DNA of 59,139 nt, taken from Candidatus Omnitrophota bacterium. GTDB lineage: Bacteria > Omnitrophota > Gorgyraeia > Aquiviventales > Aquiviventaceae. Under the pieces are notes generated by a model that saw only the letters and a list, made by a program, of their open reading frames with translations, was not told the DNA's origin and did not search any database. The stretch is from contig JACQWM010000043.1 in assembly GCA_016209275.1 (NCBI GenBank), positions 1-59,139 on the forward strand, given 5' to 3'. The stretch's first letter is position 1, and every line of letters begins with the position of its first letter. This document shows positions 1-59,139 of this stretch, piece by piece. The position numbers were made by a program, and so were the translations under genes.

Positions 1-2
1 AC

Positions 3-401
3 CTTCGACCTCTCTATGATGCGCTGTATGAGATGATGGAATTCGATATGGTCCAGCGATACATCAACCGCGGCATTATTGAGGTGGCTCCGCTGGCCTT
101 TATGCGTGGCCGAACGCTTAACGACGCCTTTATTATTCTCGATGAGGCGCAAAACACCACGAATGAACAAATGAAGATGTTCCTCACCCGGCTTGGCTTT
201 GACTCCAAGGCGGTCATCACCGGCGATGTCACACAGATTGACTTGCCCAGCGATAAACCATCCGGCCTCATTCAAGCCGAGCAATTGCTCTCCAATATTC
301 CCGGGATCAACATCTCGTTCTTCAGCGGCCAGGATGTCGTGCGCCATGAGCTGGTCCAGTCGATCATCCAGGCGTACGAGCAGAACAATCATAAGAAGTG
401 A
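3..401 (+). CDS. phoH: PhoH-like ATPase, C-terminal part (5' end cut by window)
   Basis: The reading frame is open from the first bases of the window and ends at TGA 399-401, so only about 132 C-terminal residues are present. They carry the PhoH-family hallmarks: [11 protein letters not shown] near the window edge, the [13 protein letters not shown] segment, a Walker B-like IILDEAQN and the sensor stretch [12 protein letters not shown]. PhoH/PhoL proteins are cytoplasmic P-loop NTPases linked to RNA metabolism. The order phoH-ybeY is common in bacteria and supports a role with the RNase YbeY in rRNA processing. The P-loop itself lies outside the window. The first ATG inside the window (33) is internal and not the start. 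The stop codon abuts a short tandem repeat. Confidence 0.93.
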
Positions 402-433
402 GTGATTAAGTGATTAGGTGATTAAGTGATTGG
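402..433 (+). repeat. Tandem GTGATTAR word repeat between phoH and ybeY
   Basis: Four consecutive 8-base units (GTGATTAA, GTGATTAG, GTGATTAA, GTGATTGG) run from directly after the phoH stop codon. No function is visible. It belongs to the short word-like repeats seen at many gene borders in this window. Confidence 0.8.
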
Positions 434-461
434 ATGATGGGAGCTTTACGTTCGTCGAGCT

Positions 462-890
462 ATGAAGATCATCGTGTTCAACGCGCAACAAAAATTTCCG
501 GTCAATTCGCGCGCTATGATCAGACTCCTCCGATGTGCGATCCGTATGTTGAAGATCGTAACGCCGGGGGTGCTCGAGGTGACGTTCCTCAGCCCGCAGC
601 GGATGCGCGCGGTGAACCGAAAAGCGCTGCACCACGACTGCGTGACCGACGTGATCAGTTTTCGGTATCAGGATGAGCCGGTGGCCGGAGAAATCTTCGT
701 CGCCCCTTCCGAGGCGCATCGGTATGCCAAGGAGCACGGCATTCCGTATGAGCAGGAACTCGCGCGGTATGTGCTCCATGGCTTGCTGCATTGGCTTGGA
801 CATGATGACCGCACGCCCGCTCAACAGCGAACGATGCGAATGATGGAAGACCGATTGCTCACCCGGTGCGATGGGAATTCACACGGCTGA
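462..890 (+). CDS. ybeY: Endoribonuclease YbeY (rRNA maturation factor)
   Basis: A 142-residue protein of normal YbeY length. YbeY is a metal-dependent single-strand endoribonuclease used in 16S rRNA 3' maturation and 70S ribosome quality control. The family region with DVISFRY (63-69) precedes the metal site HGLLHWLGHDD (106-116). In the canonical pattern HGxLHLxGYDH the ligands are three histidines. Here H106 and H110 are kept, but the third position is D116, with an extra histidine at 114. Asp can also bind zinc, so this may be a tolerated substitution. It lies downstream of phoH as in many bacteria, and its last 20 bases overlap recO. ATG 462 is preceded by only weak Shine-Dalgarno sequence (GAGC). 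Confidence 0.93.
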   Translation: MKIIVFNAQQKFPVNSRAMIRLLRCAIRMLKIVTPGVLEVTFLSPQRMRAVNRKALHHDCVTDVISFRYQDEPVAGEIFVAPSEAHRYAKEHGIPYEQELARYVLHGLLHWLGHDDRTPAQQRTMRMMEDRLLTRCDGNSHG

Positions 891-1596
891 CGCCATTGTC
901 CTTCGGCGCTATCCGTTCCGAGAGACGAGTGTCACTTTAAGTTGCTTGACGGATCAATTCGGCAAACTCAAAGGGCTCGTCAAAGGGCTGCGCGCGCAGC
1001 CGAATCGGTATCGTAGCGCAATGGAGCCGATGACGATTAACCGCATCGTCTTCTATGACACGCGCACGAGCCAGCTCCACTTGATCAGCCAGTGCGAGCT
1101 GCTTTCACCACTCACAGAGCTGCAGCGCGATTTGGACACGACGCGGTTAGCCGCACTCTTTCTGGAGCTCGCAGATACGGTGACACCGCTTGAGCATCCA
1201 GAGCCGGCTCTATATTCCTTGCTGAAACATTCGCTGGAGCATTTGGCCCTCGGGGTGGGACAGCCGGAGGGCCTCCGTCTTCATTTTATCGTGCGGCTCT
1301 TGAAGCTGGCCGGGTTTCATCCGCAATTGACCGAGTGCGCGAGCTGCCAGACGTCGGTCTCCTCCGGAGGGTTTTGGAGCGCTCGGGAAGGCGGCTTCCT
1401 ATGTCCCCGGTGCTTGTATCATGATCCGCGGGCCGAGGCAGTGACGCCAGAACTCTTGGGCGTGCTGACGACATTGTCCGAGGCTGATCAGCCCCCACTG
1501 CTGGATCCACTGTTGATGCCAGCACTCAACACCCGCATCGACGACTTCCTCCGCTGGCGCCTCGACCGACCGTTGAAAACATTGGTGTCACCATGA
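871..1596 (+). CDS. recO: DNA repair protein RecO
   Basis: A 241-residue RecO. The protein acts in the RecF(O)R pathway, annealing strands and helping load RecA onto SSB-coated gaps. The N-terminal OB-fold starts with TADAIVLRRYPFRETS, followed by the FGKLKGLVKGLRA signature (residues 30-42). The C-terminal helical domain carries a zinc site with two CxxC pairs (C156/C159 and C178/C181), as in Deinococcus-type RecO. Start ATG 871 overlaps ybeY by 20 bases, suggesting coupled translation. A long structured intergenic element follows the stop. Confidence 0.93.
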   Translation: MGIHTADAIVLRRYPFRETSVTLSCLTDQFGKLKGLVKGLRAQPNRYRSAMEPMTINRIVFYDTRTSQLHLISQCELLSPLTELQRDLDTTRLAALFLELADTVTPLEHPEPALYSLLKHSLEHLALGVGQPEGLRLHFIVRLLKLAGFHPQLTECASCQTSVSSGGFWSAREGGFLCPRCLYHDPRAEAVTPELLGVLTTLSEADQPPLLDPLLMPALNTRIDDFLRWRLDRPLKTLVSP

Positions 1597-1614
1597 AATT
1601 TCTGGAAGTTCATC

Positions 1615-1788
1615 GGGCCCCCGCCAGCCCGGCGAGCGGATGTGCGAGCTCAGCGAGCCGGCAGCGAATGCTGTCAAGCTGCGGCCACCTGTTCGATCGC
1701 GCCCCAGCCGGGCGCGGAGTTGGTGGCCGCTTCGCTGCAAGGCGAGCGCCCGGAGCGAGCACTGAGCGAGCGGGCTGGGTGGGGGCCC
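1615..1788. repeat. GC-rich multi-stem palindromic element between recO and glyQ
   Basis: The gap 1597-1801 contains no convincing gene; it is filled by nested inverted repeats. An outer stem pairs 1615-1631 with 1771-1788 (GGGCCCCC against GGGGGCCC at the ends). An inner long hairpin at 1681-1730 has two perfect stems, GCGGCCACC/GGTGGCCGC and CGCGCCC/GGGCGCG, around a five-base loop. A further pairing joins GCTCAG near 1648 to CTGAGC near 1762. Bases 1754-1778 recur exactly, inverted, at 56260-56284. It could be a mobile palindromic repeat (REP/BIME-like) or a structured RNA ahead of glyQ. Which of these it is cannot be told from one copy. Confidence 0.7.
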
Positions 1789-1801
1789 GAGGTTAGGCGA
1801 A

Positions 1802-2662
1802 ATGCAGCTACAACAGTTGATTCGGACGTTGGATACGTTTTGGGAGCAGCGCGGATGCGTGATCGTGCAGCCATATGACATGGAGATGGGGGCAGGGACG
1901 TTTCATCCGGCGACGTTCTTCGGGGCACTCGGGCCTCAGCCGTGGCGCGCGGCGTATGTGCAGCCCTCACGGCGTCCTACCGACGGACGCTATGGGGAGA
2001 ATCCGCTGCGCATGCAGCGCTACTACCAGTATCAGGTGATCCTCAAGCCGACACCGGATAACGTGCAGCAGCTGTATCTTGAGAGCCTTCGCCGCTGCGG
2101 GATCAAGCTGGAAGATCATGATGTGCGCTTTGTCCAAGATGACTGGGAATCGCCGACGCTGGGTGCGTGGGGCTTAGGCTGGGAAGTCTGGATGGATAGC
2201 TTAGAAGTCACGCAGTTTACCTACTTCCAACAAATCGGCGGTTTGGATCTGGATCACATCTCCTGCGAGATCACGTATGGGCTGGAGCGCATCGCGATGT
2301 ATGCGCAAAAGACGGCGGATGTGTATCAGCTCGCCTACGGCCCGGGCAAAAGTTACGGCGAGTTGCATCTTGCGTTAGAAAAAGAACACTCCGACTACAA
2401 CTTCAATCACGCCGATATCGAGCTGCACCGGTTGTGGTTTGATAGCTACGAGAAAGATGCGAAGCGGCTCCTCGCGGAGAAGCTCGTGCTGCCGGCGTAC
2501 GAGCAGTTGCTGCACTGCAGCCATACGTTCAACATGCTCGATGCCCGCGGGGCCATCAGCCAGTCCGACCGTCCTCGTTTCGTGCTTCGCATCCGAACCT
2601 TAGCCAAGCGCTGTGCAGAACTCTATTTGGAACGTCAAAATGCCAAAATTGAAGCACGCTAA
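1802..2662 (+). CDS. glyQ: Glycyl-tRNA synthetase alpha subunit
   Basis: A 286-residue class II synthetase catalytic subunit of the bacterial alpha2beta2 GlyRS. It forms glycyl-adenylate and charges tRNA-Gly together with GlyS. Family-defining stretches include [17 protein letters not shown] near residue 23, [16 protein letters not shown] and [16 protein letters not shown]. Length matches the family (about 290). GAGG lies about 10 bases before ATG 1802. glyS follows directly, and the 3' end of glyQ touches a repeat arm that runs into glyS. Having the two-subunit enzyme rather than the single-chain archaeal/eukaryotic type fits a PVC or proteobacteria-like lineage. Confidence 0.97.
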
Positions 2663-2664
2663 GA

Positions 2665-2729
2665 GCTGGAAGCTAAGAGCCGGGAGCAAAAACGCTGTGA
2701 CCACTAGCTCCCAGCTCCCAGCTTCTAGC
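2665..2729. repeat. Imperfect inverted repeat spanning the glyQ/glyS junction
   Basis: Arms 2665-2687 and 2707-2729 are 23 bases each and pair with about four mismatches; both are built from AGCT/GGGAGC words. The loop holds the likely GTG start of glyS (2697). The right arm is read as the first codons of glyS, giving the residues SSQLPASSR. Confidence 0.78.
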
Positions 2730-4796
2730 CGCGTCTCAGATCTGTTATTCGAGATCGGGACTGAAGAACTGCCAGCCGCGTATCTGCCAGGTCTCATCGA
2801 TCAGCTCAGGGTCGAGGCTGAAAAACTTTTACAGGCGAACCGTCTGGCGTTTCAGAAAGTGGAAACATTTGGCGCGCCGCGGCGACTCGTCCTTGTTGTC
2901 TTGGGACTGGATGCCGTGCAGCGTCGGCCGGCCGAGGAAATCCGCGGGCCATCCAAACAAGCCGCGTACGACAAAGACGGTAAGCCCACGCCGGCCCTTC
3001 TTGGGTTTCTCAAGTCACGCGGCGGGGCGCTCAGCGATGTGAAGCTCGTGTCCTCTGAGAAAGGCGAATACGTCTTTTTCCTCAAGTCCTCCAGCACGAC
3101 GCCAACGCCGCAGGTCCTCTCAACACTCCTGCCTCAGCTCGTGACGGCGTTGCGCGCGCCCAAAACCATGCGGTGGGATGCAAGCTCCCTGCGATTTGCT
3201 CGGCCCATCCGCTGGACGTTTGCGCTGTATGGCACGACGCCTATTCGCTATCAGCTCGGGCGTCTTTCCAGCACCCCGTCGCGCACGATGGTGGGGTTGC
3301 CAACGCAGCCCAAAGCCGTCACGGTCAAATCTCATGACGCCTACCACCGAGCCTTGAAACAGGCCGGGATTGTTTTGGATCACGCTGAGCGGCGCCGCGT
3401 CATTGAGCAAAAAGTCACACGGATGGCGGCTGCCTCAAAAGGGAAGACCGCCCCCGAAATGCTCACCTACGGTTTGCTCGATGAGGTCACGCATTTAGTT
3501 GAGTGCCCTATCGAACTCTCCGGCCGATTCGATCCCAAATATCTGGTACTGCCTCGTGAAGTGCTCCTCGCCAGCATGGCCAAACATCAGCGCGTCTTTG
3601 CCGTTGAGTCAGGCGGGAAGCTGCAGCCGACTTGCATCGCGATTCTTGAAGGCAAGCCCGGCAAGCCCGCCGAGGTGCGAGCGGTCATCGAGCGCATCTT
3701 GAATGCGCGCCTGGCCGATAGCCTCCTCGTCCTCAAGGAAGATCGCGAGCATCTGCCGCTGGAGCACATGGCGAAGCGGCTCTCCGGCGTGACCTTTCAT
3801 GAAAAGATCGGCACCATGGCGCAGAAGAGCGAGCGACTGGAGACATTGAGCGAAACACTGGCCCAGGCGTGGGATCTTGATACCGAGGAACGTCTGCAGC
3901 TACGCCGTGCGTGTGTACTGGCCAAAGCCGATTTAGTGAGCACGATGGTGAAAGAGTTTCCAACGCTGCAAGGGGTCATCGGCAAATATTACGCGCTGGA
4001 CTCCGGCGAGTCACCGGCTACTGCGACGGCGATCGAAGAGCATTATCTGCCGTTGGCGGAGAAAGCGCCGAAGACGCTGATCGGCAGCGCCTTATCGATC
4101 ATCGACAAGCTCGACACGCTGACGAGTTACTTTGCCATTGGCATTATGCCGACTGGTGACCAAGATCCGTTTGGGCTGCGCCGTGCCGCGCAGGGCATTG
4201 TGGAAGTCGCGTGGAACGTTCGTCGCCCGTTTCCGTTCGCGCGTCTTCGCGTTGGCGAACCTGTGCGGCGATATCTCTTGGAGCGGTTGTTCACCTTTGC
4301 CTGGCCAGCGCCGTCGCCTTCAGCCGATTGCATCCAAGCGGTGCTCGCCAGTCCCTGCGAGGATTTGGTTGATGCGATGGATCGCATCCATACGCTGCAG
4401 CGGCTCCACCAGCGCCGCTCAGCGTTGCTCAAAGCCGCGAAAGTGGTTGAACGGACCAGGAACATTTTGGTCGGAACTCGTGATGGCGGGAAGGGCATCA
4501 ACCAAGCGTTATTTCAGGAGCCGCTCGAAAAAGCATTGTGGAGCTGTTACACCAGCTCCAAAGCTCGCATCGAGCAACTGATCCACCGACGCTCCTATGC
4601 GGATGCGACCGCAGCCTACGGCGAGACGTTTTTCGACCCGATCCACGAGTTCTTTGACAAGGTGATGGTGAACGTCGACGATGAGCAAATCCGCACGAAT
4701 CGTCAGGCGTTGATGCGGGCCATCAATGTGTTGTATACTGCTCGGGTTGCCGACCTCTCCAAATTGACCATTCTGCAACAACAACCGAAGGAGTAA
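2697..4796 (+). CDS. glyS: Glycyl-tRNA synthetase beta subunit
   Basis: From GTG 2697 the product is 699 residues, close to the usual 690. The frame is open further upstream (ATG 2613 or 2640), but that would overlap glyQ and give a tail the family lacks. Recognisable segments are DLLFEIGTEELPAAYLPG near the N-terminus, SLRFARPIRW, the HD-like and GlyS core motifs GVTFHEKIGTMAQKSERL and DPFGLRRAA, and a C-terminal anticodon-binding DALR-like region. GlyS recognises tRNA-Gly and is essential for the activity of GlyQ. The first dozen residues come from an inverted repeat, and the conserved protein begins only at about residue 14. GGGAGC in the left repeat arm could act as Shine-Dalgarno. Confidence 0.94.
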   Translation: MTTSSQLPASSRVSDLLFEIGTEELPAAYLPGLIDQLRVEAEKLLQANRLAFQKVETFGAPRRLVLVVLGLDAVQRRPAEEIRGPSKQAAYDKDGKPTPALLGFLKSRGGALSDVKLVSSEKGEYVFFLKSSSTTPTPQVLSTLLPQLVTALRAPKTMRWDASSLRFARPIRWTFALYGTTPIRYQLGRLSSTPSRTMVGLPTQPKAVTVKSHDAYHRALKQAGIVLDHAERRRVIEQKVTRMAAASKGKTAPEMLTYGLLDEVTHLVECPIELSGRFDPKYLVLPREVLLASMAKHQRVFAVESGGKLQPTCIAILEGKPGKPAEVRAVIERILNARLADSLLVLKEDREHLPLEHMAKRLSGVTFHEKIGTMAQKSERLETLSETLAQAWDLDTEERLQLRRACVLAKADLVSTMVKEFPTLQGVIGKYYALDSGESPATATAIEEHYLPLAEKAPKTLIGSALSIIDKLDTLTSYFAIGIMPTGDQDPFGLRRAAQGIVEVAWNVRRPFPFARLRVGEPVRRYLLERLFTFAWPAPSPSADCIQAVLASPCEDLVDAMDRIHTLQRLHQRRSALLKAAKVVERTRNILVGTRDGGKGINQALFQEPLEKALWSCYTSSKARIEQLIHRRSYADATAAYGETFFDPIHEFFDKVMVNVDDEQIRTNRQALMRAINVLYTARVADLSKLTILQQQPKE

Positions 4797-4799
4797 GTC

Positions 4800-7505
4800 A
4801 TGAAACGACGCACGGCCACGCTCGCCAAACCCGCCAGCGCGTCAGCGCGCACCGGCCGCAATGGCGCTCAGAAACAGACGTCCATCTATCGCTTTGGCGG
4901 CGGCCGGGCTGATGGCAGCGCCGAGATGAAGAAGCTGCTCGGCGGCAAGGGGGCGAACCTGGCCGAAATGACGAACCTCGGCGTGCCGGTGCCGCCGGGA
5001 TTCACCATCACCACCGACGTCTGCCGCCAATTTTACGAGTTGGGCGGACGGTGGCCGAAGGGGCTGGAGCACGAGTTAGCGCAGAGACTGAAATGGCTGG
5101 AAGGCGTGACGAAGAAAGGGTTTGGCGACCCCAAGAATCCGCTGCTGGTTTCCGTGCGGTCAGGGGCGGCGGTGTCCATGCCTGGGATGATGGACACGAT
5201 TCTCAACCTGGGGTTGAACACGCAGACCGTCCATGGCCTCGTGGTGAAAACCGAGAATCCTCGGTTCGTGTTCGACGCCTACCGCCGCTTCATCCAGATG
5301 TACGGCGATGTCGTCTTAGAAGTGGAGCGCAAACAATTTGAGGAGGCACTCGGCAAGCACAAGGCGACGCATGGCGTGAAGACCGATGCCGAGCTCCCCG
5401 CCGAGGCGCTCAAAGCGCTTGTCGCCGACTACAAGCAGATCGTCAAGCGCGCCAAGGGCGCCGACTTTCCCGAAGACCCGATGGAGCAGCTGCGTGGGGC
5501 GATCAACGCCGTCTTCTCCTCCTGGAATAACGAACGCGCAAAAATCTATCGCCGGCTCAACAACATCACCGGCTTAGCTGGCACCGCCGTCACCGTTCAG
5601 TCGATGGTCTTTGGCAACATGGGCAAGACCTCGCTGACCGGGGTCTGTTTTACGCGTGATCCTAGCACGGGCGAAAACGTCTTCTACGGCGAGTATCTCG
5701 TCAATGCGCAGGGCGAAGATGTCGTCGCTGGCATTCGCACACCCAAGCCGGTCGCCGAACTGAAGAAGGAATTCCCTAAGCTCTACGACCAGCTCTTCAA
5801 GGTGGGCAAGCGCCTCGAGAAGTACTTTAAGGAAGTCCAGGACCTTGAGTTCACGGTCGAAGAAGGCGTCCTCTATATGCTGCAAGCGCGCACCGGCAAG
5901 CGCACGGCGCGAGCCGCAACCACGTTTGCCACCGATTTCGTCAACGAGGGCGTGATCTCGAAAGAAGCCGCGCTCTTGCGGATCGACCCTGCGCAGATCG
6001 ACCAGCTCTTGCATCCGACGATCGATCCGAAGGCCAAACTCAGCGTGATCGCCAAAGGGCTGCCGGCGTCTCCTGGGGCTGCGGTCGGAAAAGTGGTCTT
6101 CCATGCCCGCCGAGCGGTGGAGCTTGCCGAGGCGGGCTCGCGCGTCATCTTGGTCCGCGAAGAAACATCGCCCGAGGATATCGAAGGCATGCACGCGGCC
6201 CAAGGCATCCTCACGTCACGTGGGGGAATCACAAGCCATGCAGCCGTTGTTGGACGAGGGATGGGGAAATGCTGTGTCGTAGGTTGTAGTGAGATTACCG
6301 TACATGAGGAGGAAAGTCGCTTTACCGTGGGTGATGTTGTCGTCAAGGAGCTTGACTGGATTACGCTTAACGGGACGACCGGCGAGGTCATGCTGGGCGA
6401 AGCCCCGCTGGTGGAGCCGCAGCTCACGGGCAGTTTCAAGCAGATCCTGGACTGGGCCGATGGGATCCGCCGTCTGAAGATTCGGGCCAACGCGGATACG
6501 CCGCACGATGCCACCGTGGCGCGCGATTTCGGCGCGGAGGGCATCGGATTGTGCCGCACCGAGCACATGTTCTTTGCCGAGGATCGGCTGCCGGCGGTGC
6601 GCGAAATGATCCTGGCCAAAAATGTGGCCGCGCGCAAGAAGGCGCTCGCCAAGCTGCTGCCGTTTCAGCGGGACGATTTCAAAGGCATCTTTGAGGCGAT
6701 GCGAGGGCTGCCCGTGACGATTCGCCTGCTTGATCCGCCGCTGCATGAGTTTCTGCCGGCGACCCCGGAGGATCAGGAGCGCGTGGCCAAGCAGCTGGGC
6801 ATTCCTGTCCGGCAGTTGGCGGACACCGTCAACACCCTACATGAAATCAATCCCATGCTCGGGCACCGCGGCTGCCGGCTCGGCCTGACCTATCCGGAGA
6901 TCAACGAAATGCAAGCGCAAGCCATCTTCGAGGCCACCTGTGAGCTGGCCCGCGACGGGATCAAGGTGATTCCTGAGGTCATGATCCCGCTCGTGGGTCA
7001 TCCGAATGAGTTTCGGGTTGCCAAGCGCACGATCGATGACGTGGCCAAGCACACGATGGAACGCTTTCAGATGACGTTCACCTACCTCGTCGGCACCATG
7101 ATTGAGGTGCCGCGCGCCGCGGTGGTGGCTGATGTCATTGCCCACGAGGCCGAATTCTTCAGCTTCGGCACCAATGACTTGACCCAGATGACCTTCGGCT
7201 TCTCGCGCGATGACATCGGCAAGTTCTTGCCGCACTATTTAAAGGAAGGGATCCTGCCGGCCGATCCATTCGTGAAACTCGATCAGGAGGGGGTCGGCGA
7301 GTTGATCAAGCTGGGCGTTCGCAAGGGCCGGGCCACGCGGAAGGATCTGAAGGTCGGCATCTGCGGCGAGCATGGTGGGGAGCCTTCCTCTATTGAGTTC
7401 TGCCACCGCCTGGGCTTCGACTATGTGTCCTGTTCGCCGTATCGCGTGCCCGTGGCCCGGCTGGCCGCCGCCCAAGCCGTGTTGAGAGAGAAACATAAAG
7501 GGTGA
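4800..7505 (+). CDS. ppdK: Pyruvate, phosphate dikinase
   Basis: A 901-residue PPDK that interconverts pyruvate, ATP and Pi with PEP, AMP and PPi in the cytosol. The N-terminal ATP-grasp domain starts at KLLGGKGANLAEM. The central swivelling domain has the phospho-histidine motif GGITSHAAVVGRGMG (H480), and the C-terminal PEP/pyruvate TIM barrel ends with GICGEHGGEP (C855). The start is ATG 4800, three bases after the glyS stop; glyS and ppdK are often adjacent in related genomes. Bases of about 6221-6372 use far more A/T-ending codons than the rest, although the protein stays conserved. The stop codon lies inside a GATTACACAGATT repeat. PPDK suggests PPi-linked glycolysis or gluconeogenesis. 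Confidence 0.97.
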   Translation: MKRRTATLAKPASASARTGRNGAQKQTSIYRFGGGRADGSAEMKKLLGGKGANLAEMTNLGVPVPPGFTITTDVCRQFYELGGRWPKGLEHELAQRLKWLEGVTKKGFGDPKNPLLVSVRSGAAVSMPGMMDTILNLGLNTQTVHGLVVKTENPRFVFDAYRRFIQMYGDVVLEVERKQFEEALGKHKATHGVKTDAELPAEALKALVADYKQIVKRAKGADFPEDPMEQLRGAINAVFSSWNNERAKIYRRLNNITGLAGTAVTVQSMVFGNMGKTSLTGVCFTRDPSTGENVFYGEYLVNAQGEDVVAGIRTPKPVAELKKEFPKLYDQLFKVGKRLEKYFKEVQDLEFTVEEGVLYMLQARTGKRTARAATTFATDFVNEGVISKEAALLRIDPAQIDQLLHPTIDPKAKLSVIAKGLPASPGAAVGKVVFHARRAVELAEAGSRVILVREETSPEDIEGMHAAQGILTSRGGITSHAAVVGRGMGKCCVVGCSEITVHEEESRFTVGDVVVKELDWITLNGTTGEVMLGEAPLVEPQLTGSFKQILDWADGIRRLKIRANADTPHDATVARDFGAEGIGLCRTEHMFFAEDRLPAVREMILAKNVAARKKALAKLLPFQRDDFKGIFEAMRGLPVTIRLLDPPLHEFLPATPEDQERVAKQLGIPVRQLADTVNTLHEINPMLGHRGCRLGLTYPEINEMQAQAIFEATCELARDGIKVIPEVMIPLVGHPNEFRVAKRTIDDVAKHTMERFQMTFTYLVGTMIEVPRAAVVADVIAHEAEFFSFGTNDLTQMTFGFSRDDIGKFLPHYLKEGILPADPFVKLDQEGVGELIKLGVRKGRATRKDLKVGICGEHGGEPSSIEFCHRLGFDYVSCSPYRVPVARLAAAQAVLREKHKG

Positions 7506-7586
7506 TTACACAGATTGCGAAATGCGATTACACAGATTATTAAGGCGTTTTAATCTGTGTAATCATCCTTGGAAATCTGTGTAATC
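7504..7586. repeat. Four GATTACACAGATT copies, two per orientation, between ppdK and rpoD
   Basis: GATTACACAGATT occurs at 7504-7516 and 7526-7538, and its reverse complement at 7552-7564 and 7574-7586. The inner pair forms a 14-bp hairpin stem with an 11-base loop. The first copy covers the ppdK stop codon and the last ends seven bases before the rpoD start. Related but degraded copies lie at the nadC/radC border (about 55306-55335). Confidence 0.9.
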
Positions 7587-7592
7587 ATATAT

Positions 7593-8501
7593 ATGGATCC
7601 GATTCGTTCGTACTTAAAAGATATCAAGTCCATCCCCTTGCTCAACGCCAAGCAGGAGATCGAGTTGGCGAAGAAAATCCAAAAAGGCGACGCGAGGGCC
7701 CGCCGCCAGATGACGACCGCCAACCTGCGGCTCGTGATCAATATCGCCAAGCGATACTCCCACCTCGGCGTCCCCCTCCTTGATCTCGTTGAGGAAGGCA
7801 ATCTCGGCCTCATGAAAGCGGTCACCAAGTACAATCCGAAAAAAGGCTTTCGCTTTTCCACGTATGGGGCGTGGTGGATCCGCCAATACATTACGCGGGC
7901 CATCGCCAATCAGGGCAAGACGGTTCGCATCCCGGTCTACATGACCGAGATGCTCTCGAAATTCAAGCGCGTCACCGAGGAGCTCGCGCAGAAGCTTGGC
8001 CGCAAACCCACCATCCCTGAACTGGCCAGACGGATGCGGCTGCCGGAGGAGCGCGTGGAACGGCTGCAAGAGCTGGCGAATGCGCCCCAAGCCACCTCCC
8101 TGGAAACGCCGGTCGGTGATGAGGGTGAAACCGAAATGATCGATTTGCTTCAGGATGAGCACAGCGCAACCCCCGAAGAGGACATCACGCGTTTTCTGCA
8201 GCACGAGCGCATTGATGCGCTGCTGGCGAAGCTCAATGAGCGTGAGCGGAAGATCATTCTCCTGCGCTACGGCCTCATTGATGAAATCACCCGCACGCTG
8301 GGGGAAACCGCCAAGCATTTTGGCATCACCCGCGAGCGTGTGCGCCAGATCGAAGCTGTGGCGATCCGAAAACTCCGCGCCCTCTTAGCGGCCGAAGGAG
8401 CTAAAACCCCCGCTCCGGCGGCTGCAGCGTCCGGTTCCCAAAGTTTTTCGCGCGCCACGACGCCGAAGACCAACGGCAAGCTTCGCAGGCGTTCCTCGTG
8501 A
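7593..8501 (+). CDS. rpoD: RNA polymerase primary-type sigma factor (RpoD/SigA family)
   Basis: A 302-residue group 1/2 sigma70 factor from ATG 7593; a TTG at 7569 is possible but sits in a repeat. Region 1.1 is absent. Region 1.2 begins at once with DPIRSYLKDI. Regions 2.1-2.4 follow (NLRLVINIAKRY, LDLVEEGNLGLMKAV, YGAWWIRQYITRAIA), then region 3, and region 4.2 with its helix-turn-helix ITRERVRQIEAVAIRKLR. The last 28 residues are Ala/Pro/Ser-rich and divergent. Lack of region 1.1 and the short length also fit an RpoS-like group 2 factor. A housekeeping role is plausible because the promoters seen in this window are of consensus sigma70 type. Confidence 0.93.
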   Translation: MDPIRSYLKDIKSIPLLNAKQEIELAKKIQKGDARARRQMTTANLRLVINIAKRYSHLGVPLLDLVEEGNLGLMKAVTKYNPKKGFRFSTYGAWWIRQYITRAIANQGKTVRIPVYMTEMLSKFKRVTEELAQKLGRKPTIPELARRMRLPEERVERLQELANAPQATSLETPVGDEGETEMIDLLQDEHSATPEEDITRFLQHERIDALLAKLNERERKIILLRYGLIDEITRTLGETAKHFGITRERVRQIEAVAIRKLRALLAAEGAKTPAPAAAASGSQSFSRATTPKTNGKLRRRSS

Positions 8502-8522
8502 TTCCAACATCCTATGTCTTAT

Positions 8523-8597
8523 GCGCCTGTAGCTCAAACTGGATAGAGCAGGGGCGTCCTAAGCCCTGTGTTGGAGGTTCGACTCCTCCCAGGCGCA
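8523..8597 (+). tRNA. tRNA-Arg (anticodon CCT)
   Basis: A complete cloverleaf can be drawn. The acceptor stem is GCGCCTG/CAGGCGC, the D-arm GCTC/GAGC, the anticodon stem GGGGC/GCCCT around loop GTCCTAA (anticodon CCT, reading AGG), the variable loop GTGTT, and the T-arm GGAGG/CCTCC with loop TTCGACT. The discriminator base is A8597. The 3' CCA is not encoded, so it must be added by tRNA nucleotidyltransferase. It lies 21 bases after rpoD. Confidence 0.95.
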
Positions 8598-8680
8598 CTT
8601 CATCCAGCAAAGTCCAACAACAGCCCCTTAGAATTGCTTAGAAGATGCATAGCGCTTATCAGGGAATGTCGAAAAAATAC

Positions 8681-8709
8681 TTGACAAGCTTTGCGAGACT
8701 TTCTATAGT
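8681..8709 (+). promoter_or_regulatory. Consensus sigma70-type promoter for the outer-membrane barrel gene
   Basis: TTGACA (8681-8686), a 17-base spacer and TATAGT (8704-8709) match the sigma70 consensus at 11 of 12 positions. Transcription would start near 8716, leaving a leader of about 170 bases before ATG 8886. This is unlike the very short leaders predicted at several other promoters here. Confidence 0.85.
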
Positions 8710-8885
8710 GGGGAAAACCTGAGAAGGAGGTGTCCTTAGACTCCCGGGGAAGGGGAGGAACAAGCCAGGCATCCTGCGCGGGTGGAACGCGAGGAAAAGT
8801 TCCTTTCAATCTTTGAGCGTCTGAGGATATGTGAGTTTGGATGTGCTGGGTCGGAGATGCAGAGGTACAACAAGGAGGGAAGGCG
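8710..8885 (+). other. Long purine-rich leader of the porin-like gene
   Basis: About 170 bases lie between the promoter and ATG 8886. It holds an unused Shine-Dalgarno-like AAGGAGG near 8725, a GGAAC/GTTCC pairing and CGCG repeats near 8775-8790, and a second perfect AAGGAGG near 8873 that serves the gene. No conserved riboswitch class was recognised and no gene is apparent. Confidence 0.45.
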
Positions 8886-10349
8886 ATGGTGAAGGCTACG
8901 CGAAGATGCGCAGTCCTTCTTGGCCTCGCGGCCATCAGTCTAGTCGCGGGCAGCGTTCCTGCATTGGCGGAAGTGCAGAACGTGAAGGTTGGCGGAGACA
9001 TCACCGTCCGCGGGTTCATCAGGCGGTGTGTTGACTTAAACTGTATTGATGACGAAAAGTCGGTCGCGAATAATACCGTGGCGGCCGGAGATCGAAACGA
9101 TCGGTTTCTGATGCAGACCACCGGGATCAACATCGGCGCAGACTTGACCGAGAACGTGTCGACGTTTGTCAGGCTTGCGAATGAAAGTGATTGGGCGCGA
9201 GATGCGGCCACGGGTGGCGGAGCCACAGGGACCCTCTCGGATTTTGCGGTGAGCCAAAGCTATGTCACCCTCAAAGAGCTGTTTTACTCGCCGCTGACGG
9301 TGAAGGTCGGCCGGCAGCCCATTTCGTGGGGACGGGGATTTGTGCTCGGCAGCAACCTGATCCCATCGATCGTGAACCGAACGAACGATCTGCATGGATC
9401 CATTACCGCGAATGAGTTCACGGACTTCACGGCGTTCGACGCGATCCGTGCCACGCTTGACTTGTCCAACATGGGCGGGCTGAATATTCCCTTACTGGCT
9501 GACTACGTGTATATCAAGCTCAATGAGGGGAGTGTCGGACGTTCGGACGATGTCACCCTCCAGGGTGTGAACTTCAGCACGCATTTGGACAATCACAACG
9601 CTGAGGCTGAGACCTACTGGCTGATTAAGAGAGATCGGAGTACGAAGAACCTGACGGACACCGGTGGTGCGACGACGACGCCAGCAACAGATAATTTTGG
9701 GTCGGTGAACACGATCGGTGTTCGTGGGAGTGCGAAGCCAGTGGAAGGCGGCTACGTGTTTGGGGAGATCGCCTACCAATTCGGCAGGCGAGCGCTTGAT
9801 GGCGATGCAGCTCTGATCGCTGGCGATGCGCATCAAGCGTGGGCGTGGGATCTTGGGGTCGAGTACACGCTCCAGAACACGGCGTGGAACCCGAAACTGG
9901 GATGGGAGTGGATCTTCTGGTCAGGCAAGGATATTGACGGGGCAGGAAATGGCTGGGACCCGATCGCGCGCGGGTACTACACGACAGCGCTGCGCGAGTT
10001 CCAAACTGGAGCCAACGCCGGCTTCTATCCGACACCCCAAGCGGGTGACACGTCTGCCGCAACCAACCAGCATCAGTTTGCCTGGTACGGCAGTATTAAC
10101 CCGATTGAGGATTTGACGATCGCACCCCGCCTGACCTTCTTCTTCCTCGATGAGAGCTCAACTGTGGCGAAACCGGGCAAGCGGAGGGGCTATGCCGGGG
10201 CGGAATGGGACACCAACGTGGTGTACAACTACACAGACGATGTGCAATTTGGTCTGCTGTACGCCTTGTTTGCTCCGGGCAACATCTACAGGGGCTTAAA
10301 CGACGCCTCTTCACAAGAGCTTGTGACGACGGTGAGCGTCAAGTTCTAA
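8886..10349 (+). CDS. Porin-like outer-membrane beta-barrel protein (alginate-export-like)
   Basis: A 487-residue exported protein. ATG 8886 is chosen because AAGGAGG sits 6 bases upstream; an earlier ATG (8841) has no site and would spoil the signal peptide. Residues 1-28 form a signal peptide (basic VKATRR, hydrophobic core, cleavage after VPALA). The rest alternates polar and hydrophobic residues, has many aromatic girdle positions, and ends in VSVKF with the terminal phenylalanine typical of BAM substrates. The stretch VKVGRQPISWGRGFVLGSN resembles alginate-export/OprE-like barrels. It probably mediates passive solute uptake. A consensus promoter and a strong terminator make it a single-gene unit, probably highly expressed. 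Confidence 0.82.
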   Translation: MVKATRRCAVLLGLAAISLVAGSVPALAEVQNVKVGGDITVRGFIRRCVDLNCIDDEKSVANNTVAAGDRNDRFLMQTTGINIGADLTENVSTFVRLANESDWARDAATGGGATGTLSDFAVSQSYVTLKELFYSPLTVKVGRQPISWGRGFVLGSNLIPSIVNRTNDLHGSITANEFTDFTAFDAIRATLDLSNMGGLNIPLLADYVYIKLNEGSVGRSDDVTLQGVNFSTHLDNHNAEAETYWLIKRDRSTKNLTDTGGATTTPATDNFGSVNTIGVRGSAKPVEGGYVFGEIAYQFGRRALDGDAALIAGDAHQAWAWDLGVEYTLQNTAWNPKLGWEWIFWSGKDIDGAGNGWDPIARGYYTTALREFQTGANAGFYPTPQAGDTSAATNQHQFAWYGSINPIEDLTIAPRLTFFFLDESSTVAKPGKRRGYAGAEWDTNVVYNYTDDVQFGLLYALFAPGNIYRGLNDASSQELVTTVSVKF

Positions 10350-10372
10350 GTCGTCCTTGCATCACACAACGT

Positions 10373-10408
10373 CCCCCTGTCTCGTAAGAGGCAGGGGGTG
10401 TTGTTTTC
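10373..10408 (+). terminator. Rho-independent terminator after the porin-like gene
   Basis: An 11-bp stem pairs 10373-10383 with 10388-10398 (CCCCCTG against CAGGGGG, one G-T pair) around the tetraloop GTAA. TGTTGTTTT follows. It ends five bases before the GH57 start codon. Confidence 0.92.
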
Positions 10409-10412
10409 TGAC

Positions 10413-12566
10413 ATGATCTCTCAACCGTTATCCATCGCGTTTGTGTGGCATATGCACCAGCCGTACTACCGGAATGCGGTCACCGGCGAATGCTCGATGC
10501 CGTGGGTCCGTCTGCACGCGACCAAAGATTATCTGGATATGGTGCAGCGACTTGAGGCCTTCCCGACGATCCATCAGACCTTTAATCTCGTACCCTCATT
10601 ACTCGATCAACTCGAAGAGTATCTGCCGCCGGCCAGCCGTTCCGATACCTTTCTTGATCTCTCGAGGAAGCCGGCGTCCGATCTGACGGTCGAAGAGCGG
10701 CGATTCGTGCTGTGGTGGTTTTTCCTGGCCCATATCGAACGCATGATCCAACCCTATCCGTGTTATCACGATCTGCTGGCCAAGCGCGGCCTGCACCCAT
10801 CTTCAGACGATTGGCCTTCGCTGGAGCGCCGTTTTAGCACGCAAGAGTATCGTGATTTGCAGGTGTGGTTTAATCTGGTGTGGATCGATCCGTGGCTGCG
10901 ACGCCAAGACCCCCAACTGGCCAAGCTTGAAGCGCAGGGCAGCGGGTTTACCGAACCCCAAAAGCAGTACGTGCTTGATCAGCACATACAGATTATGGGA
11001 AAGGTCATTCCGGCGTACCGCCAAGCGCTGAGGCGCGGCCAAGTGGAGCTCACCACGTCTCCCTACTACCATCCCATTCTGCCGCTGCTGTGCGAGATGA
11101 ATGAGGCTAAGCAGGCGCTGCCGGATACCCAGCTTCCGCGGCAAGGGTTCCGGCATCCTGACGATGCCTCATGGCATCTGCGGCAAGCGCTCACGCGCCA
11201 CCACGCAGTCTTTGGAAGCGCCCCCAAGGGGTTCTGGCCGTCTGAAGGCAGCGTGAGCGAAGCGGTCATTGGGCTTGCGATGGCCGAGCGCTTGCGGTGG
11301 ATGGCGACGGATGAGGAAATCCTTTGGCGAAGTCTGCAATCGCCGCGAAATCCAGCGCACTTGTATCGGCCCCACGTCCTGCAGCGCCGTGAGGGTGAGC
11401 TGGCCATCGTCTTTCGGGATCGGGAACTGTCTGATCTCATCGGGTTTGTCTATAGCCAATGGGATCCCAAGGCGGCGACAGCCGATTTTCTGAAGCGGCT
11501 TGAGAGCATTCGAATCCAGGTGCCAGCTGATGGCCCGCCCGCGCTAGTGAGCGTTATTCTTGACGGCGAGAATGCCTGGGAATACTACCCGGATGATGGG
11601 CACGAATTTTTCATGCGTCTGTATGAGGCGCTAGCTCGTGATGAGCGGTTTCGCTGCGTGACCGTCAGCGAATTTCTCGACCGCGCTCCCATGGGGCAAT
11701 GGCCCTCCTTGCCGAAACTCTCCAGCGGTTCTTGGATTGGCGGCAACTTCGCCACCTGGGTCGGCCATCCGGAGAAGAACGCGGCGTGGGCGGCGCTGAG
11801 CGAGGCGCGTGAGGCGCTTGGGCCGCCGCCGGCAGCAGGGCAGGAGCCTCCTCGCGAGGCCTGGAAGAGCCTGGGAATTGCGGAAGGCAGTGATTGGATG
11901 TGGTGGTTTGGCGATACGCATTTTTCGGCGCAGGCCGATCAGTTTGATGCGTTATTCCGCGCGCATCTGATGAATGCGTATCGGCAGGCCGGTCTGGCAC
12001 CTCCCGAAGCGCTCGAACAGCCGATCCGCCAGAAGCAGGTCCAGCGGCTTGTTGAGCCAACCGGGCTGATCCATCCGGTGATCGACGGCCGAGAAACGTC
12101 CTATTATGAGTGGCTGTATGCCGGCCGCTGCGATCTCACACAGCAATACGCCGCCATTCAGCGGTCGGAGCAATGCGTGCGGCAGCTGCTCTACGGGTTC
12201 GATGATCACGCGCTGTACCTTCGCATCGATGTCGATCGCATGGCGCTTAAGCGATTGGTTCCTTGGACGATCACGGTGAGCCTTGGGGAGGATGTGGCGA
12301 TCACCCTTCAACCTAAGGACGCCGTGGCGCTGGCGTTCTTGGATCGGTCCACGGCGGCGGAGCCGAAACCACTGTCATGCGCTTTTGATCACGTGATTGA
12401 GCTCGCGCTGCCGCTGGATGATCTTCCGACGCGAGCGGCCGAAAGGGTGTTGGTCGCGCTGGCACTAAGCCATGACAGCGCCGTGGTGGAGCGCTACCCC
12501 CTCCAAGGAACCTTTGCGCTCTCTATTTCCATCCAAGAGTTGGAAATGCGCGCGTGGCCGCTCTAG
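10413..12566 (+). CDS. Glycoside hydrolase family 57 protein (alpha-glucan active)
   Basis: A 717-residue GH57 enzyme from ATG 10413; a GTG at 10398 lies inside the terminator stem and is less likely. The N-terminal WHMHQPYYR holds the family's conserved histidines. The retaining nucleophile is E278 in GFWPSEGSVSEAV and the acid/base is D384 in ILDGENAWEYY. The C-terminal third beyond about residue 520 looks like the all-beta domain of amylopullulanase-like GH57 members. The family includes alpha-amylases, 4-alpha-glucanotransferases and branching enzymes, and the exact activity cannot be assigned. No signal peptide is seen, so it probably acts on intracellular glycogen. It sits between a terminator and the ino1 promoter, and I see no clear promoter of its own. 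Confidence 0.9.
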   Translation: MISQPLSIAFVWHMHQPYYRNAVTGECSMPWVRLHATKDYLDMVQRLEAFPTIHQTFNLVPSLLDQLEEYLPPASRSDTFLDLSRKPASDLTVEERRFVLWWFFLAHIERMIQPYPCYHDLLAKRGLHPSSDDWPSLERRFSTQEYRDLQVWFNLVWIDPWLRRQDPQLAKLEAQGSGFTEPQKQYVLDQHIQIMGKVIPAYRQALRRGQVELTTSPYYHPILPLLCEMNEAKQALPDTQLPRQGFRHPDDASWHLRQALTRHHAVFGSAPKGFWPSEGSVSEAVIGLAMAERLRWMATDEEILWRSLQSPRNPAHLYRPHVLQRREGELAIVFRDRELSDLIGFVYSQWDPKAATADFLKRLESIRIQVPADGPPALVSVILDGENAWEYYPDDGHEFFMRLYEALARDERFRCVTVSEFLDRAPMGQWPSLPKLSSGSWIGGNFATWVGHPEKNAAWAALSEAREALGPPPAAGQEPPREAWKSLGIAEGSDWMWWFGDTHFSAQADQFDALFRAHLMNAYRQAGLAPPEALEQPIRQKQVQRLVEPTGLIHPVIDGRETSYYEWLYAGRCDLTQQYAAIQRSEQCVRQLLYGFDDHALYLRIDVDRMALKRLVPWTITVSLGEDVAITLQPKDAVALAFLDRSTAAEPKPLSCAFDHVIELALPLDDLPTRAAERVLVALALSHDSAVVERYPLQGTFALSISIQELEMRAWPL

Positions 12567-12575
12567 ATCCTGCGC

Positions 12576-12604
12576 TTGAATTGTCGACGGTGAACACCTA
12601 TAAT
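12576..12604 (+). promoter_or_regulatory. Promoter of ino1 with a very short leader
   Basis: TTGAAT (12576-12581), a 17-base spacer and a perfect TATAAT (12599-12604). Only 12 bases separate the -10 box from ATG 12617, so the transcript would begin within about 6 bases of the start codon. No Shine-Dalgarno sequence lies between. Confidence 0.82.
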
Positions 12605-12616
12605 GAATAAATCGTC

Positions 12617-13720
12617 ATGATGCCTCCAATTCGCATTGCGATCGCCGGCGTTGGCAACTGCGCGAGCGCGTTACTGCAGGGACTTGAATATTACCGAAAT
12701 CCTGGACGGCGTCGAACGGCGAGCGCAGGGCTCTTGCATCCGCGGGTCGGCCCGTACGCGCCATCGGACATCAGGGTGGTCGCGGCATTTGACATTGATG
12801 CGAGAAAAGTCGGCAAGCCTTTGGAGGTCGCCTTGTCGGCTCCCCCGAATTGCACGACTCGATTCATGCGTCGGTTGCCTCGCTATGGCGTGACCGTGCA
12901 GATGGGGCCGGTGCTTGATGGGATCGCTCCGCACATGCTCCGTTATCCCCCCGCAGAAACGTTCCTGCGAGCGAACGCCAAGGCGGTTGATATCGACAAG
13001 GTCTTACAACGTTCCCGCGCCCACATCCTCATGAACTATCTGCCGGTGGGGTCTCAGCGGGCCACCGAAGCTTATGCGCAGGCATGCCTCAAGACCGGGG
13101 TGAGCTTGATCAATTGCATTCCGGTCTTTATCGCTTCAGATGCCCGCTGGGCGAAGCGATTTGCCGATCGAGGCATCCCGCTCATCGGTGATGACGTGAA
13201 GGGGCAGGTGGGAGCCACCATTCTTCACCGGGCCCTCGCCCAGCTCTTTAGAGATCGCGGGGCCGTGGTCGCCCGCACCTATCAGCTGAACGTGGGCGGC
13301 AACACGGATTTCTTGAACATGCTGAATCACGACCGCCTCCAAATGAAGAAGATTTCAAAAACCGAAGCCGTCCAAAGCATCCTCTCGGAGCGCTTGCCCA
13401 CGATGGATATCCATATCGGGCCCAGCGACTACGTGGCGTGGCAGCGCGACCGGAAAGTCTGTTTTTTGCGCATTGAAGGGCGGGGGTTCGGGAACTGCCC
13501 GATTGAAATCGAAGCGCGGTTGTCGGTTGAGGATTCCCCGAACAGCGCTGGCATGACCATTGATGCCATCCGCTGCCTGCGAATCGCGAGAGATCGCGGG
13601 TTGCGCGGGCCGATTCAGTCGGTGTCGGCATGGACGATGAAGCACCCACCGCATCCCATGACGGATGAGGAGGCGCGAGGATCAACTGAGGCGTTCATTC
13701 GTGGCACAAGCAGCCGGTAG
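12617..13720 (+). CDS. ino1: Inositol-3-phosphate synthase
   Basis: A 367-residue NAD-dependent MIPS of the short bacterial/archaeal type. It converts glucose 6-phosphate to 1D-myo-inositol 3-phosphate. The Rossmann motif GVGNCASALLQG is at residues 11-22. Catalytic-domain signatures include LINCIPVFIASD, GDDVKGQVGATILHR and LNVGGNTDFLNM, and SKTEAVQSIL and DSPNSAGMTIDAIR follow. The start could be ATG 12617 or 12620. Its promoter gives an almost leaderless message. The 3' end overlaps the CPBP protease gene. Inositol phosphate may feed phosphatidylinositol-type lipids or a compatible solute; nothing in the window decides which. Confidence 0.93.
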   Translation: MMPPIRIAIAGVGNCASALLQGLEYYRNPGRRRTASAGLLHPRVGPYAPSDIRVVAAFDIDARKVGKPLEVALSAPPNCTTRFMRRLPRYGVTVQMGPVLDGIAPHMLRYPPAETFLRANAKAVDIDKVLQRSRAHILMNYLPVGSQRATEAYAQACLKTGVSLINCIPVFIASDARWAKRFADRGIPLIGDDVKGQVGATILHRALAQLFRDRGAVVARTYQLNVGGNTDFLNMLNHDRLQMKKISKTEAVQSILSERLPTMDIHIGPSDYVAWQRDRKVCFLRIEGRGFGNCPIEIEARLSVEDSPNSAGMTIDAIRCLRIARDRGLRGPIQSVSAWTMKHPPHPMTDEEARGSTEAFIRGTSSR

Positions 13721-14585
13721 CCCCAAGCCCCTGGCGCATGCCCTCCAGCCTCGCGCGGTCTCCGGCTGGTGGTCGGTGATCACGTTTGGACTGCTGACAT
13801 TTGCTATCAGCGTCCTGCTGAGTGTCATCGTATGGCCATTTGTCGGCTTGCCGTGGTGGAAAGTGTTTCGGCGGTGCGTGTCAATCGGGGCCGCGGCGAG
13901 CGTGTTGATTTGCGTGAAGGTGCTGGAACGGCGGACGGTGCGTTCCTACGGGTTTGCCGATGCCGGGAAGGGAATGCGCCAATTGCTCTTTGGCGTGGTC
14001 TTGGGCGCGTCGACGCTGGCCGCTATGTTCGGTATCGGGCTCTGGAGCGGAGCTTACCACGTGTCCATTGATGAGAGCCCGCTCAAGTTTTGGGGCACGA
14101 TCATCGGCCTCATGCCCGCCATGGCGCTCGTCAGCGTGCTGGAGGAGCTCGTCTTTCGCGGCGTGATTCTCCAGCGTCTGATAGTCTACTCGCGGCCGGT
14201 GGCCATGTTCGTGAGCAGCGCCCTTTACGCGATCGTGCATTTGAAGACCCTCGCGCCCACCTGGAGCCCCTGGGGGCCCTGGTTTGAGTTGTTTGGGCTG
14301 TTTCTTTTCGGGATGATCCTGTGCGTGAGCTTCTTTTTGACCGGCCAGCTCTATCTTGCCGTGGGGCTGCATGCGTCATTGGCGTATGGGGCCAGGGTGA
14401 ATAAGCTCTTGGTGGAGTTTCCTCGCCCGGCGCTGAATTGGCTGATCGGCACGAATCGCTTGGTGAATGGCGTCATGAATTGGATGGCCTTGCTGGCCAT
14501 GTGCGGGGTCATGGTGTGGTGGGTGCGATCCTCTCAGCAACAGCCGAAAGCTCGCGCTTTCGGCATTCCGAGGAGGGTGGAATGA
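13701..14585 (+). CDS. CPBP-family intramembrane metalloprotease
   Basis: A multi-pass membrane protein of 294 residues if started at GTG 13701, where GAGG lies about 9 bases upstream. ATG 13665 gives 306 residues but no ribosome site and a longer overlap with ino1. Hydrophobic segments fill most of the chain. The CPBP (Abi/CAAX protease) motifs are present: EELVFRG with the paired glutamates at 14142-14147, then a histidine in IVHLKTL and a second in VGLHASLAYG. CPBP proteases cleave within membranes and act in protein processing, bacteriocin immunity or prenyl-protein maturation. The stop overlaps the next gene by ATGA. Its position beside envelope proteins suggests envelope maturation. Confidence 0.85.
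   Translation: MAQAAGSPKPLAHALQPRAVSGWWSVITFGLLTFAISVLLSVIVWPFVGLPWWKVFRRCVSIGAAASVLICVKVLERRTVRSYGFADAGKGMRQLLFGVVLGASTLAAMFGIGLWSGAYHVSIDESPLKFWGTIIGLMPAMALVSVLEELVFRGVILQRLIVYSRPVAMFVSSALYAIVHLKTLAPTWSPWGPWFELFGLFLFGMILCVSFFLTGQLYLAVGLHASLAYGARVNKLLVEFPRPALNWLIGTNRLVNGVMNWMALLAMCGVMVWWVRSSQQQPKARAFGIPRRVE
14543..14564 (+). other. Perfect 9-bp hairpin just before a ribosome site
   Basis: GCCGAAAGC (14543-14551) and GCTTTCGGC (14556-14564) flank a four-base TCGC loop inside the last codons of the CPBP gene. It ends about 4 bases before the GAGGAGG of the next gene. No T-run follows, so it is not a classical terminator. It might tune translation or mRNA stability. Confidence 0.55.
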
Positions 14586-14941
14586 ACCGGCGGTGGGCAC
14601 GGATTCTATGCGGCCTGATCGTGTTCGGGATTGCGGGTGTCGCGCGGGCTGAATACGAGGAGAGTCCTGACGTGCAGGGACGGATTCGAAAACTTGGCCG
14701 CGGGTTGGCGAATATCGCGACGTGCCCGGCTGAGCTTGTCAGAACTCCCGAACTGGTGAGCCGGCGGGAAGGGTTTCTGGCTGGCGTGACCGTCGGCGTG
14801 CTGCAAGGGGCCTGGCGGGGATTGGCTCGCGGCGCAGCCGGGATCTATGAGGTGCTGACGTTTTATTCCGACAAGCCGAACGGCTATCAGCCGCTGATTC
14901 GCCCGGAATTCGTGTGGGAGCATGGCCACTGGGTGGAATAA
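14582..14941 (+). CDS. TIGR04073-family exported protein (copy 1)
   Basis: A 119-residue secreted protein. ATG 14582 overlaps the CPBP stop as ATGA and has GAGGAGG 6 bases upstream. The signal peptide ends near VARA at residue 23. The mature part shows the TIGR04073 pattern: a KLGRGLANIATCPAELVRTP block, a glycine-rich GVLQGAWRGLARGAAGIYEV block, and a tail ending in RPEFVWEHGHW. The family was named for co-occurrence with exosortase systems. Its biochemical role is unknown, and no exosortase gene is present in this window. Two relatives are in the window (14952-15287 and 54168-54593). Confidence 0.82.
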   Translation: MNRRWARILCGLIVFGIAGVARAEYEESPDVQGRIRKLGRGLANIATCPAELVRTPELVSRREGFLAGVTVGVLQGAWRGLARGAAGIYEVLTFYSDKPNGYQPLIRPEFVWEHGHWVE

Positions 14942-14951
14942 GGAGAACACC

Positions 14952-15287
14952 ATGAAACGACGGTGTCGCGCGTTTCTTGTTGCAGGAAGCCTGATCGTCC
15001 TAGGGCTGCCGGCGGGCGCATGGGCGCAGGATCCCATTCATAAGATGGGCCGGGGCGTGGTCAATGTGCTCACCGGGTGGCTGGAGATCCCGAAACAGAT
15101 CCACCTGGGCGCGCAAGAAAGCAACCCGATTATTGGATTAGGCCAGGGGGTGTTGCGAGGTGTCAGCCTGACGGCATTGCGAACTGGTCTTGGCCTCTAT
15201 GAGGCGGTGACATTTCCAATCCCCTATCCGCAGCAGTTCGCCTCGCCGTATGAACCGATGGAGCTCAGCGACTATTCGTGGGATTAG
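14952..15287 (+). CDS. TIGR04073-family exported protein (copy 2)
   Basis: A 111-residue paralogue of the preceding gene. AAGGAG lies 8 bases before ATG 14952. The signal peptide covers residues 1-26 (cleavage after GAWA). The mature protein has KMGRGVVNVLTGWLEIPKQI followed by GQGVLRGVSLTALRTGLGLY and EAVTFPIPYP, the typical family order. The conserved Gly/Arg helix could associate with membrane or peptidoglycan, but this is speculation. It is spaced 10 bases after copy 1 and overlaps the DUF3108 gene, so the four genes from 13701 to 16101 look like one transcription unit. Confidence 0.83.
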   Translation: MKRRCRAFLVAGSLIVLGLPAGAWAQDPIHKMGRGVVNVLTGWLEIPKQIHLGAQESNPIIGLGQGVLRGVSLTALRTGLGLYEAVTFPIPYPQQFASPYEPMELSDYSWD

Positions 15288-16101
15288 GCTGATTGTTTCG
15301 ACGAGTGATCCACGGCCTCAACGGCTGCTTCGCGTTGGGGCCGTGTTCCTTTTCGTGCTGCTGCTGGGCAGGGAAGAGGGACGCGCCGATTCCCTGCCGC
15401 CAGAGCGCCCCGCGGTGGGGGAGCGTCTGGCATTCCACGGGTATTGGTTGGCCATCCCGGTTGGGTATGGATGGATTGAGGTCGCATCCATGGTGGACCT
15501 TGACGGACGGAAGGCCTATCACATCCATGCGGAGGGCCATACCAATGAGGTGCTCTCGGTCATCTATCCGATTCACGACACCATTGATTCCTATCTGGAT
15601 GCCGAGACGCTCCAGCCGCTGCGGTTTGTCAAACATCAGCGCGAGGGGCATTACCGGGCCGATGAAGTTGTGACCTTTGACCATCACCGGCATCTCGCGA
15701 GATATGAATCACTCCTGAATGGGTCCGTCAAGGAGATCGCGCTTCCGGACCGGATGCAGGATATCATCAGCGCGCTGTACTGGTTTCGCGCCCAACTGAT
15801 CCAAGCTCCGCAAACACTTATGGTCGACATCTATAGCGATGAAAAGATGTTCCAAACATCCGTGACGGTCCAATCCCCAGCCCGTTTAGAACTGTTGAAG
15901 CGCGGAACGTTTTCTTGCTTTATGGTGGAGCCGAAAGCGTCGTTTAAAGGTTTGCTCGTCAAGCGAGCCCGCCTGTGGGCGCATGTGACCGCTGATCGCT
16001 ACCGCTTGCCGCTGCTGGTGAAGGCGACCACTCCGTGGGGGCCGATGAGCGCGGTGCTCGATGAGACGTCAATTCCTACTGACGTTCAACGGATACGCTA
16101 G
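15250..16101 (+). CDS. DUF3108-family exported protein
   Basis: A 283-residue protein with a hydrophobic export segment at about residues 28-42 (VGAVFLFVLLLG) after a long leader. The mature part matches DUF3108: VGERLAFHGYWLAIPVGYGWIEV at the start, a DTIDSYLDAETLQP segment, LPDRMQDIISALYWFR in the middle, and a C-terminal WAHVTADRYRLPLLVKA strand region. DUF3108 members are predicted periplasmic beta-rich proteins of unknown function in Gram-negative bacteria. The start at ATG 15250 overlaps copy 2 of TIGR04073 by 38 bases and has no good ribosome site. A shorter start at GTG 15340 is possible but would truncate the export signal. Confidence 0.75.
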   Translation: MNRWSSATIRGIRLIVSTSDPRPQRLLRVGAVFLFVLLLGREEGRADSLPPERPAVGERLAFHGYWLAIPVGYGWIEVASMVDLDGRKAYHIHAEGHTNEVLSVIYPIHDTIDSYLDAETLQPLRFVKHQREGHYRADEVVTFDHHRHLARYESLLNGSVKEIALPDRMQDIISALYWFRAQLIQAPQTLMVDIYSDEKMFQTSVTVQSPARLELLKRGTFSCFMVEPKASFKGLLVKRARLWAHVTADRYRLPLLVKATTPWGPMSAVLDETSIPTDVQRIR

Positions 16102-16162
16102 GGTCATTTACTGATGATATTAATGTCTTATAAGATATATTCTGTTAAATAGAGGACACAGA
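16102..16162. other. Short A/T-rich convergent intergenic region
   Basis: Two converging transcription units end here. The stretch is A/T-rich (TTATAAGATATATTCTG), but I see no clear hairpin terminator. Confidence 0.4.
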
Positions 16163-17044
16163 TCAACGGGTTCGCTTGAGATGCGATTCAAAAAATATGA
16201 CCAGGCGTTTCACGTAGGCTGCGGGATCCATCGTGTAGCCCTCTAAATGGCCTGCGTGAGGAATGACCCAGAGCTCTTTCGGGTTTGAGGATTGTTCAAA
16301 GAGCCGCGTGGCCTCCTCCGGCGGCATCCTGGGGTCTGCGCCGCCCTGGATCAGCAAGAGTGGTCGCGGGCCAAGCTGTGCTGCACTGGCTTCTGGAGAG
16401 AGCTGCTGCGGCCAGAGGCCAAAGCGCATCCGGTAGGTGGCGGCGATCATCCAGTCAAATGGCACTCTAGGCAGCCAGGGATACATCAAGTGGACATGGC
16501 GGCTGATGGAGGAATTCAGATTCGTGTAGGGACTGTCGACAGCGATCGCCCCAAGCCGTTCATCCTGAGCGGCCACCATAAGGGCGACGGAGCCGCCCAT
16601 GGAAATGCCGTAGATCCCATAGGGGGCTGCCGGAATCTCGCCGCGCTGTCCAAGAGCGGCCAGCGCTCCTTCCACATCCCGCTGCTCGGTCAATCCGAAT
16701 GAGGTCGTCCGGCCTCGGCTTCCGCCATGGCCGCGGAAATCAAAGAGGAAGAGATTGAAGCCGGCGCGATGCAAGCCCGCGGCGATCTCGAGCAGGTCGG
16801 ATCGGTTTGAGCCGAGCCCATGACAGAGAATGATCCACGGTTGAGCAGGCTGGCCGGGAATGTTCCAGCCTTCAAGCTCTAGGCGGTCGGTTGCGGGAAA
16901 CCGGATCGTTTCAGCGGCCATGCCGAAGGACTCAGGGGTCATGGTCAACGGCAGCCGCGGCATGAGGGTATTCCGGAGAAACAGGATGGCGCATGCCACC
17001 CACGTCCAAAAGATGGCCAAGAAGGCGACTTCGAGGACAATCAC
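16163..17044 (-). CDS. Membrane-anchored alpha/beta hydrolase
   Basis: A 293-residue protein. Residues 4-24 form one N-terminal membrane helix (VLEVAFLAIFWTWVACAILFL split across the segment). An alpha/beta-hydrolase fold follows, with an HG oxyanion motif (ILCHGLGSNRSD), a nucleophile elbow GISMGG (Ser in GxSxG), the acid in LIQGGADPRMPP, and the histidine in HAGHLEGY. The layout resembles BAAT-like or YqiA/FrsA-type esterases with a membrane anchor. The substrate is unknown. It is the last gene of the long minus-strand run and lies 24 bases after the tRNA-binding protein gene. Confidence 0.85.
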   Translation of the reverse strand: MIVLEVAFLAIFWTWVACAILFLRNTLMPRLPLTMTPESFGMAAETIRFPATDRLELEGWNIPGQPAQPWIILCHGLGSNRSDLLEIAAGLHRAGFNLFLFDFRGHGGSRGRTTSFGLTEQRDVEGALAALGQRGEIPAAPYGIYGISMGGSVALMVAAQDERLGAIAVDSPYTNLNSSISRHVHLMYPWLPRVPFDWMIAATYRMRFGLWPQQLSPEASAAQLGPRPLLLIQGGADPRMPPEEATRLFEQSSNPKELWVIPHAGHLEGYTMDPAAYVKRLVIFFESHLKRTR

Positions 17045-17068
17045 GAGCGGGGGATTCCGGTTAATCGG

Positions 17069-17452
17069 TTATTTGACTTGGCTGCCGGCCGCGATCGGCC
17101 GCTCAGGAGCGACCAGAATAATCGAAGCGCTATCCGAGGCCGCCAACACCATCCCTTGGCTTTCGACACCGCGCAGCATCGCCGGTTTCAAATTCGCCAC
17201 GACGACGACGTGCTTGCCGATGAGATCCGCTGCCTGATAGGAGCCTCGAATGCCGGCGATGAGCTGCCGCGGGGTGGGTTCGCCGATGTCAACCGAGAGG
17301 ATTAGCAGCCGGTCGGCGTTCGGATGGTCCTGCGCTGATGTGACGATTCCGACGCGAAGCTGGAGCTTCTTAAAGTCGTCAATAGACAGCAGGCCGACAG
17401 GCGTTGCCGGCTGAGGTTGAGCTGGCGTTGGGCTCTTCCCTGCTTCATCCAT
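17069..17452 (-). CDS. tRNA-binding domain protein (MetRS beta/EMAPII-like)
   Basis: A 127-residue protein made of a Pro/Ala-rich N-terminus of about 20 residues and one OB-fold tRNA-binding domain, starting IDDFKKLQLRVGIV, then HPNADRLLILSVDIGE, GIRGSYQAADLIGK and SQGMVLAAS. This matches the C-terminal appendix of methionyl-tRNA synthetase and stand-alone relatives such as CsaA/Arc1p-like proteins. It may bind tRNA and assist a separately encoded synthetase; no metG is in the window. The start overlaps the ferredoxin gene by 8 bases, which suggests coupled expression. Confidence 0.88.
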   Translation of the reverse strand: MDEAGKSPTPAQPQPATPVGLLSIDDFKKLQLRVGIVTSAQDHPNADRLLILSVDIGEPTPRQLIAGIRGSYQAADLIGKHVVVVANLKPAMLRGVESQGMVLAASDSASIILVAPERPIAAGSQVK

Positions 17453-17702
17453 GAGGGGGATCCTGGGGTGGCACCATGGTAATCGCGTCCCACGGGCAAA
17501 TCTTCTCGCACAGGAAGCAGCCGATGCACTTCGGTTGATCGATGATGCACGTGGCGTTCACCCCTGCATGCTCCGGGCCAGGCTGTTTACTGATGCAATC
17601 GACCGGGCAGACGGCGATGCACACTTCGCAGCCGGTGCAGCTATCCGGATTGATGAGGGCTTTGGGGCGGCCTTTCCTCGGGGCGGCGGTGGTCGCCGCC
17701 AT
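17445..17702 (-). CDS. 2[4Fe-4S] ferredoxin
   Basis: An 85-residue ferredoxin-type protein. Two clusters are predicted. The first is C22-x2-C25-x2-C28-x3-C32-P and the second is C59-x2-C62-x2-C65-x3-C69-P, with extra cysteines at 36 and 52. It has a basic, Ala-rich N-terminus and the spacing between motifs seen in NapF/RnfB-like ferredoxin domains. It would carry low-potential electrons in the cytoplasm, but no partner oxidoreductase is adjacent. ATG shares a base with the yqeY stop (TAATG), and its 3' end overlaps the tRNA-binding gene. Confidence 0.88.
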   Translation of the reverse strand: MAATTAAPRKGRPKALINPDSCTGCEVCIAVCPVDCISKQPGPEHAGVNATCIIDQPKCIGCFLCEKICPWDAITMVPPQDPPHG

Positions 17703-18151
17703 TACGCCCGACTCTGCTTCAAGCGCTCAGCCACCAGCTGGCTGACCAGCTTCCCGTCGGCTGTGCCAACCGCTTTGCTCATGACCGCTTTCATGATCTG
17801 TCCCTGATTGAGCCCTGCGGTGTTGATCGCCTCATCAATCAGCGTGCGGATGTCTTCGACAGATAACGGTGTCGGCAAGTACGCCTGCACGATGGCCAGC
17901 TCAGCCGTCGCTTGGGCCAGCACGTCTTGCCGGTTCGACTTCTTCGCCGATTCGATGGTTTCATGGCGCTGTTTCGCTTGCTGTGCCAAGACCTGCAGGA
18001 CTTCCGAATCTTCCAGGGTCGGCTTTCGCTTCTCAATGGCCGCTTTCTGCATGCCCGCCTTCAGCAGCCGCAAGGTATCAATGCGGGTGCGGTCCCCGGC
18101 CTTCATCGCCGTCTTGTAGTCGGTGTCCAGTCGTTCACTCAGGGTTGCCAT
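17702..18151 (-). CDS. yqeY: GatB/YqeY-domain protein
   Basis: A 149-residue YqeY. The start is taken at ATG 18151 (MATLSERLDTDYKTAMK), which overlaps era by 17 bases; longer starts run deep into era. The protein is all-helical with the family's KAGDRTRIDTLRLLKAGM and AYLPTPLSVEDIRTLIDEAI motifs and a C-terminal helical domain like the tail of GatB, the tRNA amidotransferase subunit. YqeY is thought to bind tRNA or aid amidotransferase function, but its role is not settled. Its neighbours, a stand-alone tRNA-binding domain and Era, give a translation-linked context. Confidence 0.9.
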   Translation of the reverse strand: MATLSERLDTDYKTAMKAGDRTRIDTLRLLKAGMQKAAIEKRKPTLEDSEVLQVLAQQAKQRHETIESAKKSNRQDVLAQATAELAIVQAYLPTPLSVEDIRTLIDEAINTAGLNQGQIMKAVMSKAVGTADGKLVSQLVAERLKQSRA

Positions 18152-19097
18152 GATCTTGTATTGTAACATCTTTTCCTTCGGAAACATACCGGAAGAGCCC
18201 CAATTGTCGCAAGACGCGCTCATTATCCCGCCAGTTCTCGGCGACTTTGACCCAGAGGCCCAGGTGGACTTTCTTTCCCAGCAGCCGCTCGATCTGCTGC
18301 CGCGCGGCGGAGCCAATCTGTTTCATCATCGCGCCCTCGCGGCCGATCACGATGGCTTTCTGCCCATCCCGCTCCACGAGGATCGTCGCGTGGATTGCCA
18401 GCACCCGCGGCCGCTCTTCGATTTGATCCACGATGACGCCGACCGCGTGAGGGACTTCCTGGTGCGTGGCGATCAAGACCTGTTCGCGGATGAGCTCGCT
18501 GATGCGGAAGCTGGCGGGCTGATCGGTGTGGTGTTCCGGGTCATACCACCGGGGCCCTTCGGGCAGGTGCGCGATGATGGCGTCAAGCAAGACCGGCATC
18601 TGCTCTCCCGTCAAGGCTGAGATGGGAATGCAGTCGTCGAAGAGGCGCTGTTGGGCGCACGCTTTCAGCAGCGGCAACAGCTTCGGTTTCTTGACCGCAT
18701 CGACTTTGTTGATGGCGAGCAGCGCGCTGCGGTGTTGGCGGCTTGAAGCGCGCTGTTCAAGCGCTTGCCTGGTTTGGTCAAATACTCGCTCATCCTCCGG
18801 CCTGAGGCTGACGCGACCATCAATGACGGCGACGATGACATCGGCCTCCTCGAGCACGGATTTTGCGACTTCGACCATATACCGGCCCAAGACATGCTCA
18901 GGTTTGTGCAAGCCGGGGCTGTCAAGAAAGAGCACCTGCGCTTCAGGTCGGGTGAGCACACCCAAGATGCGTTGGCGGGTGGTCTGTGGCTTTGACGACA
19001 CGATGGCGATTTTCTCCCCCAAGTAATAATTAAGGATCGTGGATTTCCCCACGTTCGGCCGACCCACGATACCAACAAACCCTGAGCGATAGGTCAT
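18135..19097 (-). CDS. era: GTPase Era
   Basis: A 320-residue Era. The G1 motif is GRPNVGKS at residues 12-19, G2/G3 follow with QTTRQRILGV and DSPGLHKPEH, and G4 is NKVD. The C-terminal KH domain holds LVERDGQKAIVIGREG and GAMMKQIGSAARQQIE. Era binds GTP and the 3' end of 16S rRNA to complete 30S assembly. It starts one base after the polX stop and overlaps yqeY. Length and motif order are normal. Confidence 0.96.
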   Translation of the reverse strand: MTYRSGFVGIVGRPNVGKSTILNYYLGEKIAIVSSKPQTTRQRILGVLTRPEAQVLFLDSPGLHKPEHVLGRYMVEVAKSVLEEADVIVAVIDGRVSLRPEDERVFDQTRQALEQRASSRQHRSALLAINKVDAVKKPKLLPLLKACAQQRLFDDCIPISALTGEQMPVLLDAIIAHLPEGPRWYDPEHHTDQPASFRISELIREQVLIATHQEVPHAVGVIVDQIEERPRVLAIHATILVERDGQKAIVIGREGAMMKQIGSAARQQIERLLGKKVHLGLWVKVAENWRDNERVLRQLGLFRYVSEGKDVTIQDHGNPE

Positions 19098-19098
19098 G

Positions 19099-20835
19099 TC
19101 AGGCGCGGGTGGGCTTTCGTTTACGAGCGATCCAGGCTAGCAGTTCGTTGAGTGACAGGCAGTTGAGGAGATGTTTGGGTTCAAGCCACGCGCGCCGAGC
19201 CACGCCGAGCCCAATGGCCATCTGGTCGAGTTGATCCAGGCTGTGGCTGTCGGTCGAAATCGCCAGCATGGCTCCGGCTTGCTGCGCGGCGCGCGCTTGC
19301 GCATCTCCGAGGTCAAGGCGTTTCGGATACGCGTTGATCTCCAGGGCGGTGTGCGTCTTGTGCGCGGTCTGGAAGACCGCATCCAGGTCTACGGCATACG
19401 GCTCCCGCTGGCCCATCAGCCGCCCGGTCGGATGGGCAATCACGGTGACATGCGGATTTTCCATCGCGCTGACGAGTCGATGCGTCAAGCGGGTGTGATG
19501 CTGGCTGAACCCGGAGTGGATGGAGCCAATGACCACATCCAAGTCAGCCAAGACCGCATTCGGATAATCCATGGAGCCGTCGTTGAGGATATCCACCTCC
19601 GCTCCGGTGAGCAACCGGAATGGGCTAAGGCGTTCATTCAGCTTTCGGATCTCGCCCAGTTGCCGGCGCAAGCGCGCCACGGACATGCCGTGGGCGATGG
19701 TCAGCGACTGAGAATGGTCGCAAATCGCCAGGTACTGGTAGCCGCGCGCTCTGCCGGCGTTCGCCATGGCTTCGAGCCGGTCGCTTCCATCAGACCAATT
19801 CGTGTGGATGTGAAAGTCGCCTCGGATATCGCCGGCCTCGACCAGCTGGGGCAGGCGGCCGGCCTTGGCGGCTTCAAGTTCTCCATGGTCCTCGCGCAGC
19901 TCTGGGGCGATCCAGGGCAGGCCGAGAGCCTGGTACACCTCTTCCTCTTCCCTGCCCGCGGCCCACCGGTTGGTTCGCGCACGGAACACCCCGTACTCGT
20001 TGACCTTCAGTCCCTTTCGCGCTGCCAGTTCCCGCAGGCGGACGTTATGCTCCTTCGAACCGGTAAAATACTGAAGCGCCGCGCCAAAACTCTTCGGAGC
20101 CACGACGCGCAGGTCCACCTGCAGCCCTTCAGGTGTGAGGATCGAGGTTTTGGTGCTGCCGGCCGCGAGGATCCGACGGCAGAACGATTGGCGGCGCCAT
20201 GCGCGCATGACCCGCTCAGGGCTTGAGGAAGCGGCAAGCAGGTCGAGGTCGCCGATCGTTTCCTTCATCCGCCGGAGGCTCCCGGCGGTTGAGACGCGCG
20301 TCACTCCAGGGATCTGTCGCAGCGCGGCGATCAGGTGCGAGGAGATCTGCAACGCCAACCCCAGATGCATGCGCGCCCTGCCCTGTTTAACCACGTCAAT
20401 ATTTCTCAGGATGTTGTCTTCTTTTTTCGCCTGAAATCCCGGCAGCGTACGAAGCCGATGCGATCGCGCCGCCGCCTCAAGCGTGCGCACTGAAGAAATG
20501 TTGAGGCGTTCAGTCAGCAGTTTGGCTGTTTTGGGGCCGATGCCAGGGACCTCAAGCAGGTCACACACGCCTTGGGGGATGGACTGCTTGAGGCGCTCAA
20601 AGGCCATGATACGGTTGGTCTTGAGATATTCCGTGATCTTCGCGGCAAGATCCGTCCCGATGCCGGAGAGTTGTGTCAAGCGTCCTGCCGAGGCCAGCGA
20701 TTCAAGATGTCCGCTGAAGCTCTCAAGATTCTGCGCGGCTCGGCGGTAGGCGCGGATGCGAAACGGGTTCTCTCCCCGATATTCCAGGAGGTCTGCCATG
20801 CGGGCGAAGATGGCGGCAATGTCATGCTGGGTCAT
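19099..20835 (-). CDS. polX: DNA polymerase/3'-5' exonuclease PolX
   Basis: A 578-residue family X polymerase with the bacterial PHP tail. The N-terminal 8-kDa and helix-hairpin-helix region covers about residues 1-140 (LLEVPGIGPKTAKLL). The polymerase palm has GSLRRMKETIGDLDLL with catalytic aspartates, plus VDLRV. The C-terminal PHP domain contains FHIHTNWSDGS, ICDHSQS, IGSIHSGF, IAHPTGR and STDSHS metal ligands, consistent with 3'-5' exonuclease activity. It fills short gaps in base-excision repair. Its start overlaps the TPR-peptidase gene by ATGA, and era follows after one base. Confidence 0.96.
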   Translation of the reverse strand: MTQHDIAAIFARMADLLEYRGENPFRIRAYRRAAQNLESFSGHLESLASAGRLTQLSGIGTDLAAKITEYLKTNRIMAFERLKQSIPQGVCDLLEVPGIGPKTAKLLTERLNISSVRTLEAAARSHRLRTLPGFQAKKEDNILRNIDVVKQGRARMHLGLALQISSHLIAALRQIPGVTRVSTAGSLRRMKETIGDLDLLAASSSPERVMRAWRRQSFCRRILAAGSTKTSILTPEGLQVDLRVVAPKSFGAALQYFTGSKEHNVRLRELAARKGLKVNEYGVFRARTNRWAAGREEEEVYQALGLPWIAPELREDHGELEAAKAGRLPQLVEAGDIRGDFHIHTNWSDGSDRLEAMANAGRARGYQYLAICDHSQSLTIAHGMSVARLRRQLGEIRKLNERLSPFRLLTGAEVDILNDGSMDYPNAVLADLDVVIGSIHSGFSQHHTRLTHRLVSAMENPHVTVIAHPTGRLMGQREPYAVDLDAVFQTAHKTHTALEINAYPKRLDLGDAQARAAQQAGAMLAISTDSHSLDQLDQMAIGLGVARRAWLEPKHLLNCLSLNELLAWIARKRKPTRA

Positions 20836-22085
20836 GGCGCGGGACCGGTTGGCGCGGTCTTGAGAAAATCAGGGAGCCATGCGCGCCAGTGCCCTTCGAG
20901 CTTTGCCAGCGTGACATGGCAGACGTCGGTCAGCGCGGCATCCAATGACTGCCCTTCGCCGAGCGCTTTCAACAGCCGGCGGATGCGCCACCATCCATAG
21001 CGGTCCAGGAGATACGCCGCGAGGCTGTACGATTGATCGTACACGAGCGCGGCGTCCTCCGATTGGGTCGTGGAGAACCGCTCCGAGAGCTCCGTCAGCG
21101 GAATGAGTTGCTGGGCCGAATGCGCTCGGCTCAGGGCATGAAGCGATTTCACCCCCTCTTGACGGCCTTCGTATTCGGCGAGACCTTCATTCAGCCATCG
21201 AGGGCATCTGACCCCGGTCAGCTCGGCAATCACCGCGTGCGTGTATTCGTGGAAGACGATCTGCCTGACCGTGGTCGACGGCAGCTGCGCGCTGGGCAGC
21301 GGCACGCGGATCTTCCCATCAAATTGCCCCCCGACCCACTCCGGCGTGTCGCGCCGCAATTGCCGGAAACTCTCCGCGCTGTAGATGAGCACGATGATTT
21401 TATGCTTCGGCCAGCACGCAAAATCCAGCCCGATCCGCCGGCGGGCATCGAGCAGCGCATCGCGGATATCAAACCCCACCGGGCTCTGGAGTTTTTCTTC
21501 ATAGCGCAGGTCAAAGGACGCTTGAGAGAGCCGCTCGAACTTCGATTCGATCGGCAGCTCCTCGGTGACCTGGGCGAGCTGCTGGGCGATCCCAGGCAGC
21601 TGTGGATCCAGCTGGATGGCCTGCTGCCATGCGGCTTTGGCTTCCTTGAGCCGTTGGCGGTCATATTCAATGCGTCCCAGCAACGCATAGCCGATGGCCA
21701 GTTGAGGATTGGCCGCCAGGGCCTTGCGGATCAGCGTTTCGGCATCGACCAATTGATGAGCGACGTACTGCTCCTGAGCTTGATTGGCGTACATCGTGCT
21801 CAAATTCTCGACGACCTGCTGATTCAACGGATCCAGTTCCCGCGCGCGCTCAAGCTGCTCCGTTGCGCTTCGCCACTGGCGCTGTTCTCCAAGGCTCACC
21901 CCGTAGTTGTTATAGGCGGTCGCCAGCTGCTGGCGGACATAGGCCATGCCGGGACGGTCGTACATCTGCTGCTGGAGTTTCGCAATGACCGTTGGCCAAT
22001 CCGCCGGCTCCTTCGTCGCCTCCTCAGCCGAGGCCAGCCGGCTTGCCGAGCAGATGATGAGGCCCAGCAGCGCCAGCCGTCTCAT
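20832..22085 (-). CDS. Exported TPR protein with a peptidase MA-type gluzincin domain
   Basis: A 417-residue secreted protein. The signal peptide ends near RLASA (residue 20). Residues of about 35-190 form tetratricopeptide repeats (NNYGVSLGEQRQW, ALLGRIEYDRQRLKEAKAAW). The second half is a zinc-peptidase-like domain with HEYTH and a downstream NEGLAEYEG, the HExxH plus glutamate set of peptidase MA family proteins. That predicts a periplasmic or cell-surface metallopeptidase, but the substrate is unknown. The start overlaps fadD by ATGA. The coupling with lipid genes upstream may be only positional. Confidence 0.85.
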   Translation of the reverse strand: MRRLALLGLIICSASRLASAEEATKEPADWPTVIAKLQQQMYDRPGMAYVRQQLATAYNNYGVSLGEQRQWRSATEQLERARELDPLNQQVVENLSTMYANQAQEQYVAHQLVDAETLIRKALAANPQLAIGYALLGRIEYDRQRLKEAKAAWQQAIQLDPQLPGIAQQLAQVTEELPIESKFERLSQASFDLRYEEKLQSPVGFDIRDALLDARRRIGLDFACWPKHKIIVLIYSAESFRQLRRDTPEWVGGQFDGKIRVPLPSAQLPSTTVRQIVFHEYTHAVIAELTGVRCPRWLNEGLAEYEGRQEGVKSLHALSRAHSAQQLIPLTELSERFSTTQSEDAALVYDQSYSLAAYLLDRYGWWRIRRLLKALGEGQSLDAALTDVCHVTLAKLEGHWRAWLPDFLKTAPTGPAP

Positions 22086-23869
22086 GGCTCATACAGGCTC
22101 TGAAGCAGCGAGGCGTACCGCTGGGCGATGACACTGCGTTTAGCTTTGAGGGTTGGGGTCAACTCCCCAGACGTTTGTGAAAATTCTTGGTCCAGCAGCG
22201 CGATCTTCTTGACTTGCTCAAAGCTCGGGCACCCCTGCTGTTTGGCTTGGACCAGGGTCCAGTAGAATTCGATGATTCGCGGCTCGCGGACCAGCTCCTG
22301 CAACGACCGGGAGGCGATCTCCTGCTCTTGCGCGTAGCGGCGCAGGCGCTCGATCTGGGGGACGATCAGCGCGACGCAATACGGGTGGCGGTCCCCATAG
22401 ACAAATGCCTGCGCGATGTGGGGATCGGTGACGAAGAGGCTCTCAAGCTTTTGGGGTGCGACAAACTTTCCTCCCGCGGTCTTAATAAGATCCTTTTTCC
22501 GATCCGTAATGAACAGGTACCCATCCTGATCCAGATGGCCAATATCCCCGGTGGAGAACCACCCATCCACGAGGACTCCGGCGGTGGCTTGGGGGTTGCG
22601 GTAGTAGCCCTGCATGACGCCTGGTCCGCGCGTGAGAATCTCGCCATCTTCGGCGATCCGAACCTCCACGTCGGGAATGCGCTGCCCCACGCTGCCAAAC
22701 CGCGGCCGGGGAGGCCGGTTGACCGTGATCACCGGTGATGTTTCCGTCAGCCCATAGCCTTCGAGGATGATGATCCCTACCCAATAGAAGAATTCGGCGA
22801 TCTCCTTGGAGAGGGGCGCGCTTCCAGAGACGAAGAATTTGAGCCGCCCGCCAAGCCGTTTGCGCAGCGCGCGGTAGACGAGGTGATCCGCGAGCCACCG
22901 CTGCACGGCCAACGGCAGCGGCAGCCGTCGTCCGGTGGCCTGATGGGCCGTGGCGCGTTGGCCGACGTTCAGGGCCCACGTGGCGATCCGCCGCTTGAAG
23001 GGAGAAGCCTGCTGGAGGTGCTCATGGATGCGCGCATACAGCTTTTCAAAGATGCGGGGCACTCCCAGCATGACGGTAGGATGCGCTTCGGCCATATTGA
23101 GCGCGATCGTCTCCATCGATTCTGCATAGGCCACACAGGCCCCCGCCGAGAGCATCAAGTACCAGCCCGCCATGCGCTCAAAGATGTGCGACAAGGGCAA
23201 AAATGACAGATGAAGATCCTGCGACGTGATCGGCAGGATGCGCAGGCACGCATCGACATTAGACAGCAAGTTGCGGTGGGTCAGCATGACCCCTTTCGGC
23301 TCGCCGGTCGTCCCAGAGGTGTACAGCAGCGTGGCCGTCTCATCCGGCTGCAGGCGGCTTCGGCGCGCTTGGCGCACTTCCTCCAAGCGCGTGCCCTGCT
23401 CTGAGCCTTTGGCGAGCGCTTCGCTCCATGGGGTGAGCAGGTTTGAGGCTTGGTCGTGGGGATCGAGCGCGATGATCCAGCGCAGCGAGGGGACGCGCGG
23501 GATGATGGCCAGGAGTTTCCTGATCTGATCTGGGGAGGAGGCGATCGCGCCGACCGGTTCGCAATTGTTGGCGATCATCGCCAGATCCTCCGGCAGGAGG
23601 TTTGGATACAGCGGAACGGTCCATGCCCCGACGGATTGGATGGCCAGATCGGCCATGGCCCACTCCGGCCGGTTTTCCGAGAGGATCAGCAGGCGGTCGC
23701 CTGGATTAACCTGGCGGATCAGCAGGTAGTTGCTGAGGGCTACGACATCATTGTCGGCCTGCTGCCAGGTGATGGGGTGGTAGGCGCCGCCGCGCTTCGT
23801 CAAAAACAGCGGGTGGGCGCTTCGCGTGGCGACTTGGCGATCGAAGCGGGCCGGGATCGTCTCGTTCAT
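22082..23869 (-). CDS. fadD: Long-chain acyl-CoA synthetase (AMP-forming)
   Basis: A 595-residue member of the ANL superfamily. It activates fatty acids with ATP and CoA. ATG 23869 (MNETIPARFD) is used, because the open frame upstream overlaps the acyl-CoA dehydrogenase and lacks similarity. The AMP-binding P-loop YTSGTTGEPKG is at 183-193. The A5 motif GYGLTETSPV and the A8 region GWFSTGDIGHLDQDGYLFITDRKKD are intact, and KTAGGKFVAPQ follows. The length and the lid region resemble FACS-type ligases related to FadD15 and to eukaryotic ACSL. It acts at the inner membrane and would feed the beta-oxidation genes directly upstream. Confidence 0.93.
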   Translation of the reverse strand: MNETIPARFDRQVATRSAHPLFLTKRGGAYHPITWQQADNDVVALSNYLLIRQVNPGDRLLILSENRPEWAMADLAIQSVGAWTVPLYPNLLPEDLAMIANNCEPVGAIASSPDQIRKLLAIIPRVPSLRWIIALDPHDQASNLLTPWSEALAKGSEQGTRLEEVRQARRSRLQPDETATLLYTSGTTGEPKGVMLTHRNLLSNVDACLRILPITSQDLHLSFLPLSHIFERMAGWYLMLSAGACVAYAESMETIALNMAEAHPTVMLGVPRIFEKLYARIHEHLQQASPFKRRIATWALNVGQRATAHQATGRRLPLPLAVQRWLADHLVYRALRKRLGGRLKFFVSGSAPLSKEIAEFFYWVGIIILEGYGLTETSPVITVNRPPRPRFGSVGQRIPDVEVRIAEDGEILTRGPGVMQGYYRNPQATAGVLVDGWFSTGDIGHLDQDGYLFITDRKKDLIKTAGGKFVAPQKLESLFVTDPHIAQAFVYGDRHPYCVALIVPQIERLRRYAQEQEIASRSLQELVREPRIIEFYWTLVQAKQQGCPSFEQVKKIALLDQEFSQTSGELTPTLKAKRSVIAQRYASLLQSLYEP

Positions 23870-23885
23870 GGCACCACCCGGCGCG

Positions 23886-25742
23886 CTACACGATGCCCTC
23901 TTCAAGCCACAGAAAGCGGCCGTTGAGGACGTCCTGAGCCAGGCGATAGGATTGTCGATCGTCATTCTGGCGCAGGCTGCGGAAGTTCTGCCGGATCCGC
24001 CTCGTAGCGAGGCGGCAGAACAGCTCCGCCAGCTCCACTGGGCTTTGCTCGGAAGGCTGCAGGCGCGTGAGGGATTGGGCGCGGGAGCACGCGGCCGCCA
24101 TGGCGAAGAGATCGCTGCCCACATCGACCAGCCGACCAAGCAATTGTTGGCGAACCGCGAGCCGGGTTTGGTGCCGCATGGCTCCGTGGAACAGCGCTCG
24201 CGCCAACCGGTGGCTAGCGCGTTCGACAAACCGCATGTGGACGGCAAGACGCGGCGGCAGCTCATGATACCGGGGCCACCATCCCCAGGAGAGCCATTGT
24301 CGAGGATACCAGATGGCGTACCAACTCACCGCCTTCGCCAACGAGGATAATTTTTTCATCGGCGGCTGATGCGGATCGAGCAGGTCGCTGACCCTGCGCA
24401 TGTGCGCATCAAGCGCTTCGCGGGCGATGAAGAGCCGCATGATTTGGCTCGTCCCTTCAATGATCAAGTTGATGCGGAGGTCCCGCATCATGCGCTCGAC
24501 GGGGATGGGCGCTTCGCCGCGGGCCTTCAATGATCCGGCGGTTTCATAGCCGCGGCCCCCACGGATCTGCACCGTATCGTCCACAATCCGCCACGCGGCT
24601 TCCGCTCCGAAGAGCTTTGATATCGCGGCTTCCAATCGGATATCGACGGTTTTCCGGTCGGCGAGCGCCGAGGCAAGGTCCACCATAGCCTTGATCGCAA
24701 ATGTCGTGGCGGCCATTTCGCCGATTTTGGCCGCAATCGCCTCATGTTTTCCAATCGGCCCGCCCCATTGCTTGCGTTCCTTGGCCCACTGGCGCGTAAT
24801 CTGCACGCACCGCTTCGCTAATCCCGCGCAGGAGGCTGGGACGGCGATGCGCCCGGCATTTAAGGTGACCAGGGCGAGCTTCAAGCCTTGCCCCAGCCCC
24901 CAGACGATATTCTCTTTGGGGACGCGGACGTTGGTCAATCGCAGCACCCCGTTCTGAATGCCCCGCAATCCCATAAACTCGCAGCGGTGGACCACCTGAA
25001 AACCCGGCATGGATCGTTCGACGATAAACGCGGTAATTTGCTTGCGCTCTTTGCCATGCGTGATGATGGACGGGGTTTGCGCCATCACGACGACGATCTC
25101 CGCGACCGGGCCATTGGTGCACCACAGTTTCTCTCCGTTGAGCAGGTAGGCATTGCCATCCTCAATTGGGACGGCTGTCGTCTGCATATTGGCTGGATCG
25201 GAGCCGACGTTCTGCTCCGTCAGGGCAAATCCGGAAATAGTTCCGGTGGCCAATCGTGGAAGGTACTTGCGCTTCTGCTCCTCGGTGCCGAAGAGCACGA
25301 GCGGTTGGGGAGCGCCGATGCTTTGATGCGCGCTGACCCACACGGCGGTGGAGCCGCAATAACTGCCGATCAGCTCCATGGCCCGGTTATAATTCGTCTG
25401 TGAAAACCCCAATCCCCCGTACGGCTGTGGGATTTTCAGGCCGAAGCATCCCAGCCGTGCCAGGCCTTCGATCGCCGACGCTGGGATCTCCCCGGTGCGG
25501 TCGATTTCATCAGGGTCGATGTGCTGCTTGAGAAACGCTTTCAGTTGCTCCAGATACGCGTCGCCAATCCGACGGTCCTCCTCCGGCTGTTCGGGGAACG
25601 GGAAACATAAATCGGCGCGCACGCGGCCCATGAACAGATCGGCCACCATGCTGGGGTACCGCCATTCGGTTTGCCGTGCGGCTTCCGTGACTTCGAGGGC
25701 TTCTGGAGCGTTGCTCCCAAGCAGGGTGTGAGGATCGGCCAT
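23886..25742 (-). CDS. Acyl-CoA dehydrogenase, long form (VLCAD/ACAD9-like)
   Basis: A 618-residue FAD enzyme that oxidises acyl-CoA to trans-2-enoyl-CoA. The N-terminal segment of about 70 residues precedes a classical ACAD core: GLKIPQPYGGLGFSQTNY, FALTEQNVGSDPANM, and ITAFIVERSMPGF. The catalytic glutamate is in LIIEGTSQIMRLFI. About 170 residues follow the core, longer than SCAD/MCAD (about 385 in total). This is the layout of very-long-chain dehydrogenases, whose C-terminal part helps membrane binding. The tail is rich in Arg, Trp and His. It starts one base after the enoyl-CoA hydratase stop. Confidence 0.92.
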   Translation of the reverse strand: MADPHTLLGSNAPEALEVTEAARQTEWRYPSMVADLFMGRVRADLCFPFPEQPEEDRRIGDAYLEQLKAFLKQHIDPDEIDRTGEIPASAIEGLARLGCFGLKIPQPYGGLGFSQTNYNRAMELIGSYCGSTAVWVSAHQSIGAPQPLVLFGTEEQKRKYLPRLATGTISGFALTEQNVGSDPANMQTTAVPIEDGNAYLLNGEKLWCTNGPVAEIVVVMAQTPSIITHGKERKQITAFIVERSMPGFQVVHRCEFMGLRGIQNGVLRLTNVRVPKENIVWGLGQGLKLALVTLNAGRIAVPASCAGLAKRCVQITRQWAKERKQWGGPIGKHEAIAAKIGEMAATTFAIKAMVDLASALADRKTVDIRLEAAISKLFGAEAAWRIVDDTVQIRGGRGYETAGSLKARGEAPIPVERMMRDLRINLIIEGTSQIMRLFIAREALDAHMRRVSDLLDPHQPPMKKLSSLAKAVSWYAIWYPRQWLSWGWWPRYHELPPRLAVHMRFVERASHRLARALFHGAMRHQTRLAVRQQLLGRLVDVGSDLFAMAAACSRAQSLTRLQPSEQSPVELAELFCRLATRRIRQNFRSLRQNDDRQSYRLAQDVLNGRFLWLEEGIV

Positions 25743-25743
25743 G

Positions 25744-26535
25744 CTACCGGTCCTGAAAACGCGGCTGGCGTTTTTCCAAAAACGCCTTGATACCTTCCTG
25801 GCTATCTTCGCTGATGGCCACCTGGCCGAAGGCGGCGGCTTCCACGGCTAACCCCTCATCCAGCGGATGGTCCAGGCCCGCTTCAATGGCGGTCAGCGCT
25901 TGGGTGATCGCCACCCCGCCTTTGGCGGCGAGTTTCCGCGCAAGATCTTTCGCGGTTTTCAGGACCTGGTCCTGAGGCACGAGAAGGTTGACGAGCCCAA
26001 GCCGGGCGGTTTCTTGAGCCGTGTACATGTCGCCGGTCAAAATCCATTCCGTGGCTTTGGCTTTGCCGATCAACCGCGGCAGCCGCTGCGTGCCGCCCCA
26101 CCCCGGGATGATGCCCAGATTGACCTCGGGTTGACCGAAGCGGGCGCGATCCCCGGCGATGCGGAGGTGGCACGCCATGGCCAATTCCAGGCCGCCGCCA
26201 AGGCACACGCCGTTGATGGCGGCGATCACCGGTTTTCCGAGCCGCTGCAGTTTCAAGAACACGGTTTGGCCGAGTGAAGCCATCTCTTGCGCTTGCTGCG
26301 TCGAGGTGAGTTGGCTCACGTCTTTAATGTCAGCGCCAGCCACGAAGGCGAGTGACCCGGCACCCGTCAGAATCACGACCTTGACGGTGGGGTCGGCGTT
26401 GAGCGCGTCAGTCACCTGGCCCAATTCTTGCAGTGTTTGCCGATTGAGCGCGTTGACGGGGCGATGATCAATCGTCACCACGGCCACGCGTTCCTCCATC
26501 ACGACCTTGACGTGTTCACCTTGCGGGAGGGCCAT
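25744..26535 (-). CDS. Enoyl-CoA hydratase (crotonase family)
   Basis: A 263-residue crotonase that hydrates enoyl-CoA to 3-hydroxyacyl-CoA. The oxyanion-hole segment AFVAGADIKDV is present. Both catalytic glutamates of the ECH-1 type are kept, one in CLGGGLELAMACHLRIAG and one in FGQPEVNLGIIPGWGGTQRL. AGGAG precedes ATG 26535. It is encoded between the 3-hydroxyacyl-CoA dehydrogenase and acyl-CoA dehydrogenase genes, which fixes its role in beta-oxidation rather than another crotonase reaction. Confidence 0.94.
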   Translation of the reverse strand: MALPQGEHVKVVMEERVAVVTIDHRPVNALNRQTLQELGQVTDALNADPTVKVVILTGAGSLAFVAGADIKDVSQLTSTQQAQEMASLGQTVFLKLQRLGKPVIAAINGVCLGGGLELAMACHLRIAGDRARFGQPEVNLGIIPGWGGTQRLPRLIGKAKATEWILTGDMYTAQETARLGLVNLLVPQDQVLKTAKDLARKLAAKGGVAITQALTAIEAGLDHPLDEGLAVEAAAFGQVAISEDSQEGIKAFLEKRQPRFQDR

Positions 26536-26550
26536 TGAGACTCCTGAGAG

Positions 26551-27771
26551 TTAAGGGTAGTCGAAAAATCCCTTCTTCGTTTTCTTGCCCAGGTGGCCGG
26601 CAGCGATATGGCGCTTCAGCAAGGGGCAGGGCCAGAACCGCTCGCCGTACTGTGTTACGAATCCCTCGAGCTCGGCCAGGATCGTGTCAAGGCCCACCGC
26701 ATCGGCGTAATGCAAGATGCCCCCCTTGTCTTGCGGAAATCCCAAGCCGGCGATGACGGACAAGTCCACATCGGCGGCGGTGCAGACGTGCTCTTCAAGG
26801 CAGCGGATCGCTTCGTTGATCATGGGCAGGACGAGGCGATGATCGCTGTACGATGCCGGCGCTTTCTGCCGGCTGCGCAGCGGTTGGATCGCAGCCTCAA
26901 GGGCCTGGTCAGGCTGGCCGGCGTTGTCGCCATACAGGTAGAAGCCGGCACCCGATTTCACGCCATAGCGTTTCAGTTGATACAACGCATCCCAGATCTC
27001 GGCTGGGCGCATTCGAGAGCCGTAGGCATCCACCAAAACATGGACGACTTCCCGGCACACATCGAACCCCAAATTATCGACGAGGGTAAACGGCCCCATC
27101 GGAAAGCCGAACGCTACCATCGCCTCATCGATCTGCCGGGGAGTGGCGGCGCCTTCCTGGACGCAGAACGCGGCTTCGTTCAGGTAGGGCATCAGGATGC
27201 GATTGACCAGAAACCCGGCGCACTCATTGACGCGCACCGGCAGCTTTCGCAGGCTTTCCGCAAACCCCATAATGTCGCCCGTGGTTTCTTCGGAGGTGGC
27301 TAACCCGGGGATCACTTCGACCAGCTTCATGATGTGGGCCGGATAGAAGAAATGCATGCCGATGACGTGATGCGGCCGCGTGGTGACTCCGCCCAAGGCT
27401 GAGATGGACAACGACGAGGTGTTCGAAGCGAGGATAGCGGTGGCCGGGACGACCCGATCAAGGTCCTGAAAGATCTGCTGCTTGAGCGCCATCTTTTCCG
27501 GCACCGCCTCAATGACGAGGTCAACGTCCTTGAAGCTCTCATAGGTGGTGACCCCGGTCACCAACGTCATTTTCTTCTCCAGCTCATCCTGCGTCATTTT
27601 GCCGCGGTCGACCCGGCGCTGATAAATCTTGCGGATGGTCGCAAGCCCCTTGTCGACCTGGGGTTGGTCCACGTCCTTCACCAGGACTGGCACGCCGCTG
27701 AAACTGATGACCTGGGCGATTTCCGCGCCCATCGCTCCTGCCCCGACCACCGCCGTCTTATAAATGTACAT
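26551..27771 (-). CDS. 3-Hydroxyacyl-CoA dehydrogenase
   Basis: A 406-residue NAD-dependent dehydrogenase for the third step of beta-oxidation. The Rossmann motif VVGAGAMGAEIAQV lies at residues 8-21. The active-site region reads NTSSLSISALGG and GMHFFYPAHIMKLVEVI (catalytic His). The C-terminal half holds two 3HCDH helical domains: FLVNRILMPYLNEA with FPMGPFTLVDNLGFDV, then INEAIRCLEEHV with GFPQDKGGILHYAD. This is the stand-alone form, not fused to a hydratase as in FadB. The gap to the downstream hydratase is 15 bases. Confidence 0.94.
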   Translation of the reverse strand: MYIYKTAVVGAGAMGAEIAQVISFSGVPVLVKDVDQPQVDKGLATIRKIYQRRVDRGKMTQDELEKKMTLVTGVTTYESFKDVDLVIEAVPEKMALKQQIFQDLDRVVPATAILASNTSSLSISALGGVTTRPHHVIGMHFFYPAHIMKLVEVIPGLATSEETTGDIMGFAESLRKLPVRVNECAGFLVNRILMPYLNEAAFCVQEGAATPRQIDEAMVAFGFPMGPFTLVDNLGFDVCREVVHVLVDAYGSRMRPAEIWDALYQLKRYGVKSGAGFYLYGDNAGQPDQALEAAIQPLRSRQKAPASYSDHRLVLPMINEAIRCLEEHVCTAADVDLSVIAGLGFPQDKGGILHYADAVGLDTILAELEGFVTQYGERFWPCPLLKRHIAAGHLGKKTKKGFFDYP

Positions 27772-27782
27772 GGTGTCAGATG

Positions 27783-28982
27783 TTATGTTCGCTCGAAAAT
27801 GATGGTTACGCCCTGGCCGCCGCCGACGCAGGCCGTCGCGAGCCCCAGCGAAAGGTTCCGCCGTTTCATCTCATGAAGCAGCGTGACGACCAAGCGAGTG
27901 CCGGTCGCCCCCACCGGATGGCCCAACGCAATGGCCCCGCCATTCACATTGCAGATATCCCGGCTGTAGCCCAGGACTTTTTCACAGGCCAGATACGTGG
28001 CGGCGAAGGCCTCATTAAGCTCAATGAGTTGGATGTCCTTGAGCGTGAGATTCGCTTTCTGCAAGGCGAGGGGCACTGACAGCGTTGGGCCAAGCCCCAT
28101 GCGCTGCGGCTCAAGACCGGCGACGGCATAGGCGCGAATTTTGGCCAGCGGCTGATAGCCTAAGGCTTTGGCCTTTTCCGCCGGCATGACCAGGGTCATG
28201 GCGGCGCCATCGGCGTTGAAGCAGGCATTGCCGGGTGTGACGGTGCCGCCGTCCTGGAACACCGCCGGGTATTGGCTGAGCACTTGCTCCGTGAGCCCGG
28301 GATTGATGCCTTCATCCTGGGTGAACGGTTCAGGCGGCAGGTCCCGTCCCATCGCCCGTTTCGGCACCATGACGGGAACCAGCTCATCTTTGAATCGGTT
28401 CTCGCGGGTGGCTCGAAAGGCGCGCTGATGCGAGAGGAGCGCGAAGCGATCTTGATCCGCGCGGCTGATCGAGAATTCCTTCACCAAATTTTCCGCGGTT
28501 TGCCCCATGATCTGGCCGCAGACAGGGTCGGTGAGCCCTTCCCAGATCGAATCGATCATCTCGGCATGGCGCAGGCGCTTGCCCCAGCGCAGATCACGGC
28601 TCACGTACGGGGACGCGCTCATGCATTCCGCGCCGCCGGCGATGTGGATGTCTCGGTCGCCGCAGAGGATATTTTGGGCCGCACCCATGATCGCTTGCAG
28701 GCCGGAGGCGCAGTTGCGCTGCACGGTGTAGCCGGGGGTCTGGATGGGCACGCCGGAGCGCAAGGCGATCACGCGCGCGATATTCGGGGCGTCCGAACCC
28801 TGCCCGACGCATCCCACGATGACTTCTTCGACATCGGCGGGCTTCAGATTGGTCCGCTTCAGCAGCTCGCGCATGGCGACTTCCCCGAGGGCTTGCGCGG
28901 TCAGCTGCTTCAGCGCGCCGCCGAAGACGCCCTGCGGGGTCCGAACGCCATCCACGATAACGACGTCGCGCATCATCGTCAC
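27783..28982 (-). CDS. Acetyl-CoA C-acyltransferase (thiolase)
   Basis: A 399-residue degradative-type thiolase that cleaves 3-ketoacyl-CoA with CoA. The nucleophilic cysteine is C91 in QRNCASGLQAI. The second half carries NVNGGAIALGHPVGATG with the catalytic His, and ATACVGGGQG with the second Cys. The start could be ATG 28982 or one of two close downstream ATGs. It is the first of five clustered beta-oxidation genes and begins three bases after the patatin fusion gene. The residues do not tell whether it prefers short- or long-chain ketoacyl-CoA. Confidence 0.93.
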   Translation of the reverse strand: MTMMRDVVIVDGVRTPQGVFGGALKQLTAQALGEVAMRELLKRTNLKPADVEEVIVGCVGQGSDAPNIARVIALRSGVPIQTPGYTVQRNCASGLQAIMGAAQNILCGDRDIHIAGGAECMSASPYVSRDLRWGKRLRHAEMIDSIWEGLTDPVCGQIMGQTAENLVKEFSISRADQDRFALLSHQRAFRATRENRFKDELVPVMVPKRAMGRDLPPEPFTQDEGINPGLTEQVLSQYPAVFQDGGTVTPGNACFNADGAAMTLVMPAEKAKALGYQPLAKIRAYAVAGLEPQRMGLGPTLSVPLALQKANLTLKDIQLIELNEAFAATYLACEKVLGYSRDICNVNGGAIALGHPVGATGTRLVVTLLHEMKRRNLSLGLATACVGGGQGVTIIFERT

Positions 28983-28985
28983 ATC

Positions 28986-31205
28986 CTACTGAGGTTGGTA
29001 GTTATTGTCAACGCTGCGCATTCTCGTGATGCGTTTCAGCTCCGGAAGATATTGCAACGCCACTTCTTCGCCGCGGTTGATGAATTTCTCCGGGTTATAG
29101 AACTCCAGCCAATGGGAGCCTGGCAGGGTTGGGCGAAGCGTGATGTCGGCGTCCCGGCAGCAGATCTCCGCGATTTGATGCTCCATGAACTGCATCGAGC
29201 GCATGATCACATCGAAGATCAGGGGGGACACCGACCGCACCAATTCCTGCCGCAGCCGGACCAGCAGGCGGATCGGCAGGCTCCGGGAGGCGAGCGCGGC
29301 ATCGCGGTCCGCTTTTCGGCGCTGCATGTCGTGCTGGCTGGCGATGAGCTCCGGTGTGGTGGGAAACACGTTGACGGCGATCACGCGGTGCGCGCCGGCC
29401 CGCTTCAAGACGCTGACCGGCACCGGATTCACCACCCCGCCATCCAAGCAGATCTTGCCCCTGCGCACCACCGGCTTAAAGATGCCGGGAATCGAGACCG
29501 AGGCGCGGACCGCATCCGCCAGCGGGCCGGAGTCGAACACCACCTCTTCGCGGGCCATCGGGTTCGCCGCAATCACCTTCAACGGCAGCCACGTATCCGC
29601 AAAGGACTTTCCTTCGAAATCGTCTTGGAACTTTTTCATCAACCGGGCCCCTTGGATTGGTCCTCCCACCAGCGGCCCAAAGGTCACGCCGATGCCGAGG
29701 CAGAGGACAAAGCCGAACATGATGCCGGTCCAGATCGAGTGCGCCAGCCATCCCACGAGCGCGCCGGCCGCGCATCCGATGATGAAGCTGAAGACCGGAA
29801 TGCCAAGATCCAAGATAAAAATCTGCCGAATGTCCCACAGATTCTTAAATTTTAGCGCTAGCTGCTCCATGTCCGTGGCCGATTTTCCTGAGGCCCAGAG
29901 GGCGGCCGCCAAGGCGCCGATGCTCGAGCCGGCGATGATATCAATGGGAATTTTTTCCCGCTCGATCACCTTCAGCACCCCGATATGGGCCAGACCGAGC
30001 GCTGCGCCGGAACCCAGGGCCAAGCCAATCAGCAGGCCGCCGAGCTCTCGGGCGACATAGCGGATGGCGCTGGAATACCCCCCCGTTCGTTCATTGAGCA
30101 GGCGGGAGAGCGTTTCGGTCGTCAGCGGATGGGGCATGGCGGGCAGGGCTGGCAGCAGGACATCGATCGGATGCTCCAGCTGCTGCGTGACGTCGGCCAG
30201 CGTCATGGCCTCGGTCGCGGCCTCCTTCATGTTCACGACGACCTTCAGGCGGTGCTCCAGCGTGCCCAGCGCCGTTTGCAGTTGGTGGATGAGCGCCTTG
30301 GTGCGGATCACATGTTCGCGGGCCGGGTTGAGCATCATGTAGACCACATCCGATTGCACCAGCGCCTTCAAGACCCATGGGTGGACGTCTGCCGGCAGAT
30401 CGATCAGGACGTAATGATACCGGCTGCTGAGAAAGCTGAGGAGCGGTGCAATGATCTGCTCGGCGCTCGAGGCGTCAAGCAACGCCTTCGCGAAGACGAC
30501 ACTGAATCCCAGCGGATGCTCCCAGACGGCGGAGTGGAAGGCGGCCTCAGCGCTTGTTTCCTCGATGGCGCGCTCAGTGGCCGCGGGGGGGATCGCTGAG
30601 GCGTACAGCAATTGGTGAGCGCCGTCGCCGCCCCCGAAGTCAATGATGGCCACGGTGTTGCCTGTCTCGCGCAGCAGATGCGTCGCCAGCCCCGCGGCAA
30701 AGCAGGTTTTGCCCACCCCGGTGACGGCGCTATGCAAGGCGACGATGGTGGCCTCCGAGAATTCGCCGCCGCGTTCGCGCGCTCGCAATCGCTTCGACAG
30801 CAGGCGCGACAGATGCAGTGTGAGGGAGGGAATGCGGCTGATCACGTCGTCGAAGTCTTGCTTTTGCAGCTGCAAGACCAGCGTATCATTCATCGCCTGG
30901 ACGGTCGCCGAATGGGTCTCGCCCGTCAAGAGCGAAATCTCGCCGAAGGAATCCCCGTTGTGCAGAAAGGTCAGCGTGCGCTCCTGCTCCCCCTCAAGAC
31001 CAAAGACGCGCATCCGTCCGGAGCCGATGATGTAAAAGGCGTCGGCTGGATCCCCTTCCCGATACACGTATTCGCCCTTTTTATATTCGACGAGCCGCGT
31101 CCGATCCGCAATCAGGTGGATCTGCTCCTCCGTGCAGGAGGAGAAAATCGGCACGCGCTTCAAGATGATGACCTTATCCTGCGGTCGGGACGCTTCCTGC
31201 GCCAT
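28986..31205 (-). CDS. cNMP-binding / P-loop ATPase / patatin phospholipase fusion protein
   Basis: A 739-residue three-part protein. Residues 15-140 are a cyclic-nucleotide-binding beta roll (GEYVYREGDPADAFYII, NGDSFGEISLLTGETHSA). Residues 150-370 are a MinD/ParA-like P-loop domain with VTGVGKT (161-167), IDFGGGDG and VLIDLPAD; it lacks the signature lysine of the deviant Walker A. Residues 385-700 are a patatin hydrolase with glycine-rich oxyanion loop LALGSGAALGLAHIGV, nucleophile S428 in GSSIG and catalytic D588 in DGG. Two hydrophobic segments (about 465-487 and 491-515) interrupt the patatin domain, so it probably sits in the inner membrane. A ligand-controlled phospholipase or lysophospholipase is the likely role. 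TAATG couples it to the glycerophosphodiesterase gene. Confidence 0.88.
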   Translation of the reverse strand: MAQEASRPQDKVIILKRVPIFSSCTEEQIHLIADRTRLVEYKKGEYVYREGDPADAFYIIGSGRMRVFGLEGEQERTLTFLHNGDSFGEISLLTGETHSATVQAMNDTLVLQLQKQDFDDVISRIPSLTLHLSRLLSKRLRARERGGEFSEATIVALHSAVTGVGKTCFAAGLATHLLRETGNTVAIIDFGGGDGAHQLLYASAIPPAATERAIEETSAEAAFHSAVWEHPLGFSVVFAKALLDASSAEQIIAPLLSFLSSRYHYVLIDLPADVHPWVLKALVQSDVVYMMLNPAREHVIRTKALIHQLQTALGTLEHRLKVVVNMKEAATEAMTLADVTQQLEHPIDVLLPALPAMPHPLTTETLSRLLNERTGGYSSAIRYVARELGGLLIGLALGSGAALGLAHIGVLKVIEREKIPIDIIAGSSIGALAAALWASGKSATDMEQLALKFKNLWDIRQIFILDLGIPVFSFIIGCAAGALVGWLAHSIWTGIMFGFVLCLGIGVTFGPLVGGPIQGARLMKKFQDDFEGKSFADTWLPLKVIAANPMAREEVVFDSGPLADAVRASVSIPGIFKPVVRRGKICLDGGVVNPVPVSVLKRAGAHRVIAVNVFPTTPELIASQHDMQRRKADRDAALASRSLPIRLLVRLRQELVRSVSPLIFDVIMRSMQFMEHQIAEICCRDADITLRPTLPGSHWLEFYNPEKFINRGEEVALQYLPELKRITRMRSVDNNYQPQ

Positions 31206-31942
31206 TAGGAGATAGCCTTTCGGAGTCGGGCGGGGTCATTGGTGAAGATGCCATCCACGCCCCACCGGCGAAGCCGCCTGGCCTCCGCGGGCTGGTCGAC
31301 GGTCCAGACATGGACGCGCACTCCCGCCGCGTGGGCGTTCGCGATGCGTCGAGGGGTGACCAGCGACACCTGCGGGTGCCAGGCCGCGCAGCCGAGGCGG
31401 ATCGCCTCGCGCAGGGCGCGGTCAGCGCGCGTCGCACAGATCAGCGCCGAGGGAAGCGCCACGGCCCGCAGCTGCTGCAGCACGCCGCGGTCAAACGAGG
31501 AGACCAGCAGGCGTTGGCGGATCGGCCGAGTCAGCGGCAGGAGCTGTTTCACCACCCGGCGAGGCTGCGCGGTGGCTTTGACTTCGAGATTCAGCTGCCG
31601 GGATCGTGGAATCAATCGCATGGCCTGGGAGACCAGCAGAATGCGTTGCCCGGCAAAGCGCGGATGAAACCAGGATCCGGCGTCAAGACGTGCGAGCGTA
31701 CGGTAGGATGTCTTCGCGAGCCGTCCGCGGCCGTTCGTCGTGCGGGACAGGTGCGCATCATGAAACACGACCAGCCGCCCGTCGAGGGTCATCTGCACAT
31801 CCAGCTCGACCATCGTGGCACCCGCAGCCCACGCCGCGGCGATGGCGGCTTTCGTGCTCTCGGGTGCCACAGCGGATGCTCCTCGATGCGCGATGATGAT
31901 CGGAACCCCCTTCATGCCCCGAGATGATGATACCACGCTCAT
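31205..31942 (-). CDS. Glycerophosphodiester phosphodiesterase
   Basis: A 245-residue GDPD-family enzyme that splits glycerophosphodiesters into glycerol 3-phosphate and an alcohol. It shows IIAHRGASAVAPEST near the N-terminus (catalytic His, metal Glu), MVELDVQMTLDGRLVVFHDAHLSRTTNG with the second His, and the C-terminal WTVDQPAEARRLRRWGVDGIFTNDP. There is no signal peptide, so it is probably cytoplasmic (UgpQ-like). The start at ATG 31942 overlaps the upstream hydrolase gene by ATGA; ATG 31915 is an alternative. Downstream of it is the patatin fusion. A phospholipase that deacylates lipids would produce the substrates of this enzyme, which supports a phospholipid-recycling set. Confidence 0.92.
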   Translation of the reverse strand: MSVVSSSRGMKGVPIIIAHRGASAVAPESTKAAIAAAWAAGATMVELDVQMTLDGRLVVFHDAHLSRTTNGRGRLAKTSYRTLARLDAGSWFHPRFAGQRILLVSQAMRLIPRSRQLNLEVKATAQPRRVVKQLLPLTRPIRQRLLVSSFDRGVLQQLRAVALPSALICATRADRALREAIRLGCAAWHPQVSLVTPRRIANAHAAGVRVHVWTVDQPAEARRLRRWGVDGIFTNDPARLRKAIS

Positions 31943-32802
31943 GCCGGCAGCGCTTGGGACAAAAACGCCGTCACGCGCCTCACGTATTCCTCAGGATGAT
32001 GATGGAACATCTGGACGTGCGCTGTCTCGGGCTCAACCCATTGCTGCTTTGGCCCGGCCCATCGGTCGAACCACCGCAGCACGGCTTCGCGCGAGATCCA
32101 GCGGTCCTGCCCTCCATGAATAGCCAGCAGCGGCTGCGACATGGAGGACGCGATGGCCACCGGCTCGCGCGCGCCGAGGCGCGTCTGTAAGGCGAGTTGG
32201 AGGCTCCACCACGAGAGCCAGGCGAACGGCCAGCGCGGCACGCCATGATCCTCTCGAAGGCGCTGGGCCAAGAGATCAAAGAACCGAGGAAAGAGCGAGT
32301 CGGCGACCATCGCGTGCACCTGCTGCGGGTACCGCTGCGCGATCTGGCAGGCCACCATCGCGCCGCTGGAGAAGCCGGCGATGGCAACCGGCACGGCGCG
32401 GCCGACCCCGTCGCGCTGCGCGCACCAGCGAAGGATGACGCCGGCTTCCTCGGTTTCCTTCACCCCAAAGGTAAACGGGCCTGGGCGCGCGCCGTGGCCG
32501 CGCAGCTCAGGCAGGAGCACGTCATATCCGCGCTCGCGCAGCGCTGCAGCCAGCGGCAGCACTTGGAACCGATTCGCGAAATAGCCGTGATACAGGAGGA
32601 TGCGGGCGCGCGGCGAAGGGACCTCAAGCGCCCAGATCTCGAAGGTCGCTCCATCAGGGGCCGTGAAGGTCCAAACGAGGTGATCGGGCAGCGGCGAGGG
32701 CGGCGGGATGGCGCGGCGCTCAGGATACAGGAGCCGTCGCGTGGTGTAGACGCTCCACGCGATCATCGCAAGACCCATGCCGCCAGGAACAATCCACCAC
32801 AC
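31939..32802 (-). CDS. Membrane-anchored alpha/beta hydrolase
   Basis: A 287-residue protein. It opens with a hydrophobic helix (residues 1-20, WWIVPGGMGLAMIAWSVY). The hydrolase core shows YHGYFANRFQVLPLAAAL, LPELRGHG, the elbow GFSSGAMV with the Ser nucleophile, an acid in IHGGQDRWIS and a histidine in ETAHVQMF. It is distantly similar to the hydrolase at 16163-17044, which also has an N-terminal anchor. The neighbours (GDPD, patatin) suggest a lipid ester substrate, but the sequence alone does not show this. It follows the PilZ gene by three bases. Confidence 0.84.
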   Translation of the reverse strand: MWWIVPGGMGLAMIAWSVYTTRRLLYPERRAIPPPSPLPDHLVWTFTAPDGATFEIWALEVPSPRARILLYHGYFANRFQVLPLAAALRERGYDVLLPELRGHGARPGPFTFGVKETEEAGVILRWCAQRDGVGRAVPVAIAGFSSGAMVACQIAQRYPQQVHAMVADSLFPRFFDLLAQRLREDHGVPRWPFAWLSWWSLQLALQTRLGAREPVAIASSMSQPLLAIHGGQDRWISREAVLRWFDRWAGPKQQWVEPETAHVQMFHHHPEEYVRRVTAFLSQALPA

Positions 32803-32805
32803 GGG

Positions 32806-33162
32806 TTATGAGGCCGCTTGTGATAGACGCTGTTTGACGTAGTGGGCAATCGCTGAGCGATCCCGGTCTGACAGATCGGAAAAGAAAATGCCGATCGAAT
32901 AGCGCCACCGGTCCAGGCTTGAGAGGATGGGATCCACGCGCACCACAACACCGGTGCAGCGGATGCGCGCCGCAGAGGCGCCGTGCGGCAGCGCAAAGTC
33001 CACCTGCAATTTAGTCATCGGGGGGAGAAATGAGTCTACCATGCAATACACCCCGGAGGCGCTGAGATTCTTGGTTTCCGCCTGCAGCGCTGCGCGGTCA
33101 TGCTGTAAGGACAGCTCGACCTGCTCAGGAATACGAGGATGCCCGCGTCGTTCCTGTTTCAT
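32806..33162 (-). CDS. PilZ-domain protein
   Basis: A 118-residue PilZ protein if started at ATG 33162, which overlaps the HIT gene stop as TGATG; ATG 33177 adds five residues. The c-di-GMP motif is in the expected form: an RxxxR-like RRGHPRI at the N-terminus and a downstream LSASGVYC in place of the D/NxSxxG signature. A strand rich in Val and Ile (RIRCTGVVVRVDPI) follows. It is a single-domain PilZ with no attached output domain, so it probably acts through a protein partner. Because the (D/N)xSxxG motif reads NLSASG, c-di-GMP binding is likely but untested. Confidence 0.85.
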   Translation of the reverse strand: MKQERRGHPRIPEQVELSLQHDRAALQAETKNLSASGVYCMVDSFLPPMTKLQVDFALPHGASAARIRCTGVVVRVDPILSSLDRWRYSIGIFFSDLSDRDRSAIAHYVKQRLSQAAS

Positions 33163-33506
33163 CAGCCTGGTGGCCATGTGAAGCGGCGCCCTCCTAAGAG
33201 GTGCAGATGCAGATGCCACACCGATTGCCCTGCCCCGGCCCCGCAGTTCATGACCACGCGATAGCCGGAGTCGGCGAGCCGATGCTGCCGAGCCAGGTCA
33301 TTCGCCAAGCCGATCATACGGCCAAGGAGCGGTGCATGGGCAGGCGTGATATCAGCCAGCGTGGGGATGTGATCTGCGGGGATAATGAGGATGTGGATTG
33401 GTGCTTGCGGGTTGATATCGTTGAAGGCCAGCACGCCCTCCGCTTCTCCGACGACAGCCGCTGGCAGTTGCCGATTGGCGATGCGGCAGAACAAGCACTC
33501 CGCCAT
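33162..33506 (-). CDS. HIT-family nucleotide hydrolase (HinT-like)
   Basis: A 114-residue histidine-triad protein. It begins AECLFCRIANRQLPA, with a CxxC pair typical of HinT/PKCI-1 proteins, and has DINPQAPIHILIIPADHIPTL in the middle. The catalytic triad is H98-L-H100-L-H102 followed by LGG. HinT enzymes hydrolyse purine nucleoside phosphoramidates and aminoacyl-AMP. It lies 6 bases after the zinc-finger protein gene and overlaps the PilZ gene. Confidence 0.95.
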   Translation of the reverse strand: MAECLFCRIANRQLPAAVVGEAEGVLAFNDINPQAPIHILIIPADHIPTLADITPAHAPLLGRMIGLANDLARQHRLADSGYRVVMNCGAGAGQSVWHLHLHLLGGRRFTWPPG

Positions 33507-33512
33507 GGCTTG

Positions 33513-33725
33513 CTAGTCTTTGTTGGCCGCAGGCGCTGCTTTCGCTTCGTTCGCGGCTGGGGCGTCTTTCGCGCCTTTCGCCGTCTGTTCCGCCGCGGCT
33601 TTGCTGGATTCCGTCACCCAGCACCGCTTCGTGCAGAAATACTTATTGTTGCGATAATACCACTGCTTCCGACTCAGGCGCTTTCCGCAGGACGTGCACG
33701 CGGCGGCGCGCGTTCCAATACTCAT
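33513..33725 (-). CDS. Small four-cysteine (zinc-ribbon-like) protein, unknown function
   Basis: A 70-residue protein that I do not recognise. ATG 33725 is chosen because AAGGAG lies five bases upstream; a GTG three bases earlier is too close. The core has C10-x2-C13-x17-C31-x3-C35 with aromatic WYYRNNKYF between the pairs, which suggests a small treble-clef or ribbon zinc fold. The last 30 residues are a low-complexity Ala/Lys/Asn tail (AAPAAN repeats). A similar Ala/Pro tail ends the PVC small basic protein at 37953-38222. Nucleic-acid or ribosome binding is a guess based on charge. Confidence 0.72.
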   Translation of the reverse strand: MSIGTRAAACTSCGKRLSRKQWYYRNNKYFCTKRCWVTESSKAAAEQTAKGAKDAPAANEAKAAPAANKD

Positions 33726-33734
33726 CACGGCTCC

Positions 33735-33839
33735 TTAATGAATGACCCAGGCGACCCAATGATACGCCAGCGCAAGGGTTAAGCCGATGGCCAATCCCAG
33801 CATCATGTCTGCGCTGCGCGGATTCAAAAACGGAAACAT
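33735..33839 (-). CDS. 34-residue single-pass membrane protein, unknown
   Basis: From ATG 33839 (GAGGG about 5 bases upstream) the product is 34 residues. MFPFLNPRSADM is followed by one hydrophobic helix, LGLAIGLTLALAYHWVAWVIH. It is the first gene after a strong promoter (33874-33902), which is better evidence that it is real than its length. The function is unknown. It may be a small membrane-complex subunit or regulator. Confidence 0.62.
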   Translation of the reverse strand: MFPFLNPRSADMMLGLAIGLTLALAYHWVAWVIH

Positions 33840-33873
33840 TCGACCCTCGCCTTCGAGCTCCACAAGAGACTGT

Positions 33874-33902
33874 ATTGTACCGTCTTGCTCGACGAGGGTC
33901 AA
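33874..33902 (-). promoter_or_regulatory. Promoter at the head of the long minus-strand run
   Basis: Read on the minus strand: TTGACC (33902-33897), a 17-base spacer and TACAAT (33879-33874). It would start transcription near 33867, 28 bases before ATG 33839. The T-rich end of the upstream terminator reaches the -35 box. Seventeen minus-strand genes follow with only very small gaps. Confidence 0.8.
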
Positions 33903-33910
33903 GGAGAAAG

Positions 33911-33945
33911 AACCCCGCCCGCCCATTGCTGGGCGAGGCGGGGTT
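33911..33945 (-). terminator. Terminator hairpin below the 49-residue membrane protein gene
   Basis: AACCCCGCC (33911-33919) pairs with GGCGGGGTT (33937-33945), and an inner GCCCA/TGGGC stem closes a TTGC loop. On the minus strand it is followed by CTTTCTCCTT, a moderate pyrimidine tract. It separates the gene at 33976-34125 from the next promoter. Confidence 0.78.
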
Positions 33946-33975
33946 TGGATCCCTCTCGCTCTCCTGGCGACCGAG

Positions 33976-34125
33976 TTACTTGGTCGAGACTAGCTTGTGG
34001 CCTAGGACCACAGCCAGGGTAACGAGAATAAACTTATACGCATCCAACGGGAAGTACAGGCCGATGAGGCCTCCTAGGATCATTCCCGTCACGACATCAT
34101 GTCCAAGCAATTTTTCTAGTTTCAT
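33976..34125 (-). CDS. 49-residue two-helix membrane protein, unknown
   Basis: Start ATG 34125 with GAAGGGGG about 11 bases upstream. The product MKLEKLLGHDVVTG leads into two hydrophobic segments (MILGGLIGLYFPLD, then YKFILVTLAVVLGHKLVS), probably a helical hairpin in the inner membrane. I do not recognise the family. It has its own promoter, a structured leader with two hairpins and a terminator, so it looks like a separately regulated small gene. A longer in-frame start (34245) would run through the leader hairpins and is rejected. Confidence 0.65.
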   Translation of the reverse strand: MKLEKLLGHDVVTGMILGGLIGLYFPLDAYKFILVTLAVVLGHKLVSTK

Positions 34126-34144
34126 TCTCGATTCACCCCCTTCT

Positions 34145-34192
34145 TCTAGACGTTTGTCTAGAGTGGAGAGGGAGGCGTCCTCCACACGCCTC
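34145..34192 (-). promoter_or_regulatory. Leader with two perfect inverted repeats before the 49-residue gene
   Basis: TCTAGAC (34145-34151) and GTCTAGA (34156-34162) flank GTTT. GAGGCGT (34172-34178) and ACGCCTC (34186-34192) flank seven bases. Both would fold in the mRNA leader. TCTAGACAA also recurs at 34230-34237 across the -35 box, so the 9-base word could be a protein-binding site instead. Confidence 0.6.
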
Positions 34193-34208
34193 AACCCCCT
34201 CAGTTGGA

Positions 34209-34237
34209 ACCATACCATATTTTTGGCATCTAGACAA
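34209..34237 (-). promoter_or_regulatory. Probable promoter of the 49-residue membrane protein gene
   Basis: Minus-strand TTGTCT (34237-34232), 17 bases, TATGGT (34214-34209). Each box matches consensus at four of six positions. The leader would be about 75 bases. Confidence 0.55.
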
Positions 34238-34285
34238 GGGTACACTAAAAATTATAACCTGTTTTTTCATAGGAAGTTACAGAAT

Positions 34286-34648
34286 TTAAACGGCTTGGGA
34301 TGTTTCGCGGGGTTCGGTGAATCGCCCAAGATAGGCAGACAAACGTCGCTTATCTTGGGGAGAGAGCTCAAGGAAAGAAATGCCAAGGTCAAACTGGTCG
34401 CTATGGGGCAGCATGCGAAACCACACCGCCTTGCCCTTCACCGATAAGGACTCTTCGCCCTTAAAGAGCGTCATCTCAACGCCCAGATCTGAGGAAATCG
34501 GGAACAATTGCGGGCTGACGCATCGCACGCCGCCGGCGGAAACATCTTTTGTCAACGTTTCGACGACCTTCGGCTCGCGTTGCTTGTAGATGCGCACAGG
34601 ATGATAGGTGCGCACCCGCTCAGTTTTTCGACGTTCGCCGTTGCTCAT
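34286..34648 (-). CDS. PilZ-domain protein
   Basis: A 120-residue single PilZ domain from ATG 34648. It opens SNGERRKTERVRTYHPVRI, with an RxxxR-type motif, followed by DVSAGGVRC (the D/NxSxxG motif) and FDLGISFLELSPQDK. Both c-di-GMP-binding motifs are intact, so ligand binding is likely. A promoter ends only 10 bases before the start codon. It is transcribed divergently from an ExeA/GspB-like pair, and a shared control region suggests that c-di-GMP signalling and secretion or pilus-type genes are controlled together. Confidence 0.86.
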   Translation of the reverse strand: MSNGERRKTERVRTYHPVRIYKQREPKVVETLTKDVSAGGVRCVSPQLFPISSDLGVEMTLFKGEESLSVKGKAVWFRMLPHSDQFDLGISFLELSPQDKRRLSAYLGRFTEPRETSQAV

Positions 34649-34658
34649 GATGGATATT

Positions 34659-34687
34659 AGTGTAGCCCTCGTGAGGGCTGGCGTCAA
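34659..34687 (-). promoter_or_regulatory. Promoter of the PilZ gene with an inverted repeat in its spacer
   Basis: Minus-strand TTGACG (34687-34682), a 17-base spacer and TACACT (34664-34659). Ten bases separate the -10 box from ATG 34648, so the mRNA is nearly leaderless. The spacer holds AGCCCTC/GAGGGCT (34664-34670 and 34673-34679), which could be an operator. Confidence 0.75.
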
Positions 34688-34690
34688 GCG

Positions 34691-34715
34691 CAACACCGCG
34701 TCGTGTCAACACCGC
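34691..34715. promoter_or_regulatory. Direct repeat CAACACCGC between two divergent promoters
   Basis: CAACACCGC occurs at 34691-34699 and 34707-34715, 16 bases apart. It lies between the -35 boxes of the PilZ promoter (34682-34687) and the ExeA-like promoter (34727-34732). It is a candidate binding site for a shared regulator. Confidence 0.55.
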
Positions 34716-34726
34716 ATAGTTCCTGC

Positions 34727-34755
34727 TTGCGCCGCCTGGTGGAGTACGCTACAAT
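34727..34755 (+). promoter_or_regulatory. Promoter of the ExeA/GspB-like pair
   Basis: TTGCGC (34727-34732), a 17-base spacer, TACAAT (34750-34755). The predicted leader contains a perfect AAACGCG/CGCGTTT hairpin (34761-34780), ending ten bases before ATG 34790. No Shine-Dalgarno sequence is visible. Confidence 0.68.
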
Positions 34756-34789
34756 ACGATAAACGCGGCAATTCGCGTTTCACAAACGC

Positions 34790-35608
34790 ATGTACTTAGA
34801 GTTTTTAGGCCTTCGAGAAAATCCATTCTCGATCACCGCCGACCCCGCCTTTCTCTATCTGTCCAAAAAGCATCGTGAAGCGCTCTCCCATATGATCTAT
34901 GGGATCCGCGAGCGCAAAGGGTTCGTGGAAATCACCGGCGATATCGGCACTGGCAAGACGACCCTGTGCAAGGCGCTGCTGCGGCATGTCGATGCGATGA
35001 CCAAAACCGCCTTGATCCTTCAGCCGACGCTCTCGTCGATCCAGCTGCTGCAGGCGGTCGCGCAGGACTTCGGCCTGAATCCTATGCACAATTCCCGGCT
35101 GAATCTCTTTAATCAACTCAACCAATTCCTGATCGAGCAGACGACGCTGGGCAACAACGTGGTGCTGGTGATTGACGAGGCCCAAACGCTCAGCGCGCGC
35201 ATGCTCGAGGAAATCCGCATGCTCTCGAATCTTGAGACGGATAAGCATAAACTCATTCAAATCATTTTGGTGGGCCAGCCGCAGCTGCGGGAGCTCTTGG
35301 CCCAACCCGCGCTGGAACAGCTCCGCCAGCGCATCGGGGTGCGCTACCATATCTCGCCGCTGGATCGGGATGAAGTCGCGACCTACCTTGAGCACCGGCT
35401 GCGGATCGCCGGCTCCGACGGGAGCCTCGAGTGGACCCCGGAGGGGGTTGAAGAAGTCTACCGCTGCTCCAAGGGCACCCCGCGGCTCATTAATCAGCTC
35501 GGGGACCGCTGCTTGCTCGCCTGCTATCTTGCGGAAACGAAGCGCGTGGATGCCGACGTGGTCCAGCGGAGTTATCAGGAGCTCTCCGGGCAAGTGCTCG
35601 TCTCATGA
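34790..35608 (+). CDS. ExeA/GspA-like AAA ATPase
   Basis: A 272-residue AAA protein of the ExeA family. It begins MYLEFLGLRENPFSITADP, the standard N-terminus. The P-loop GDIGTGKTT is at 50-58, Walker B is VVLVIDEAQTL, and the later motifs LSNLETDKHKLIQIILVGQPQL and GTPRLINQLGDRCL match the family. ExeA works with ExeB to insert the type II secretin through peptidoglycan. This copy lacks the C-terminal peptidoglycan-binding extension of Aeromonas ExeA. It is followed by a GspB-like gene, so the pair probably serves a type II secretion or type IV pilus machine encoded elsewhere. Confidence 0.9.
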   Translation: MYLEFLGLRENPFSITADPAFLYLSKKHREALSHMIYGIRERKGFVEITGDIGTGKTTLCKALLRHVDAMTKTALILQPTLSSIQLLQAVAQDFGLNPMHNSRLNLFNQLNQFLIEQTTLGNNVVLVIDEAQTLSARMLEEIRMLSNLETDKHKLIQIILVGQPQLRELLAQPALEQLRQRIGVRYHISPLDRDEVATYLEHRLRIAGSDGSLEWTPEGVEEVYRCSKGTPRLINQLGDRCLLACYLAETKRVDADVVQRSYQELSGQVLVS

Positions 35609-35620
35609 GAGGGAGGGGCG

Positions 35621-36184
35621 ATGAGCCTGATTGAAGAAGCGCTGCGCAAAGTTCAAGAACCGTTGCTGCCGAAACCGGCTTCATCATCGCCATCCGGCAA
35701 AACAACGAACGTCCATTCCTGGTCAACCGGGAAGACCGCCAGTCAGCGAGCTCCTGCGACGTCGCGCCCGGCTCCACTCATGCTGATCATCGCGGTTATC
35801 ATCGGGGTGGTGGCGTCATTGGGGCTCGTGGCCGGGGGCGTATGGCTCAGCCGCAACCTTCCCACGGCCTCACCCACCGCTCCCCAACCGATGCCCGCCG
35901 TGGTTGAACCATCCCCTGCGATGCCCTCGGCTGCGCCGTTGCCTGAGCCGAGCCAAGAACCGCCGAAAGACGAGGCCAGTCTCCTGCCGCCACCGACGGT
36001 CCCAGAGCGGTTATCCCTCACAGGAATTGCCGGCAGCCAGGGGGAATCCTACGCGATGATTAATGGATTGATTCTTTCGGTGGGGGAGCGGCTGGGGGAT
36101 TACGTCGTGATTGAGATTTCACAGAATTCCGTGCGGCTGCAGAAGAACGACGGCAGCGAAACCATCCTGCGCGTCCCCCGGTAA
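35621..36184 (+). CDS. GspB-like inner-membrane protein
   Basis: A 187-residue bitopic protein. MSLIEEALRKVQEPLLP is the typical cytoplasmic start of GspB/ExeB proteins. One membrane helix spans about 53-76 (LMLIIAVIIGVVASLGLVAG). A Pro/Ala-rich periplasmic linker (80-130) leads to a small C-terminal beta domain (LTGIAGSQGESYAMING, RLGDYVVIEI, DGSETILRVP). The C-terminal domain resembles the HR domain of PilP/GspC proteins, which contact the secretin. GGAGGGGCG precedes ATG 35621. It is 12 bases after the ExeA-like gene and ends ten bases before the convergent aroB gene. Confidence 0.85.
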   Translation: MSLIEEALRKVQEPLLPKPASSSPSGKTTNVHSWSTGKTASQRAPATSRPAPLMLIIAVIIGVVASLGLVAGGVWLSRNLPTASPTAPQPMPAVVEPSPAMPSAAPLPEPSQEPPKDEASLLPPPTVPERLSLTGIAGSQGESYAMINGLILSVGERLGDYVVIEISQNSVRLQKNDGSETILRVPR

Positions 36185-36193
36185 GACCGCGAT

Positions 36194-37279
36194 TTACTGT
36201 AGGGAGGTTGCCAGCACGCGGTTGACGAGGCCTGTCGGGACGGCTTCCGTGACCATCACCCGCCCAATTCGTGTGGGCAGCACCCATCGCGGTCGTCCAT
36301 GAATGAACTTTTTATCGAGGCGCAAGGCGCGGCGGACGGCGGCGAGTGAGACGTTTGTGGCGTGCGTCGGCAGCCCGGCGGCGCAGATCAGCCGTGCCAG
36401 CCGCTCCTGATCGCTCGCGCGACAACACCCCATCCGGACAGCAAGATCCGCCGCAGCGCACATGCCGATCGCGATCGCTTCTCCATGCGTCCATCGCCGA
36501 TAGTCCGTGGCGGCTTCCAGCGCATGGCCGATCGTGTGGCCGAAGTTTAAGCCAACGCGAATTCCCTCGGTTTCCCGCTCATCCTGCGAGACGACGCGTG
36601 CTTTGATGCGGCACGACCGCTCGACCATCACCCGTAGGGCGCGGGGCTCAAGGGCCAAGCAGTCCGGCAGGTGCGCTTCCAGAAATTCAAACAGCGGCCG
36701 GTTGGCGATCAAGCCGTATTTGATGACTTCGCCCAGCCCCGAGCGGCGCTGCCGCAGCGGCAAGCTCGCCAGCACGCTGAGGTTGTTATAGACGAGGCGG
36801 GGCTGGTAGAACGCGCCCACCAGATTTTTCCCCTGGGGCACATCAACGCCGACTTTTCCGCCGATGGCGGAATCCACCTGGGCCAGCAGCGTTGTCGGCA
36901 GCTGGATGTACGGCACGCCTCGCCGGTAGATCGCCGCCACGAATCCCGTCAGGTCTCCGAGCACGCCTCCGCCGAAGGCGAAGAGCATCGGAGGCCGCAT
37001 GGCGGCGGAGCGGGTGAGCCGGCTGATGATTCGCTGCGCCATCGCCATCGACTTGGACGATTCAGATTCAGGGATCGTCATGACGGAGAGCCTCCAGCCC
37101 GCCGCGCGTAGCGGCTGCAGCAGCTGGCGGCCGTGCCACCGCAAGACCGACGGATGGGAAATCACCCATCCCTCGCGCGAGGGCGACAGCGGGGCGAGCG
37201 CGGCTGGCAATCGACGGTACGAATCGGTGACCAGGATCGAGTACGATCGCTCGCCAAGACGGACAGGCAGCATCATCAT
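36194..37279 (-). CDS. aroB: 3-Dehydroquinate synthase
   Basis: A 361-residue AroB that converts DAHP to 3-dehydroquinate, the second step of the shikimate pathway, using NAD and a divalent metal. The NAD-binding GGGVLGDLTGFVAA motif and the signature LPTTLLAQVDSAIGGKVGVD are intact. The metal ligands are in GEVIKYG (Glu) and in the two histidines of LNFGHTIGHALE, with a further conserved His in WTHGEAIAIGM. It overlaps nnrE by four bases. It converges on the GspB-like gene with only nine bases between. Confidence 0.95.
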   Translation of the reverse strand: MMMLPVRLGERSYSILVTDSYRRLPAALAPLSPSREGWVISHPSVLRWHGRQLLQPLRAAGWRLSVMTIPESESSKSMAMAQRIISRLTRSAAMRPPMLFAFGGGVLGDLTGFVAAIYRRGVPYIQLPTTLLAQVDSAIGGKVGVDVPQGKNLVGAFYQPRLVYNNLSVLASLPLRQRRSGLGEVIKYGLIANRPLFEFLEAHLPDCLALEPRALRVMVERSCRIKARVVSQDERETEGIRVGLNFGHTIGHALEAATDYRRWTHGEAIAIGMCAAADLAVRMGCCRASDQERLARLICAAGLPTHATNVSLAAVRRALRLDKKFIHGRPRWVLPTRIGRVMVTEAVPTGLVNRVLATSLQ

Positions 37280-37932
37280 GGTGAGCGCAAGAGCGCCTCA
37301 GGGATCGTGATGGAATCGACGGTGAGCGCGCCGGCGTGCGCCGGCCCCTCATTCAGCAGCAGGCCGCGTTTCGGTCGCCCGAACGTGACCGTCTGCGTGG
37401 CCTTCACCGCCTTGCCCTGCACCGCCCCGGTATCGGCATCAAGTCCGGAGGGGACATCCACCGCCAGAATGGGTTTGCCCGACCGATTGAGGGCGTCGAT
37501 GAGCGAGGCGGTCGGTTCGCGAACCGCCCCGAGGGCTCCAATACCCAGCAAGGCGTCGATAATGAGATCGCAGGATTGGATCATGGGTTCGATCTCCGGA
37601 AGCTGCTGCGGGGACGTCACCGACTGGAGCGGGGTCCCAAGATGGCGCAGGATTCGAGCATACACGGCGGGCTCCTCGCGCAACCGATCCATGGGGGCGG
37701 TCAGCACGATCCGCAGCGGAGAGCTCCACTGCAGCAGATGCCGCGCCGCCGCCAAGCCGTCTCCGCCGTTGAACCCCGCGCCGCAGCAGATCAAGATTTC
37801 GTGCGTGGACGCCACCATCCTCCGAGCGGCGGCGGCGACGGCCATCCCGGCATGTTCCATTAAGAGCAGGCGAGGAATGCCGATCGACTCAATCGCGGCG
37901 CGGTCGATGCGCTGCATCTGTGCGACCGACAC
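37276..37932 (-). CDS. nnrE: NAD(P)H-hydrate epimerase (YjeF N-domain only)
   Basis: A 218-residue single-domain YjeF_N protein. It interconverts the R and S forms of damaged NAD(P)H hydrate so that a dehydratase can repair them. Motifs in order are QMQRIDRAAIESIGIPRLLLMEHAG, split near residues 5-29, GAGFNGGDGLAAARHL, DLIIDALLGIGALG and VDVPSGLDADTGA. In many bacteria this domain is fused to the ADP/ATP-dependent dehydratase. Here the chain ends after the epimerase domain, and no dehydratase is nearby. It overlaps aroB by ATGA and lies 20 bases after the small basic protein gene. Confidence 0.92.
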   Translation of the reverse strand: MSVAQMQRIDRAAIESIGIPRLLLMEHAGMAVAAAARRMVASTHEILICCGAGFNGGDGLAAARHLLQWSSPLRIVLTAPMDRLREEPAVYARILRHLGTPLQSVTSPQQLPEIEPMIQSCDLIIDALLGIGALGAVREPTASLIDALNRSGKPILAVDVPSGLDADTGAVQGKAVKATQTVTFGRPKRGLLLNEGPAHAGALTVDSITIPEALLRSP

Positions 37933-37952
37933 GGCCGATGCTGGGGTGGGGC

Positions 37953-38222
37953 TTACGCTGATGGTTTCGCGCCTGAAGGTTTGGCTGCCGCCGCGGCGTT
38001 CGCGGCTGGTGCTGCTGCAGGAGCTGCGGCTTCTTCAGTTTTTTCCTTGGCCGCTTTGCGGGCTTTCATCCTCAGCTGCTTAATTTTCGGCAGGCCGAGG
38101 GCGGAGTGCCCTTCCGCCCATTGCCCCTGCGTCATGAGATGGCGAACCCGCTCATGCCGCTTCAGGACGTTCCGCACGGTCGCGCCCGCGCCGGAAACGC
38201 GCAAGGAAGGATGGAGGGACAT
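37953..38222 (-). CDS. PVC small basic protein (TIGR04137 family)
   Basis: An 89-residue basic protein. The first 50 residues match the Chlamydiae/Verrucomicrobia/Planctomycetes small basic protein family: MSLHPSLRVSGAGATVRNVL, then KRHERVRHL, QWAEGHSALGLPKIKQLRM. The last 35 residues are a low-complexity Ala/Pro/Lys tail. The function of the family is unknown; a ribosome- or RNA-binding role has seemed likely from its small size and charge. It is the strongest single lineage marker here and supports a PVC-superphylum organism. It is encoded directly after the SPOR-domain gene. Confidence 0.85.
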   Translation of the reverse strand: MSLHPSLRVSGAGATVRNVLKRHERVRHLMTQGQWAEGHSALGLPKIKQLRMKARKAAKEKTEEAAAPAAAPAANAAAAAKPSGAKPSA

Positions 38223-38225
38223 GGG

Positions 38226-38846
38226 TCATAGGCTCCTGACGAAACAATCTTCGTAGCGTGTTTTCAGCATGGCTAATTTCTTGCTGGCATCCGCCTTGGA
38301 CGGAAACGGGCCCACATACACCGAGGTCCGTCCTTCACGGATGACGATAAACGCCGATTCCCCTTTAGCTTTCAATCGCTCCAGCTCCATGCGGGCCAGC
38401 TGCGGTTGTTGATATGTCCGCACTTGGACCGCGTACCGAGAGCGCGTTGGCGCCTTCTTCAGGCTCGGCATCGGCGCTTTTGGCGCGGTGGCCGGCGTTC
38501 GGATGACCGGCGCATCGATCGCCTTGGACGGCTGCGGCAGAACGACAGGCGGTCCCTCCGCTGTTCGTGTGGCTGGCTCCTCAACTCTTCGTGCAGCCGT
38601 TGGGCCTGTGGCCGTGCGCGTCTGCTGGTCCATCCACAAGCGCTCAGCCCGCGCGAGATGCTTGCCGCGTTCAACGCCGCACGCAAAGACCACCGTAATG
38701 GTCAACAGGGTGCCGATGCTCGCCAGCGCTAAGTGGTCATAGCGCAGGTTAAGGAAGAGCCCTCCAAGCGTTTCACGATGGGGCGGCGGCGGGACGTGCG
38801 CTGCAAGGTCAAAGAGTTCGAGCTGATTCTCGTGTCCGTCTGGCAT
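38226..38846 (-). CDS. SPOR-domain membrane protein
   Basis: A 206-residue bitopic protein. An acidic cytoplasmic N-terminus of about 35 residues precedes one membrane helix (LALASIGTLLTITVVFACGV, about 40-60). A Pro/Thr-rich periplasmic linker follows, then a C-terminal SPOR domain from about residue 135 (RYAVQVRTYQQPQLARMELE, GPFPSKADASKKLAML). SPOR domains bind denuded glycan strands and target proteins to the division septum. Its own promoter lies directly upstream with almost no leader. The downstream small basic protein starts three bases after it. Confidence 0.88.
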   Translation of the reverse strand: MPDGHENQLELFDLAAHVPPPPHRETLGGLFLNLRYDHLALASIGTLLTITVVFACGVERGKHLARAERLWMDQQTRTATGPTAARRVEEPATRTAEGPPVVLPQPSKAIDAPVIRTPATAPKAPMPSLKKAPTRSRYAVQVRTYQQPQLARMELERLKAKGESAFIVIREGRTSVYVGPFPSKADASKKLAMLKTRYEDCFVRSL

Positions 38847-38858
38847 ACTGACCTTAGT

Positions 38859-38887
38859 ATTGTAGAAAACTCCGCGGGCGCCGTCAA
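38859..38887 (-). promoter_or_regulatory. Promoter of the SPOR gene with a very short leader
   Basis: Minus-strand TTGACG (38887-38882), 17 bases, TACAAT (38864-38859). Twelve bases separate the -10 box from ATG 38846, so the transcript would begin about 5 bases before the start codon. Confidence 0.82.
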
Positions 38888-38905
38888 CTGAAATTCAACG
38901 CGTGA

Positions 38906-39520
38906 TCACCGCCGGCGCCGTGACCAGCTGACGCGGTGCTCGGTGCGGGACACGAGTCGTGTGATGTTGGCATAGTGCCGCACGCTGATGAGCAGGGCCA
39001 GTGCGATGCCAAGTCCAACCGCCGAGGGATCCTGATGCGCGAGCATCTGCCACACCGGAATGCTGATGGCGGCGAGCAGCGAGCCGACGGAGACATAGCG
39101 GCTTACGGCAAATCCCGCGAGCCACACCAGCGACGACGCAAGACCGATGCCGGGCATGGCGGCGAGCAGCACGCCGACGGTGGTGGCGACCCCTTTGCCG
39201 CCGCGGAAGGCCAAGAAGACCGAGGCCGTATGGCCCACAACAGCCGCCAGCCCGCAGCTGAGGCGCGCCGTCAGCGAGATCGGGTGGATGAAGGCGGAGG
39301 CGAGGAGGCTTGCGGCCAGGGCGCCTTTCGCGATGTCGATGAGCAGCACGATCGCTCCCAGCCCTGGGCCTGCGGCGCGCGTGACATTCGTGGCACCCAC
39401 GTTGCCGCTGCCGATCGCACGCACGTCTTGATGCGTGAGCCATTTGACTAGCACATACCCGGTGGGAAACGATCCGACCAGGTACGACGCAGCGAGGGCG
39501 AGCCACCACGACCACGTCAT
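38906..39520 (-). CDS. plsY: Acyl-phosphate:glycerol-3-phosphate acyltransferase
   Basis: A 204-residue polytopic membrane enzyme that makes lysophosphatidate from acyl-phosphate and glycerol 3-phosphate, the first step of phospholipid synthesis in most bacteria. ATG 39520 overlaps the der stop by ATGA; the long open frame upstream is antisense-free but unrelated to PlsY. Family motifs are SYLVGSFPTGY, GSGNVGATN (37-45), FRGGKGVATTVG and RHYANITRL near the C-terminus. PlsY needs PlsX, which is not in this window. Confidence 0.93.
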   Translation of the reverse strand: MTWSWWLALAASYLVGSFPTGYVLVKWLTHQDVRAIGSGNVGATNVTRAAGPGLGAIVLLIDIAKGALAASLLASAFIHPISLTARLSCGLAAVVGHTASVFLAFRGGKGVATTVGVLLAAMPGIGLASSLVWLAGFAVSRYVSVGSLLAAISIPVWQMLAHQDPSAVGLGIALALLISVRHYANITRLVSRTEHRVSWSRRRR

Positions 39521-40851
39521 CGTCGCTCCTGGCTCGGCCCCCGCAGCACAAGCCGAATCGGCACGCCGGCCACCTGGGGACGGTCGTAGAGGTGTTTCAA
39601 TAGGTACTGTTGATAGGGGCGAGGGAGCCACCCGGTGGGGCGCAAATGGAGGCGCAGCTGATTCGGGCGGCCCGGGAGCCATTCCGCATGGTGCAGTCGG
39701 ATCACGCGGCCTCGCCATCGGGGTGGCGGGTGCGATTGCCAGGCCTTCGTGAGCCACGCGATGGCTTGCGTCTGATCCGCGCCGCGCTGGCAGGCCTTGG
39801 CCACGCGCAGGGCCAGCCGCAGGCTATCCACCACATGGAATCCGGTGGTGGCCGATGTGGCAATGACCGGCGCATACGGAACGGCCGAGGCCTGATGATG
39901 CACGCGCGAGGCCAGGTCGCGCTCGCTGCGCTCCCGCGCCTTGAGCAGATCCCATTTGTTGATCGCGATGACGCATCCGCATCCGGCGTCGGCGACGTGA
40001 TGCAGCATGCGCTGGTCATCGCGCGCGATCCCCAGCGTCGCGTCGAGCACGACCAGGGCGACGGTGCAATGGGCCAGGGCCTCCGTGGTGCGCGACATGG
40101 CGTAGTGATCGACCGGATCGCTGACTTTCCGACGGTGCCGCAGCCCTGCCGTATCAATCAGGCGGATGGCCGCGCCATCGAGGATCAGTTCGGTATCAAT
40201 CGCATCGCGCGTCGTGCCGGGGGTGGGACTGACGATGGCGCGCTCTTCGCGCAGCAGCGCATTGAGCAGCGAAGACTTGCCGACGTTTTGCCGCCCGACG
40301 ATAGCGACCGAGATCGTAGGGTCCGCGGCCTGCCCGTTCATCGCAGACCCCTTCTGGTCATGCACGATGCGGTCCAGCAATTCTCCCGCACCCCGACCGT
40401 GCAAGGCGGAAAGCGGCAGCGGATCCGGCAACCCCAGGGAAAAAAATTCCGGGGGCACGATCGCCCGGTCATCGAGTTTATTCACGGCCAGCGCGATCGG
40501 CTTATTCAGCGGGCGGAGGCGCTCAAGAATCATCAAGTCCGCAGGGATGAGCCCTTGCTGGGCATCACAGAGCAGCACGATACCATCGGCCTCTCGCAGG
40601 GCCTGCTGCACATGGCGCTGCACGGCGCGGCTCAGATCATGGGAGGGTTGAGGCTCCATGCCGCCGGCGTCAATCAGCGTGAGCGCTCTTCCCTGCCACA
40701 TCAGCGTGCCGAAGAGGCGGTCGCGCGTCGTGCCCCGCGTTGAGGAGACGACGGCTTTACGGCGGCCGAGCAGACGGTTGAAGAGCGTGGACTTTCCCAC
40801 ATTCGGTCGGCCCACCAACGCGATCCAAGGATGAGGGTAGCTTGTGGTCAT
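39517..40851 (-). CDS. der: Ribosome-assembly GTPase Der (EngA)
   Basis: A 444-residue protein with the diagnostic tandem GTPase domains. The first P-loop is GRPNVGKST at 14-22 with DAGGMEP as G3 and NKLD as G4. The second P-loop is GRQNVGKSS near residue 187 with DTAGLRHR and NKWD. A C-terminal KH-like domain ends the protein. Der is needed for 50S subunit assembly. The interdomain linker is short and acidic residues are few, which is common outside proteobacteria. ATGA overlap links it to plsY. Confidence 0.96.
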   Translation of the reverse strand: MTTSYPHPWIALVGRPNVGKSTLFNRLLGRRKAVVSSTRGTTRDRLFGTLMWQGRALTLIDAGGMEPQPSHDLSRAVQRHVQQALREADGIVLLCDAQQGLIPADLMILERLRPLNKPIALAVNKLDDRAIVPPEFFSLGLPDPLPLSALHGRGAGELLDRIVHDQKGSAMNGQAADPTISVAIVGRQNVGKSSLLNALLREERAIVSPTPGTTRDAIDTELILDGAAIRLIDTAGLRHRRKVSDPVDHYAMSRTTEALAHCTVALVVLDATLGIARDDQRMLHHVADAGCGCVIAINKWDLLKARERSERDLASRVHHQASAVPYAPVIATSATTGFHVVDSLRLALRVAKACQRGADQTQAIAWLTKAWQSHPPPRWRGRVIRLHHAEWLPGRPNQLRLHLRPTGWLPRPYQQYLLKHLYDRPQVAGVPIRLVLRGPSQERR

Positions 40852-40868
40852 GATGTGTATGGTGTGCC

Positions 40869-40905
40869 GCTGATTGCTGATCGTTGAACGCTGAGGGCTA
40901 ACTCA
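40869..40905. repeat. Word-like repeat between der and pgsA
   Basis: GCTGATTGCTGATCGTTGAA continues as CGCTGAGGGCTAACTCAG. It is built from GCTGA(T/G) words and a CTGAG/CTCAG inverted pair. The pgsA stop codon lies inside it. Confidence 0.65.
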
Positions 40906-41440
40906 GGGCGCGAATGCCCACCCGCACGTACGTGATGGCTGAGAGCATCGTGAAGCACGCCGCAATGATGATGACGGGCAGCTTCACCGGCAGTCCGAGC
41001 AGGACGACGGGAATGACCAGCATTTGCAGGAAGGTCGCCCATTTGCCGAGCCGGCTCGGACGGACATGCCACTTGCCTTTGAAGGCGAAGAGCACCACGG
41101 AGCCGACGGTGACCAAGGCGTCACGGCTGATCACGACCAGATTAAACCAGGCGGGGATGCGCAGCGCTGCCGGCAGCTCGCGGACGACGGAACAGGAAAT
41201 CAGCGCCGCCAAGATGAGGGTTTTATCCGCGATGGGATCGAGCAACGTGCCCAATTCCGTCTGCTGATTCTGGCGTCTGGCCAAGAATCCATCGGCGGCA
41301 TCGGAGGCCATCCCCACAAGGAAAATGCCGAGGGCCAGATAGCGGAGCCACTCGCGGGTGGGATGATAGTAGACAAAACACGCGATCAGCGCTGGCACCA
41401 ACAAGACTCGAAAAATCGATATCTTATTGGCCAAGCTCAT
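40898..41440 (-). CDS. pgsA: CDP-alcohol phosphatidyltransferase, PgsA-like
   Basis: A 180-residue membrane enzyme. The class signature is complete: D47-x2-D50-G51-x2-A54-R55-x8-G64-x3-D68-x3-D72. The start LANKISIFRVLLVPALIA is typical of CDP-diacylglycerol-glycerol-3-phosphate 3-phosphatidyltransferases, so PgsA is the most likely function. A phosphatidylinositol-phosphate synthase is a weaker alternative, given ino1 in the same window. About five hydrophobic segments follow. It is separated from the upstream lipoprotein gene by a perfect palindrome. Confidence 0.88.
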   Translation of the reverse strand: MSLANKISIFRVLLVPALIACFVYYHPTREWLRYLALGIFLVGMASDAADGFLARRQNQQTELGTLLDPIADKTLILAALISCSVVRELPAALRIPAWFNLVVISRDALVTVGSVVLFAFKGKWHVRPSRLGKWATFLQMLVIPVVLLGLPVKLPVIIIAACFTMLSAITYVRVGIRALS

Positions 41441-41451
41441 CGGAAACGATT

Positions 41452-41483
41452 GATCTCAGATATCGCGTGCGATATCTGAGATC
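41452..41483. repeat. Perfect 15-bp inverted repeat upstream of pgsA
   Basis: GATCTCAGATATCGC (41452-41466) and its exact complement (41469-41483) flank GT. It sits 12 bases before the pgsA start on the minus strand. There is no T-run. A related tandem GATATCA pair lies at 53426-53439, covering the stop of the THEP1-like gene. Confidence 0.85.
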
Positions 41484-41504
41484 GCTCGGAATACGGAGAC
41501 GTCC

Positions 41505-41879
41505 TTACTCCTTGTAGCGAAGCTCAACGCCGTGGTTCGGGCAATACTTGACGTCTTCAGCATAGGTTTCACCGCCCACCGGGCAGAACTTCACGCGTCC
41601 CGTGGCGGGAGGTGTTGAGACCGCTTGCTGCTTCGCTTGGCTTTCTTCCATCCCATGGCCAACCAAGCCGCCGGCCAATGCGCCCAACCCAGCACCTATC
41701 GCCGCCCCAGCGCCGGGACGGTCACTCTGGTTGCCGATAATCGCCCCTGTTCCAGCGCCGAGTGCTGACCCCAGCAGCGCGCCTTGCGTGGTCTTTGACT
41801 GGGCCGCCGTGCCCATCGTTTCACAGCCTGCCAAGACGACCGCCACAGCGGCAATGCCAAGCATTCCGATCCGATTCAT
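41505..41879 (-). CDS. Glycine-zipper lipoprotein with a CxxxxCP-type C-terminus
   Basis: A 124-residue predicted lipoprotein. ATG 41879 is 6 bases after AGGAGG. The lipobox VVLAGC puts the lipidated residue at C19. A glycine-zipper region follows (GALLGSALGAGTGAIIGNQS and AAIGAGLGALAGGLVGHG), as in outer-membrane proteins such as SlyB/OmpA-type YMGG repeats. The C-terminus has FCPVGGETYAEDVKYCPNHG, a two-cysteine motif resembling half of a zinc ribbon. It is probably anchored in the outer membrane and its function is unknown. It is followed on the minus strand by a palindrome and pgsA. Confidence 0.8.
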   Translation of the reverse strand: MNRIGMLGIAAVAVVLAGCETMGTAAQSKTTQGALLGSALGAGTGAIIGNQSDRPGAGAAIGAGLGALAGGLVGHGMEESQAKQQAVSTPPATGRVKFCPVGGETYAEDVKYCPNHGVELRYKE

Positions 41880-41901
41880 CATCTGCCTCCTGTATGGCAT
41901 T

Positions 41902-41930
41902 ACTGTAGCACGAAGCGCCTTCTAGTGCAA
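41902..41930 (-). promoter_or_regulatory. Possible promoter of the lipoprotein gene
   Basis: Minus-strand TTGCAC (41930-41925), 17 bases, TACAGT (41907-41902), overlapping the end of lepB. The match is modest (three and four of six). Confidence 0.45.
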
Positions 41931-42536
41931 GATCCGCCAGCGGGGGAGCGGCCAGAAGATGCACATCGCTCTGCCGATCACGAGCTTGCGAGGGACGAAA
42001 CCCCAGAACCGGCTATCGAGCGAGGCGGAGGAGTTATCGCCCAGCACAAAGTAGCAATCCTGCGGGACGGTGATGAGGGCATGCTCCGCCCCGTAGGGGC
42101 CGCGATTATAGTAGTAGTTCTTGTGGAAGATGCCGGCGCCATCCAGCGGCTGGCCGTTGACCAGCACTTTGCCGTCGCGGATTTCCACCGTCTCCCCGCC
42201 CGTCGCGACCAGGCGCTTGATGAAGGACCGTTTTCGCTCCTCCGGAAAGCGGAAGACGATGATGTCGCCGTGCTGCGGCGGCTGAAACCGATAGATGAAT
42301 TTGTTCACTAGGATGCGGTCACCCTCAATCAGCGTCAGGCGCATCGAGCCGGACGGGATTTTAAACGGCGCCATAATGAACGTGCGGATGATGAGGGCGA
42401 GGGCCACCGCCCACAGCAACGACTCGATATTTTCCCGAAGTGCAGACTTCGAAGGGCTGGACGCAGATTCCCGCGGGTTGCTGCGCGGATTGCCGCGGAT
42501 AAATCTGCGGACATCTGCGAAGAAATCAGCGGACAT
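41922..42536 (-). CDS. lepB: Signal peptidase I
   Basis: A 204-residue type I signal peptidase that removes signal peptides on the periplasmic face of the inner membrane. One membrane helix (SLLWAVALALIIRTFIMAPF) precedes the catalytic serine S64 in PSGSM. The general base is K107 in RSFIKRLVATGGE. Boxes GDNSSASLDSRFWG are also present. GGAGG lies 6 bases before ATG 42536. The first 25 codons read through a repeat of CGCAGAT/CCGCGGAT words, so the N-terminal residues MSADFFADVRRFIRGNPRSN are probably repeat-derived and unconserved. Confidence 0.94.
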   Translation of the reverse strand: MSADFFADVRRFIRGNPRSNPRESASSPSKSALRENIESLLWAVALALIIRTFIMAPFKIPSGSMRLTLIEGDRILVNKFIYRFQPPQHGDIIVFRFPEERKRSFIKRLVATGGETVEIRDGKVLVNGQPLDGAGIFHKNYYYNRGPYGAEHALITVPQDCYFVLGDNSSASLDSRFWGFVPRKLVIGRAMCIFWPLPRWRILH

Positions 42537-42546
42537 CTGCGTCCTC
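42461..42546. repeat. CCGCAGATG/GCGGATT word repeat covering the lepB start
   Basis: Repeated units ACGCAGATT, GCGCGGATT, CCGCGGATA, TCTGCGGAC and ATCTGCG run across the first codons of lepB up to the ribosome site. ATCTGCGGAC-type words occur in both orientations. Confidence 0.75.
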
Positions 42547-42548
42547 CA

Positions 42549-44345
42549 TTAGATTTTTAGCACGGCGAGGAAGGCTTCTTGGGGGATTTCGACGTTGCCG
42601 AATTGCTTCATGCGTTTTTTCCCTTCCGACTGGCGGTCCCACAGCTTGCGCTTGCGGCTGATGTCGCCGCCGTAACACTTCGCCGTGACGTTTTTCGCCA
42701 AGGGGCGCACACTTTCTCTGGCGATGATGTGGCTACCGACCGCGGCCTGGATGGCCACTTCGAAGAGCTGGCGCGGAATCAGGTCTTTCAGTTTCTCGGC
42801 GAGCCCCTTGCCCTTCTCATACGCTTGATCCTTGGGCACGATGGAGGAGAGCGGTTCGCAGATGCGTCCATTGAGCAGGATATCGAGCCTGACGAGCTTC
42901 GCCTCACGATAGCCGATCACCTCGTAGTCGAAGGAGCCATAGCCGCGCGTGAGCGACTTCAGCTTGTCGTAGAAGTCGATCAAAATTTCCGCCAGCGGCA
43001 TTGCAAACACCAGCTTCACGCGGGTCTCGCTCAGATATTCGGTGGATGTGTAGATGCCGCGTTTCTGGATGGCCAAATCCATCATGGCCCCGACGGATTC
43101 CGCCGGACACAGGATGACGGCTTTGACGAACGGCTCGCTCATCGACGTGATGGTTGAGGGCGAAGGAAAATCATTCGGGCGGTGGACTTCGATGGATGTG
43201 CCGCCATGGGTGGTGACGCGAAACACGACGCTGGGTGTGGTGAGGACAAGCCCCACCCCATATTCCCGCTCTAGCCGTTCTTGCACGATTTCCATGTGCA
43301 GCAAGCCCAAGAATCCGCACCGGAATCCCTGCCCCAAGGCGTCGGACTGCTCCGGCTCAAATTGAAACGCCGCATCGGTCAGCGCGAATTTTTCCATCGC
43401 GGCGCGCAAGGTCGTCAAATCTTGCGCATTGGCCGGATAGATGCCGGCGAAGACCATGGGTTTGAGATGCTGGAATCCCGGCAGCGGTGTCGTGGTCGGT
43501 CGGGCGGATTCTGTCACGGTATCTCCGGCGATGACATCATGCGGATGGCGGATGTTCGCGGTGAAATACCCCACCTCTCCGGCATGGAGCTCCCCGGTCT
43601 GCTCTGGCTTGGGGGCGAAGGTGCCGGTCTCCTGCACCTCAAACCGTTTCTTCGCGCTCATCAGAATAATCGGCACGCCTTTGCGGATGCTGCCGTTGAT
43701 CAGCCGGATGAACACGATGACGCCTTTATAGGCGTCGTATGTTGAATCAAAAATCAGCGCGGAGAGCGGCTCGGTGGGGGCGCCGCTCGGCGGCGGAATT
43801 TCTTTGACGACGCGCTCCAGCAGTTCCGGCACCCCGCGGCCTTCCTTCGCGCTAATCGGCGTGACCGCGATGTCATCGCGCCCCATCAAATGATGGATTT
43901 CGGTGATGGTCCGCTGCGGCTGCGCATTGGGCAGGTCGATCTTATTGATGACCGGAATCACCGCCAACCCGCGCTCGTGTGCCAGTTGGTAGTTGGCGAC
44001 GGTCTGCGCCTCGACACCCTGCCCGGCATCGACGACGAGAATGGTGCCCTCGCAGGCTTGCAGGCTCTTGGTGACCTCAAACGAAAAGTCGACATGCCCC
44101 GGGGTATCGATCAGATTCAAGACGTACTCCTGGCCGTCCTTGGCGTGGTAGTGTAACCGCACCGCGGAGGCTTTAATGGTAATGCCCCGCTCGCGCTCCA
44201 GGTCCATGTCATCCAGGAGCTGCTCGCGGAACTTGCGCTGATCGACCGCGCCGGTCATCTGCAGCAGCCGATCGGCCAGTGTTGATTTGCCGTGGTCGAT
44301 ATGCGCCACGATGCAGAAGTTTCGAATGCGTGAGAGGTCCGTCAT
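42549..44345 (-). CDS. lepA: Elongation factor 4 (LepA)
   Basis: A 598-residue translational GTPase from ATG 44345; a GTG 15 bases earlier is possible. G1 is AHIDHGKST (14-22), the switch region ERERGITIKASAVR is intact, G3 is DTPGHVDF and G4 is NKIDL. EF-G-like domains II, III and V follow, and the unique LepA C-terminal domain has AVGSHIIARESVRPLAKNVTAKCYGGDISRKRKLWD, read in pieces near residues 530-570. EF4 remodels stalled ribosomes and aids 30S biogenesis. lepB follows after 12 bases, the common lepA-lepB order. Confidence 0.96.
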   Translation of the reverse strand: MTDLSRIRNFCIVAHIDHGKSTLADRLLQMTGAVDQRKFREQLLDDMDLERERGITIKASAVRLHYHAKDGQEYVLNLIDTPGHVDFSFEVTKSLQACEGTILVVDAGQGVEAQTVANYQLAHERGLAVIPVINKIDLPNAQPQRTITEIHHLMGRDDIAVTPISAKEGRGVPELLERVVKEIPPPSGAPTEPLSALIFDSTYDAYKGVIVFIRLINGSIRKGVPIILMSAKKRFEVQETGTFAPKPEQTGELHAGEVGYFTANIRHPHDVIAGDTVTESARPTTTPLPGFQHLKPMVFAGIYPANAQDLTTLRAAMEKFALTDAAFQFEPEQSDALGQGFRCGFLGLLHMEIVQERLEREYGVGLVLTTPSVVFRVTTHGGTSIEVHRPNDFPSPSTITSMSEPFVKAVILCPAESVGAMMDLAIQKRGIYTSTEYLSETRVKLVFAMPLAEILIDFYDKLKSLTRGYGSFDYEVIGYREAKLVRLDILLNGRICEPLSSIVPKDQAYEKGKGLAEKLKDLIPRQLFEVAIQAAVGSHIIARESVRPLAKNVTAKCYGGDISRKRKLWDRQSEGKKRMKQFGNVEIPQEAFLAVLKI

Positions 44346-44373
44346 CGAATGTGAGCACACAGCTGAATATCAA

Positions 44374-45795
44374 TTATGGTTTCGAATCAGCGGCTACTCG
44401 AACACCCAGTGTAAGCAGTCGAGGTAGCTGGAATTTCTTCGGCGTCTCGGCGTAGATGCGGACGATGGGTTCGGTGCCGGAGCGGCGGAAGAGCATCCAA
44501 CTCTCATCCCGGCCGATGAGTTTGACTCCGTCCATGGTATTGACACTCGCCACCGGGACACCGGCAATCGTCTCTGGTGGCGAGTGCTTCAGCCGGGCAA
44601 ACAGCGCGTCCACTTGCGGCATTGTCAAATGCAAATCGCGCCGGCCGTAATGCCACTCGCCAAATTGCCGCTGCAGCTCCCGTAAGATCGCGGTGAGCGA
44701 TTTTTTCTGGACGGCCATCGCTTCCAGCACGAGCAGGCCGTTGACAATTCCATCGCGCTCCGGCAAGTAGCCCTTCACACCAATCCCTCCGGATTCCTCC
44801 CCGCCGATGGCCACATCCTCGCTCAGCATGAGTTTGGCAATATGTTTAAAGCCGACCGGCGTTTCGTAGAGTGCAACACCGAGGGCCTCCGCCATGCGAT
44901 TGATCATCATCGTATTGGACACCGTCTTGACGATGGCGCCCTTGACGCGGCGCTCCTGGATCAGATATTGAAGCATCACGCACATCATTTGCCCGGGGTT
45001 CAGCCAGGCGCCGCCGGGCCCAATGATGCCCAGGCGATCAGCGTCGCCGTCGTTGGCGATTCCCAGGTCCGCCCGGGTTCGTTTGACCGTTCCCATCAGT
45101 TCATCCAGGTTGGAGGCAATCGGTTCCGGCGCATGGCCTCCAAACCAAGCGTCAGGCGCGGGATGCAGTGTTTCGACGCGGCAGCGGCCGCCGGAGAGCA
45201 GCCGCTCGATGATGCGCCCGCCCGTCCCGTGCATCGAGTCGACGATGACCCGCAGCTTGGATCGGCGAATCGCGGCCACATCGATGAAGGAGGCGATCCC
45301 CCGGAGAAACAGCGGCATCATGTCGGCTCGCCGAACGAGCTTGTTCTTCAGGGCGGTCTCCAGCACGAGGCGTTTGGGCTCAGAGAGCCCGAGGTGCTGT
45401 TCAATGGCTGCGACCGTTTCGTTCGTCGCGGATCCCCCATACGATTCTTTGACCTTCATCCCGTTATAGCGGCCAGGATTATGGCTAGCCGTAATGACGA
45501 TGCCCAGCGGCAGGCGATTCGCGACCACGTAGCGGCTGACCGCGCAGGTGGGCACGGCCCCGGTGCTGACGATGCTGCGAATGCCATTGCCGGCGAGCAC
45601 CTCGCAGGCGGTCGTGGCGAAATAGTCCGACAGAAATCGAGTGTCGTGTCCGACCGCCACCGTGACGGGTTCGGCATGGCGTTTCACGACGTACTCCGCA
45701 ATGGCTTGTGCCACGATGCGGACATTCTGAGCGGTGAACTCCTCCGCCATCACGGCGCGCCAACCTTCCGTGCCAAATTTAATGGTCGTCGTCAT
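44374..45795 (-). CDS. Phosphoglucomutase/phosphomannomutase
   Basis: A 473-residue alpha-D-phosphohexomutase. The phosphoserine S104 sits in ITASHNPGRYNG. The metal loop is NDGDADRLG, the sugar-binding loop is GGEESGGIGVKG and the phosphate-binding loop is FRRSGTEPIVRIYAE. It interconverts hexose 1- and 6-phosphates. GEESGG is typical of glucose-specific and dual-specificity members, so the exact sugar is open. With the mannose-1-phosphate guanylyltransferase gene in the same run it may supply mannose 1-phosphate. It overlaps rpe by ATGA. Confidence 0.92.
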   Translation of the reverse strand: MTTTIKFGTEGWRAVMAEEFTAQNVRIVAQAIAEYVVKRHAEPVTVAVGHDTRFLSDYFATTACEVLAGNGIRSIVSTGAVPTCAVSRYVVANRLPLGIVITASHNPGRYNGMKVKESYGGSATNETVAAIEQHLGLSEPKRLVLETALKNKLVRRADMMPLFLRGIASFIDVAAIRRSKLRVIVDSMHGTGGRIIERLLSGGRCRVETLHPAPDAWFGGHAPEPIASNLDELMGTVKRTRADLGIANDGDADRLGIIGPGGAWLNPGQMMCVMLQYLIQERRVKGAIVKTVSNTMMINRMAEALGVALYETPVGFKHIAKLMLSEDVAIGGEESGGIGVKGYLPERDGIVNGLLVLEAMAVQKKSLTAILRELQRQFGEWHYGRRDLHLTMPQVDALFARLKHSPPETIAGVPVASVNTMDGVKLIGRDESWMLFRRSGTEPIVRIYAETPKKFQLPRLLTLGVRVAADSKP

Positions 45796-46454
45796 GCGGG
45801 TCCTCGCAGCGATTGAATGGCGTCTTTATAGGATGTTGAGCGGAACACATAGGTGCCGACGACGAAAATATTCGCTCCGGCTTGGCGGCATTGGCGGCCG
45901 GTGTCGGCATTGATCCCGCCGTCGACGGAAAGGTTTCCGGAAAACCACGTGCGCAGCTGCTGCACCTTGGGGACGACCTCCGGAAGAAAGGACTGGCCGC
46001 CGAACCCCGGCTCGACCGTCATCACCAGCAGCAAGTCCAGCTCTTCAAGAAACGGTTTCATGGCATCGGCGATGGTGCGCGGCCGCAAGGAGAGCCCCAC
46101 CCGGGCGCCGGATGTCCGGATCTCGCCCAGCGTCTTGCGCAGGAGCGCTTCATTGCGCAGCCCCTCAGCCTCGACGTGCACGGTGAGGTAATGCGCGCCA
46201 GCATCCACGAACGGTGTAATGTACGCTTCGGGGTGATCGATCATCAGGTGCACATCCAGCGGCAGATGACTGACGCGTCGGATGGCCTCGACGATGACCG
46301 GGCCCATAGTGAGGTTAGGCACAAAGTGCCCATCCATCACGTCGATGTGCAGCCAGTCCGCGCCGGCTTCTTCGACCTTTTTCACTTCTTCGGCCAGCCG
46401 GCCAAAATCACACGCCAGCAGACTCGGTGCGACCAGAATCCGACGGTCAACCAT
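45792..46454 (-). CDS. rpe: Ribulose-phosphate 3-epimerase
   Basis: A 220-residue TIM-barrel epimerase of the pentose phosphate pathway. Metal and catalytic residues are in LHIDVMDGHFVPNLTMGP, DVHLMIDHPEAYI and MTVEPGFGGQSF, and the second catalytic Asp is in VDGGINADT. Length and order are standard. It starts three bases after the M16 protease stop and overlaps the phosphohexomutase gene. Confidence 0.95.
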   Translation of the reverse strand: MVDRRILVAPSLLACDFGRLAEEVKKVEEAGADWLHIDVMDGHFVPNLTMGPVIVEAIRRVSHLPLDVHLMIDHPEAYITPFVDAGAHYLTVHVEAEGLRNEALLRKTLGEIRTSGARVGLSLRPRTIADAMKPFLEELDLLLVMTVEPGFGGQSFLPEVVPKVQQLRTWFSGNLSVDGGINADTGRQCRQAGANIFVVGTYVFRSTSYKDAIQSLRGPA

Positions 46455-46457
46455 GGG

Positions 46458-47738
46458 TCACCCGATTCGGCAGAGGTTCGCCAGTTGCGGCGTTTCCGTC
46501 TCAGCGATGGGGCCGCCAACCACTAAATGGATTTTCGGCGTCGTGAACAGGTGGCGGGCCACGCGTTGGATGTCGCGGGCGGTCACCTGCTCAAGATGCG
46601 CGAGCAGTTTTTCTGGCTGAGCGACGCGGCCGACCATGGCCGCTTGCTCGCCCATCCACAGCATGTGATCCATCGTATCTTCCAGTCCCATCAGCAGCTG
46701 TCCGGCGTAGTAGTCTTTGGCCCGGCGCAGCTCGGTGGGTCCGATGGGGGTCCGACGGATGCGCGACAGTTCAGTCATGATCGTTTGCATCGTCGCATGG
46801 AGCTTCTTGGTATCGCACCCGGCATAAATGATGAAGGCCCCGGTGTCCTCAAAACGTTTGATCTGGCTGCCGATTTCGTACACGAGTCCGCGCTTTTCCC
46901 GCACTTCCCGAAAAAGGCGCGAGGACATGTTCGCCCCGAGCACCACATGCAGCAGCTCCATCGCAAACCGATCCGGATGCGTGCGCGGCACCGCATACGT
47001 GCCCAAGCACAGGTGCGTTTGCTCCGTGTCTTTCTTCCAGAGGCGAACCTGGGGGCCGAAGCGGACCCGCGGGGCCCGACGAAATCTGGCCGATGGCCGC
47101 GGGGTCATGGCGCCCAGGGTTTGTCCCACGTGTCGGGCAATGACGCTGGGCTCCGCCGCCCCCACGCACGAGACGACGATATTTCGCGGCTGATACATTC
47201 CTCGCCAATAGCGGACGACATCCGATCGCCGGATGCGCCGAACGGAGTCCATGGTGCCGGAGAGCAGCGTGCCGAGGGGATGGTTCGGCCACAACAAGGC
47301 GCTGAGCAAGTCATGCACGTATTGGCCCGGCGCATCCTCGTACATGCGGATTTCTTCCACGATGACCTCGCGCTCCTTCTCCACATCGTTCGGCCTGAGG
47401 GTGGGGTGGCGGATCATGTCGGTGAGCACATCAACCGCCCGCCGCGTGAAGCGGGCCGGCACCTTCGCCATATAGCACGTAAATTCTTCGGCGGTAAATC
47501 CATTCAGGCTGCCGCCCACACCTTCGATGGCCTGCTTCAGGGCTTCGCACGAGCGGCGGCGCGTTCCTTTAAAGAGCAGGTGTTCGAGAAAATGCGAGAT
47601 GCCCGCATGCCGTTTCGATTCGTAGCGGCCGCCGGCCCTGACCCAGATGCCGACGGCCGTTGAGAGCGCATTCGGCATGGGCCGCTGCACGAGGCCCAGG
47701 CCATTCTTCAATGTGGCGAACTGATAGGGTGACTTCAT
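46458..47738 (-). CDS. M16-family zinc protease (processing-peptidase-like)
   Basis: A 426-residue insulinase-family peptidase from ATG 47738; ATG 47753 is an alternative inside ruvX. The inverted zinc motif H49-F-L-E52-H53 lies in GISHFLEHLLFKGT, and a distal Glu is in EREVIVEEI. The second half has the inactive-domain hallmark LREVREKRGLVYEIGS. Members of about this size resemble mitochondrial processing peptidase beta and YmxG/PqqL. No signal peptide is seen, so it is probably cytoplasmic. It begins one base after the ruvX stop. Confidence 0.93.
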   Translation of the reverse strand: MKSPYQFATLKNGLGLVQRPMPNALSTAVGIWVRAGGRYESKRHAGISHFLEHLLFKGTRRRSCEALKQAIEGVGGSLNGFTAEEFTCYMAKVPARFTRRAVDVLTDMIRHPTLRPNDVEKEREVIVEEIRMYEDAPGQYVHDLLSALLWPNHPLGTLLSGTMDSVRRIRRSDVVRYWRGMYQPRNIVVSCVGAAEPSVIARHVGQTLGAMTPRPSARFRRAPRVRFGPQVRLWKKDTEQTHLCLGTYAVPRTHPDRFAMELLHVVLGANMSSRLFREVREKRGLVYEIGSQIKRFEDTGAFIIYAGCDTKKLHATMQTIMTELSRIRRTPIGPTELRRAKDYYAGQLLMGLEDTMDHMLWMGEQAAMVGRVAQPEKLLAHLEQVTARDIQRVARHLFTTPKIHLVVGGPIAETETPQLANLCRIG

Positions 47739-47739
47739 G

Positions 47740-48162
47740 TTACGCCTGCTCATCGCGTTGGGTATCCAGATAATGCTGCAAGATCAACTGGGCAGCGACC
47801 CGGTCAATGACCTCTTTGCGCTTCTGGCGCGGCACATCCATGGCGATCAGGGTGCGTTCCCCCTGCACCGTCGTCAGGCGCTCATCGGCTGTCTGAATCG
47901 GGATGGTGACGCGCCGGCGCAAGGCCTCGACAAAGACGGTGACTTTTTTGGCTTGCGGTCCCTCAGCGCCTCGCAGGGTCAGCGGCAAGCCGACGACGAT
48001 GCCTTCAACGTGATGCGAATCCACCAAGGCGAGAATCGCCGCCGCATCCTTGGCGAGGGTGCGACGCTCAATCACGGTGACAGGTTGGGCGGTCAGCCCA
48101 AGCGCGTCGCTCATGGCCACGCCGATCCGACGGTCGCCCACATCAAGCCCCAGCATCCGCAT
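47740..48162 (-). CDS. ruvX: Holliday junction resolvase-like RNase YqgF/RuvX
   Basis: A 140-residue RNase H-fold protein. ATG 48162 shares a base with the preceding stop (TAATG); ATG 48156 is also possible. The first catalytic Asp is D7 in LGLDVGDRRIGVAMSD, and later active-site residues are in GIVVGLPLTLRG, TADERLTT and a C-terminal DRVAAQLILQHYL. YqgF proteins process the 5' end of 16S rRNA in E. coli, despite the older resolvase name. Confidence 0.93.
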   Translation of the reverse strand: MRMLGLDVGDRRIGVAMSDALGLTAQPVTVIERRTLAKDAAAILALVDSHHVEGIVVGLPLTLRGAEGPQAKKVTVFVEALRRRVTIPIQTADERLTTVQGERTLIAMDVPRQKRKEVIDRVAAQLILQHYLDTQRDEQA

Positions 48163-49247
48163 TATCGGTATGAGGCCAGGCGCGGATCGGCGGAGATTTT
48201 CTTGACGACTTCGCGCACCGCTTGGGCGCGCGTCGGGTGGCAAATGAGCGTGGCCGTCGGCGTGCGGACGATGACCAAGTCATGCACGCCCAGCGTGGCC
48301 ACGAGGTGGTCGTCCTGCTGGCTGATCACCGTGATGTTGTTGCTGTCGACGGAGACGTGGTGCGACGAGCCATACCCGAGCTTCATCCACGTATCCCAGC
48401 TGCCCACATCCGCCCAGGAGAAATGGCCCTCGACGACCACGCCGCCCTGGAGATGATCCATCACGCCATAATCAAAGGAAATCGGGATCAGCTTCCGGTA
48501 GGCGCGACGGAGTGTTGCATCATTCCATCGGCGCACGCGGGCCGCCACCGGTACGAGCTGCCGCGCATGCTCCGGCAGCCATTCGGTCATCTGCGTGAGG
48601 AAGTTTTCCGCGCTGCCCACGAAGATCCCGCTATTCCAGTAGGTCCGAGGTTTTGCGATCAGGCGACGCGCACGCGCGCGTGTGGGTTTTTCAATGAATC
48701 GGTCGATGTGAAACACGGCCGGATGATGAAACCCTTCCACGGGAGTCCCCGCGCAGAGATAGCCAAAGCCGGTGTGCGGTTGGGTGGCCGGAATGCCGAC
48801 CAGGGCGATCGTGTCTTGGCTGATGGCCGCGCGGATCGCGGCCCGCACCGCGGTTTTGAACGCGACATCGCGGTCCACCCATTGGTCCGCGGGTACCGCG
48901 ACCATGATGCCGTTGGGATCGCGCCGCGCCACCGCCACCGCGGCCAGCATCATGCAGGCGGCCGTGTTCTTGATCGCCGGCTCAACGAGGACGCGGCGTC
49001 GCAGGGCCTGAGGCACATCCGCGCGAACGGCCGCCGCCTGCTCCGGGGTGGTGATTATCAGCCACTGCGCTTTCGGCCAGGCGGGCCGCAGGCGATCGAT
49101 CGTGGCTTGCAGCAGCGAGCACTTTCCCTCAGGACACAGGCAGACCTTCGGGCGCGCCGCGCGGACCAGCGGCCAGAGGCGCTCGCCGCGCCCGCCGGCC
49201 ATAATCACAAATGTGACGGAAATCCCCCCGGGCATCTGCCTGGGCAT
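48162..49247 (-). CDS. manC: Mannose-1-phosphate guanylyltransferase
   Basis: A 361-residue nucleotidyltransferase from ATG 49247 (TGATG overlap with trpA). The signature FVIMAGGRGERLWPL is followed by a lysine-containing KVCLCPEGKCSLLQATIDRL, then EPAIKNTAA, VPADQWV, NSGIFVGSAENFL and SFDYGVMDHL, which is characteristic of GDP-mannose pyrophosphorylases. There is no fused mannose-6-phosphate isomerase domain. It makes GDP-mannose from mannose 1-phosphate and GTP, for surface polysaccharides or glycolipids. The hexomutase gene lies four genes downstream. Confidence 0.9.
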   Translation of the reverse strand: MPRQMPGGISVTFVIMAGGRGERLWPLVRAARPKVCLCPEGKCSLLQATIDRLRPAWPKAQWLIITTPEQAAAVRADVPQALRRRVLVEPAIKNTAACMMLAAVAVARRDPNGIMVAVPADQWVDRDVAFKTAVRAAIRAAISQDTIALVGIPATQPHTGFGYLCAGTPVEGFHHPAVFHIDRFIEKPTRARARRLIAKPRTYWNSGIFVGSAENFLTQMTEWLPEHARQLVPVAARVRRWNDATLRRAYRKLIPISFDYGVMDHLQGGVVVEGHFSWADVGSWDTWMKLGYGSSHHVSVDSNNITVISQQDDHLVATLGVHDLVIVRTPTATLICHPTRAQAVREVVKKISADPRLASYR

Positions 49248-50059
49248 CAGAGGGCCTTCCGCAGCCGCGCGACGCACTGTGCGGCGTTGCTGATCTTGCG
49301 GGACGTCGTGGTTCCCTGCGCCATGGCGCGGATGACCGCGCTGCCGACGATGACGCCATCGGCGACGCGGGCGATCATCGCGGCCTGCGCCGGTGTTGAA
49401 ATGCCGAAGCCCACACAGACCGGTTGTGTCGTCAGCAGCTTCAGTTGCCGCACCCCGTCGACCAGATGCGGCGGGAGCGCTCTTCGGATGCCGGTCGTGC
49501 CGGTCACGGACACGTAATACACGAACCCTGAGGAGGCGCGCGCAATCATCCGCAGGCGCGCCGCCGGGCTCGTCGGCGCGGCGAGCAGGATCATCGCGAC
49601 CTGCTCGCGGCCGGCGATCCGGCGAAAGGCGAAGCTTTCCTCCACCGGCAGATCCGGGACGATGACGCCGGAAAGGCCGCTGCGGCGGGCTCCACGCACA
49701 AACGCGCGCAAGGCCTCAAGGCCGGGCTGCCCCTCGAATTGCGCAACGGGATTCCAGTACGACAACGCCACCACGGGCACGGTGAGCCGGGGGCGCGCCG
49801 CGGCGACCGCAGCCAGCACGCGGGCCGGGGTCGCCCCGGCGGCCAGCGCTCTTGCGGAGGCTGCTTGGATGATGGGGCCGTCGGCCAGCGGATCAGAAAA
49901 CGGGATGCCTACTTCGATGAGATCAGCGCCGGCGTCTTGGAGTGCCAGCAGCATCGACGGTGTAGAGGCGAGGCTCGGATCCCCTCCCATCACGAAGGGG
50001 ATGAGCGCCTTGCGGCGCTGATGCCGGAGCCGATCAAACGTGGCGCGGATCTGCTGCAT
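49247..50059 (-). CDS. trpA: Tryptophan synthase alpha chain
   Basis: A 270-residue TIM-barrel subunit from ATG 50059 ([11 protein letters not shown]). It cleaves indole-3-glycerol phosphate to indole and glyceraldehyde 3-phosphate. The catalytic residues fall at the canonical positions E49 and D60 in [22 protein letters not shown] and GVIVGSAV at the C-terminus bind phosphate. It overlaps trpB by 26 bases. Confidence 0.96.
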
Positions 50060-51245
50060 GAAGATGGCGGGCGAGCGTTTGGACGTCCTTATCGCCGCGG
50101 CCCGAGAGTCCGACAATGATCGGAGCGCCTCGCCTCAGGCGCCATGCTGCCTGGGCAAGATAGCCGATGGCATGGGCCGGCTCGAGCGCTGGCAGAATGC
50201 CTTCGGTGCGCGCCAGCAACTGCGCGCCCTGCAGTGCGCGCCGGTCGCTGACCGCGACATACCGAGCTCGCTTCACAAGTTGATAGTACGCATGCTCAGG
50301 GCCGACGCCTGGATAATCAAGGCCGGCGGAAATGGATTCGGTCGGCAGCACTTGGCCGAAACGATCTTGCAAGAGCAGGCTGTTGGCGCCATGCAGCACA
50401 CCGGGGCGTCCTTTCATCAACGTGGCGGCATGGTGGCCTGGGGTCAGCGAGCTGCCGCCGGCTTCAACACCAATCATCTCCACGCGCCGATCATGCCGGA
50501 ATGGATGAAACAGGCCGATGGCGTTTGAGCCGCCGCCCACACAGGCCAGGAGCAGATCCGGCAACCGTCCGGTCTTCTGAAGGATTTGTCGTCGGGCTTC
50601 CTGGCCAATGACCGATTGAAAATCGCGCACCAGCATCGGGTACGGATGCGGGCCGACGACTGAGCCGATGCAATAATGCGAGGTGCGCACCGTCGTCACC
50701 CAATTGCGGATCGCTTCACTGGTGGCATCTTTGAGCGTTTTCGTCCCACCGGTGACTGGGGTGACGGTGGCTCCAAGCAGCCGCATGCGCACGACGTTCA
50801 AGGCCTGCCGCTGCATATCCTCTTCGCCCATGAAGACTTCACAGGTTAAGCCAAAGAGGGCCGCGACCGTCGCTGTGGCCACGCCATGCTGCCCGGCTCC
50901 GGTTTCAGCAATCAGGCGCTGCTTGCCCATCCGAACGGCCAGGAGTCCCTGTCCGAGCGTATTGTTGATCTTGTGCGCGCCGGTGTGCAGCAGGTCTTCG
51001 CGTTTGAGGTAGATGTTGACCCCCAGCCGATGGCTGAGGCGCTTGGCGAAATACAACGGTGTGGGGCGCCCGGCATAATCGCGCAAAAGGGAGCGCAGCG
51101 CTCGCCGGAAGGTGGGGTCGCGGCGGGCGGCCGCGTACTCGCGCTCAAGCTCGGTCAAGGCGGCCATGACGGTTTCCGGCACAAACTTGCCGCCAAATGG
51201 ACCGAAGTGGCCGCTGCGATCAGGGAGTGTTTGTCGTCGGATCAT
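50034..51245 (-). CDS. trpB: Tryptophan synthase beta chain
   Basis: A 403-residue PLP enzyme that condenses indole with serine. It has [16 protein letters not shown] at the N-terminus, the PLP lysine K92 in HTGAHKINN, catalytic E114 in [10 protein letters not shown], and the phosphate-binding [10 protein letters not shown]. It is a TrpB1-type chain, consistent with pairing with TrpA. A near-perfect promoter lies directly upstream with a leader of only about 6 bases. The rest of the trp pathway is not in the window. Confidence 0.97.
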
Positions 51246-51257
51246 GTGGAAACTCTT

Positions 51258-51286
51258 ATCTTAACGAATACCCACGAGAGTGTCAA
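51258..51286 (-). promoter_or_regulatory. Promoter of the trpB-trpA run with a very short leader
   Basis: Minus-strand TTGACA (51286-51281), a 17-base spacer, TAAGAT (51263-51258). Twelve bases separate the -10 box from ATG 51245. There is no room for a trp leader peptide or attenuator, so control by attenuation is unlikely. Confidence 0.85.
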
Positions 51287-51288
51287 AC

Positions 51289-51316
51289 ACCCCGCTCGCT
51301 GGGCTGCTGGGGGGGA
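51289..51316. repeat. Degenerate copy of the CGCTCGCTGGGCTG palindromic element
   Basis: CCCCGCTCGCTGGGCTGCTG followed by a G-run resembles the element at 56248-56309 with its middle 11 bases missing. It lies between the ornithine-cyclodeaminase homologue and the trpB promoter. Confidence 0.5.
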
Positions 51317-51327
51317 CGAGAGAGGAG

Positions 51328-52323
51328 TTATGAGAATAACGCAAGACGGCGGCCGAGATGGTGGTGGCGGGCACGGCGGACGATTTCGTGGCCGACGGCG
51401 ACATCGAGGATTGCCAGGCCGGTGGAGTCGAAGACGGTGAGATCGCGAGGGCTTCGGCGGCCGCGTGCACGGCCGATGAGGATATCTCCAAGGGTGGCGT
51501 GGATGCGCTTCAGTGAGAACTGCTTTTTTGCAACGGGAACATTGATTTCGCCGGCATGGACAGCTTGGATGCGGTCATCGACGACCACGAGTGCATCTCG
51601 CAAGATACGAGGATCTAGCTCTTGCTTGCCTGGGGCGTCGGCGCCAATCGCCCCAATATGCGTGCCTGGCGAGAGCCACTCGCGCTTCACCAACGGTTTG
51701 CGCGATGGCGTGAGCGTCATCAGGATATCGACGTTGCGCGAGCACGACTCGATGGTTGGGCAGCTTTCCCAGCGAATTCGTTTGGGCAAAAGGTGTCGTG
51801 TTCGACGGATAAACCGCTGCGCTTCCCCGCGCGCATAGCCCCACACCTTGATGTGCGTCAGCGGAAACAGAGCGGCATGGGCGAGCAGTTGCGCATCAGC
51901 CTGGGCTCCGCAGCCGATCAGGCCGATGATCCGGCTCTTGGGCCGAGCCAGCGCTTGCGCGGCGACCGCAGCCGCAGCCGCGGTGCGCAGTTTCGTGATG
52001 AAGAGCCCATCCATGATGGCCAGCGGCACACCGGTCGTTGGATCATTGATGACGATAACGGCCATGACCGAGGGTAAGCCTTTTTTGGGATTGTTCGGAT
52101 GGACGTTGACCCATTTGACCCCGCAGGCGGCCGGCCGCTGGATGAACGCCGGCATGGCGCGGAAGTCATTGCCTCCCGTCAGCGGCAGATACAGCTTGGG
52201 CGGCATCACCGTTTGCCCTCGCGCACTCGCCTTAAACGCCTCGCGCACGACCCGGATCGTTGTCGTGATATCGATGAGACGTTCAATATCGCGTTGCGTC
52301 AGAATCCACGTGTCTCTAGTCAT
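51328..52323 (-). CDS. Ornithine cyclodeaminase/mu-crystallin family protein (possible alanine dehydrogenase)
   Basis: A 331-residue NAD(P)-dependent member of the family. The substrate-binding lysine is K70 in GVKWVNVHPNNP. The Rossmann motif is IGLIGCGAQADAQL, and GADAPGKQELDP holds the catalytic Asp. The family includes ornithine cyclodeaminase, archaeal-type alanine dehydrogenase and other imine reductases; GADAPGKQEL and KWVNxHPxN are frequent in the alanine dehydrogenase branch. The usual ATRTGAAAA segment reads KLRTAAAAAVA here. It overlaps ychF by ATGA. The specific substrate remains open. Confidence 0.85.
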   Translation of the reverse strand: MTRDTWILTQRDIERLIDITTTIRVVREAFKASARGQTVMPPKLYLPLTGGNDFRAMPAFIQRPAACGVKWVNVHPNNPKKGLPSVMAVIVINDPTTGVPLAIMDGLFITKLRTAAAAAVAAQALARPKSRIIGLIGCGAQADAQLLAHAALFPLTHIKVWGYARGEAQRFIRRTRHLLPKRIRWESCPTIESCSRNVDILMTLTPSRKPLVKREWLSPGTHIGAIGADAPGKQELDPRILRDALVVVDDRIQAVHAGEINVPVAKKQFSLKRIHATLGDILIGRARGRRSPRDLTVFDSTGLAILDVAVGHEIVRRARHHHLGRRLALFS

Positions 52324-53414
52324 GGGCCAATTTTGAAGTGGATGACGTCGCCATCGTGGACGACGTAGTCTTTGCCTTCAACACGAAGGAGGCCTTGCGT
52401 CCGGGCGGCGGATTCGCTGCCGCACTTGAGCAGCGTCTCAGTCGAGACGACCTCAGCGCGGATGAACTTTTGCTCAAAGTCCGTGTGGATCACGCCGGCC
52501 GCCTGCGGGGCTTTGGTACCCCGCCGCACCGTCCAGGCCTGCAAGATGCTCGAGGCCGTCGTGAAAAAGGTGATCAGGCGCAGCAGGGCGTAGCCTCGCG
52601 CGATCACTTGCGGCAGGGCGGAGTCCTTGAGGCCTAATTCGCGCATCATCTCTTGGCGATCGGCGGCCTCAAGTTCGGTCAGCTCGGCTTCCAATTTGGC
52701 GCAGAAGATCACGAGTTCAGCTTGCTCTCGTATGACGAGGGCTCGCAGCGGTTCAAGCGGCTGTGCGCCGTCAGCTAACGCCGCCTCACCGACATTCGCC
52801 GCGTACAAGACTGGTTTCGCGGTGAGCAAGTCGATGCCGAAGGCCTTGGGATGATGCTCGGGGACAAGCTCCATCTGCCGGATGGGAGTCCCCGCGGAGA
52901 GTGCGGCGTCCCAGCGTTCCAGTTGCTGCAGCAGGTGCATCGCCTTTTTATCGCCGCCCTTCGCCAGCTTGTGCTCTTTCTCTTTCCGGCGCTTGAGCAT
53001 GTCCAAGTCTTTGAGCATGAGCTCCGTGTTGATGATCTCGATGTCTCGCAGCGGATCGACGGTCCCCATGGGATGGGCGACGTTCTCATCCTCGAAGCAG
53101 CGCACCACATGCAGAATCGCGTCAACGCCAAAAATGTTACTGAGGAATTGGTTGCCCAGTCCTTCGCCCTGATGCGCCCCCTTGACCAGTCCGGCGATGT
53201 CGACGAATTCGATGCTCGTGGGAATGACCTTTCCTGGAGAGAGCGTTGCGGCGAGCGTCGTCAGGCGCGCGTCGTCAACGTGCGCGACCCCGATGTTGGG
53301 GTCGGTGGTGGTGAAGGGATACGGGGCGACGGCCGCGTGCGCTGCCGTCAGCGCGTTGAACAGGGTGGACTTGCCCGCGTTGGGCAGACCAACAATTCCT
53401 AACTTCGTTCCCAT
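52320..53414 (-). CDS. ychF: Redox-responsive ATPase/GTPase YchF
   Basis: A 364-residue OBG-family P-loop protein. G1 is GLPNAGKST (9-17), the switch region is YPFTTTDPNIGVAHVDD, and G3 is DIAGLVKGAHQGEGLGNQFL. A coiled-coil insertion lies at about 130-200 (LKDLDMLKRRKEKEHKL), and a C-terminal TGS domain follows (GVIHTDFEQKFIRAEVVS). YchF binds ATP rather than GTP in most organisms and associates with ribosomes. The gene is directly downstream of the THEP1-like gene and has a GATATCA repeat near its start. Confidence 0.95.
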   Translation of the reverse strand: MGTKLGIVGLPNAGKSTLFNALTAAHAAVAPYPFTTTDPNIGVAHVDDARLTTLAATLSPGKVIPTSIEFVDIAGLVKGAHQGEGLGNQFLSNIFGVDAILHVVRCFEDENVAHPMGTVDPLRDIEIINTELMLKDLDMLKRRKEKEHKLAKGGDKKAMHLLQQLERWDAALSAGTPIRQMELVPEHHPKAFGIDLLTAKPVLYAANVGEAALADGAQPLEPLRALVIREQAELVIFCAKLEAELTELEAADRQEMMRELGLKDSALPQVIARGYALLRLITFFTTASSILQAWTVRRGTKAPQAAGVIHTDFEQKFIRAEVVSTETLLKCGSESAARTQGLLRVEGKDYVVHDGDVIHFKIGP

Positions 53415-53436
53415 GTTTTCCAGGCGATATCAGATA

Positions 53437-54168
53437 TCAATGATGGCGGAACTGCTGCCAGAGGCGGCGGAAGCGGGTTTCATAGATCAAATGGTAGAGA
53501 GCGTCTTTCTCCGGCAAGAGCCGCGCGATCATCTCGCGCAGTTTCGCCTGCTGGATCTCGATGTCGATTGGCGAGGCCTCGCCTGAAACGATCATGCCGC
53601 AGATCAGATCCGCGTGCCGTTGGATCGCGCGGATCTCGTCATCTTCCGCGCACAGCGCGGTCAGGCGCGCCGCGAGCTCCTCTTCGACCGCGGCACGATT
53701 GCTGGCGGAGAGGGGAATGAGCTCGACATCCTTGCGGCGTTTGAGCGCGTCCACGAACGGCACATGCCCCACTCCGGCGGTGGCGACGATGGAGGGGCCC
53801 CGGTCGAACGCCTCCTGGACGGCCCGCTCAAAAACCGGCGAGGACAGCTCCATTTTCCCCAGCTCATCGAGAAAGAGAATCGTCGTCTGCTGCATCGCGC
53901 GGTGGATCACCGGGACGGCGACCTGCTCGAGCACAGCCAGATTAACTTTGTAGGGCCCCACGTGCACCGGGCTGGCCAATTGCCGGTGGGCCAGCAGCAC
54001 CTGGCGTCCGTCGAGGGCGCTGAGCCAAAATCCAACCCGCTGCGTATCTTCCCGAGACTCTTCCGTGAGGAATCCGTCGATCGGGAAACGGCGCAGGGTT
54101 TGCGTGAGGCGCCGGATCAGCGTCGTTTTGCCAATGCCCGGCCGCCCAATAATCAACACGTGCTTCAT
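53437..54168 (-). CDS. THEP1-like nucleoside-triphosphatase
   Basis: A 243-residue P-loop NTPase of the NTPase_1/THEP1 family. Walker A is GRPGIGKTT (8-16), followed by RRFPIDGFLTEE and VNLAVLEQVAVPVI, and Walker B is ILFLDELGKMEL. After the roughly 175-residue NTPase core there is a C-terminal extension (EIRAIQRHADLICGMI, then EKDALYHLIYETRFRRLWQQ) absent from archaeal THEP1. The physiological substrate of the family is unknown. TAATG couples it to the upstream TIGR04073 gene. Its stop lies in a GATATCA tandem. Confidence 0.85.
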   Translation of the reverse strand: MKHVLIIGRPGIGKTTLIRRLTQTLRRFPIDGFLTEESREDTQRVGFWLSALDGRQVLLAHRQLASPVHVGPYKVNLAVLEQVAVPVIHRAMQQTTILFLDELGKMELSSPVFERAVQEAFDRGPSIVATAGVGHVPFVDALKRRKDVELIPLSASNRAAVEEELAARLTALCAEDDEIRAIQRHADLICGMIVSGEASPIDIEIQQAKLREMIARLLPEKDALYHLIYETRFRRLWQQFRHH

Positions 54169-54593
54169 TACTCCCAGAGGAGAGGTTTGCGCTTGCCTTC
54201 GGTATTGAAGTAGCCGATGGGGGGCAGGATCGGCGCAAAATCTTCCGGATACGGCAGGAGAAACGTCACGGTTTCATAGGCCCCGACTCCGGTGCGCACC
54301 ACGCCATAGACGGTTCCATAGAGCAGGCCCGTCGCAAGGCTCCCGGCGGTATCCTTGTTGGAATAGCGGCTCTGGATGTTGAGGGGAATTTCCAGCCAGC
54401 CGCCGAGGAGATTCGACACGCCGCGGCCGAATTTTTCAAACGCTGGGTGCAACCCGTATTTGCCAAGACTGCGATCGACATAATCCGTATCGGCCAGTGT
54501 GCGCTGGCCGCTCTCGGCCCAGGCCAGGGCTGCCACAGAGAGGCCGGCCGCCAAGACCATCGCCAGCGTACCATAGCCGCCAGGCGTTCTCAT
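54168..54593 (-). CDS. TIGR04073-family exported protein (copy 3)
   Basis: A 141-residue secreted protein from ATG 54593, with AAGGAGG about 10 bases upstream. The signal peptide ends near ALAWA (residue 26). The mature part has HPAFEKFGRGVSNLLGGWLE followed by IPLNIQ, then LATGLLYGTVYGVVRTGVGA and YETVTFLLPYPEDFAPILPP, matching the other two copies in order and spacing. An N-terminal spacer of about 25 residues is longer than in copies 1 and 2. It sits between radC and the THEP1-like gene, far from the other copies. Confidence 0.83.
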   Translation of the reverse strand: MRTPGGYGTLAMVLAAGLSVAALAWAESGQRTLADTDYVDRSLGKYGLHPAFEKFGRGVSNLLGGWLEIPLNIQSRYSNKDTAGSLATGLLYGTVYGVVRTGVGAYETVTFLLPYPEDFAPILPPIGYFNTEGKRKPLLWE

Positions 54594-54597
54594 CAGC

Positions 54598-55302
54598 TTA
54601 TGTCCTCCTTCGTGTCGTGGGTGTGATGCGCGCTCGGAGGCTGCTCGTTCCCCCGGTGGCGACAATCACATGATCTAACACTTCAATGCCGAGGAGTACC
54701 CCGGCTTCCATGAGCCGCGTGGTCAGTTCCAGATCATGGGCCGAGGGCTCCGGATCGCCGGACGGATGATTATGGGCGACGATGACGGCGGCCGCCGAGG
54801 CCGCGATCGCTTCTTTGAACAATTCGCGAGGATGCACAAGCGTTGCGGAGAGGCTGCCGATCGCGATGGGGGCGAGGCGAATCAGCCGATGCCGGCTATC
54901 GAGCAGGAGGGCGACGAAATGCTCTTTTTTCTTCTCGAGGAGATGCGGGCGCACGATAGCTGCCGCCGCCTCGGCGCTGTCAATGGCCGGCTGATCATGG
55001 GACCCAGCCAAGGCCATTCGGCGGGCCAACTCTGCCGCGGCTTTGAGCTGCACGGCTTTCGCTGGACCAATGCCATACACGCCAGAGAGTTGTTCGACTG
55101 AAGCCTCGGCGACCCCTGGCAAGTGTCCAAACGTTGCCAGCAGCCGCTGGGCGGCCACGAGGACGGATTCGCCGGCGACCCCGCGGCCTAAGACGCACGC
55201 CAGCAATTCCTGATCGGAGAGGGCTTCCGCCCCCAAACGGGTCAGCCGCTCTCTTGGCCGCTCCGAGAGCGGTAAGTCACGGACCGTAAGACGGTTTAAC
55301 AT
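54598..55302 (-). CDS. radC: RadC-family JAMM protein
   Basis: A 234-residue RadC. An N-terminal helix-hairpin-helix region (ERLTRLGAEALSDQELL, GVYGIGPAKAVQLKAA) precedes the MPN/JAMM domain. Metal ligands are H177, H179 and D190 in HNHPSGDPEPSAHD. Despite the name, a DNA-repair role for RadC is not established; JAMM chemistry suggests a metallohydrolase. It starts 16 bases after the nadC stop, inside a degraded GATTACACAGATT repeat, and ends four bases before the TIGR04073 start. Confidence 0.94.
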   Translation of the reverse strand: MLNRLTVRDLPLSERPRERLTRLGAEALSDQELLACVLGRGVAGESVLVAAQRLLATFGHLPGVAEASVEQLSGVYGIGPAKAVQLKAAAELARRMALAGSHDQPAIDSAEAAAAIVRPHLLEKKKEHFVALLLDSRHRLIRLAPIAIGSLSATLVHPRELFKEAIAASAAAVIVAHNHPSGDPEPSAHDLELTTRLMEAGVLLGIEVLDHVIVATGGTSSLRARITPTTRRRT

Positions 55303-55306
55303 CGTA

Positions 55307-55335
55307 TAATCTGTGTCATCATCTTTTCATAATCG
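55307..55335. repeat. Degraded GATTACACAGATT repeat at the nadC/radC border
   Basis: TAATCTGTGTCATCATC and TAATCGGTGTAATCCC are close to AATCTGTGTAATC as found between ppdK and rpoD. The last codons of nadC (GITPIMKR) are read from it. Confidence 0.65.
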
Positions 55336-56227
55336 GTGTAATCCCACAATAAACGACTTGCAATGAGAGGTCAAGTGATGGTGCGGAGTGGGTGAGGCGG
55401 CCGATGGAGATGCGATCCACACCGGTTGCGGCGATGGCGCGGACATTCTGCAGCGTCACACCGCCCGACACTTCAAGTGCGACCCATGACCCATGACCCA
55501 TGACACACGACGTATTTCGTCGAAGAACCGCAAGGCGAATATGGCTGTTTGACCAATTATCAAGGAGGATGATATCGGGACGCGTTGCGAACGCCGAATC
55601 AAATTCCCTCAAATCCACGACTTCAATTTCAATGGGCTGATGTGGGTAACGTTTTTTGACGTTTTGGACAAGCGACTGAAGGTCATGTGTCTTGTGTCGT
55701 GTGTCGTGTGTCGCCGTTCTGAGATGATTCGTTTTGATGAGCAGTGCGTCTGCTAACGACGCGCGATGACTCTGCCCTCCCCCCGCGCGCACGGCATGCT
55801 TCTCCAGCGCTCGCAGGCCGGGCAGCGTCTTGCGGGTGTCGAGGATCTTGGCTTGGGTGCCGTTCACGCGGTCGACAAAGGCGCGCGTGAGCGTGGCGAT
55901 GCCGGACAGATGCCCAAGGACATTGAGCGCGGTGCGCTCGGCCGCAAAGATCGATCGGGCCTTGCCCTCGACGGTCAGAATCGTCTGCCCCTTGGCGAGT
56001 CGAGCCCCTTCCTTGGCCTGGAGGCGGCAGCGCAGTGTCGGGTCAGCCGCCTGGAAGGTCCAGACGGCGATCGGTCCGCCCGCCAGGATGCCGGAGGCTT
56101 TCGCGATGATGCGCGCCCGGATGCGCCGCGAGGCGGGAATCGTAGCACGGGAGGTGATGTCGTGAGCCGCCGCATCTTCCCGCAGCGCAGCTCGAATGAG
56201 TGGAAGGACATCTGATCTCGCTATCAT
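55319..56227 (-). CDS. nadC: Nicotinate-nucleotide pyrophosphorylase (carboxylating)
   Basis: A 302-residue quinolinate phosphoribosyltransferase for NAD synthesis; the family norm is about 280. Substrate-binding residues are in TALNVLGHLSGIAT, DTRKTLPGLRALEKHAV, and RAGGGQSHRASLADALLIKTNH. The C-terminal barrel has IEIEVVDLREFD, PDIILLDN, LEVSGGVTLQNV and TGVDRISIGRLTHS. The extra length comes from two in-frame repeat insertions (THDTRHKTHDL after NHLRTA, and SCVMGHGSW before VALEVSGG) plus a repeat-derived C-terminus. Both insertions fall in surface loops between conserved motifs, so the enzyme is probably active. No nadA or nadB is in the window. Confidence 0.93.
   Translation of the reverse strand: MIARSDVLPLIRAALREDAAAHDITSRATIPASRRIRARIIAKASGILAGGPIAVWTFQAADPTLRCRLQAKEGARLAKGQTILTVEGKARSIFAAERTALNVLGHLSGIATLTRAFVDRVNGTQAKILDTRKTLPGLRALEKHAVRAGGGQSHRASLADALLIKTNHLRTATHDTRHKTHDLQSLVQNVKKRYPHQPIEIEVVDLREFDSAFATRPDIILLDNWSNSHIRLAVLRRNTSCVMGHGSWVALEVSGGVTLQNVRAIAATGVDRISIGRLTHSAPSLDLSLQVVYCGITPIMKR
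55481..55511. repeat. In-frame GACCCAT tandem repeat inside nadC
   Basis: GACCCAT repeated about four times, ending in GACACACGAC. It is read by nadC as CVMGHGSW. It is the inverted relative of the repeat at 55682-55713. Confidence 0.8.
55682..55713. repeat. In-frame GTCGTGT tandem repeat inside nadC
   Basis: GTCATGT, GTCTTGT, GTCGTGT, GTCGTGT in tandem, read by nadC as THDTRHKTHD. It shares the word GTCATGTGTC with the complement of the repeat at 55481-55511. Confidence 0.8.
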
Positions 56228-56247
56228 ATGAAAAGTATCTCTGTTAC

Positions 56248-56309
56248 ACGTACCCCCGGCCAGCCCGCTCGCTCAGTGCTCGCTGGGCTGGCCAGGGGCC
56301 ACTGTACGT
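56248..56309. repeat. Long GC-rich hairpin between valS and nadC
   Basis: Stems ACGTAC/GTACGT (56248-56253, 56304-56309), CCCC/GGGG and GGCCAGCCC/GGGCTGGCC (56258-56266, 56285-56293) close on an 18-base loop. Bases 56260-56284 are identical (inverted) to 1754-1778 in the recO-glyQ element. ATTTTTG follows on the plus strand. It could stop transcription from either side or be a palindromic mobile repeat. Confidence 0.85.
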
Positions 56310-56322
56310 ATTTTTGAGCATC

Positions 56323-59139
56323 TCACATGGATTGGACAAGCGAGAGCAACTCCGCTAACTTCTTCCGGGTTTCTTCGGCTTGCGTCAACTTACTTTTGGT
56401 TTGCTCCACCACCTCGGCTGGCGCTTTCGAGACGAACTGCGCATCCTTCAGGCGATTACCGGTGTGGGAGATATAGCGCGACAGCTCATCAATTTTCTGT
56501 TGCAGTCGTGCTTGTTCCTTCTGCGGATCAATCAGCCCGGCGAGGGGGATGAGCACTTCGATGCCGTCAACGACCGTTGCGGCGGCATGCGAGATGCTTG
56601 TGCGGTCGGCGGCCACATGGACCTCGCCGGTGGCCGCGAGCATTTTCAACAGCGCGTCGTGCGACGCAAAAAAGCTCCGCACCGAGGCGTGATGGCTGAC
56701 CAGGTGCACCGCCGGCCGGCTCTCCGGCGGCAGATTCAGTTCAGCCTTCGTGTTGCGAATCGCCACCGTCACGGCCTGAAACCGTTCAAAGAGTTTCTCC
56801 GCCTCAGCATCCATCAGTTTCTTTGTCGCCGTGGGCCACGCCGCCTTCATGATGCTATGTGCTGTGTGCTGTGTGCTGTGTGCCGGCATGAGATGCTGCC
56901 ACAGCTCCTCCGTGACAAACGGCATCACGGGATGCAACAGTCGCAAACTGGTTTCCAACACGTGGACGAGGATATCTGCGGTCTGTTGTGTATTGTCTGG
57001 CGTCTGAAGCTGGACTTTGGCGATTTCCAGATACCAGTCGCAGACGTCGTGCCAGAGAAAGTCATACAGCGCGTTGGCGGCGTCACTGAACACATGCGTA
57101 TTCAGCGAGCCGGTGACCCGCTGGATGGTGCGCTGCAGTCGCGAGAGGATCCACCGGTTCGGCACCGTCAAATGTCGAATGTCGAATTGCGAATGTCGAA
57201 TTGGCTGATCATTCGTCATTCGGCATTCGTCATTCGACAATACAAAACGGGTGGCGTTCCACAGCTTATTCGCAAAATTCCGCCCGGCCACGAACCGCTC
57301 TTCCGAGAGAAACACATCCTGCCCGATCGCCGTCGCCGTGACGAGCGTGTAGCGCAGCGCATCGGTCCCGTAGGTTTTGATGATATCGATGGGATCGATG
57401 ATGTTGCCCAGCGACTTCGACATCTTCTTGCCGGTGATGTCGCGCACCGTGCCATGGATGTACACGGTGGTAAACGGCGGGGCCTTCATGCAAAAGTAGC
57501 CGGCCATGATCATGCGCGCCACCCAGAAGAAAATGATTTCCTGGGCCGTCACCAGGGTATTGGTGGGATAGAAATAGTCCAGGTCCTTGGTCTTCTGCGG
57601 CCAGCCCAGCGTTGAGAACGGCCAGAGCCACGATGAAAACCACGTATCGAGCACGTCCTCATCTTGTCGAAATCCAATGATTGATCCACACTCGGGACAT
57701 TTCGTAGGAGGAGTTTTGCTGACAATGATGCCAGGCTGTCCATGTTTTGCCTCAGAAGCTTTGTGAGGTCCAATAACGTCAGTGCCTTCTAGATTTTTTG
57801 TTTTACTCAGACACGCGTCGCAATACCAGACGGGAATGCGGTGTCCCCACCAAATCTGCCGGCTGATGCACCAATCCTGGATGTTCTCCATCCAGTTCAG
57901 GTAGACCTTGGTCCAGCGCTTCGGCGCAAAGGTGATCGTGCCATCCTTCACGGCCTTGATGGCGGGCACTGCCAGCGGCTTCATCTTGACGAACCACTGG
58001 GGCGAGAGGCGCGGCTCGATAGCCGTATGGCAGCGGTAGCAATGGCCGACATTGTGCGGATGCTCATCGATCGCCCCAAGAAAACCTTGTTGCTCCAGGT
58101 CCACGATGAGTTTGCTGCGGCAGTCATACCGGTCCAGGCCGTCATAGGCAGCGGGCACATGGGTCATGTGCGCGTCATCGGTCATCACGTTGATGAATTC
58201 GAGCTTATGCTTCTTGCCCAGTTGAAAGTCCACCGGATCATGCGCCGGGGTGACCTTCACCGCCCCGGTGCCGAACTCACGGTCCACGGCTTCATCCGAG
58301 ATGATGGGTAGCTTGCGGTTCACGAGCGGGAGAATGGCGTGCTGGCCGATCAGCCTTTTGTACCGCTTATCCTTAGGATGCACGGCAATGGCGGTATCGC
58401 CGAGCATGGTTTCAGGACGGGTGGTGGCGACCTCAATAAACTGCGCTGAAGGCTGAAGGTTGAAGGTTGAAGGGTGGCTTTTGCCTTGAGCCTTGCCCGC
58501 CCCGGCATGGGTCGGGCCGGGGAGCCTTGAGCCTTGAGCCAAGGGATAGCGGATGTGGTACAGCTTGCCTTGGGTCTGCTGTCGAGGCGCCTCTTCATCC
58601 GCCAGGGCGGTCTGGCAGCGCGGGCACCAGTTGATGATGTACTGGCCGCGATAGATCAGCCCTTTCTTGTAGAGCTGGATGAAGACCTCGAGGACTGCGT
58701 CGGAGAGCCCCTCATCCATCGTAAACCGCGTGCGGCGCCAATCGCACGAGGAGCCCAGCCGACGCAATTGATACAGGATCGTATTGCCGTATTGCTCCTT
58801 CCACTGCCAGACGCGCTTCACGAATTCCTCGCGGCCCAGGTCTTGCCGCGTCTTCCCTTCCTTCGCCAGGGCTCGCTCCACGACGTTTTGCGTGGCAATG
58901 CCGGCATGATCCGTGCCCGGCACCCACAGCGCGTTGAGGCCTTTCATACGCTGATAGCGGATGAGGATGTCCTGGATGGTGTTGTTGAGCGCATGGCCCA
59001 TGTGGAGGATGCCGGTCACGTTCGGGGGCGGGATGACGATCGTGTAGGGGCGGCGGCCGCGACCGGGGCGCGCGGCGAGGAAGCCGCCCTCCTCCCAGGA
59101 GCGGTAGCGCCGGGCCTCGACGCGGGAGGCGTCGTAGCG
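56323..59139 (-). CDS. valS: Valyl-tRNA synthetase (5' end cut by window)
   Basis: About 938 residues of a class I synthetase are in the window, and the frame is open to the last base, so only the first few residues are missing. The HIGH motif reads ILHMGHAL, the editing domain has TTRPETMLGDTAIAV, KMSKS is in ITGKKMSKSLGNII, a zinc-type CDAC/CPECG pair is present, and a C-terminal coiled-coil arm ends the protein. Three repeat-derived in-frame insertions occur (at 56856-56884, 57171-57238 and 58445-58543). The last 120 bases toward the window edge are extremely GC-rich, unlike the rest. A patch near 57660-57822 is A/T-richer. Confidence 0.95.
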   Translation of the reverse strand, partial: RYDASRVEARRYRSWEEGGFLAARPGRGRRPYTIVIPPPNVTGILHMGHALNNTIQDILIRYQRMKGLNALWVPGTDHAGIATQNVVERALAKEGKTRQDLGREEFVKRVWQWKEQYGNTILYQLRRLGSSCDWRRTRFTMDEGLSDAVLEVFIQLYKKGLIYRGQYIINWCPRCQTALADEEAPRQQTQGKLYHIRYPLAQGSRLPGPTHAGAGKAQGKSHPSTFNLQPSAQFIEVATTRPETMLGDTAIAVHPKDKRYKRLIGQHAILPLVNRKLPIISDEAVDREFGTGAVKVTPAHDPVDFQLGKKHKLEFINVMTDDAHMTHVPAAYDGLDRYDCRSKLIVDLEQQGFLGAIDEHPHNVGHCYRCHTAIEPRLSPQWFVKMKPLAVPAIKAVKDGTITFAPKRWTKVYLNWMENIQDWCISRQIWWGHRIPVWYCDACLSKTKNLEGTDVIGPHKASEAKHGQPGIIVSKTPPTKCPECGSIIGFRQDEDVLDTWFSSWLWPFSTLGWPQKTKDLDYFYPTNTLVTAQEIIFFWVARMIMAGYFCMKAPPFTTVYIHGTVRDITGKKMSKSLGNIIDPIDIIKTYGTDALRYTLVTATAIGQDVFLSEERFVAGRNFANKLWNATRFVLSNDECRMTNDQPIRHSQFDIRHLTVPNRWILSRLQRTIQRVTGSLNTHVFSDAANALYDFLWHDVCDWYLEIAKVQLQTPDNTQQTADILVHVLETSLRLLHPVMPFVTEELWQHLMPAHSTQHTAHSIMKAAWPTATKKLMDAEAEKLFERFQAVTVAIRNTKAELNLPPESRPAVHLVSHHASVRSFFASHDALLKMLAATGEVHVAADRTSISHAAATVVDGIEVLIPLAGLIDPQKEQARLQQKIDELSRYISHTGNRLKDAQFVSKAPAEVVEQTKSKLTQAEETRKKLAELLSLVQSM
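56856..56884. repeat. In-frame TGTGTGC tandem repeat inside valS
   Basis: Four 7-base units (GTGCTGT) in a row, read by valS as PAHSTQHTAHS just after HLM in the anticodon-binding region. Confidence 0.8.
57171..57238. repeat. In-frame hairpin of AATGTCG words inside valS
   Basis: GTCGAAT words run to about 57203, then a GGCTGATC loop, then ATTCGTC/ATTCGGC words back to 57238. The two halves are imperfect complements. valS reads it as NDECRMTNDQ plus PIRHSQFDIRHLT, between FVLS and VPNRW. Confidence 0.85.
58445..58543. repeat. In-frame compound repeat in the valS editing domain
   Basis: GCTGAAG/GTTGAAG words (58445-58474) are followed by GCCTTGA words flanking a CCCGCCCCGGCATGGGTCGG stretch (58483-58543). 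valS reads the block as LAQGSRLPGPTHAGAG plus KAQGKSHPSTFNLQPSAQ, directly before FIEVATTRPETM. Confidence 0.85.

Follow-up and report, generated by a model that had tools for sequence, protein, structure and literature searches.

The 205-nt spacer that separates the recO stop (1596) from the glyQ start (1802) in our window, the whole 59,139-nt stretch of DNA analyzed here, probably holds a copy of a palindromic repeat, mobile but non-autonomous and about 175 bp long, which among the genomes sampled occurs only in one Omnitrophota family and which would spread by means of a single-stranded fold recognized in trans. The dispersal of the element, the empty sites in relatives, the likeness of copies within a genome, the single-strand fold, the inverted pairs and the lack of coding content all fit a non-autonomous mobile palindrome. 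In the mechanism we propose, a mobilizing enzyme acting in trans would recognize the folded strand by its nested stems and its conserved asymmetric internal loop, and most copies would come to rest in intergenic spacers such as that of recO and glyQ; occasionally one would land in frame in a tolerant loop of a conserved enzyme and would then be translated. We infer that transposition is the route, that the folded strand is the recognized form and that the host draws no benefit. The copy studied here is most likely no switch for glyQ.

The fold and the putatively selected strand

The window copy is a nested imperfect palindrome (Table 1), with more helices between the outer arms and the apical hairpin, and with perfect stems of 9 bp (1681-1689/1722-1730) and 7 bp (1698-1704/1710-1716) in the inner hairpin. 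Folding of positions 1590-1810 gives minimum free energies of -128.4 kcal/mol on the plus strand and -115.9 on the minus strand (z -4.63 and -4.65), and none of 200 dinucleotide shuffles folded equally well on either strand. The nested stems proposed in a preliminary description of this spacer, an outer long stem and a 50-base inner hairpin with two perfect stems, are thus real. Its statement that the whole intergenic space is structure goes too far, since the structured part leaves out the first 16 nt (1597-1612) and the last 11 nt (1791-1801).

Table 1. Coordinates of the element, its parts and its neighbors, and of a relic elsewhere in the window.
Feature	Position	Strand	Basis or remark
recO, upstream neighbor	871..1596	+	TIGR00613 above cut-off
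glyQ, downstream neighbor	1802..2662	+	TIGR00388 above cut-off
Dispersed palindromic element, L-subfamily copy	about 1613..1790	+	Fold, copies elsewhere, boundary analysis, subfamily tree
Outer stem, 5' arm	1613..1633	+	Pairs with 1770-1790; arm sequence varies between copies, pairing recurs (helix 1: 67% of cells paired)
Outer stem, 3' arm	1770..1790	+	Pairs with 1613-1633
Conserved core (covariance model R1)	1631..1772	+	Covariance-model match in window copy
Inner 50-nt hairpin	1681..1730	+	Fold; lower stem covaries
Internal loop, 5' side, T[AG]T[CT][CT]GA	1690..1696	+	49/51 full copies
Internal loop, 3' side, GAGTT	1717..1721	+	49/51 full copies
Internally deleted relic, outer stem only, between valS and nadC	56250..56305	-	94% match over 32 nt at 56253-56284; 56240-56310 z -5.9

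The element is dispersed. A blastn search with positions 1597-1800 recovered five strong copies (86-100% identity) in the window's own genome (G000), the window's included; contig ends truncate two of the five. A covariance model of a 144-position core, built from 21 copies, placed the element at 59 places in 10 of the 27 genomes of the family (Aquiviventaceae), with 1 to 21 places in each bearer (21 in G023, 15 in G017) and none in the other 17 genomes. In a class-wide sample of 293 genomes, searched with stricter filters, matches fell only in the same 10, and in 0/266 genomes outside the family. The nearest neighbor of a copy came from the same genome in 42 of 50 cases.

The pairing is conserved among these copies. 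When the 66 pairs of the window copy's fold were laid on 21 copies, 80.6% of cells were paired against 71.8% in shuffled controls, 33 pairs had undergone double changes, and the covariation score was 0.222 against 0.105, a value that none of 500 shuffles reached; sliding the partner by one to three columns lowered it to 0.042-0.138. The 28 model pairs were paired in 97.0% of cells across 54 aligned matches against 89.7% in shuffles (0/500), in an alignment that is itself fitted to the structure. Around the constant internal loop we counted 18 different 7-nt strands on the 5' side of the lower stem and 29 different apical sequences, and exchanging lower-stem strands between copies weakened the folding energy from -18.5 to -12.2. 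Folded alone, the apical stretch above the loop forms 5.7 pairs on average, and none in at least one copy. Because compensatory changes keep the pairing around an asymmetric internal loop found in 49 of the 51 full copies, the folded single strand appears to be under selection. Within the loop, GA facing GA suggests tandem sheared G-A pairs.

The preliminary description had reasoned that a selfish repeat would be found at unrelated loci and would show no covariation. The same element does lie at unrelated loci, but covariation is strong, so that the premise fails here: covariation and dispersal co-occur. Taken together, they make it seem that the folded single strand is selected within a mobile element. 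Of the two options offered in that description, a structured RNA or a palindromic element, the second is supported by dispersal, the empty site and the lack of an Rfam match; the selected strand may be RNA or single-stranded DNA.

Judged by z, the plus strand outfolds the minus strand in 39 of 53 copies, and judged by energy in 50 of 53, with related copies treated as independent; the plus-strand z lies above -2 in 4 of the 53, two of which are cut by contig ends. These figures point to one strand as the selected form, though RNA and single-stranded DNA predict the same marks and the copies are related. They also lend some weight to a different reading, to which we grant a small chance, namely that the element is a structured non-coding RNA or an RNA-mediated mobile element in which the RNA itself is active, and that its dispersal reflects retro-mobility or duplication. 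A conserved internal loop inside covarying stems would suit such an RNA, as would the better folding of the plus strand and the excess of G-T over A-C in well-kept pairs (13 to 4). Over all 66 pairs, however, that excess is just 55 to 37, with 21 of the 55 coming from one single column pair; the element is absent from 17/27 family genomes, its outer arms vary widely, its genic copies lie in both orientations, and recognition of single-stranded DNA would leave the same marks.

Copies inside conserved genes

Forty-eight of the 59 places are flanked on either side by 60 nt or more and could be assessed for position within genes. Five hold the element in frame with both flanks scoring as coding, and the remaining 43 are not in-frame genic. 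The five lie in miaB of three genomes (G015, G016 and G011), in mnmA of the window's own genome and in a cysteine desulfurase gene of G019, whose best model is NifS, at a score below the NifS cut-off. The search took no account of gene identity, and only these three genes were found; MiaB, MnmA and cysteine desulfurase serve tRNA thiolation or its sulfur supply. At one and the same place in miaB, G015 and G016, which may share a single insertion, carry the element antisense, and G011 carries it sense. All five copies are in frame and free of stops, leaving the host frames unbroken, yet they are not read alike: the mnmA copy and the miaB copy of G011 share a frame around the apical hairpin, that of G019 is read in a different one, and two are antisense. 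In three further copies (the minus copy of G023:C29, G022:C155 and G023:C25) the two flanks share their best frame and no stop intervenes; these were not counted, as at least one flank scores below zero.

The element does not seem to be built for coding, since few of its frames are open (2.55 of 6 per copy, against 3.27 in shuffles; 53 copies). Nor do the same 53 copies avoid stop codons, which are commoner over the six frames than in shuffles (4.72 against 3.58 per copy). By our own arithmetic, if one insertion in three leaves the gene in frame, the probability that four independent insertions are all in frame and open by chance is about 0.0004. The open frames are most simply explained by selection acting on the host gene, which would entail translation of the inserts, each adding some 60-70 residues to the protein. 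In alignments to the nearest solved homologues, the position of the insert falls where 4-8 residues are skipped (2der 143-151, 7mjv 234-243, 9wep 267-272), and the insert sites are probably surface loops. The mnmA insert occurs in the own genome only (1/23; it is lacking in all 22 relatives found), and the cysteine desulfurase place carries inserts in 4 of 19 genomes. Such filled and empty homologous proteins offer a natural series for how enzymes tolerate new segments.

The five genic copies also bear on whether the element might be an intervening sequence, removed or skipped after transcription in the manner of an intron or a translational bypass. A very stable hairpin inside conserved genes would be in keeping with this, but removal would not need all five copies to be in frame and stop-free when only 2.55 of 6 frames are open, and we regard the idea as very improbable.

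The miaB site is a landing pad for palindromes of several kinds. Among 19 MiaB sequences that cover it (a 20th, from G023, does not and was left out), 15 nt separate the anchors in 6, and 42-210 nt in 13. The 13 inserts fold at z -2.15 to -7.26, with 0 to 7 of 200 shuffles as good (6-7 for those of G008, G009 and G015). Three of these in-frame hairpins are the present element; the other 10 are absent from its 59 places and are of several kinds. Those of G008, G005 and G009 look alike by eye, and that of the own genome is a short palindrome. In G025 and G013 the inserted hairpins resemble GGGGTCAGACCCC and GGGGACAGTCCCC and are reminiscent of the GGGGWSAS motif that PMC3733652 mentions. The own genome also contains a second family of palindromes, counted at 113 GATATCNGATATC sites against 0 for a reversed-pattern control, with in-frame copies in its miaB and its cysteine desulfurase gene (e.g. 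L289, L290). Of 27 copies examined, only these two are intragenic; a further two score as sharing the frame, yet they lie where an ORF begins. Both intragenic copies were chosen since their places were already known, and both are also among the first 50 of the 113 sites listed. About 0.5 kb separates a copy of the present element in the own genome (L034, G000:C22:27381-27522) from the miaB gene downstream of it, in the loop of which a different palindrome sits.

Two genes of the window carry in-frame inserts of another kind, so that the habit is not limited to the tRNA thiolation pathway. In valS (56323-59019, minus strand) two heptamer-repeat inserts, at 58446-58541 and 57170-57239, have mutually inverted halves; the second folds at z -5.4 and the first only at z -1.7. 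In nadC (55319-56227, minus strand) two heptamer repeat stretches, at 55481-55511 and 55682-55713, are mutually inverted and about 184 nt apart, and folded together reach only z -1.1.

One may also imagine, though we think it unlikely, an RNA-level mobile entity, its conserved internal loop perhaps containing tandem G-A pairs, that is copied back into DNA or recognized as RNA, while a small set of protein loops in the host lineage (MiaB, IscS/NifS, MnmA) would be permissive sites at which palindromes of several kinds can land. If this were true, tRNA-thiolation enzymes would be repeatedly gaining new peptide segments.

Boundaries, spread and related systems

Conservation falls to background about 18 nt to the left and 15 nt to the right of the core (48 copies with 40 nt on both sides), a boundary that places the window element at about 1613-1788. 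The outer arms pair within a copy and yet differ widely among copies. Starting 13 nt out, in a stretch to which a few terminal arm bases still belong, the two flanks of one copy complement each other better than flanks taken from different copies do (longest word 5.88 against 4.56 nt). In the same 48 copies we saw no target-site duplication, as the longest word shared by a copy's own flanks measured 4.44 nt against 4.37 nt with the flanks of other copies, in a test that a duplication of 2-3 bp would escape. Neither was there a terminal tag at a fixed place. CGTC reached at most 2/48 at one fixed offset and its complement GACG 8/48, inside the stem; anywhere within 40 nt they reached at most 7/48 and 18/48. 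GTAG reached at most 4/48 at one fixed offset and 10/48 anywhere in the 5' 40 nt. The varying arms would blur either tag if it lay at a varying distance.

A tree of 50 copies divides them into two groups, L (24, the window copy among them) and R (26), with supports of 90/90. Many copies are solitary, and all nine close divergent pairs join one L to one R (L037, L043, L081, L089, L097, L101, L106, L107 and L108; in L081, L089, L097 and L101 the partner is cut by the contig start and was typed by its best BLAST match). In L039 and L041 the neighbor is a fragment that belongs to the opposite type and points the same way. Besides the relic between valS and nadC (Table 1), internally deleted derivatives that keep the outer stem occur in G023:C25 and G017:C67, as 46-48 nt spanning model positions 1-144. 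Copies also lie beside seemingly the same genes in different genera (L044/L092, L042/L086, L084/L097, L091/L100), sometimes as L in one and R in the other. Such shared sites may be hot spots or reflect inheritance or conversion, and some of the distribution may go back to gene conversion or to ancient inheritance.

Host-benefit roles in chromosomal architecture and at mRNA ends have been proposed for BIMEs, and a site of this sort, kept for the host and mobile only secondarily, would agree with the 43 of 48 assessable copies that are not in-frame genic, with the divergent L/R pairs and with some sites seemingly shared between genera. Its presence is patchy, at 1 to 21 places in each of 10/27 genomes, which speaks against such a role, and we consider it highly unlikely.

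The search for a mobilizer or parent gave no candidate. Y1 transposase genes are found in 19 of the 27 family genomes and in 6 of the 10 that bear the element. No Y1 gene was found in the other four bearers (G003, G016, G017 and G023), three of which are 66-78% complete; they include the two richest in copies, G017 (66%) and G023 (78%). At 17 Y1 places examined, of 41, blastn with a positive control detected no element copy nearby, and a hairpin scan of Y1 loci, run without a positive control, returned none. Absence from four of ten genomes, three of them incomplete, and the lack of copies at those 17 places leave a Y1 transposase unsupported as the mobilizer. Within the fetched neighborhoods of copies we found no gene traveling with the element, the ORFs that recur beside copies looking like shared housekeeping loci, and no parent transposon with constant terminal inverted repeats. 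A phage or plasmid origin was also rejected: phages gave no match, and two short plasmid matches (16-22% of the query) were read as chance. One exact 25-base pattern, which fits only part of the L subfamily, found nothing in viral contigs. The concrete folded structure provides a handle for seeking the mobilizer. One Y1 transposase gene of the own genome (L292 1216-1852, G000:C53) has GGGGACAG at one of its ends and CTGTCCCC at the opposite one, and is possibly related to the GGGGACAG-type inserts.

REP, BIME and REPIN sequences are 20-40 nt long, carry a GTAG tag and are mobilized by RAYT Y1 transposases. The Omnitrophota element resembles them as a dispersed hairpin that forms inverted pairs, and differs in its length of about 175 nt, in having no GTAG or CGTC at a fixed place, and in that no Y1 was found in its two richest genomes. 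REP hairpins are dispersed, often as dimers, with intragenic cases and a shared recB site (PMC3733652). ERIC, NEMIS/Correia and YPAL are non-autonomous elements of about 100-200 bp that give long stem-loop transcripts, and in-frame fusion to genes occurs in some of them (PMC2229807). Our element is like these bacterial MITEs in length, in being non-autonomous and in having some copies in frame in genes; unlike them, it has no target-site duplication signal, no constant arms and no parent transposase that we could find.

In behavior, the closest analogy appears to be with the Rickettsia palindromic elements (RPEs), of 105-146 or about 150 bp, which are scattered over spacers and also occur in frame within conserved genes (PMC2229807, PMC10969869). 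Both are palindromes of about 100-180 bp at many places that occur in frame inside conserved genes, and for the Omnitrophota element there are homologues that lack the insert. RPEs contain an open reading frame that encodes a conserved peptide (PMC10969869), and a CGTC tag at one end is taken as an RPE-type criterion (PMC3733652). The Omnitrophota element, from another phylum, has instead a nested fold with a conserved internal loop, divergent L/R pairs, no conserved peptide, several frames on either strand, and no CGTC at a fixed place. Protein-coding palindromes are also indicated for Wolbachia by the title of a reference in PMC2229807 and PMC10969869. A process comparable to that of the Rickettsia and Wolbachia palindromes thus appears in uncultured Omnitrophota. 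Our literature search, of partial coverage, found no earlier report of such palindromes for Omnitrophota, which is weak evidence of novelty.

The recO-glyQ site in relatives

Of 27 glyQ loci returned, 25 were examined (L135 and L136, fragments, were left out), 24 of them from relatives; 22 of the 24 are informative for the recO-glyQ spacer, those of G012 and G010 being cut by contig ends. The distance from recO stop to glyQ start is at most 22 nt in 13 of the 22, with some genes overlapping, and 71-240 nt in 8; in G002 it is 1,269 nt, with a weak recO match. The element is absent from this spacer in all 22, as none is among its 59 places, and blastn of 50 core copies against the relatives' loci gave only pieces of 22-30 nt, outside the spacers. 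Among the 8 longer spacers, folding is stronger than in shuffles in five (z -2.6 to -8.2) and not clearly so in the other three (G015 +1.55, G020 +0.2, G021 -1.75). With spacers nearly closed or lacking the element in relatives, the 205 nt represent an insertion, at a place that received other inserts too.

An Rfam scan of the window's recO-glyQ spacer returned nothing at curated thresholds; below threshold it gave two far matches, to eukaryotic families (E 0.43 and 6.1), neither above chance. The doubt already voiced in the preliminary description about a T-box or a glycine riboswitch is thereby upheld, whereas the regulatory link that it hinted at to the synthetase operon finds no support, the element being dispersed at many loci and missing between recO and glyQ in every informative relative. 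A cis-regulatory RNA of the glyQS operon (a leader, riboswitch or T-box-like element) is hardly credible: the element does lie directly upstream of glyQ with a conserved fold, but this is one of 59 places, and the Rfam negatives and the near-closed spacer of relatives speak strongly against a glyQS leader or T-box. T-box leaders and glycine riboswitches are alike in their position upstream of a glycyl-tRNA synthetase gene, and unlike in the lack of an Rfam match and in the dispersal. Conserved folds upstream of operons, then, need not be regulatory RNAs.

Other structured or repeated sequences occur in the window. The glyQ-glyS junction (2655-2740) holds a hairpin of a different kind, in which heptamer-like repeats are inverted (z -4.4); three more strong hairpins, again differing in sequence, lie at 7498-7590 (z -8.9), 41440-41495 (z -5.3) and 42455-42548 (z -7.1); and a AGTGATTA tandem repeat occupies 401-438, directly downstream of an ORF that ends at 401.
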